25,526 nt of DNA. Origin: a virus. The notes under the pieces were generated by a model. The model saw only the letters and a program-made list of their open reading frames with translations, was not told the DNA's origin and did no database searches. The stretch is taken from positions 1 to 25,526 of IMG/VR virus record IMGVR_UViG_3300042484_000361; one strand, written 5' to 3'. The position numbers and the translations under genes were made by a program. Positions 1 to 25,526 of the stretch are shown piece by piece; within the stretch, counting starts at the first letter, position 1; each line of letters begins with the position of its first letter.

Positions 1-165
1 TGTTTTTGGTACTTCTACCGAGTTGAGTGCTTCTCGCACTTCTTTTAATAATGCTTCGTCATCCCATTCTAACACAGTCTTGCCATCAGGGAAAGTAGTT
101 ACGGTCAAATGCGTACCTTTAACTACTGTTGGTTCTGTAATTTCTTTTTTCTTGCGTGTTGCCAT
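1..165 (-). CDS. Hypothetical protein, N-terminal part only (runs off the window)
   Basis: An open frame begins with ATG at 163-165 and runs off the left edge after 55 codons, so the C-terminus is missing. The start lies 2 bases past the stop codon of the Bax-inhibitor-like gene, and GAGAAG upstream can serve as a ribosome binding site overlapping that gene's end. The visible protein starts with a basic stretch (MATRKKKE), followed by a beta-strand-like segment and an acidic, helix-prone segment (residues 33-50). I do not recognise the family. The tight junction suggests it is the next gene of the same operon. Confidence 0.6.
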   Translation of the reverse strand, partial: MATRKKKEITEPTVVKGTHLTVTTFPDGKTVLEWDDEALLKEVREALNSVEVPKT

Positions 166-167
166 GA

Positions 168-857
168 TTATTTCTTCTCACCGAACAGTTGTAACAAGTT
201 TAAGAACAAGTTGATAAAGTCCATATATAGAGTTAGTGCGCCACGAACTTCTGCAACATCACTGGTTTCTATACTAAGTTCTTCACGAATCCTTTGTGTA
301 TCGTATGCTGTCAATCCGAGGAAGATGATAATTGCCAATGCAGAAATTACCATCTGCATTAGTGTTGAGCCAATAAAGATGTTGACAATACTGGCAATAA
401 TGATAGCAATCAAGCCTACGAACATAAACTTACCAACGCTATCTAGGCTACGTTTAGTAAAGTATCCATAGCCACTCATTACCCCAAACAATATAGCCGC
501 GCCCATAAATGCAGACACGATACTACCCATATTAAACACAGCAAAGATTGTGGCAAAACTTAATCCCATTAGTGCCGCAAATCCATGTAAGCATAACTGT
601 GCTACACCCTTACTAGGATTATTACCTAGGACCATAGCAACACCAAAAATTGCTACCAATGGAGCAAAGATTACAATCCATTTCATTACACCTGTAAAAA
701 AGAACGCTAGTAACTCTGGGCTAGTGCCTACAAAGTAACTGACGATCATTGATACAATAACAGCAAGACTCATATGTCCATAGACACGACCCATTGCTGA
801 ATTAATTTCGCTTGCAGAACGATATGACATTCCGTTTTCATAAGTTGTTTCAAACAT
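168..857 (-). CDS. Bax inhibitor-1 / YccA-family integral membrane protein
   Basis: The 229-residue protein is a polytopic membrane protein with about seven hydrophobic segments after a roughly 25-residue soluble N-terminus. Length and layout fit the BI-1/YccA/YbhL family (UPF0005): an N-terminal S-A-x-E-I-N segment before TM1, a G-x-x-L-x-F-A-type TM3 and a C-terminal T-A-Y-D-T-Q-R-I motif just before the last segment, which is characteristic. Known members act in the inner membrane as pH-dependent ion leaks, and E. coli YccA binds and restrains the FtsH protease. In a phage it could modulate host membrane or FtsH activity, which is inference. AAAGGAG lies 8 bases before the ATG, and a GTAAATA late-like box overlaps the end of the upstream glycosyltransferase gene, so it may have its own promoter. 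Confidence 0.88.
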   Translation of the reverse strand: MFETTYENGMSYRSASEINSAMGRVYGHMSLAVIVSMIVSYFVGTSPELLAFFFTGVMKWIVIFAPLVAIFGVAMVLGNNPSKGVAQLCLHGFAALMGLSFATIFAVFNMGSIVSAFMGAAILFGVMSGYGYFTKRSLDSVGKFMFVGLIAIIIASIVNIFIGSTLMQMVISALAIIIFLGLTAYDTQRIREELSIETSDVAEVRGALTLYMDFINLFLNLLQLFGEKK

Positions 858-869
858 AATATTCTCCTT

Positions 870-2069
870 TTAGTATTTACTCTCTCTGGTATGTTTGCGA
901 TAGTCTGTGTCCATACGCAACCACTGTTGTCCCTTACCCTCTAGAATATCACAGATTCTATCAATAGTACCATCAGTCCAATCACTGATTTTACCTTGAT
1001 TCATATGCGGCTGATGTAACATATTATACAACTTAATTGCCGCATCTTCAACACTCCAGGGCGCATACATTCTTGTATAATCATTCGCAAACGTTTCTGG
1101 GAAACTGCGATATGCTGGATACAACACATTACAACCCAAACTATCTGCTTCGCTAACTGTATTGCTTACCCAATCTTGTAACGCACAGTTAAACAATATT
1201 CTAGTATCGTTCAATAATTCATAGTATTGATTCTTATCTAGGTCTTCATGTATCTTCAACAATCCACGTTTTTGCATATCTTCTGTACGCTTCATATAAC
1301 TGTCGTTGTTGCTTTTTAGTTTACTGCCACTGAACACACAGAATTCTACACCACGATATACACCATGTCGATCCTTCATACCATAACGATTAAAGAATTC
1401 TTCAATCACATCCATATAAAAGTCGGGCTGTTTTTCTTGATCCCAACGAGCACTGAATGCAATACGCATTGGTCGTTCGTTAAACGGCTTGATGTTATTG
1501 TTGATTCGACTGCGGACTTCTTCTTTGCCAAATGCTAGACCTGAGATATTGTAGATCGGTGCCTTCCAACCTGCAATCTTCATATGCATAACCATTTCTT
1601 CATTACTAGCAAGTACGCCATCAACAAATGAATCAACCATTTTCTCATAGTGACCCATAAACTCACTCATGCCCCATACATGTACGAAATCATCAGGGTC
1701 AATACTTTGTGCTAGGCAACGAACAAAAATCTTGGGACGACTTGTGATCGGGATTTGTTTCATAATGTAGGGTAATGATTCTATGCCTGGTTGAAACATA
1801 TCTTCAAAATATACAATATCACCTGCACCAACCTCACCTTGCTTCATCATCTTAACTAGATTCATAAGTTGACTCATGCCAAAGTATGTGCGACCGTGTG
1901 CATCTAATACTTGGCCAGTGACAATAGCTTGATCGTTAGTTAGTGTTTCGCCGGGTACAATAACATAGTTAATACCTCTACGTTTGAACACACTTTCATT
2001 CCAATCTTGTAACTGCAATGTATATCTTGCTTTGTAAGGCTCTAGGCCCATATAAAATAACTTATGCAT
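870..2069 (-). CDS. GT-B fold glycosyltransferase (group 1 / GT4-like)
   Basis: A 399-residue protein with two Rossmann-like halves. The C-terminal half has group-1 glycosyltransferase features: an ...RIAFSARWDQEKQPDF strand-loop (about residues 203-218), and a L-F-N-C-A...S-N-T-V-S-E-A-D-S-L-G-C segment (about 294-315) that matches the sugar-nucleotide-binding E-x(7)-E region. It should transfer a sugar from an NDP-sugar, but the acceptor is unknown. It starts inside the end of the nucleotidyltransferase-cupin gene (8-base overlap), so the two are probably translated together and may act in one pathway. Possible acceptors are a virion protein, host surface glycan or modified DNA base; none is shown by the sequence. 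Confidence 0.8.
   Translation of the reverse strand: MHKLFYMGLEPYKARYTLQLQDWNESVFKRRGINYVIVPGETLTNDQAIVTGQVLDAHGRTYFGMSQLMNLVKMMKQGEVGAGDIVYFEDMFQPGIESLPYIMKQIPITSRPKIFVRCLAQSIDPDDFVHVWGMSEFMGHYEKMVDSFVDGVLASNEEMVMHMKIAGWKAPIYNISGLAFGKEEVRSRINNNIKPFNERPMRIAFSARWDQEKQPDFYMDVIEEFFNRYGMKDRHGVYRGVEFCVFSGSKLKSNNDSYMKRTEDMQKRGLLKIHEDLDKNQYYELLNDTRILFNCALQDWVSNTVSEADSLGCNVLYPAYRSFPETFANDYTRMYAPWSVEDAAIKLYNMLHQPHMNQGKISDWTDGTIDRICDILEGKGQQWLRMDTDYRKHTRESKY
874..880 (-). promoter_or_regulatory. Late-like promoter box (GTAAATA) for the Bax-inhibitor-like gene
   Basis: Read on the minus strand, GTAAATACT lies 16 bases before the ATG at 857, with AAAGGAG between. It overlaps the last codons and stop of the upstream glycosyltransferase gene. 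It differs from the ATAAATA boxes elsewhere in the window at one base, so confidence is lower. Confidence 0.4.
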
Positions 2070-2820
2070 TTTCTCTTTCTATATCTAGTTCATCACATTC
2101 TTCTCCATATTGTATTTCTACAATACGACATGGTGTATCATATGGATTACTTAGCTGATGCCAATCACCCTGTAAAATTTTTACTTGACTTAATGTAGTT
2201 AATTCCATAGGAGGTAAAAAAGAACCGCAGGACAATTTTGTATCTAATATACACTTACCTTCTGTGACATGCCAGAATTCATGTCGTTTAAAATGTCTTT
2301 GCATACTTAAACTTTTACCTGGCTCTACTGTTAGTTCTTTTACTTTACACCCACTTACATCATGCAGTATACGATAATACCCCCATTCACGCAATGTTTT
2401 AGGTTGTTTCCATTCACGCAGAATCCAACTACTACTATTCATTTTGTTTTTGCCACCGACCCCAAATATAAATTCTACATCATCGAAGACCATTTCAGGT
2501 ATGTTATCTTTAGTTCTGTCTCCTCCATTAGCAAATATGATACTTGCTTTTGGATGTAGTTTTTTAACTTGTTTGATAGCATCGATTGCAGTATCATCAC
2601 TATCATCAAATTCTATTACCTTATGTACCTGATATAGGTTTTCAATGATTGCTTTTCGTTCAGTGATAGGCATAAAAGGTTGACCTTTTTTACGGGTCAA
2701 CCATGCGTCACTGTTTACTCCTACTATTAGTAAGAAGCCTAATGCCTTAGCAGCCTTGAAATATTCAATATGACCACTATGTAGAGGATCAAATCCCCCG
2801 GTGACTAGTACGACTTTCAT
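2062..2820 (-). CDS. Fused cytidylyltransferase-like (HIGH) domain and cupin domain
   Basis: The 252-residue protein joins two domains. Residues 1-145 are a HIGH-superfamily nucleotidyltransferase of the RfaE-C/TagD type: GGFDPLHSGH at 8-17 binds the nucleotide, and NSSSWI near 128 stands where the family's ISSTxI signature lies. Residues 155-240 are a cupin like that of type II phosphomannose isomerases, with H176, H180 and H221 and a P-G-x-S-L-S-x-Q-x-H strand. NDP-sugar activation plus sugar isomerisation is the natural reading. I chose the ATG at 2820 rather than the upstream in-frame ATG at 2856 because it forms an ATGA overlap with the preceding gene and begins right at the beta strand before the HIGH motif. 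It is followed by a glycosyltransferase. Confidence 0.85.
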   Translation of the reverse strand: MKVVLVTGGFDPLHSGHIEYFKAAKALGFLLIVGVNSDAWLTRKKGQPFMPITERKAIIENLYQVHKVIEFDDSDDTAIDAIKQVKKLHPKASIIFANGGDRTKDNIPEMVFDDVEFIFGVGGKNKMNSSSWILREWKQPKTLREWGYYRILHDVSGCKVKELTVEPGKSLSMQRHFKRHEFWHVTEGKCILDTKLSCGSFLPPMELTTLSQVKILQGDWHQLSNPYDTPCRIVEIQYGEECDELDIERENA

Positions 2821-3023
2821 CGGCGAATTGCATCTTCCCATGAATCTTTTGCCCACTTGCCACCAAGTTGTTTAGTATGCTGGCGATATGCAAAACTACG
2901 CATATCATAAAGTGTTGATTCGTCAAACTTGTAACCATAGTCTACGCAGAATTCTAGATATTTTTCCAAATCATCAAAAATTTGATTGACACGGGGATTA
3001 GTTTGAAATTGTTGTTTTGCCAT
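2817..3023 (-). CDS. Small hypothetical protein (68 aa)
   Basis: A soluble 68-residue protein rich in aromatic and charged residues, with a predicted helical centre (FDDLEKYLEFCVDYGYKF) and a basic C-terminus ending in two arginines. The frame is open further upstream to 3170, but that part is antisense-like to the real QueD-like gene. The ATG at 3023 has AAAGGAA 9 bases upstream and starts just after the QueD-like gene ends. The stop overlaps the start of the nucleotidyltransferase-cupin gene as ATGA. I do not recognise a family. Confidence 0.75.
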   Translation of the reverse strand: MAKQQFQTNPRVNQIFDDLEKYLEFCVDYGYKFDESTLYDMRSFAYRQHTKQLGGKWAKDSWEDAIRR

Positions 3024-3036
3024 TTTAATAATTCCT

Positions 3037-3489
3037 TTAAATAGCGAGTGATTGATAAGGAGCGTGTGTGTTATACACGATTGTTGCGCCGTTTTCATTA
3101 TCTTCTGATACTTGAATAACGACATTGCGTTTTGGATATCGAGTTGCGATAACATCATAGAGGTCATCACTAATCATTTCACAACTTTTGTAATCCAATT
3201 GAAGAATGCCTTGAGAATATTGATTCTCTAACCATCGCTTGAATTGAATAAACTCAATATCCCTGTCGTTGTGAAATACTTCAATCGTCACTTCAAAATG
3301 AAAGATATGACGATGCGGAGTTGCTAGAAAGCTAACATCATACTCATCACCTGTTGCCAAGTTAGGGTCTGTTGCTGCCGCTGGGTACTTATGAATGCCT
3401 TCTTTTTGAAAGCGAACAAAAATTGTACGTACTGCTTTATCTTTAATGCGCTGACGTTGTTCAGTCAAGGCTTGTGTTTGTTGTTCCAT
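3037..3489 (-). CDS. QueD/PTPS-like T-fold protein (6-carboxytetrahydropterin synthase-like)
   Basis: From the ATG at 3489 (GGAGAT just upstream) the protein has 150 residues, the size of QueD/6-pyruvoyl-tetrahydropterin synthases. FQKEGIHKYPAA (27-38) fits the F-x-F-x-A-A-H strand, PHRHIFHFEV (58-67) the zinc-binding H-G-H-N strand, and FIQFKRW (80-86) the 'viDF-x-x-lK' strand. SEDNENG (128-134) sits at the catalytic K-E-T position. H33, H59 and H61 could bind zinc. The catalytic Cys before HGH in E. coli QueD is absent, although C103 lies in the region of the family's D-H-H-x-L-N to T-S-E-N segment. So the fold call is moderate and the standard QueD reaction is unproven. QueD normally makes a precursor of 7-deazaguanines, and a TGT-like enzyme is encoded two genes upstream. 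Confidence 0.55.
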   Translation of the reverse strand: MEQQTQALTEQRQRIKDKAVRTIFVRFQKEGIHKYPAAATDPNLATGDEYDVSFLATPHRHIFHFEVTIEVFHNDRDIEFIQFKRWLENQYSQGILQLDYKSCEMISDDLYDVIATRYPKRNVVIQVSEDNENGATIVYNTHAPYQSLAI

Positions 3490-3491
3490 TA

Positions 3492-4070
3492 TTATCTCCA
3501 ATAAGGGCCCCATGCCCATCCAATTAATGACCATCTAACACCAGATTTAACTAGTGTAACTTCGTGTGTAAATGTACTAGGAAACAAGGTGGCGCTACCT
3601 TTAGATTTACCACCTATGTTTCTACCTAATACTAACAATTCACCACCTGTGTATTCTGAACTGTCAGTTAATTGTACACTCATTGTAATCTTTCTGTCTA
3701 TATCTTTGGACAGACTATAATAATTATCTACGTGTTTTCCAAAGAAATCTTTAGAAGTATACTTTTTAACCTCATACGGTTCTACAAAGTCAATATTAAA
3801 TTCTAATTGACTAATTGCTTGATTCCATACTGGTTGCAACAAATTATAAATCTCATGTTCTAATGATAAAATACATGAGTGAAAACTGATGCCAAATACA
3901 TGTGGATATTTATTGATACCTTTTGATACCCTATTGGATACAAGATCAATAATATTATCGCACATATCTGAGCTAATTACATTATCGACAACTATAACTC
4001 GCTTATTAATATCCCACTCTATTTCTGGTTTAGGTAGAGTGGGTATTAATTTAAAATTATCGGTCGTCAT
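3492..4070 (-). CDS. 2-oxoglutarate/Fe(II)-dependent oxygenase (prolyl-4-hydroxylase/PKHD-like)
   Basis: This 192-residue protein has the double-stranded beta-helix signature of 2OG-Fe(II) oxygenases. Iron ligands are H113-x-D115 in GKHVDNYY and H169 in STFTHEV, and R179 ten residues on binds 2-oxoglutarate. Y-T-G-G-E-L at 140-145 is the usual strand before the distal His. Such enzymes hydroxylate proteins, nucleic acids or small molecules; many T4-like phages carry one with unknown substrate. It overlaps the coiled-coil gene by 14 bases and ends 2 bases before the QueD-like gene. Because it lies between a TGT-like and a QueD-like gene, a nucleic-acid base is a possible substrate (inference). 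Confidence 0.88.
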   Translation of the reverse strand: MTTDNFKLIPTLPKPEIEWDINKRVIVVDNVISSDMCDNIIDLVSNRVSKGINKYPHVFGISFHSCILSLEHEIYNLLQPVWNQAISQLEFNIDFVEPYEVKKYTSKDFFGKHVDNYYSLSKDIDRKITMSVQLTDSSEYTGGELLVLGRNIGGKSKGSATLFPSTFTHEVTLVKSGVRWSLIGWAWGPYWR

Positions 4071-4269
4071 CTACGTCTACTGTGTCATGGTCATTATCCC
4101 ATTGCGCTCTAATCATTGTACGCAATTCGGACATATATTTGTCTTTTGTTTCTATCAATTTTTTCACTTTACTAATATCAGTACTACCTTCTTTTTGTAA
4201 TTGAAAGATTTGATTATCTAACAATCTAACTGATTCTTCTAGTGTTTTAATACGATTTTTATATGGCAT
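4057..4269 (-). CDS. Small coiled-coil protein (70 aa)
   Basis: A 70-residue, highly charged protein with heptad-like spacing of Leu/Ile/Val from about residue 6 to 55 (LEESVRLLDNQIFQLQ and onwards), then a strongly acidic tail (DTVDVDDDR). It has no catalytic motif. The ATG lies just past the stop of the TGT-like gene, whose last codons contain the GGAGAA ribosome binding site, and its end overlaps the oxygenase gene by 14 bases. It could be an oligomerisation partner of one of these enzymes, but that is a guess. Confidence 0.7.
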   Translation of the reverse strand: MPYKNRIKTLEESVRLLDNQIFQLQKEGSTDISKVKKLIETKDKYMSELRTMIRAQWDNDHDTVDVDDDR

Positions 4270-4270
4270 A

Positions 4271-5824
4271 TCATTCTCCTAAAACTTCATTGATTGCGTC
4301 ATCACTGTCCTCAATGACTTCATCAATCTCAGGCTCACTATTATTTACTTCAAACAATTGGTCAAACATTGTCATAGCATTCATTGCTTTCTTACCACTA
4401 AAACCCTGACTACCTGACTTCATTTGCATCCAGAAGCTACTATGTGATTCTATCATGTCTAGACTCTTTTGTCTATCGTTTTGTGCAAATATCTTATCTA
4501 CAATTTCACCAAAGTGTTCTTCATCAAACTGATTCATAACCATCTTAGGCATAATGCCTGTTTCATATCTACGATTGGCTTCTTGCACAGCAGACATATG
4601 CGTAAACACATTATGGCTCTGTAGTAGAGTATAGCTTAATGTATCCCAACTTGTTTTTGTTTCTTTACCATGTTGACCTAAGAAACCTTGTCCTCGATAA
4701 CAAAGGTCCTTTAAGGTCAGTAGATCAGTAACTGGGCTATCAGTAAACGTTTTATGGATACCCTCAGCCAATACAGCATCTCTAAACTTACGGGTGTCAC
4801 TGGCATAACTCTTTTTCTCGGCAGTTTTTTCCATTTGATATGACCATTTCTTGTTATGTTCAATGGCTGTGTTAAAGTATGCTAGACCTTTAGCCGCACT
4901 AAAGAATGGGCTTGCACAGTCAAATGTGATTCGTAGATTTGGATTATGATATTTACGAATAGCTTTTTGAATGTCAGTAAACAGTACAGCGTATTCTAAG
5001 ATTGACACACCCAAACAGTGAATCAAATCATGCTTGCCCTCAACTAGCAATCCATCGTGAATAATGTTAACAAGTCTACGCAACATCAAGTGTACGTCAA
5101 TCTTATTCTGACCACCGAATGCCCATCCATTGAAATGATTGTCTGGATACACATTTGGATCACAATACTTTTTCATTTCTTCATACCAGTCATCACTCTG
5201 TGTATGATTACGACCTTGCAATACATTTAAGAATTTGCAGTTGCCGTTACGATGTTTAATGAAATATTCATTATTGATGTGTGTCGCAGAAATTGCTTCT
5301 TCAATTGTGCTGATGCCGTGAGCACTTTTACCTGTTTTAGGATCTTTGATATGAAAAGTACTTAATGATTGTGACGGGATATCTAAACACATACCATAGT
5401 CCATGTATGTATCCATCCAGTTCAATACTGCTTTACGCTTAATCATAGCACGTGGGCAGTTAGGATCTTTCCAGTCTGCTGGCCACTGAGCTTTTAGAAT
5501 CTGAAATCCACCACTGTCACCTAACATAAACGTACCAGCTTCACGTTCTCTGATGATTGATTCACTAGGATCGTTGACTGTTGTATCTAAGTTAGCATGA
5601 CCTGCACTGTACAAACCCCACTTATAATAGTAAAGACCTTCTTTGCTATTAAGAAAGTTTAGTTTCTCTACATCACCGTTGAATTGAGCAGGGATACGTG
5701 CAGGATCAAAATACTGTTCACCTTTACGTTGCTTACCCAAGCCAGAAATATAAAAACTACTGACTGCTGGTAAGAACAATGCCCAATCGTTGTTGTGACT
5801 TGCTGATAGATTTACTTGTTCCAT
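4271..5824 (-). CDS. Queuine tRNA-ribosyltransferase-like enzyme, candidate DpdA-type DNA transglycosylase
   Basis: A 517-residue protein whose motifs follow tRNA-guanine transglycosylase (TGT) in order: DSGGFQ at 103-108 (general acid/base Asp and base pocket), NVLQG at 200-204, FGGQ at 236-239, HCLGVS at 269-274 and FDCASP at 301-306, where D302 aligns with the nucleophilic Asp of the TGT F-D-C-V-x-P-T-R motif. The zinc site C-x-C-x-x-C...H that normally ends TGT is not visible, and the C-terminal 200 residues are unlike TGT. That is typical of the DpdA group, which exchanges guanine in DNA for a 7-deazaguanine. The start forms a TAATG junction with the preceding gene. Other readings are a tRNA-acting TGT paralog or an inactive relative. 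The TGT fold is well supported; the DNA substrate is inferred. Confidence 0.8.
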   Translation of the reverse strand: MEQVNLSASHNNDWALFLPAVSSFYISGLGKQRKGEQYFDPARIPAQFNGDVEKLNFLNSKEGLYYYKWGLYSAGHANLDTTVNDPSESIIREREAGTFMLGDSGGFQILKAQWPADWKDPNCPRAMIKRKAVLNWMDTYMDYGMCLDIPSQSLSTFHIKDPKTGKSAHGISTIEEAISATHINNEYFIKHRNGNCKFLNVLQGRNHTQSDDWYEEMKKYCDPNVYPDNHFNGWAFGGQNKIDVHLMLRRLVNIIHDGLLVEGKHDLIHCLGVSILEYAVLFTDIQKAIRKYHNPNLRITFDCASPFFSAAKGLAYFNTAIEHNKKWSYQMEKTAEKKSYASDTRKFRDAVLAEGIHKTFTDSPVTDLLTLKDLCYRGQGFLGQHGKETKTSWDTLSYTLLQSHNVFTHMSAVQEANRRYETGIMPKMVMNQFDEEHFGEIVDKIFAQNDRQKSLDMIESHSSFWMQMKSGSQGFSGKKAMNAMTMFDQLFEVNNSEPEIDEVIEDSDDAINEVLGE

Positions 5825-6189
5825 TAAACTTTTACTTCTTCTTTTATCAATGCTTGAACAATACTAAGTTGTTCTTCTTTTTGCTTAAGCTGTTCCAACA
5901 GGTCTCTGATAGTAGAGTTTGTTTCTGCTAATTTGTTGCGCTCGGCCTCTTCTAGCATTTTCTTTTCAGCCCACTTTAAAATAGTAATAGCATTAGGTGT
6001 TAGATTGACCACAGCACTACCACCACCTATAGTTTGCCAATTGTTACCGTCAAACACTTTCATGTTTCCACTACTAGATTCGTATGACATTACACCTTGC
6101 ATAGGTTGACTAGAATGACTAATATAGGGAGTTGCTCCCTTATTACTAGTCACATTCATGAACTCACCACCGACGATATAATCAATCAT
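5824..6189 (-). CDS. Hypothetical phage protein with beta N-half and coiled-coil C-half
   Basis: A 121-residue protein in two parts. The first half (to about residue 65) is Ser/Gly-rich and beta-like, with a V-M-S-Y...K-V-F-D-G-x-x-W-Q-T-I-G-G-G motif that resembles repeats in virion or fibre proteins. The second half is a charged amphipathic helix (WAEKKMLEEAERNKLAE and onwards to 115). ATGATT at 6189 overlaps the clamp stop as ATGA, which supports this start; an internal Met at residue 11 is an alternative. It sits between clamp and TGT-like genes and probably shares the clamp transcript. I do not know its function. Confidence 0.75.
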   Translation of the reverse strand: MIDYIVGGEFMNVTSNKGATPYISHSSQPMQGVMSYESSSGNMKVFDGNNWQTIGGGSAVVNLTPNAITILKWAEKKMLEEAERNKLAETNSTIRDLLEQLKQKEEQLSIVQALIKEEVKV

Positions 6190-6917
6190 TTTGCGTTAGC
6201 TGGGAGTAAGTAACGATATGTTGCAAGACCACTGTCAACTGTAATTTCAGTTGCACCTGCATCTGCAATTTTGATTGTCTTGTCACCGGGCAAGTCTAAG
6301 ATAGCTTGAAACACTTTAACGGGCCAGTGCCAGGTCTTATTCAATGTTCCACCTACACTAGGTTGAAACACAAAGTTACCACTGTGAGTTGATGGATCAC
6401 CAAAGTTGATTTTCAAGTCACCGTTAACTGTAGTCATAGTGAAATGTTCTTGTTCACTATTAGCACTTGCTTGTTTCTTCAAACGCTGAATACCTGCAAT
6501 GCTAGGCTGAAACTCAACATTCCAAGTAGTACCTTTAAATGTAACACTCTTAACTTTTTCTTCAACGATTGCTTTGCTCATTAGTCGATAGTCATTGACG
6601 AATGAACCATCTTTTGTTTCAAAGTGAATTGTTGTTGGGATATCAACACCATCACGATTAGAAGTTGCTACACTAATCTTAGCATCAGTATCATAGTCAT
6701 CAAAGCCTAGAATTGTTTTAAGTTTACCTAAGTTAGGCATACCAAACACTCCGATAAAGTCTGCTACTGGACTGTTTAATGTTCCAGATACAATAACAGT
6801 TTTATCTTCTGCTACTGCATTAATTTGTGTCTCTGTATCAGTACCAGTTACTTTGATAAGGTCTACGTTACCGAGACCATGTGTGTGTTGAATTAAATCT
6901 TGTAAATTATCTTTCAT
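6186..6917 (-). CDS. 45: DNA polymerase sliding clamp (T4 gp45-like)
   Basis: A 243-residue protein of the size and pattern of T4 gp45, the trimeric ring that tethers the phage polymerase to DNA and also activates late transcription. The P-V-A-D-F-I-G-V-F-G-M-P-N-L-G-K-L segment (about 50-66) is characteristic of gp45, and the C-terminus (...ATYRYLLPANAK) fits the final strand of the second domain. It lies directly downstream of the polymerase gene with its own sigma70-like promoter in the 77-base gap, and AAAGGAA before the ATG. The clamp-loader genes 44/62 and regA, which separate 45 from 43 in T4, are not present here. Confidence 0.93.
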   Translation of the reverse strand: MKDNLQDLIQHTHGLGNVDLIKVTGTDTETQINAVAEDKTVIVSGTLNSPVADFIGVFGMPNLGKLKTILGFDDYDTDAKISVATSNRDGVDIPTTIHFETKDGSFVNDYRLMSKAIVEEKVKSVTFKGTTWNVEFQPSIAGIQRLKKQASANSEQEHFTMTTVNGDLKINFGDPSTHSGNFVFQPSVGGTLNKTWHWPVKVFQAILDLPGDKTIKIADAGATEITVDSGLATYRYLLPANAK

Positions 6918-6958
6918 GTTTTTCCTTTGTATACCTATTTAGGCAGTTTATATTATCT

Positions 6959-6987
6959 ATTATAGTAGATTTCTTTGCGTATTGCAA
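6959..6987 (-). promoter_or_regulatory. Sigma70-like promoter upstream of the clamp gene
   Basis: On the minus strand TTGCAA (6982-6987) and TATAAT (6959-6964) are separated by exactly 17 bases, a near-consensus host sigma70 promoter. It lies in the gap between polymerase and clamp and would give a leader of about 35 bases with an AAAGGAA ribosome binding site. It probably drives clamp and the downstream operon early in infection. Confidence 0.7.
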
Positions 6988-6994
6988 TAGCAAT

Positions 6995-9712
6995 TCACCC
7001 GAATGTAAATAAATCATTGAATGTGCTATTAGTATCTGTATTGCTACGAATATCCCAATCTAATACGCCCAACAAATTATCAATCTTTTCATCGACCAAT
7101 GTTTGTTCCATTGCCGAATCGTCAAATGGTAGTTCACAGAACCATTGTGGTAATCGTAGTTCATCAACCGGGTAAGCAATACTTGTAAACCCTAAAGCAT
7201 TTGATTTAAGTTTACAAACAATAACCTTCATACCATCGATAATCTTTTGACTATATTGATCTCCGTTTACTCTACGCAAATAATTGTAATTAAGTGCGGC
7301 TCTTACGTGACCGGGCATGTTAGCACGACCTGTTGCACTCTTAGATTCTAAGTCACCATAGTATGTAAGTTTGTTTACACCTTTAGGTGAACCTTTAGTC
7401 CAACTGTCTTGTGCAGTTAGTATCCGCTTAAAGTCTTTGATAGTCTCAATTACTTCTTCACGACCTTTACCTTGTTGAAGAACCATCTGTAATACATTCA
7501 TTAAGAATTCTTGTACATACTTAGGTGTGTCAGCACGTTTCAAGTCAAGACCCATAGCTTTGATATCACCAAGAGAACCGTCTTTGTCCTTACGCTTACC
7601 TTCTTTATCAAAAATATTAATAGCATAACGCTTCTTGACCATAAAGATAGCACGATCACCGATCAGTTCACGACCAGCTTTAATGATTTCACCATTCTTA
7701 CGCGGCGCATGAAAAGCTTTCTCCATGAATTGAGGGAAACTATCGTTTGCATTGTCTGCAATGCCATCATATAAGCCAATACAAGTTTCTTTATTCCATT
7801 CTAATGCACCAGATTCAATCTGAGGCTTTAGTGTTGGGTATGCAGTAAAGTAACATGAGTCAGTATCACCATACACAATTGCATTGCCTTCATGTGAGTA
7901 GACACCTTCAACTGTTTCATTGATGGTACTCATCATATGCTTGACAATCTGACGACCACTTAATGTAACACTTTGACCGATACGCTTATCATAGAAACGA
8001 CAATGTTCATTCAACAATGCACCATATGCTGAGTTCAATAAAATCTTACGAACAAGTTGACGCTTATCGTAGTAATCAAATTTATCAGTGCCATACGCTT
8101 CTTTAGCTTGCTTCTGAATTGCTTTACGTTCTGTGTACCATCGTGTAAGTAGACCGGGTACAACACCTTCTTTTTCATAAGTAAAGATTGTACCATTCGC
8201 ACTTAGCATCCAGGGACGATGACTATCAAAGACCATCTTCCATATCTCTGCCGCACTCATTTCCTCACTACGACCATCTTCGTAATCTACAGTAAGGATA
8301 GTACCACGCTCTTGATTCATAATAGCTGTGTACTCTAACGCACCAAACAAGTTTTCCCATAGAATACTACCTGTAACAGCATCGTCACCTTCTTTAGCAC
8401 GTTTCTTTTCACTTGCTAAACGATGACCTTTATCATTCATGTATTGGTCTGTGAGTGTTTGTCTGACCTGAGCAACGATGGTTTCTCCTGCCATGTTGAG
8501 GGCACGAATAACCGAGGGATAGAGTGAGTTAATGTCAACTGCTCCGACCCATTCGTGCATTCCCTTCTTGGGCGTAGCAACAAAGGCACCTGCCGCCTGC
8601 TGGACTTCTTCTGCATTTTCAACCTTTCGTTTTTTATCTGGAACAACTAGCCCACGTTCGTGAGCCTCATTAAAAATTGCCATCTCAATCATTGCTACTG
8701 AACCCATAACTGTTGGAAGCAGTACCGTGTTCTCATGTGCAAGTTGATTAGCTAATTCTAAAAACTTAAGTTTGTTGTGAATCTTCACCAACAACATAGT
8801 ATCTTGTCTATTGTATTCAATGAACTTTTTAAAGTCTTTGTTATACAGTTGGTCAAGAGTACCTTCATATTGTGTTTTGTTCTCACCGACTTCCATCTCA
8901 CCGATAGAGTCTAGTTTATAACTGTGGCGTGATTCATAGTTATACTTTTTGTACAACTGTAGATAGTCCAAGTGAATACGACCTACTAAGTCATAAGTTG
9001 TTTCACTCTTACCGAATCGTTCGTACTCACGTGCTTTAGGTAATTGACCCATCAAGCAAAACTTGCGTGTGTCATCTTTACTCATCACACGTGTAACACG
9101 ATTGACCATGTAGGGTATATCATACCCCTCTGAGTTCCAGCCAGTCAATACATCAGCATCATCTATTAGTTGAAAGAAAACATCAAACATTTCTTTTTCA
9201 GTTTTGAAAAGCATTGTATTCTCAAACTCATTAGTGATTTCTTGGGCTGTTTCACTGCTCATATGTTTCGGAGCAATCACTAATGTAATACATTGGTCTA
9301 GCCAATCTAAGTAGCAACTAATAGCAGTTACGGGATTGAATGGATCACTAGTGGGACTGAATCCTTTAATAGGATCAAAGTCTACCTCAATGTCAAAGAA
9401 GCATGTATGAAGTTTAGGAGCGTCAACGCCTAGATAGTTTTCACTTAGACAGCGAAAGACTACAGGCACATCACTTTCAAATAATTTTTTACCTGAGTGA
9501 ATACGCTTTTCTTTTTCAAACTCTGTGCGTTTGCGTGTACTGAAACGACTGACCGGATCACCATAGATACTACGCTGTTTGCCTTTAGGATCAGGATAAT
9601 ACAATACATAGTTTGTAGGATATTCTTTATACTGGCGTTTGCCATTACTATCTCTTTCAACTACATATATTCTGTCCTCATCCCTACTATGGATGGCATC
9701 CACATAACTCAT
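6995..9712 (-). CDS. 43: Family B DNA polymerase (T4/RB69 gp43-like)
   Basis: The 905-residue replicative polymerase carries all signature motifs. The 3'-5' exonuclease has F-D-I-E at 106-109 (D107/E109), G-W-N-S-E-G-Y-D at 191-198, and Y-N-R-Q-D at 300-304. The polymerase has DINSLYPS at 393-400 (motif A), KILLNSAYG at 556-564 (motif B) and YGDTDS at 614-619 (motif C). The C-terminal end FNDLFTF resembles the clamp-binding peptide at the gp43 C-terminus, consistent with the gp45 gene next to it. Length matches T4 gp43. Its start overlaps the DsbA-like stop as ATGA, so both are expressed from the promoter at 9999-10027. The gene appears intact, with no intein or intron. Confidence 0.97.
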   Translation of the reverse strand: MSYVDAIHSRDEDRIYVVERDSNGKRQYKEYPTNYVLYYPDPKGKQRSIYGDPVSRFSTRKRTEFEKEKRIHSGKKLFESDVPVVFRCLSENYLGVDAPKLHTCFFDIEVDFDPIKGFSPTSDPFNPVTAISCYLDWLDQCITLVIAPKHMSSETAQEITNEFENTMLFKTEKEMFDVFFQLIDDADVLTGWNSEGYDIPYMVNRVTRVMSKDDTRKFCLMGQLPKAREYERFGKSETTYDLVGRIHLDYLQLYKKYNYESRHSYKLDSIGEMEVGENKTQYEGTLDQLYNKDFKKFIEYNRQDTMLLVKIHNKLKFLELANQLAHENTVLLPTVMGSVAMIEMAIFNEAHERGLVVPDKKRKVENAEEVQQAAGAFVATPKKGMHEWVGAVDINSLYPSVIRALNMAGETIVAQVRQTLTDQYMNDKGHRLASEKKRAKEGDDAVTGSILWENLFGALEYTAIMNQERGTILTVDYEDGRSEEMSAAEIWKMVFDSHRPWMLSANGTIFTYEKEGVVPGLLTRWYTERKAIQKQAKEAYGTDKFDYYDKRQLVRKILLNSAYGALLNEHCRFYDKRIGQSVTLSGRQIVKHMMSTINETVEGVYSHEGNAIVYGDTDSCYFTAYPTLKPQIESGALEWNKETCIGLYDGIADNANDSFPQFMEKAFHAPRKNGEIIKAGRELIGDRAIFMVKKRYAINIFDKEGKRKDKDGSLGDIKAMGLDLKRADTPKYVQEFLMNVLQMVLQQGKGREEVIETIKDFKRILTAQDSWTKGSPKGVNKLTYYGDLESKSATGRANMPGHVRAALNYNYLRRVNGDQYSQKIIDGMKVIVCKLKSNALGFTSIAYPVDELRLPQWFCELPFDDSAMEQTLVDEKIDNLLGVLDWDIRSNTDTNSTFNDLFTFG

Positions 9713-9975
9713 AGAGTTTTACCGACTGTTTCAAGAATAGTGTTAAGTTCCTCGTGATCTTTGTTGGTCTGACCTAGACTTGCTTTGTGTGCAATACGAA
9801 CTGCTTTCTTCAATGTAGAAGCCTTGATTTCAAGTTCTTCTGCTACTGCTTTGATAGTGTCGTTCAATCCACCTTGCAAAGTATCAATCTCATGCATGAC
9901 ACTCATGCCCTCATTGATAAGTTGTGTTAGTTTAATCTTTGCGTCACCATTAAAAGTGCGGTTATAGTCTGACAT
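9709..9975 (-). CDS. dsbA: T4 DsbA-like double-stranded-DNA-binding protein
   Basis: An 88-residue, mostly helical, charged protein. T4 DsbA is 89 residues, binds dsDNA and assists late promoters. The A-V-A-E-E-L-x-I-K-x-x-x-L-x-K-A-V-R-I-A-H-K segment (about 43-64) aligns in position with the A-x-D-E-L-G-V...L-A-L-Y-H-K segment of T4 DsbA. I recall similar proteins beside polymerase genes in cyanophages, but the similarity is modest. AAGGAG lies upstream of the ATG, and the gene overlaps the polymerase start as ATGA. If correct, it links replication and late transcription. Confidence 0.65.
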   Translation of the reverse strand: MSDYNRTFNGDAKIKLTQLINEGMSVMHEIDTLQGGLNDTIKAVAEELEIKASTLKKAVRIAHKASLGQTNKDHEELNTILETVGKTL

Positions 9976-9998
9976 AGGTTCTCCTTAAATAATTAGTT

Positions 9999-10027
9999 AG
10001 TATACTTGGCGTATGTAAAGAAGTCAA
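9999..10027 (-). promoter_or_regulatory. Sigma70-like promoter for the dsbA-polymerase operon
   Basis: On the minus strand TTGACT (10022-10027) and TATACT (9999-10004) are 17 bases apart. The -35 overlaps the 3' end of tilS. The transcript would start near 9992 and carry AAGGAG before the dsbA-like ATG. The same two hexamers with the same spacing precede dnaJ at 25244-25272. Confidence 0.7.
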
Positions 10028-10620
10028 GTATTTTGCTTATTTTCTACAATCTTCTTTACCAAAGTATGAATGCCCGGATTGACCTTCAATACATGCGGCA
10101 TCATTTCATTGCGGATGTAATTTCTTGTATATTTGGTGTCCTTGTTTGATTCATCTTCAATCCAGGGAACATTATGTTGCTCACACCAACGAATAAATTC
10201 ACTTTTGCGAGTAGTTAAGAATGGGCGTAATACGTTGTTGCGAGTTAATGGAATAACTTTGGGTGTACCGTGTAAACTTGACCAAATATATGTTTCAACA
10301 CAATCGTCTAAGTGATGACATGTGATAACTGGTCCAAGTCCACTTAAAAATTCATAGCGTTCTCTACGCCAGTATTCTTCTTGACTTTCTTTACTACCCT
10401 TTTGACTGCGAGGTGAGCCGTACAGCATAGCAATATTATTATCACCACAATACCTAGAAACAAACTCACTGGCTTTTTCACCGTTTTGTGTTCTGTGATT
10501 AAAATGGGCGATTGTTACTTCGTGCTTGCGACTTAAAAAGTCAACAACTGCCATACTATCTACACCACCACTACATGCGACTGTGATACGTTTGGGTAAG
10601 GGAACGGTAATCTTAATCAT
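10024..10620 (-). CDS. tilS: TilS-like tRNA(Ile)-lysidine synthase, short form
   Basis: A 198-residue N-type ATP-pyrophosphatase: SGGVDS at 17-22 is the PP-loop, HHLDD at 102-106 with E109 the TilS active-site motif, RPFL at 132-135, and DESN...RNYIRN at 157-171 the family's tRNA-binding signature. TilS converts C34 of tRNA-Ile(CAU) to lysidine so that it reads AUA. Bacterial TilS usually has more than 300 residues; here the C-terminal domains are missing, as in minimal forms. No tRNA gene is in this window, so the target (host or a phage tRNA elsewhere) is open. No ribosome binding site precedes the ATG. Instead a TATAAT box lies 6 bases before it. Confidence 0.88.
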   Translation of the reverse strand: MIKITVPLPKRITVACSGGVDSMAVVDFLSRKHEVTIAHFNHRTQNGEKASEFVSRYCGDNNIAMLYGSPRSQKGSKESQEEYWRRERYEFLSGLGPVITCHHLDDCVETYIWSSLHGTPKVIPLTRNNVLRPFLTTRKSEFIRWCEQHNVPWIEDESNKDTKYTRNYIRNEMMPHVLKVNPGIHTLVKKIVENKQNT

Positions 10621-10638
10621 CTATGCATTATAGCATAG
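10621..10638 (-). promoter_or_regulatory. Inverted repeat containing a -10 box abutting the tilS start
   Basis: The 18 bases CTATGC-TATAAT-GCATAG form a perfect 6-bp inverted repeat whose loop is an exact sigma70 -10 hexamer. It ends directly at the tilS ATG, so a transcript from this -10 would begin at or near the start codon. The -35 region is weak (TTTCAA at 17 bases). There is no U-tract, so it is not a terminator. Confidence 0.45.
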
Positions 10639-10646
10639 ATATTTGT

Positions 10647-11219
10647 TTATTGAAAGATGTGATGGTTAGCTTCGCCGTAAATTTTGATGTATTTGCCCGC
10701 AAGCATATCTGCCATTGCTTCAATTGGGCTACCTGGGTAACTATCACCCGGCTTAATCATATCTAATTCACCTTGGCGAACGTGAACTAATTCATGGAAT
10801 ACTGTACGTAGTATATCTACTAGGTTACGATTGTTTACATATACCCAAATACTGTCCGCACCCATTTGATGACCACCGGTATGATGATTATCTTGCGCTT
10901 CTTCGGTATCCATACTTAGTTCGATTTGTGGCTTAGTTTTTAAATGTAGACGTTTACACGCCCAATCACAGAATTTGTCAACTTCCTGTTGTAATTCTGT
11001 ATCAACATCACTCTCGTCTAATTTGTTTTTAATCCAGTCGTCAGGAGTTAGATGAAATTTACGAACAAATAAATCATGTAATGCTTTACCAGTGATACTA
11101 TGCTGTTTAGCCACTGTTCTCATTAGTCTATCAATAGTAGAATAGTCGTGTTTTTCTAAACTAGGCAATTTTTTTGCTAGTTGTTTTACTGCTGATTCGT
11201 ATAGTTCTGTTGATCTCAT
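10647..11219 (-). CDS. Putative zinc metallopeptidase (HExxH)
   Basis: From the ATG at 11219 the protein has 190 residues. HELVH at 142-146 is the zinc-binding H-E-x-x-H motif, followed by R-Q, and E167 in SPIEAMAD is placed as the third ligand of a gluzincin-type site. The N-terminal 90 residues are helical and charged and may bind a partner. The frame stays open to 11294, but I prefer 11219: an ATAAATA box sits 5 bases upstream, and the extra 25 residues look non-conserved. The substrate is unknown; phage enzymes of this kind are sometimes virion-associated. No Shine-Dalgarno sequence is visible before either start. Confidence 0.7.
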   Translation of the reverse strand: MRSTELYESAVKQLAKKLPSLEKHDYSTIDRLMRTVAKQHSITGKALHDLFVRKFHLTPDDWIKNKLDESDVDTELQQEVDKFCDWACKRLHLKTKPQIELSMDTEEAQDNHHTGGHQMGADSIWVYVNNRNLVDILRTVFHELVHVRQGELDMIKPGDSYPGSPIEAMADMLAGKYIKIYGEANHHIFQ

Positions 11220-11224
11220 ATTAG

Positions 11225-11231
11225 TATTTAT
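11225..11231 (-). promoter_or_regulatory. Late-like promoter box ATAAATA before the metallopeptidase gene
   Basis: ATAAATACTAAT is followed directly by the ATG at 11219 on the minus strand. T4 late transcripts start about 5-6 bases past TATAAATA, which would place +1 at the start codon. It lies in a 107-base gap (11220-11326) that otherwise shows only weak GC-rich inverted repeats without U-tracts. Confidence 0.5.
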
Positions 11232-11326
11232 GCTCACTTTAATCAATACCTGGCGTAGTATAGTTTTAGGCAGCAGCCGCCTATTTGACGCCATTAACCG
11301 TTGACGACAACGTGCCCTAAGGTGGG

Positions 11327-11764
11327 TTAGTTACACCAAGAAGTTTTAGCTTCTCCGTAGTATTCTCTTGCAAATCCATTTTGAATCAACATAGCACGAA
11401 GGCTTTGTCCATTCAATAATATATCACCTAAAACTCTGCCACCAAACTTATCCCAAGCATATAGTGTTACTTGGCGTTTTTGTGCGGCTGCTACTGCATC
11501 TTTAGTAAACTTGCTTGCGGCTTGTCCTTTAGCCTCTTCGGCTGGGCATTTTGCTCTAAATCCTTTTTCAGGAGTATCTACACCGTATATACGAACAGCT
11601 AACTCTGGCTTTAATGGTTGTGGCAGAAACGGAGCCGCAATTACAATTGTATCTCCATCACTTACACGCACTATATTTGCATCATATGTGACACCTTTTG
11701 GTGTTTTTTGTGCTATTGCTACTGTGGAAATTGCTAGTAGCATTGTTATTAATATTTTTTTCAT
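11327..11764 (-). CDS. Secreted staphylococcal-nuclease-like (SNase/thermonuclease) protein
   Basis: A 145-residue protein with a signal peptide (MKK, hydrophobic core to about residue 15, likely cut after A-I-A at 16-18) and one SNase OB-fold domain. Catalytic and metal-binding positions are present: D36/D38 in VSDGDT, R58 in VRIYGVDTPE with D63, T64 and E66, and R110 in WDKFGGRVLGD, equivalent to D21, R35, D40, T41, E43 and R87 of the S. aureus enzyme. Two cysteines (C73, C144) could form a disulfide outside the cytoplasm. It cleaves DNA or RNA with Ca2+. Export implies action in the periplasm or medium. The start overlaps the preceding small gene's stop as ATGA. Confidence 0.9.
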   Translation of the reverse strand: MKKILITMLLAISTVAIAQKTPKGVTYDANIVRVSDGDTIVIAAPFLPQPLKPELAVRIYGVDTPEKGFRAKCPAEEAKGQAASKFTKDAVAAAQKRQVTLYAWDKFGGRVLGDILLNGQSLRAMLIQNGFAREYYGEAKTSWCN

Positions 11765-11952
11765 TGTTTGATTTCTTTAATTGTACCTATTCTGCCATCG
11801 TCTACATTGTATTGCAGTTTGATAAGGTATCTTGCTTGCGTTATATCTTTAGCGTTTACGATGGCATCCATATGAACGGAATAATTAGGGTTCTTCACTA
11901 ATATCTTAGCAGAATAAGTTTTGAAACCCTTATATACTTCCTTTGCTTTCAT
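11761..11952 (-). CDS. Small hypothetical protein (63 aa)
   Basis: A 63-residue basic protein with an alternating beta-strand pattern and one helix (DITQARYLIKLQY), ending in V-D-D-G-R-I-G-T-I-K-E-I. The pattern strand-strand-helix-strand resembles small phage proteins of unknown role. It is joined to Dps by a TAATG junction and to the nuclease gene by ATGA, so the three genes are likely translated from one mRNA. No function can be assigned. Confidence 0.75.
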   Translation of the reverse strand: MKAKEVYKGFKTYSAKILVKNPNYSVHMDAIVNAKDITQARYLIKLQYNVDDGRIGTIKEIKQ

Positions 11953-12392
11953 TACTCACGCTCTCTCTTTAATGTTGAGCGTAAGAACCATGCTTTCTTA
12001 CTATACAAGTCTTGTAGTTCAGCTAAGAAATTAGCAATACCTTGTTGTCTATCAGCCGAAGCTTCATCAAACATAGCAACAACCAGTTGACACATCGTAT
12101 CGCTGTCTTGTAGTAATTCAACAAACATTAATTCAGCACGGGGAATTTTTACTTGGTCTTGTATGATTGATAGTTCAACATAGCGAGTTAAACTACCTGG
12201 AGTATAGTGACCTAAGATTCTGATATATTCAGCAATAGGATCAATTGTAGCATTTACATCTTCATACAATGTATTAAAGAAGTCGTGGTATTGTGGGAAG
12301 TTACTACCTTCAACATTCCAATGAAAGTTTTGTGTTTTGATAGCAAAACTTTGTGTGCTTGCTAATAATACTTTTAGATTGTCTGATAACAT
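11952..12392 (-). CDS. dps: Dps/ferritin-like protein
   Basis: This 146-residue four-helix protein has the Dps ferroxidase signature: F-H24-W-N-V-E-G-x-N-F, H36 in QYHDFF, and D51/E55 in IDPIAEYIRILG. These residues lie at the subunit interface in Dps dodecamers and oxidise Fe(II) with peroxide, protecting DNA. It is a little shorter than E. coli Dps and lacks the Lys-rich N-terminal tail used for DNA binding, so iron and peroxide detoxification is more likely than nucleoid compaction. AAGGAA lies upstream of the ATG. The neighbours are the mosaic protein gene upstream and a small gene plus secreted nuclease downstream. Confidence 0.9.
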   Translation of the reverse strand: MLSDNLKVLLASTQSFAIKTQNFHWNVEGSNFPQYHDFFNTLYEDVNATIDPIAEYIRILGHYTPGSLTRYVELSIIQDQVKIPRAELMFVELLQDSDTMCQLVVAMFDEASADRQQGIANFLAELQDLYSKKAWFLRSTLKRERE

Positions 12393-12401
12393 TTAAATTC
12401 C

Positions 12402-14015
12402 TTATTTTTTACTTATAACAAACACTGTATTGCCTGTTAAAATACCCATATAGGTTCCTATGCCACGTTCACCTAATACTGCTTGAGGAACAACGATTTG
12501 TTGTCCACTACGTGGTCTGATATCAGTTGGTGAAATTTCAACAAGTCCATACTCTTTTCCTCCAACAGTTATGGTCTTTGCTTGTCTGTCAGCACTGTCA
12601 GCACGAACTAAGCCTTTAAAAGGATCTGACGTAGGTGGAGTAGCAGATGGAGTATTATCAGGTGCTACTACTGTTGCAGTTGGCTTTAATCCACCAGTAA
12701 ATCCACCCTGACCGTCAGGTGTAACTCTAGCACTTGCTCCGGCAGCACCTAATGCCATCGAGCCGGCTAATGCGGCTGCGCCTAATTTCTTTTTCCAATC
12801 CTCGTCTATATTTTCGTTAGATTGTTTCTTTGTATTAACATTGATTGCTTTACCACTACGTTCTGGATTAGGATCTTCTCTGCGCTTACGTGAGGCAGCA
12901 CTAGCACGACCCTTCTTACCTAGACTGTGTGCTTTACTTTGTGGCAAACACTTTGGCTTACCCTCACTATCATCACCTCTAGCACAGTCACCGCGAATCT
13001 TGCCATCAGGACCAAAACGAACCCACTTTTCTTTGAACCATTTATTTAGGTTTTCATCAACTTGTTCAATACCTTCTAGTATAGAACTTTCATTCTTCTT
13101 ACCACCATCGCCCCAGCTATCTGCGCCACTCTTACGACATTTGACTAACGCACCACTAGCATAAGCACTAGGCCATACTTTATAACGGCTTTTAACTTTG
13201 TAATAGCAAGCATCTTTCTTTTCGTTCATCAATTCTTCACTAACCATTTCGCCACCGCAGTGTGGACAACTATGTTGTTCTTCCGCCACACCTTCTTCAT
13301 TTGTTTTATTTTTTGCACAACTACCTGGGAAGCCTGCTTTGGTGCCAGCAACTCTATGATAGCCAGACCAGCAACTTAATTCGTCTAGTTGATCCTCTGT
13401 CACCTCTTGCCTAGGCAAGAAACTTAATTGATCGCCAACATAATCCTCATCGTAGCTCAATAGATAACGAATTTGTTTTGAACTCATACCTGCCTTTTGC
13501 ATATATTGAGCCATTAAGTTAATAATTTCATTTTCTTTTGCTGGGCTATAAGTGACTCCATCATTGGCCATTTGTTGGCCAATTTCTTGATTGTCAGAGC
13601 CTTCCGCCACACCTTGACGATCTGCTTTAGCTTTAGCTTCTTCTCTACTACGACTATAACCTTGGGCTATTGCCAGTTGTACTTGATTGGGATAGACAGA
13701 TGTTTTGTACATCTTACCATCTTTAACAACATACCATTCTGTTGGATCTAAGTCATGTCTCTCGTCATCACCGCGGTTGAATGCGCCACCTACTCCACGA
13801 AATGGCATGCCTGCTTCCGCTACATCTTTTTTCTTCTCATCATTAGCAAATTCTTTTTTAGTTGCTTTTATGATACCACTCATACGCTTATCACCACGCT
13901 TATAGTCACCTGCCTTATCAGCGGCAGTAGCATCAGCACCAGCGGCTTTTTTATAGTCACCTAACTTCTTATTAGATAATTCATTTAGTTGTAAACCTTT
14001 TAGAATACTGCTCAT
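12402..14015 (-). CDS. Large mosaic protein with VAE-type linkers and a C-terminal hydrophobic segment
   Basis: A 537-residue hydrophilic protein built of short modules separated by V-A-E or I-L-E motifs: E67|A68, E138|G139, E245|E246 and E314|G315. Module 1 is a basic helix; module 2 (68-138) has an F-N-R-G-D-D-E-R-H-D-L-D-P stretch; module 3 includes a Cys-pair segment (C215, C233); module 4 has CPHCGG (250-255), then C-Y-Y-K-V-K-S-R-Y-K-V-W-P-S-A-Y-A-S-G-A-L-V-K-C (270-293), a motif I recall from many marine phage proteins; a very basic segment follows (325-396). Residues 409-428 form a hydrophobic Ala/Gly helix, perhaps membrane-inserting, before a beta-like C-terminus. No enzyme motif is visible. 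I infer a virion internal protein cut by the prohead protease. Confidence 0.65.
   Translation of the reverse strand: MSSILKGLQLNELSNKKLGDYKKAAGADATAADKAGDYKRGDKRMSGIIKATKKEFANDEKKKDVAEAGMPFRGVGGAFNRGDDERHDLDPTEWYVVKDGKMYKTSVYPNQVQLAIAQGYSRSREEAKAKADRQGVAEGSDNQEIGQQMANDGVTYSPAKENEIINLMAQYMQKAGMSSKQIRYLLSYDEDYVGDQLSFLPRQEVTEDQLDELSCWSGYHRVAGTKAGFPGSCAKNKTNEEGVAEEQHSCPHCGGEMVSEELMNEKKDACYYKVKSRYKVWPSAYASGALVKCRKSGADSWGDGGKKNESSILEGIEQVDENLNKWFKEKWVRFGPDGKIRGDCARGDDSEGKPKCLPQSKAHSLGKKGRASAASRKRREDPNPERSGKAINVNTKKQSNENIDEDWKKKLGAAALAGSMALGAAGASARVTPDGQGGFTGGLKPTATVVAPDNTPSATPPTSDPFKGLVRADSADRQAKTITVGGKEYGLVEISPTDIRPRSGQQIVVPQAVLGERGIGTYMGILTGNTVFVISKK
13280..13294 (-). repeat. VAE-coding repeat copy in the 537-aa protein (E-G-V-A-E-E)
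   Basis: AAGGTGTGGCGGAAG, identical to the majority sequence; encodes the site at E245|E246. Confidence 0.75.
13601..13615 (-). repeat. VAEG-coding repeat copy in the 537-aa protein (Q-G-V-A-E-G)
   Basis: AAGGTGTGGCGGAAG, identical to the majority sequence, followed by GCTC; encodes the site at E138|G139. Confidence 0.75.
13814..13828 (-). repeat. VAE-coding repeat copy in the 537-aa protein (K-D-V-A-E-A)
   Basis: AAGATGTAGCGGAAG, two differences from the majority sequence; encodes the site at E67|A68. Confidence 0.6.
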
Positions 14016-14016
14016 A

Positions 14017-15345
14017 TTACGCTTTCTTATTCTTGTTATCTAGCATACCACGCTTGTTAGCAGTTGCCCAAGCAATGTTTTCTGCCTCGTCTTTACTCTT
14101 GCCTAATTTCTTTTCTGATTGTGCTACATGTTTAACCATGCGGTCTACTTTAGCGCCTTCCGCCACACCTTCTTTAGTTTGAAATTGCATCTTACCAAGA
14201 GTCCCTCTAGACAAATCTGATAGATCCATTGTATATGCATTACCATCCGGTGTGTCTAGTTTTCGTCCACGCATGAAGTCATATATCTCATTTTCTAAAT
14301 TATATATAAATTGAGCAGTTGGTTGATTTTTATTTTGTAAAAAATGACGTTTCATTATTTTACAAGCCATCATAGCGTCGGTGATAATAGCTTCTTTACC
14401 TGATTGCCTAAAATTTTGAAATGTAAGTGTGGGGCTCATTATAGCAACATCATGTAATCTTTTAAGAATCTTACCTTGTGGTCTTATTCCTTCATCTTCA
14501 CCTTCCGCCACACCTTGCTGATTATATATGTCAAGAATTTGTTTAACATAGAAATTATAATGTCCACGACGGCCATTATATTCTCTATCTCCTAATACAG
14601 CCTTTAGTGCTTTTACAGCATCACTTACTTCAGAACCACGCATTATTTTTAATGCATCAGTGACAAGCGAATCAACTCTTTGTGAACTTTCACCCATAGC
14701 ACCGTTACCGATAACGCCTGCTGGTGGAACGCTTTCCTGTTGCATCATCTTCTCATCGTAGTATTCTTTTACTGAGTTTAGATAATCATTTGCTTTGACA
14801 AGTTTCTCTTGTACCCAACCTTCTAAGCCTTCTTCTTCTGACCTATTTTTTAATAGTTCGTAAATTGCTTTAGCATTCTTCATTGTTGCTAGTACATCGC
14901 TACGAGCCATTTCAACTTCATGGTCAACACGGCTTTGACCGTGTGGTACAAATCCAGTTTTCATCTTGCGACCTTGACCTGGAACTAAAATGATATCATC
15001 TTCTTCCAAGTGTGCTTCGCTGACTGGCTGCGTTTTAGTATTGTCTTTTCTATTAGAAGTTAACTCTTTGCGAGCCTCTTGCTTACTCATCTTGTATTTC
15101 TTTTGAAATTCTTGGTCACTCAATCCATCAGGTCCACCTTTTAAGTCCATTGACAACTGCTTCATTGCACCTTCATTAATGCTATTAGCATATGGTTTGC
15201 TAGTCTTTTTACCTTTAAGTAGTGATCCTGCTTTCGTGTTTCCGTAGACGCTAGGATTGCGAGTTTGCATTTTGACAAAACCGTGCTCAGTGGGTGCGAT
15301 TGACCCTGATGTTGTTGTTTCGCTGATGATTTGTGTGATTTTCAT
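14017..15345 (-). CDS. Mosaic protein with candidate capsid-targeting N-terminus and VAEG linkers
   Basis: A 442-residue hydrophilic protein. The start MKITQIISE|T resembles the capsid-targeting peptide of T4 internal proteins, which gp21 removes after a Glu. Further candidate sites of the form (I/V)-x-E-(G/A) are I-N-E58|G, V-S-E110|A, V-A-E281|G and V-A-E396|G. Between them lie helical modules: residues 141-200 (H-E-V-E-M-A-R-S-D...E-G-L-E-G-W-V-Q...K-A-x-D-Y-L) are of a type I recall from T4-like marine phages, and the last module (398-442) contains A-E-N-I-A-W-A-T-A-N-K-R-G. No enzymatic motif is visible. An ATAAATA box lies upstream, so late expression and a virion role are likely. ATCCATT precedes the ATG with a weak CGGAA ribosome binding site. 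Confidence 0.65.
   Translation of the reverse strand: MKITQIISETTTSGSIAPTEHGFVKMQTRNPSVYGNTKAGSLLKGKKTSKPYANSINEGAMKQLSMDLKGGPDGLSDQEFQKKYKMSKQEARKELTSNRKDNTKTQPVSEAHLEEDDIILVPGQGRKMKTGFVPHGQSRVDHEVEMARSDVLATMKNAKAIYELLKNRSEEEGLEGWVQEKLVKANDYLNSVKEYYDEKMMQQESVPPAGVIGNGAMGESSQRVDSLVTDALKIMRGSEVSDAVKALKAVLGDREYNGRRGHYNFYVKQILDIYNQQGVAEGEDEGIRPQGKILKRLHDVAIMSPTLTFQNFRQSGKEAIITDAMMACKIMKRHFLQNKNQPTAQFIYNLENEIYDFMRGRKLDTPDGNAYTMDLSDLSRGTLGKMQFQTKEGVAEGAKVDRMVKHVAQSEKKLGKSKDEAENIAWATANKRGMLDNKNKKA
14157..14171 (-). repeat. VAEG-coding repeat copy in the 442-aa protein (E-G-V-A-E-G)
   Basis: AAGGTGTGGCGGAAG, identical to the majority sequence; encodes the site at E396|G397. Confidence 0.75.
14502..14516 (-). 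repeat. VAEG-coding repeat copy in the 442-aa protein (Q-G-V-A-E-G)
   Basis: AAGGTGTGGCGGAAG, identical to the majority sequence; preceded by CAGC as in the copy at 18529-18543. It encodes the site at E281|G282. Confidence 0.75.
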
Positions 15346-15366
15346 AATGGATTCCGTTTGATATAG

Positions 15367-15373
15367 TATTTAT
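15367..15373 (-). promoter_or_regulatory. Late-like promoter box ATAAATA before the 442-aa mosaic gene
   Basis: GATAAATACT lies 21 bases before the ATG at 15345, in a 75-base gap that also holds a 12-base AT-rich palindrome (TAGAATATTCTA) nearer the upstream gene. Position and sequence match T4 late promoters. Confidence 0.6.
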
Positions 15374-15420
15374 CAAAAACCATTTGTATATAGATTATAG
15401 AATATTCTAGTTAAATTCTA

Positions 15421-16041
15421 TTACCATTCAAAACGAACACGTCCAACAGCGCCTGTACCAACACCATAATTACTGCCGCCGCCCTGTCCTCCACCGGGCT
15501 GTATGCCGTTAAACGGAGAAATAGCACTGTTTGCTGTTGCGTTTGGAGAATTGCCAGCTAAACCGCCTTTGTAGCCACCGGCACCGCCATAAGAACCGCT
15601 TTGACCGCTTGTATTAACATCTCCGCCACTGGCTGTACCCCCAGAGCCGCCAAAACCATCTCCGCCACCGATGCCTCCACCAGCCGTTATAGTAGAGTAT
15701 GTGCTTGCGCCTCCTGGTGATCCGTCTTCGTAAATAAACATAAACACGGGTGCAGCAGCTCCGCCAGAGCCGACGGTGAAATTTAAAACGCTTCCGCCAG
15801 AAACAGTTAAAGTTTTACTTGCGTATCCTCCACCACCTCCACCGCCACCCCCTTCTGCGTACCCCAAAGCACCACCGCCACCACCACCACCCCATAGTTT
15901 TATAACCGCCGAAGTGACACCTGCTGGAACAGTCCAAGAGTTGGCCCCAGCAGTATCAAAGTTAACAGAATTTGCTATAGCCTCTGCGACTTCAAAAACT
16001 ACTCCACCTGCTATAGTTGCTCCTGATACTGTTATTGGCAT
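15421..16041 (-). CDS. Glycine-rich adhesin-like protein (tail fibre tip candidate)
   Basis: A 206-residue protein with a beta-strand N-terminus (to about residue 50, including S-W-T-V-P-A-G-V-T-S-A-V-I-K-L-W), then runs of Gly (G-G-G-G-G-G-G and G-G-G-G-G-G-G-G-G) and many G-G-x and G-x-G turns up to a short final strand (G-R-V-R-F-E-W). This is the pattern of glycine-rich domains in phage fibre-tip adhesins such as T2 gp38, where polyglycine sandwiches carry the receptor-binding loops. Such genes vary fast between related phages. GGGAG lies upstream, and the start forms a TAATG junction with the nucleotidyltransferase gene. GC content is clearly above that of the neighbours because of GGN codons. 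The receptor is unknown. Confidence 0.75.
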   Translation of the reverse strand: MPITVSGATIAGGVVFEVAEAIANSVNFDTAGANSWTVPAGVTSAVIKLWGGGGGGGALGYAEGGGGGGGGGYASKTLTVSGGSVLNFTVGSGGAAAPVFMFIYEDGSPGGASTYSTITAGGGIGGGDGFGGSGGTASGGDVNTSGQSGSYGGAGGYKGGLAGNSPNATANSAISPFNGIQPGGGQGGGSNYGVGTGAVGRVRFEW

Positions 16042-17012
16042 TAAAATCTCCCTGATGTATTTAATGTCGGAGGAATACCTGCACGACTTACTTTGCTATT
16101 AAATGCTTTTGCATTTTTCTTAATACTGTCTGGCTTAACATCTACAGTTAACGCTGTCTTAAAACGTGGGTCATTTTTCTGTGCATTGCTTGGGATATAA
16201 CCGCTAGCTTCACTTACACTAGTTGTTTGGTATTGGCTAAACTCATTTGCTAAATCATCTATTAAATTATCTTCAATTATCTTAGCAGGATCTTGATACA
16301 TAGTTTCAATAGTTAAATGTTCGCTATGTAACTTATCACGCAAATCATATAGTTTAGTAATATATCCCCGACTACGCAATGCTTTGAATGCTAGATTCTC
16401 AGGACCAAACTCGCCACCTTTATCTAATCCAGCTTGACGATATTGCTTAATCTTCTTTAATACTTTTTGAATCTTGGTTAAGTTCTTTGAATCTAATGCT
16501 CTTTCTACAATGTCAAGTAATTTTTCATACTTCAATCTTGTAGCTGATTGGTCAAAGTTAGCTCTGCGCTTTGTAGGAACTCGTAACCACTTATCATCTT
16601 TCAAACTATACTCACCTAATGTAACAGATGGTTGTGCGGCATCTTGTACATATAACTCTACCGGAACACCGTGAATAGTTATATCATGTGAATCATTATA
16701 TAATGACTTTTTGGCGTCAAAGAATTCACGGTAAATTTCATTGTTGGGTAAATCTGCGATATTGACTAAGAGGTGTAAATCTAAGTCACTGTGTTTTGTA
16801 TAACTGTATGCGGCATTAGACCCGGATATAGTAATATCTCTTACATCTAAGTCGTGAATTCCCATTTCTTCCAAGAAGTCTTTTGCTATTTCTTCTAGTT
16901 GATTTTTAACTTCAGGACGCAATTTAGTACCTGCCCACAATGCAGGATTTAGCTTGTCATGGAAAGTGACGGCGTCAGATATTTTGAAGGAATCAAGCTC
17001 TTGTAATTTCAT
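16041..17012 (-). CDS. Pol-beta-fold nucleotidyltransferase with C-terminal phage module
   Basis: This 323-residue protein has the nucleotidyltransferase core GSNAAYSYTKHSDLDLH at 64-80, where G-S starts the nucleotide pocket and D76/D78 bind metal; E119 in PVELYV is in the place of the third acidic residue. This fold is used by CCA-adding, MNT/HEPN-toxin and aminoglycoside nucleotidyltransferases; the sequence does not fix the substrate. After a helical region a V-S-E268|A junction leads to a 55-residue tail (ASGYIPSN...SRAGIPP) that I recall from other uncultured phage proteins and that looks like an exchangeable module. The gene starts right after an ATAAATA box. I infer a possible virion-packaged enzyme. 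Confidence 0.78.
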   Translation of the reverse strand: MKLQELDSFKISDAVTFHDKLNPALWAGTKLRPEVKNQLEEIAKDFLEEMGIHDLDVRDITISGSNAAYSYTKHSDLDLHLLVNIADLPNNEIYREFFDAKKSLYNDSHDITIHGVPVELYVQDAAQPSVTLGEYSLKDDKWLRVPTKRRANFDQSATRLKYEKLLDIVERALDSKNLTKIQKVLKKIKQYRQAGLDKGGEFGPENLAFKALRSRGYITKLYDLRDKLHSEHLTIETMYQDPAKIIEDNLIDDLANEFSQYQTTSVSEASGYIPSNAQKNDPRFKTALTVDVKPDSIKKNAKAFNSKVSRAGIPPTLNTSGRF

Positions 17013-17016
17013 TAAG

Positions 17017-17023
17017 TATTTAT
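17017..17023 (-). promoter_or_regulatory. Late-like promoter box ATAAATA abutting the nucleotidyltransferase start
   Basis: GATAAATACTTA is followed immediately by the ATG at 17012. If it works like a T4 late promoter, transcription begins within or right at the start codon. It also overlaps the region just past the stop of the 30-aa gene. Confidence 0.5.
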
Positions 17024-17029
17024 CAATAC

Positions 17030-17122
17030 TTACTTAGTAGGCTGATTGTTTTGTGGGATGTGCTCTTTAGCGGGCTCTCTGTGCGGTGGGTACTTTGGGG
17101 GTTTGTGTCTGAACCAAGACAT
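17030..17122 (-). CDS. Very small basic protein (30 aa), MSWFRHKP type
   Basis: A 30-codon frame between the terminator-promoter region and the nucleotidyltransferase gene. It has an ATG at 17120-17122 with GGAGA 8 bases upstream, and an ATAAATA box 19 bases before the ATG. The product is rich in Pro, His, Lys and Arg (MSWFRHKPPKYPPHREPAKE...), so it is likely disordered. I recall phage proteins that also start M-S-W-F-x-R-K-P. The competing longer frame at 17023-17361 lies across the terminator and the glycosyltransferase gene and is not convincing. Function unknown. Confidence 0.7.
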   Translation of the reverse strand: MSWFRHKPPKYPPHREPAKEHIPQNNQPTK

Positions 17123-17141
17123 AGTGTTGTCTCCTTTATTG

Positions 17142-17148
17142 TATTTAT
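17142..17148 (-). promoter_or_regulatory. Late-like promoter box ATAAATA for the 30-aa gene
   Basis: AATAAATACA lies between the terminator of the glycosyltransferase gene and the ATG at 17122, with GGAGA downstream. Terminator followed by promoter marks a transcription-unit boundary. Confidence 0.6.
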
Positions 17149-17157
17149 TATAGCCGT

Positions 17158-17178
17158 TAAAAAGCCCCTTTCGGGGCT
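17158..17178 (-). terminator. Rho-independent terminator after the glycosyltransferase gene
   Basis: On the minus strand AGCCCC-GAAA-GGGGCT forms a GC-rich 6-bp stem with a GAAA tetraloop, followed by TTTTAA. It starts 5 bases past the TAA of the glycosyltransferase gene. It is the only clear intrinsic terminator in the window. Confidence 0.9.
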
Positions 17179-17183
17179 AGTTT

Positions 17184-18092
17184 TTAAGTAATACTCAATG
17201 TAACATTTCCAGTAGCATCCGGTACAACTGGTTGCTGTGCTGACTTTTGTTTCTGTTCTTCGACATACATAGGTCCGATTGTGTTCATCAAGTGTTGTTG
17301 ATTTTCCATACAGAATACATATGATCCGGAGTGACGTAACAATACACGCTTGTCCATCCAAATCTTACCGCCCATGTCACGCCAGTTTTCACAGAATGTC
17401 CAGTCTTCACTGTAGTAACGATTCTGACGAACTGCTGTGTCAAAGTAGGTCTTCAAGTGTTGGTCAAACTTTGGATCTAATCCAATGTCGTTTTTATACT
17501 GCTTAACAGCAGGGTGTGATTTGAGTTTATCAAATACATGTTTCTTCATTAATAAGAAACCTGTACCTGCTTTAGATACTTCTTGTAATCCATCTGGTCC
17601 TTCTTCAGCACCTTCGAATCCGTTAACAACCCACTTGATCGGCATAGTCTTCATCGGGTATAGTCCACCGATAACATCTACGTCACGGTTTAGTAATACT
17701 AACAAGTGCCACGGCTCCCAACCAATGTCTGCATCAACAAAGAACAAGTGTGTTGCGTCTGGCATATCTAAGAACTTTGCAGTTAGTGTATTACGTGCCC
17801 GGCTAATGAGTGATTCATTAACCATTGTTTCTAATGTCCAATCAATACCAAGTTGACGGGCTGTGTTAGCCCACTTGATGAATGACATAAATGTTGATTC
17901 TGTCAACATACCGCCATAGCATGGCATAGCGATATGTACCTTAGTTGTACGTAGAAAATCTACGTTAACTTGTACTTGTCCTGCAGCCGGGGCTTCTGGT
18001 GGATTTGCTGCCGCTTGTGCGGCAATTTCTTGTACCTTTTCTACGGGTACAGTTTTTTCTTCAGTAGTTGCTTTGGTTTTTTTAGTTGCCAT
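17184..18092 (-). CDS. GT-A fold glycosyltransferase
   Basis: A 302-residue protein. After a disordered Ala/Pro/Lys-rich N-terminus (1-40) comes a GT-A Rossmann core: K-V-H-I-A-M-P-C-Y-G-G (51-61), a strand ending in F-F-V-D-A-D (117-122) that gives the D-x-D metal/sugar-nucleotide motif (D120, D122), G-G-L-Y-P-M near 141-146 and S-E-D-W-T-F-C-E-N-W near 219-228, where the acidic residues fit the catalytic base region. I recall similar phage proteins annotated as glycosyltransferases. The acceptor is unknown. AAGAGG lies 6 bases before the ATG inside an inverted repeat, and a terminator follows the stop, so this gene can be its own unit. Confidence 0.8.
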   Translation of the reverse strand: MATKKTKATTEEKTVPVEKVQEIAAQAAANPPEAPAAGQVQVNVDFLRTTKVHIAMPCYGGMLTESTFMSFIKWANTARQLGIDWTLETMVNESLISRARNTLTAKFLDMPDATHLFFVDADIGWEPWHLLVLLNRDVDVIGGLYPMKTMPIKWVVNGFEGAEEGPDGLQEVSKAGTGFLLMKKHVFDKLKSHPAVKQYKNDIGLDPKFDQHLKTYFDTAVRQNRYYSEDWTFCENWRDMGGKIWMDKRVLLRHSGSYVFCMENQQHLMNTIGPMYVEEQKQKSAQQPVVPDATGNVTLSIT

Positions 18093-18097
18093 TTGGT

Positions 18098-18135
18098 CCT
18101 CTTAAATGATGTAAATATTTACACTAGTTAAGAGG
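18098..18135 (-). promoter_or_regulatory. Nested inverted repeat with late-like box and glycosyltransferase ribosome binding site
   Basis: Arms CCTCTTAA (18128-18135) and TTAAGAGG (18098-18105) are perfectly complementary, and between them lies a 14-base palindrome TGTAAATATTTACA (18110-18123) containing a GTAAATA late-like box. AAGAGG of the 3' arm is the ribosome binding site of the gene starting at 18092. Read-through mRNA would hide it in the stem; mRNA started inside the palindrome would not. Confidence 0.6.
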
Positions 18136-18148
18136 GGTCGAAATATTT

Positions 18149-19453
18149 TTATTTTTCGTCTAAGTAATCTACGCTCTCTGTAGTAAGAGATGTAAGTTTT
18201 AATCCGCCCTTATGGGTAAACGGGCCGTTTTCTTGTTCGTAGGTTCCTGGATAGTTTGTGCCAAACCCACCACCTGCTCTACCGATTTCTTCTGCTACAC
18301 CTGTTCGTTTTAAATCACGGGTAAGCACATCTTGAGTAGTGCCGCCCATCTTGTTTGCAATAGTGATGCGAGAAGTATTACCAGTTTTAGACATAGCCTC
18401 TATTTTTGCTTTTTGTCCAAAGTAAGTTACAATGTCACCGACTTGTAATTGTTTAACTGTGTCTCCACCGATATTAACTGGCTTATCACCTGCAAAGTTA
18501 CCCTGATCTCCCCAAGGATCATCCGAGCCTTCCGCTACACCTTGCTGTGGTTGGGTTACAAATTTCTGAATTGCTTGTTTTACACCATCCGGAGCATTGG
18601 TCCATGGCTCAACAACACCAGTGCTGTCAAAACTACTACCCTGTGGTTTTAATGCAGGATTCACATACGATACATCAACCGCAGTAAACGGCACAGGGGA
18701 TTGATTAGGAGTGGGTCTATAACTTGCTTGAACTGTTTTACCGTTACTCAGTTTGTAGTAATTTAGGGTTGGTTCAAACAATTCGTTTACTTGGTCTTCC
18801 GCCACACTTTGTTGCTTACCCATCACTTGGTCAAACATCCCAACAACGTTCTGTGCAAGTTGGGGATTACTTTTTGTAGTAGGATATAAACTCATTATCA
18901 TTGCTAGTTTACGTTTTTCATTTAACTTAGGCCATGCATTGCGAATTTCACTAGCACTGGTAATACCAGGACCAAATTCAACTGTCTTTAAATAAGCCAT
19001 GTACGCATGTTTACTAACAGGCTCTAGAGGTTGACCTTCACTGGGGTACTCTAACAAATAATTACTAAGTGGTAGTCCCTTTTTAGGACCTTTTTTACCG
19101 ACTGGTGGTTTGCCATCCGGCCCTAGTTTCCATGGCTGGGGTGCTTCGTTTCTATCTTTATCACTACGAACATAAATTACGATTGCATCATCTGGATTAC
19201 CGATACGCTGTGCAAGTGCAGGATCTTGAATAGTGAATTGCCTTGAAACTTCAATAAAGTCTTTTGGAGGTACACCACTTAGTTGTGCTAATTTTTTCTT
19301 AAGTGAAAAGGGGAAAGGTCTGTCTGATTGTACATTTGTAGCACATACTAATACTTTAGCATCAGGAAATGCTTCTTTAGCTTGTTGGTACAAGCTTGCA
19401 TGACCTGCATGAAACGGGTGAAAACCACCTGACATTACTACAAATTTTTTCAT
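18149..19453 (-). CDS. HIGH-type nucleotidyltransferase with VAE-linked C-terminal modules
   Basis: A 434-residue protein. Residues 1-215 are a HIGH-superfamily nucleotidyltransferase: SGGFHPFHAGH at 8-18 binds ATP/CTP, and ITSASEIR at 164-171 is the I-S-S-T-x-I-R-type motif of NMN, pantetheine-phosphate and related adenylyltransferases. The substrate cannot be told. Then follow three modules joined by V-A-E219|D, V-A-E308|G and V-A-E388|E; the one at 335-385 (L-Q-V-G-D-I-V-T-Y-F-G-Q-K-A-K-I) looks like a small SH3-type barrel. The attached modules are like those of the 442- and 537-residue proteins. No clear ribosome binding site is seen; the start lies 2 bases past the previous stop, so translational coupling is likely. 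Confidence 0.78.
   Translation of the reverse strand: MKKFVVMSGGFHPFHAGHASLYQQAKEAFPDAKVLVCATNVQSDRPFPFSLKKKLAQLSGVPPKDFIEVSRQFTIQDPALAQRIGNPDDAIVIYVRSDKDRNEAPQPWKLGPDGKPPVGKKGPKKGLPLSNYLLEYPSEGQPLEPVSKHAYMAYLKTVEFGPGITSASEIRNAWPKLNEKRKLAMIMSLYPTTKSNPQLAQNVVGMFDQVMGKQQSVAEDQVNELFEPTLNYYKLSNGKTVQASYRPTPNQSPVPFTAVDVSYVNPALKPQGSSFDSTGVVEPWTNAPDGVKQAIQKFVTQPQQGVAEGSDDPWGDQGNFAGDKPVNIGGDTVKQLQVGDIVTYFGQKAKIEAMSKTGNTSRITIANKMGGTTQDVLTRDLKRTGVAEEIGRAGGGFGTNYPGTYEQENGPFTHKGGLKLTSLTTESVDYLDEK
18289..18303 (-). repeat. VAE-coding repeat copy in the 434-aa protein (T-G-V-A-E-E)
   Basis: CAGGTGTAGCAGAAG, the most diverged copy (three differences); encodes the site at E388|E389. Confidence 0.55.
18529..18543 (-). 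repeat. VAEG-coding repeat copy in the 434-aa protein (Q-G-V-A-E-G)
   Basis: AAGGTGTAGCGGAAG, one difference; flanked by CAGC upstream and GCTC downstream, as in other copies. It encodes the site at E308|G309. Confidence 0.75.
18796..18810 (-). repeat. VAE-coding repeat copy in the 434-aa protein (Q-S-V-A-E-D)
   Basis: AAAGTGTGGCGGAAG, one difference from the majority sequence AAGGTGTGGCGGAAG; encodes the site at E219|D220 just after the enzyme domain. Confidence 0.7.
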
Positions 19454-19455
19454 AA

Positions 19456-20088
19456 TTATACTTTAATATATCCGATTGGTAAACCAGATGCATCTGGTGC
19501 TACTGTATAAATGTGACCGTTTGGCTCACGTACTAAGTATCCACCAGGTTGAACTGTTTGTTCACCCCATGAAGTCTGAATAGTTTTTCCTGCTAAGCCA
19601 ACTTGATCTACTCCGATCATTTCAGTAGGAACTTTCTTAACAAAGAAAGGAACTTTACTTGCATCTAATCCTAATTTATCTAATACAACTAATGAAGGTA
19701 TCTTGCTTCTTGCTTTTGGATCAGTTGGTAAACCACCTTGAAAACGTGTATACTTTGTTGAGACTGCTTCTGGACTAGCAATGTAAATATCAGGTTTATT
19801 ATCTGCACTATTCCACTGGAACACTACATAACCCTTGTTCTTATAAGCATCTTCGTAACTTGTTTTATCTACTGCTCCTGCTAAGCCTGCAATTTCCTGT
19901 GCTTTAGCAGGGCCAAACATTTTTTCTAAACTTGGAAATGGTACTAATGCTACTGGTGTGTTTTTAATAAAACTCATTGTTTTAGCTTTAGCATATAACT
20001 GTGCTAAATCTTGTTGGCTGGCAGCAGTAGGCACTTCACCAGCTTCATTAATCATGTCAATATATTTTCTAAAAAGTTCCGAACTCAT
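19456..20088 (-). CDS. Hypothetical protein with candidate processed N-terminus (210 aa)
   Basis: The protein begins M-S-S-E-L-F-R-K-Y-I-D-M-I-N-E15|A16, an amphipathic peptide ending in I-N-E-A, like the capsid-targeting peptides removed by T4 gp21. The rest is mixed alpha/beta, with a C-terminal beta domain (about 150-210) containing T-S-W-G-E-Q-T-V-Q-P-G-G-Y-L-V-R-E-P and ending in G-L-P-I-G-Y-I-K-V. AAGGAA lies 9 bases before the ATG. It sits between the P-loop kinase and the HIGH nucleotidyltransferase with 1-2 base gaps. I do not recognise a family; a virion-internal role is inferred. Confidence 0.65.
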   Translation of the reverse strand: MSSELFRKYIDMINEAGEVPTAASQQDLAQLYAKAKTMSFIKNTPVALVPFPSLEKMFGPAKAQEIAGLAGAVDKTSYEDAYKNKGYVVFQWNSADNKPDIYIASPEAVSTKYTRFQGGLPTDPKARSKIPSLVVLDKLGLDASKVPFFVKKVPTEMIGVDQVGLAGKTIQTSWGEQTVQPGGYLVREPNGHIYTVAPDASGLPIGYIKV

Positions 20089-20089
20089 T

Positions 20090-20851
20090 TTATTTTCCTT
20101 GTGTATATGCAGGCGCTCGTTGTGCTGACGCTGCCTGTCTTTGTTGTTGCGTCAATCTCTTATCTAATTGTTGTCCCTGTGCTTGTCCGTGTGCTTTAAT
20201 CCATTCAATGGCTGCCGGCTTATTCGGTGGTGAGGACATAAATCTATCAACTACTTGTTTCTCTTGTGATAAATCTACTGCACCTTCATTGTTAATAATC
20301 AATAATCTTTTTCCGTATAACTGCTGTAATTTAGGGATGTTTTGTTGAATTTGTTCATAACTAGATTTGGCTAAATCTAGTGGTACATTTCTACCTTGAC
20401 CAAACTGAGCTGCCTGTTTAGCGGCTCTTGATTGTTGACGTTGTAAACTTGTTTCTAGGCTTACGTTAACAAGAATAACCATTGTATTGTATCCCAAGTT
20501 TTCTAACTCAGTTAATGGTTTAACTAATCCTTCAACGTTTCTTCCTGATCCGTCAATTAGTAATCCAAGTCTTTCGCTAACCCAATTACCTTTTTGTTTT
20601 TGTGTCAGTTCCCAGTTACGTTCTAATTGATCCGGTGTTAACATTCCACCGGCAACTTTTCCTTGCTTGATTAACAATTCATTAAAATTGTCTAAGTTCA
20701 AACTACGTAGTCCTGAGCCACCCACTAGTTGTTGAGCAATGGTACTTTTACCCGCACCCATTGGTCCTATCATAGCAACAGCCTTAAATATATGAGGGTC
20801 GTTAACACCTTCATCTACTATTGATTCAAATATTAATTCAGATATTTTCAT
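20090..20851 (-). CDS. P-loop kinase-like protein (zeta-toxin/AAA-like)
   Basis: A 253-residue protein with Walker A GPMGAGKST at 29-37, followed by a strand with D53 (LNLDNF) as in zeta-toxin/polynucleotide-kinase-type kinases, a Walker B-like strand (T-M-V-I-L-V-N-V near 118-125) and an R-x-x-S-R-A-A-K lid (about 133-140). Such kinases phosphorylate nucleotides, UDP-sugars or nucleic-acid ends; the substrate is not visible. The N-terminus M-K-I-S-E-L-I-F-E-S-I-V-D-E14|G resembles a capsid-targeting peptide. The C-terminal 35 residues are Gln/Ala-rich and probably disordered. It sits in the run of virion-like genes, so it may be packaged. No strong ribosome binding site is visible. Confidence 0.78.
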   Translation of the reverse strand: MKISELIFESIVDEGVNDPHIFKAVAMIGPMGAGKSTIAQQLVGGSGLRSLNLDNFNELLIKQGKVAGGMLTPDQLERNWELTQKQKGNWVSERLGLLIDGSGRNVEGLVKPLTELENLGYNTMVILVNVSLETSLQRQQSRAAKQAAQFGQGRNVPLDLAKSSYEQIQQNIPKLQQLYGKRLLIINNEGAVDLSQEKQVVDRFMSSPPNKPAAIEWIKAHGQAQGQQLDKRLTQQQRQAASAQRAPAYTQGK

Positions 20852-20852
20852 T

Positions 20853-21242
20853 TTAATAACTCAATTTAACGTATTGTAGTACACCTGAGGCAAAGTCTTG
20901 TATTTTTGCTCTCATCCAAACAAAGTTACCTTCAATATTAACTGCTTCATTGACAGAAGAATTAAGATTAGGTTCAGTGTTTGCTGGTGCACCTGCGTTG
21001 GCTTCTAATGTATAAACATTAAACCAATCTGTATCTTCAGGGAGTGTTGCTAATGTTGCTTGGACGATTATGTTGCCAGTCAATCCAACTTGATTAACGT
21101 TGATGGTTTGTAAGTCTTTGCTACCAACATAATATGATGCTGCCGGATTCTTTAAGCCAACAACATCATATATCTGTACGTTAGAAACATTACCGTTCCA
21201 TGTTGTTTGCGGCAACAAGACTAATGTTGTTGTTTGGCTCAT
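20853..21242 (-). CDS. Small beta-rich virion-like protein (129 aa)
   Basis: The protein is rich in Thr, Asn, Val and Leu with alternating strands and no charged helices. The end, N-F-V-W-M-R-A-K-I-x-D-F-A-S-G-V-L-Q-Y-V-K-L-S-Y, and the internal T-L-P-E-D-T-D-W-F resemble repeats in tail fibre or head-decoration proteins that I recall from cyanophages (...N-F-V-W-x-R-A-K...). It overlaps the 54-aa gene by ATGA, which fixes its start. It is probably a structural protein of the particle surface, but which part is unknown. Confidence 0.65.
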   Translation of the reverse strand: MSQTTTLVLLPQTTWNGNVSNVQIYDVVGLKNPAASYYVGSKDLQTINVNQVGLTGNIIVQATLATLPEDTDWFNVYTLEANAGAPANTEPNLNSSVNEAVNIEGNFVWMRAKIQDFASGVLQYVKLSY

Positions 21243-21403
21243 GCTGTTACAACCTCAACAACTACACTATCGCCCACTAATTCTTGTGCAACTTGCTCAA
21301 GTGCAGCCTGAACGTCGGCAGTAGCGACAGAACTACCTTCTTCGCTATCCTTAACTATTTTACTAAATTTGATGATTATTACATCTTCTACGATTTTCGC
21401 CAT
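21239..21403 (-). CDS. Small hypothetical protein (54 aa)
   Basis: A 54-residue frame beginning M-A-K-I-V-E-D-V-I-I-I-K-F-S-K-I-V and ending V-G-D-S-V-V-V-E-V-V-T-A, with an acidic-Ala helix between (V-A-T-A-D-V-Q-A-A-L-E-Q-V-A-Q-E-L). A late-like ATAAATA box and GGAG (8 bases before the ATG) precede it, and its stop overlaps the next start as ATGA. I recall similar short proteins in T4-like phages. The fold looks like strand-helix-strand. Function unknown; it is translationally coupled to a virion-like gene. Confidence 0.75.
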   Translation of the reverse strand: MAKIVEDVIIIKFSKIVKDSEEGSSVATADVQAALEQVAQELVGDSVVVEVVTA

Positions 21404-21424
21404 GGTATATGCTCCATTATAGAG

Positions 21425-21431
21425 TATTTAT
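21425..21431 (-). promoter_or_regulatory. Late-like promoter box ATAAATA before the 54-aa gene
   Basis: GATAAATACT lies 21 bases before the ATG at 21403 on the minus strand and overlaps the end of the preceding gene's intergenic region. It probably drives the run of genes from 21.4 to 18.1 kb. Confidence 0.6.
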
Positions 21432-21435
21432 CATT

Positions 21436-22158
21436 TCAGATAGGATCAGGGCGTTTTTCTAATTTATAGCGTTTTCCGAGCATATCTCCATAGAGTAATG
21501 CTAGATAGCTTAGTGTGCTTTCGTCATCGTAGTCGATAAAGTGGTTAGCATTGCTGAATCGAAATCTCCAACTATTTTGTCGACCAACACTACCTTTGAC
21601 CCAAATTTTAAGTGAGTCACATGGATATAATTTTTCGTTCTTCTTAAATAATGAATCTAATTCTTCTGCAAAGGAACTTTCAACCCGCTTAGATTTTAAA
21701 TAAACTCTAAATTTATGTTTAGGCTTGTTTACAAAGTGCTTAATACCGATAAAGTTAGAAATTTGTGCTTGAGTATAGTCTACTTCAATACCCGGAATAC
21801 AATTAACAATATTTTTTAACTCTTGTAAATCATTACTGAATACACCTACGGTATTGTGTTCGATTCTAATTGAAGAATTTTTCTTCTTTTGTAGTTCATT
21901 GCGCCACTTAATAAATGATGCTAATATCTGCAAATTCCCACGAACCTTATCACGATCATTTACGATACGATTATATCCCACTGCAGGTAAATCTAGTCTA
22001 TCTATTAATTCCTGAATGTCACTTTTAATGTACCATGTGTAACGAACACCCACTAGAACAAATCTAGCTCGGTATTCGTATTTGTTATAGTAGTGTTGGT
22101 CCCGATATTCATAAAAATCAATATCAGGATTGTCATCAGCTAATTTCAATAATCCCAT
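21436..22158 (-). CDS. Hypothetical basic protein (about 240 aa)
   Basis: An unrecognised basic alpha/beta protein rich in Tyr, Arg and Lys, with strands such as Y-R-A-R-F-V-L-V-G-V-R-Y-T-W-Y-I and K-F-R-V-Y-L-K-S-K-R and the pattern W-R-F-R-F-S-N-A. It has no catalytic motif I can name. The frame is open to a GTG-ATG pair at 22215, which would overlap clpA by 80 bases; the ATG at 22158 (M-G-L-L-K-L-A-D-D) overlaps by only 23, so I prefer it, though neither has a strong ribosome binding site. A nucleic-acid-binding role would fit the charge but is a guess. Confidence 0.7.
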   Translation of the reverse strand: MGLLKLADDNPDIDFYEYRDQHYYNKYEYRARFVLVGVRYTWYIKSDIQELIDRLDLPAVGYNRIVNDRDKVRGNLQILASFIKWRNELQKKKNSSIRIEHNTVGVFSNDLQELKNIVNCIPGIEVDYTQAQISNFIGIKHFVNKPKHKFRVYLKSKRVESSFAEELDSLFKKNEKLYPCDSLKIWVKGSVGRQNSWRFRFSNANHFIDYDDESTLSYLALLYGDMLGKRYKLEKRPDPI

Positions 22159-24409
22159 TTTCGCCAACTTTTGCTGTTGCTTTTTGAGCAACTGTATAGT
22201 CAATTCCCTCATCACCCATTACCGCGGTCACTGTTGCGTTTTTGATTCGCTCAAATAAGATTTTCTTACTGAGAGGGACACGAATCAATTCGTCAATCTT
22301 GCGGGCCAACGGTCTAGCACCCATCTTCTTGTCATAACCTTGTTCAGCTAAGTACTCAACAACAGGCTCTGATAAGTTCAATGTAATATTGTGCTTGTCT
22401 ATCAATTGTTTCTTCAACTCATCAGAGAATTTAACAACAATCTTCTTAATTGCAAGCATATCAAGTTTGTTAAACTTACATACTAAGTCCAAACGATTTC
22501 TAAATTCAGGCTTAAAGAATTCTTTCAATGCTTTATCATCTTCACCAATCTTCTCTTGTGATCCAAAGCCGATATTGTTTCGTTCGCTATCAGCACTGCC
22601 CAAGTTACTTGTTAGAATAATAACACAATTCTTACAGTTAACTTCTTTACCATTGCTTCCAGTGATACGACCTTCATCTAACATCTGCAAGAAGATGTTA
22701 AAGATATCAGGGTGTGCTTTCTCAACTTCGTCAAACAACAAGATACTATGCGGGTTCTTGCTCAAGTCATTAACTAAACGTCCACCGCCTACTTGACTAT
22801 CACCAAAGCCAACATAACCAGGGGGAGGACCAATCAAACTTGATACAGAGTGTTTCTCACCGTACTCTGACATATCGTATTTGAGTAATGGCATGTCAAG
22901 GTTCTTACTCAACAACTTAGCCAATTCTGTTTTACCTGTACCTGTCGGGCCCAAGAACAAGAAACTTGCTGTAGGTTTACTTTCACTACCGATACCAGCG
23001 AATGAAACATAGATACGCTCAAGTACCTTATCAACTGTTTCATCTTGACCATATAACTTACCCTTGACATTGACTTCAAGTGTTTGAATACGCTCCATGT
23101 TGTCACCATTGAGTTTATCAGCAGGGACACCAGTAAATCGTTCAACTTGGTCAAAAATCAAGTCTTTAGTAATTTCTGCTCCCTTGTTGTCTGCAACTCG
23201 TTGTTTAGCACAAGCCGCATCAAGCAAGTCAATTGACTTGTCTGGGTTCTTACGGTCATGAATATAACGGTCAGCACTTTCAACTGCGGTTGTAATAGCT
23301 TCTTCGTTAATCATTACATTATGGAAGTCATTTAGTCGTTGACTTAATCCAGTCAGAATACGAATAGTTGTTTCTTTATTTGGTTCATCAATAGATACAC
23401 GATAGAATCTACGCATTAAAGCACGATCCTTCTCAAACGACTCATAGTACTCTTCCCAAGTAGTACTAGCGATAACTTTCAATGTACCTTTAGTAATCGC
23501 AGGCTTAATCATATTAGCAAAGTCAACACTACCACCATTGCCGTTACCACTACCACTCATAGTGTGTGCTTCATCAATGAATAGAACAGCTTTCTTCTTA
23601 GTGTTAAGTGCTTCTAACACTTGTTTAACCTTTTCTTCAAAGTCACCACGATACTTGCTACCAGCAAGCAATGCACCCACTTCAAGTGAATATACATCAT
23701 GGTTAAGAATAAATTCAGGGCAATCACCTAAAGCAATCATTTGTGCAAGACCCTCTGCAATAGCAGTCTTACCAACACCCGGATCACCCACCATCAATAC
23801 GTTTGCTTTGAATCGTTTAGCAAGAACGTTAACGATATCATCAAGTTCTTTAGTACGACCGATCAATGGTTCTAGTTTACCTTGACGTGCCAAGTCACTT
23901 AAGTTGGTTGTGTATTCTTCAAGGATTTCGTCTGCTTGTGCATCATTCAACTTAGTAGTGAATTCAGCACCCTTATAAGTCTTTTGCCAGTGATTGACAA
24001 ACTCTTGTTTATTGACACCGTACTTCAACAGGAAGTAATGTGCGTGACTGTTACCTTCGCTTGCAATAGAAAGGTACAAGTCAATAGTTGTAACTTGTCT
24101 ACGTCCTGTAAACAATACTTGTGTTACAGAACGATTCATTACACGTTCTAAACTGTTTGTTTTACGAGGTTGAACTTCTTCTACTGCCAATCCTTTAGCT
24201 TCAATAGCATGTAGACTATCTAAGTATGAGCCTACCTCTTGAATTAACAAGTCAGCATCGGCACCAAAACTGTCTAAGCATTTCTTAAATGGAGTGTGTG
24301 TGACCAGTGCAAGCAATAGATGTTCTACTGTGCAATACTGGTGTTTGCGCTCTTTAGCATGAACAATGGCTTGTTCAATAATGCTTTCAATTTCTGGTGA
24401 ATTTGTCAT
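22136..24409 (-). CDS. clpA: ClpA-like AAA+ unfoldase (Hsp100, two ATPase domains)
   Basis: A 757-residue protein with the full ClpA layout: an N-domain (1-150), AAA1 with GDPGVGKT at 208-215, pore K-Y-R-G near 253-255 and VLFIDE at 275-280, and AAA2 with GPTGTGKT at 487-494, G-Y-V-G-F pore loop at 531-535 and ILLFDE at 556-561. No long ClpB-type middle coiled coil is present. IGF at 613-615, at the position of the ClpA I-G-L loop, is the tripeptide used to dock on ClpP; no clpP is in the window. Length matches E. coli ClpA (758). Its known role is to unfold proteins and feed them to ClpP. AAAGGAAA lies before the ATG with a late-like box. Confidence 0.95.
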   Translation of the reverse strand: MTNSPEIESIIEQAIVHAKERKHQYCTVEHLLLALVTHTPFKKCLDSFGADADLLIQEVGSYLDSLHAIEAKGLAVEEVQPRKTNSLERVMNRSVTQVLFTGRRQVTTIDLYLSIASEGNSHAHYFLLKYGVNKQEFVNHWQKTYKGAEFTTKLNDAQADEILEEYTTNLSDLARQGKLEPLIGRTKELDDIVNVLAKRFKANVLMVGDPGVGKTAIAEGLAQMIALGDCPEFILNHDVYSLEVGALLAGSKYRGDFEEKVKQVLEALNTKKKAVLFIDEAHTMSGSGNGNGGSVDFANMIKPAITKGTLKVIASTTWEEYYESFEKDRALMRRFYRVSIDEPNKETTIRILTGLSQRLNDFHNVMINEEAITTAVESADRYIHDRKNPDKSIDLLDAACAKQRVADNKGAEITKDLIFDQVERFTGVPADKLNGDNMERIQTLEVNVKGKLYGQDETVDKVLERIYVSFAGIGSESKPTASFLFLGPTGTGKTELAKLLSKNLDMPLLKYDMSEYGEKHSVSSLIGPPPGYVGFGDSQVGGGRLVNDLSKNPHSILLFDEVEKAHPDIFNIFLQMLDEGRITGSNGKEVNCKNCVIILTSNLGSADSERNNIGFGSQEKIGEDDKALKEFFKPEFRNRLDLVCKFNKLDMLAIKKIVVKFSDELKKQLIDKHNITLNLSEPVVEYLAEQGYDKKMGARPLARKIDELIRVPLSKKILFERIKNATVTAVMGDEGIDYTVAQKATAKVGENGIIEIS

Positions 24410-24427
24410 AGTTTCCTTTTGTAAAAA

Positions 24428-24434
24428 TATTTAT
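24428..24434 (-). promoter_or_regulatory. Late-like promoter box ATAAATA before clpA
   Basis: AATAAATATT lies 18 bases before the clpA ATG at 24409 and overlaps the dnaJ stop codon. AAAGGAAA follows it. It would allow clpA to be expressed apart from dnaJ. Confidence 0.5.
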
Positions 24435-25237
24435 TTTGATTTGGAACGCAAAATACTTTGTGTTATATCGTCATCTATTGTAGCAGGAACGAATGGTTTA
24501 AGCAATAGTATTTGGTCTCCAAATATACTAGAATTTGGAATGGGCATACCTTCTCCTGCTATTTTAAGATGCATATATGGTTGTGTTTTAGGCGGGACTC
24601 TTACCATTAATGTTTTACCTGAAATAGTAGTGAATTCAAATTCTTCACCCACAATCAAATCCAACACAGATATCTGTTGATTACAATATAAATCCATCCC
24701 TCTACGCTCAAACTTCAAGTGAGGTGCCACTCTAAATTCTACAATCAAACTTGCGTTGGGTATAAGATTCTCATAACGCATTTGTCCACCATCAGTTACA
24801 CTTTTGGGTATTTCAATATTGACTGCGTGTGTACCATTTGGTGTTTGCAATCTTAATGACTGTGAGCCACCGGTATAACTTTGTTCTAGTGTAATATTGA
24901 TAGATGTTCTAAAAGCATGAGGTTGACTTGCTTGGCGTTGATTATGTTGATTAAACATTTGCCCAAACAAATCATTCATATCACCATTGAAGTTAAAGTT
25001 GAACCCACCCGGTGCTTGTTGAAATCCTGCAAAGGGATTCCCTTGTGGCATCGGTCTATCATATTGTTGTCGTTGAGTTGGATCTGAAAGAATGCGATAT
25101 GCTTCTTCAAGCTTTTGGAACGTAGCAGTGTCTCCGCCCTTATCAGGGTGATGTTGACTTGCTAGTTTTCTATATGATTTTTTGATTTCGTCAGGAGTAG
25201 CATTTTTAGCTACACCCAACGTTTGATAATGATCCAT
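24431..25237 (-). CDS. DnaJ-like J-domain co-chaperone (CbpA type)
   Basis: A 268-residue protein with an N-terminal J domain (1-64) holding H30-P-D32, the motif that stimulates DnaK ATPase, then a Gly/Phe-rich linker (about 68-105) and DnaJ C-terminal beta domains (G-S-Q-S-L-R-L near 125, R-V-P-P-K-T-Q-P near 213). The Cys-rich zinc finger of class I DnaJ is absent, as in CbpA. It ends at the clpA promoter, so the two chaperone genes are adjacent. A sigma70-like promoter ends 6 bases before the ATG, and no ribosome binding site is visible. It probably works with host DnaK. Confidence 0.92.
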   Translation of the reverse strand: MDHYQTLGVAKNATPDEIKKSYRKLASQHHPDKGGDTATFQKLEEAYRILSDPTQRQQYDRPMPQGNPFAGFQQAPGGFNFNFNGDMNDLFGQMFNQHNQRQASQPHAFRTSINITLEQSYTGGSQSLRLQTPNGTHAVNIEIPKSVTDGGQMRYENLIPNASLIVEFRVAPHLKFERRGMDLYCNQQISVLDLIVGEEFEFTTISGKTLMVRVPPKTQPYMHLKIAGEGMPIPNSSIFGDQILLLKPFVPATIDDDITQSILRSKSK

Positions 25238-25243
25238 CTGAAT

Positions 25244-25272
25244 AGTATAACACCTTATGTGTTAGTAGTCAA
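25244..25272 (-). promoter_or_regulatory. Sigma70-like promoter for dnaJ
   Basis: On the minus strand TTGACT (25267-25272) and TATACT (25244-25249) are 17 bases apart. The -10 ends 6 bases before the dnaJ ATG, which puts +1 at the start codon. The spacer contains AACAC-ATAAG-GTGTT, a small inverted repeat that could be a weak operator or hairpin. Confidence 0.7.
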
Positions 25273-25273
25273 A

Positions 25274-25526
25274 TTAAGATTTACCCTCAATCTTTTCTTT
25301 AGTACGACCATATGCGGCAATACCAAGAACAGCACCCATAGCGATGTGATAAAGGCCAGCACCTTGCAATGTTAATGGTTGCCATTGCATTGTAACACTA
25401 CCTTTACTCATTGCTTGTAACAATGACCATAATATTGGGAATATAACAAAGTCCATAGTACAAGTTAGCATATAGATCCAACCCATAACTGGACGCCATT
25501 TTTTGTTGATCCAATCTGTATTGTCA
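25274..25526 (-). CDS. Holin-like 3-TM membrane protein, N-terminus missing
   Basis: The gene enters from the right edge; an internal ATG at 25486 is not the true start, since the frame continues in codons for D-N-T-D-W-I-N-K-K-W-R-P-V before it. The visible 83 residues have a W-R-P-x-M-G-W-x-Y-M motif followed by a hydrophobic helix (M-L-T-C-T-M-D-F-V-I-F-P-I-L-W), and a second helix (H-I-A-M-G-A-V-L-G-I-A-A-Y-G-R-T) with a charged tail. This fits the 'holin of 3TMs' family. Holins form membrane holes that let endolysin out at lysis. No endolysin gene is in the window. Confidence 0.7.
   Translation of the reverse strand, partial: DNTDWINKKWRPVMGWIYMLTCTMDFVIFPILWSLLQAMSKGSVTMQWQPLTLQGAGLYHIAMGAVLGIAAYGRTKEKIEGKS

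Follow-up and report, generated by a model that had tools for sequence, protein, structure and literature searches.

The 7-deazaguanine bases known in DNA bear small groups, namely cyano, amido, aminomethyl and formamidino (PMC6884629). The system of Enterobacteria phage 9g is composed of FolE, QueD, QueE, GatQueC and DpdA (Hutinet 2019, PMC6884629). In phage PA5oct, a "deazaguanine synthesis/incorporation system" has been noted in passages of Iyer et al. (2021; PMC7824862), which link no glycosyltransferase to it; PA5oct carries relatives of the DpdA-like, T-fold and glycosyltransferase genes considered here. The alpha/beta-glucosyltransferase of phage T4, which transfers a sugar onto a phage DNA base after replication, offers a functional likeness only: its target is 5-hydroxymethylcytosine, whereas the partner base of the present module is a predicted 7-deazaguanine. 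Work by Cui et al. in 2023 on the DpdA3/DpdL type reportedly deals with bases derived from 7-carboxy-7-deazaguanine (CDG), with a predicted CDG decarboxylase, DpdL, said to give 7-deazaguanine in DNA. The same work is said to add a few more small groups to those found on DNA 7-deazaguanines, and is not known to include a glycosyltransferase.

Layout of the module

The module described here comes from a lake virus (IMG/VR record IMGVR_UViG_3300042484_000361), and the window is the whole stretch of 25,526 nt that was analysed. An earlier note on this DNA had reported a TGT-like, an oxygenase and a QueD-like gene on the minus strand. All three are real genes, and those around them lie on the same strand:

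168..857, minus: putative YccA/Bax-inhibitor-like membrane protein (sequence-based name; synteny in close relatives)
870..2069, minus: GT4-like glycosyltransferase, conserved partner of the DpdA-like and T-fold genes (synteny, glycosyltransferase-domain homologues, PDB profile matches)
2062..2856, minus: HldE-like nucleotidyltransferase fused to a mannose-6-phosphate-isomerase-type cupin (PF01467 and PF01050), a variable neighbour
2817..3170, minus: small ORF 3' of the T-fold gene, its final ~70 aa conserved in the clade
3037..3489, minus: QueD-like T-fold protein, ~150 aa from the ATG at 3489 (phrog_17812, 1.4e-32)
3492..4070, minus: 2OG-Fe(II) oxygenase, 192 aa, accessory gene (PF13640, 2e-12)
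4057..4269, minus: small ORF of 70 aa, clade-specific, with many close relatives and absent from distant ones
4271..5824, minus: candidate DpdA-like DNA-guanine transglycosylase, 517 aa, with a TGT fold and no zinc tail
5824..6917, minus: 121-aa ORF together with a clamp-like gene, 5' of the DpdA-like gene (phrog_12062)

A search of IMG/VR recovered 291 relatives of the 517-aa protein, and a block of polB, clamp, DpdA-like and T-fold genes is syntenic among relatives, so the gene set is not a product of chance. A distant homologue of the clamp-like gene in phage Phosso is annotated as a sliding clamp. Sigma-70-like sites in the window are no more frequent than in shuffled sequence, with a similar outcome for the promoter/terminator scan, and PADLOC recognised neither the module nor its cousins in bacteria.

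Proposed pathway and its significance

The locus is likely to encode a QueC-less 7-deazaguanine DNA-modification module, a judgement that covers the pathway and the DNA-modification core and leaves the sugar aside. FolE, QueD and QueE of the phage, encoded outside the window, would make CDG from GTP, and the T-fold protein would act on CDG, most likely decarboxylating it to 7-deazaguanine. The DpdA-like transglycosylase would then put this base in the place of guanine once the phage DNA has been replicated. The glycosyltransferase would belong to the same pathway and, on weaker grounds, most likely adds a sugar to the inserted base. The earlier note's assignment of a DpdA-like enzyme to a 7-deazaguanine pathway is supported, with FolE, a true QueD and QueE present in relatives; the roles it gave to the oxygenase and to the QueD-like protein are not.

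Like the 9g system, the module has a TGT-family transglycosylase beside the clamp and DNA polymerase genes and relies on phage-encoded FolE, QueD and QueE (here, in relatives). Unlike 9g, it has no convincing QueC or Gat-QueC, possesses a T-fold paralogue and a conserved glycosyltransferase, and its DpdA-like protein cannot be aligned by profile to that of 9g.

More tentatively, we suggest as a possibility, short of a probable one, that the window represents a widespread and hitherto undescribed class of phage and bacterial systems that glycosylate 7-deazaguanine in DNA. The DpdA-like enzyme would install a CDG-derived base and its GT4-like partner would glycosylate it, perhaps through a C-glycosidic bond to the C7 bared by decarboxylation. 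Counting against the sugar step of the proposed pathway, a T-fold protein that removes the 7-substituent would leave no obvious acceptor hydroxyl for ordinary O-glycosyl transfer. If true, a sugar-bearing 7-deazaguanine would be a new class of modification and a new route past restriction and CRISPR defences, and a guanine decorated with a sugar, so far not looked for, may be present in viruses of this kind. A role is thereby proposed for two families that had none, phrog_17812 and the DpdA-linked glycosyltransferase. In view of its bacterial cousins, the module may in addition serve to mark the DNA of hosts or of mobile elements. Its relatives are abundant among metagenomic viral contigs and occur in cultivable phages (PA5oct, Paride, ACP17, X1 and BUCT-ZZ01), so the claim is testable on virion DNA.

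A conserved glycosyltransferase partner

The GT4-like glycosyltransferase gene (870-2069), missed by the earlier note, is a conserved partner in the module. It was found in 37/37 close loci, in all DpdA loci with intact flanks (30/30 distant and 30/30 close) and in 34/37 T-fold loci; conversely, 79/80 loci seeded with the glycosyltransferase contain at least one pathway gene. A tblastn search of 50,697 phage records detected it in four, each with the T-fold gene. Homologues occur together with the T-fold gene in PA5oct, Phosso, ACP17, X1 and BUCT-ZZ01. In the window the protein reaches Pfam only through PF13524 at 0.0079, whereas its homologues pass (PF00534 at 8e-12 in X1; PF13692 at 2.5e-6 and PF00534 at 5.5e-6 in BUCT-ZZ01), and its PDB profile matches are glycosyltransferases. 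Across 13 sequences an EK pair and a C-terminal Glu are invariant, in an arrangement of the E-K, E(x7)E type whose first Glu is Asp in the window's clade. No published description of a 7-deazaguanine-linked glycosyltransferase was found in the literature library searched.

It could be argued that this gene is a hitchhiker from surface-polysaccharide synthesis and that the base in the DNA is plain 7-deazaguanine or CDG. A sugar nucleotidyltransferase/cupin gene adjoins the glycosyltransferase here and in 25/37 loci with enough flank, and variable glycosyltransferase clusters that serve O-antigen change in phages are described by Iyer et al. (2021; PMC7824862). However, the nucleotidyltransferase is missing from part of the loci whereas the glycosyltransferase is constant, and the latter stays with the DpdA-like and T-fold genes through various gene orders, with two types of DpdA, and in bacterial loci, in which a YhhQ-type transporter, the glycosyltransferase and a DpdA-like gene are combined. 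It is also missing from T-fold phages that use a different small transglycosylase-like gene (0/8 vs 55/60). We therefore regard the hitchhiker explanation as unlikely and retain the glycosyltransferase as a member of the pathway. The HldE/cupin gene itself was considered as a core part and rejected, being variable in this way and absent from distant phages.

Precursor genes and the T-fold paralogue

In relatives, FolE, a true QueD and QueE are encoded 5-11 kb downstream, just beyond the window edge. FolE and QueD were present in 14/16 long relatives, the remaining two contigs stopping within 2 kb after the DpdA-like gene, and QueE lies in the same stretch. In two close relatives (L103/L104), the three genes are located beyond the YccA-like gene (168..857). 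No convincing QueC match was obtained in relatives; one in G001 was not counted, as it reached 23 bits over only about 63 positions. The precursor is thus probably 7-carboxy-7-deazaguanine rather than preQ0. A PP-loop gene at 10024-10620 was tried as a QueC stand-in, but TIGR02432 places it with TilS (125 bits; cut-off 93.6 bits), and no copy turned up in the distant loci inspected. Among the genes that the earlier note had proposed to seek, folE and queE are therefore present in relatives, no convincing queC was seen there, and a transporter of the YhhQ type appears in the bacterial loci.

The T-fold gene was first listed as 3037-3534. Its true start is probably the ATG at 3489, 2 nt past the oxygenase stop and preceded by GGAG, which gives 150 aa. 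The protein sequence escapes the Pfam PTPS model, and its structure model matches QueD/PTPS, including E. coli QueD (4ntk). In common with that enzyme and with 6-pyruvoyltetrahydropterin synthase, it has a T-fold, a three-His site (H48, H74 and H76) and a C-terminal Glu, all four residues being invariant in the family. The catalytic Cys before HxH, in contrast, is present in only 1/298 T-fold proteins with HxH, whereas the Cys motif is kept by the true QueD of the same phages in 115/117 loci. The QueD-like fold claimed earlier is thus borne out by the model, and the protein is a T-fold paralogue without the QueD catalytic cysteine; the easy reading of it as the pathway's precursor-making QueD is rejected. 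The family accompanies FolE, QueE and QueD in ACP17, Phosso, RHph_I1_18, phiST, BUCT-ZZ01 and X1. A second, specialised QueD making CPH4 would fit the shared fold and the retained His and Glu residues, but the near-universal loss of the Cys, together with the separate true QueD, makes this quite improbable, and an enzyme that processes CDG is preferred.

The DpdA-like transglycosylase and its probable target

The 517-aa protein matches nothing in Pfam or PHROG and nothing meaningful among PDB sequences. Using the DpdA alignment as a profile query against those sequences likewise gave no hit, so its kinship to TGTs is visible by fold comparison only. An AlphaFold2 model (pLDDT 84.9, pTM 0.85) was compared with the PDB by Foldseek, and the top 14 matches were all TGTs (best E 7e-7); VIA gave Z 19-20 against TGTs over residues 10-431. 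D103 (DSGGFQ), D148 and D302 (FDCASP) are invariant in 42/42 sequences. By motif and order, we take these to correspond to the TGT catalytic aspartates D102, D156 and D280. The CxCxxC zinc motif is absent, and wide conservation among the seven Cys is limited to C303 and C375. A TGT fold without the zinc-binding tail, as proposed in the earlier note, is consequently well founded. Profile comparison with named DpdA proteins gave no convincing similarity: the hhalign probability was 0.4% against 9g DpdA, 15% (E 0.002) against ACP17 gp123 and 4% against X1, so it is the fold, the residues and the context that carry the DpdA assignment. A divergent relative is found in Vibrio phage 2.275.O, inside an annotated cluster of QueF, transporter, queuosine-protein and FolE genes. 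The protein is best read as a distant DpdA, a predicted assignment.

An enzyme of a phage tRNA queuosine pathway would be suggested by the nearest solved structures, which are tRNA-guanine transglycosylases, and by the TilS-like gene in the same region. Yet the protein has no zinc site, unlike tRNA TGTs, nor a Pfam TGT match, it adjoins the clamp and DNA polymerase genes as DpdA of 9g does, and its relatives yielded no convincing QueC. Action on tRNA is thus very unlikely, and DNA is the preferred target.

The oxygenase and the adjacent small ORF

The 2OG-Fe(II) oxygenase was correctly said to have all its ligands (HxD...H). It was found between the DpdA-like and T-fold genes in 10/68 close relatives, the slot being elsewhere empty or occupied by unrelated genes; in distant loci it was in the vicinity of the module in only 2/80, 2/78 and 0/80. 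It was accordingly rejected as an integral partner and is accessory, either a passenger or an optional tailoring step. The earlier model, in which it oxidises the inserted 7-deazaguanine, draws on the gene's position, its intact ligands and its higher frequency in the window's own clade (16/80), but is scarcely credible given this distribution and its best families, which are phrog_61 (a phage family) and hydroxylase models of the PKHD type. Among its matches, PF13640 included, no base-oxygenase family was reported. The 70-aa ORF at 4057-4269, between the DpdA-like and oxygenase genes, had been omitted from the earlier note.

Gene order in the window

In this 25.5-kb piece of a viral genome (an IMG/VR virus record), where a search for tRNA genes found none, the operon is read from high to low coordinates because the genes of interest are encoded by the minus strand.

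6995-9712, minus: polB
6186-6917, minus: clamp-like gene, between polB and the 121-aa ORF
between the clamp-like and TGT-like genes, minus: 121-aa ORF
4271-5824, minus: TGT-like (DpdA-like) gene, 517 aa
between the TGT-like and oxygenase genes, minus: 70-aa ORF
3492-4070, minus: oxygenase (PF13640), between the 70-aa ORF and the T-fold gene
3037-3489, minus: T-fold gene (phrog_17812), start probably ATG 3489
between the T-fold and HldE/cupin genes, minus: small ORF
between the small ORF and the glycosyltransferase gene, minus: HldE/cupin gene
870-2069, minus: glycosyltransferase (GT) gene, last but one before the window end
after GT, ending 167 bases before the window end, minus: YccA-like gene

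Adjoining the polymerase, a PP-loop protein (10024-10620, minus) consists of the TilS N-terminal domain alone; it is kept in many close relatives, and none was seen in the distant loci examined.

The transglycosylase-like protein and the T-fold protein

The earlier note had read the 517-aa protein as a TGT-fold enzyme without the zinc-binding tail, and the analysis bears this out. The protein matched nothing in Pfam or PHROG, and nothing meaningful among PDB sequences, also by profile. An AlphaFold2 model built from it and 41 IMG/VR relatives was good (pLDDT 84.9, pTM 0.85), with low confidence in the final ~48 residues. A PDB fold search had TGTs in each of its 14 top places (best E 7e-7) and Cap10 next, and a second structure aligner placed residues 10-431 on bacterial, human and archaeal TGTs (Z 19-20). 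A CxCxxC motif is absent. Without exception, the 42 sequences compared keep D103 (in DSGGFQ), D148 and D302 (in FDCASP), which by motif and order match the TGT catalytic residues.

The T-fold protein matched no Pfam family and belongs to phrog_17812 in a PHROG search; its probable start lies two bases past the oxygenase stop. Its model is a T-fold, nearest to QueD/PTPS, and its family conserves three His, a Glu near the C-terminus and an S-x-E motif. The proposal that it is the QueD that makes the precursor was rejected, since a Cys preceding HxH occurs in only 1 of 298 family cases vs 115 of 117 true QueDs from the same kind of phages. Acidovorax phage ACP17, Synechococcus phage BUCT-ZZ01 and Cellulophaga phage phiST each encode both proteins at close range, alongside FolE and QueE. 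In Vibrio phage Bakedbeans and Chryseobacterium phage MA9V-3 (L423:4215-5366, L425:4452-5333), the T-fold is fused to other N-terminal domains.

Precursor genes beyond the window edge

FolE and QueD genes are present in 14 of 16 long relatives, the contigs of the other two (L063, L065) stopping ~0.7 and 2 kb past the DpdA-like gene, and QueE-type radical SAM genes come after them. The order past GT in the nearest relatives is FolE, QueD, QueE; in one relative (L104), a YccA-like gene precedes FolE. Because the window ends 167 bases past its YccA-like gene, these genes were invisible to the sequence-only reading, which had suggested looking for folE, queE, queC or a transporter in the rest of the genome. 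No convincing QueC turned up: it is absent from 19 of 20 records, the sole match being weak and partial, and also from ACP17, PA5oct, Phosso and RHph_I1_18. This predicts that the precursor pathway ends, ahead of insertion, at 7-carboxy-7-deazaguanine (CDG) or a derivative rather than at preQ0. A QueE of the window's clade (L103:14489-15379) has an apparent ~35-residue insert within its radical-SAM Cys motif (CxxxC, insert, C).

An optional oxygenase and a linked glycosyltransferase

The oxygenase, which the earlier note had made a possible part of the pathway, is clearly an intact PF13640 protein, and it is optional rather than an integral partner. It lies between the DpdA-like and T-fold genes in 10 of the 68 close loci carrying both, the remaining slots being empty or holding unrelated genes. 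A search with its family profile detected it in 16/80 close loci; where distant DpdA, T-fold or GT served as the seed, the counts were 2/80, 2/78 and 0/80, respectively. In seven loci of other phages (L025, L026, L028, L030, L034, L036, L048), the slot is occupied by a ~280-aa putative SGNH-hydrolase-like protein starting MKYKKIITCGC, present once or twice.

GT, in turn, is not optional in the module. Wherever the sequence of a close locus extends 6 kb or more downstream, GT lies within that flank (37/37). Among independently seeded loci, restricted to those with 6 kb of flank at either end, it is present in 30/30 distant-DpdA, 30/30 close and 34/37 T-fold-seeded loci. Conversely, 79 of 80 GT-seeded loci carry one or more pathway genes, and DpdA or T-fold is among them in 76. 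When window genes were compared with distant phages, counterparts turned up solely for GT, T-fold, DpdA and the genes of the replication block. In ACP17, PA5oct, BUCT-ZZ01 and Phosso, GT directly adjoins the T-fold gene; in X1 it is two genes off. Searching 50,697 phage records by tblastn found GT in no more than four, each of which also carries T-fold; the more distant GTs of PA5oct and Phosso were found by profile, beyond the reach of tblastn. Common descent of one fixed operon is insufficient alone to explain this linkage, because module gene order differs between loci and the BUCT-ZZ01 GT, 64% identical, stands beside another transglycosylase type.

GT is absent genome-wide from T-fold phages with a small phiST/RHph/Ahp1-type transglycosylase-like gene nearby; among viral loci it occurs in 0/8 with this gene vs 55/60 with the DpdA-like gene of this module (Fisher p 1.7e-7, a value that ignores relatedness of loci). 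Our guess is that these small proteins are DpdA3-kind transglycosylases. Two marine phage loci (L346, L360) carry GT-DpdA and FolE-QueD-QueE with no T-fold within the fragment seen, which suggests that GT is linked more closely to DpdA than to T-fold. Their order (L346:4708-11112, L360:4761-11129) is QueD, QueE, FolE, polymerase-like, ..., GT, DpdA-like, clamp-like; GT overlaps the short (~395 aa) DpdA-like gene, and in L360 a phosphoribosyltransferase-like ORF follows FolE. BUCT-ZZ01 (L121:5364-6707) and Sulfitobacter (L411:13083-14318) each have another, distinct GT4-type gene close to DpdA, which could lead to a disaccharide.

Proposed pathway

The fold, residues and gene linkage of the module are observed; on them a pathway can be drawn in which FolE-QueD-QueE would yield CDG, the T-fold protein would act on CDG, the DpdA-like enzyme would swap guanine in DNA, and GT would act on the base or the DNA. 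Cui and colleagues reportedly described 2'-deoxy-7-deazaguanine and dCDG in phages in 2023 and are said to have predicted a CDG decarboxylase, DpdL; that the T-fold protein is this DpdL is a lead. A bare C7 would carry no hydroxyl, and GT would in that case have to form a C-glycoside, use another substituent or act at another step. Phage DpdA pathways have been described (Hutinet 2019, PMC6884629), and Iyer 2021 (PMC7824862) already credits PA5oct with a deazaguanine synthesis and incorporation system. Within the literature library searched, no paper tied a glycosyltransferase to 7-deazaguanine DNA, which is not proof of novelty. What is new is how widely and consistently the DpdA-like, T-fold and GT genes are linked, together with the divergent transglycosylase and the bacterial cousins.

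Bacterial cousins and a Vibrio phage variant

A scan of GTDB genomes gave 60 loci, some being phage-like contigs in MAGs with the complete module. GT adjoins or lies near the DpdA-like gene in alphaproteobacterial loci of Azospirillum, Rhizobiales, Pelagibacterium, Pseudooctadecabacter, Shimia and Sulfitobacter. A gene for a YhhQ/Vut_1-type transporter adjoins the module in Sulfitobacter (slightly below the Pfam cut-off), Rhizobiales and Azospirillum. The T-fold gene of Sulfitobacter and Pseudooctadecabacter is ~11 kb off, with variable cargo between. No FolE, QueD or QueE was found in these alphaproteobacterial stretches, so the bacterial cousins may use host or imported precursor.

Six loci on alphaproteobacterial chromosomes (L411, L406, L372, L371, L430, L431) look mobile, with recombinase-like genes, a YhhQ-type transporter, GT, a DpdA-like gene and a large uncharacterized neighbor (540-895 aa). 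Cargo is not alike between Sulfitobacter and Pseudooctadecabacter, and one has a cytosine-methyltransferase-like ORF. In Vibrio phage 2.275.O (L119:7797-10727), a DpdA relative is accompanied by an amidoligase-like protein (PF12224, borderline), QueF, a Vut_1 transporter and FolE, a cluster that perhaps makes an amide-bearing 7-deazaguanine.
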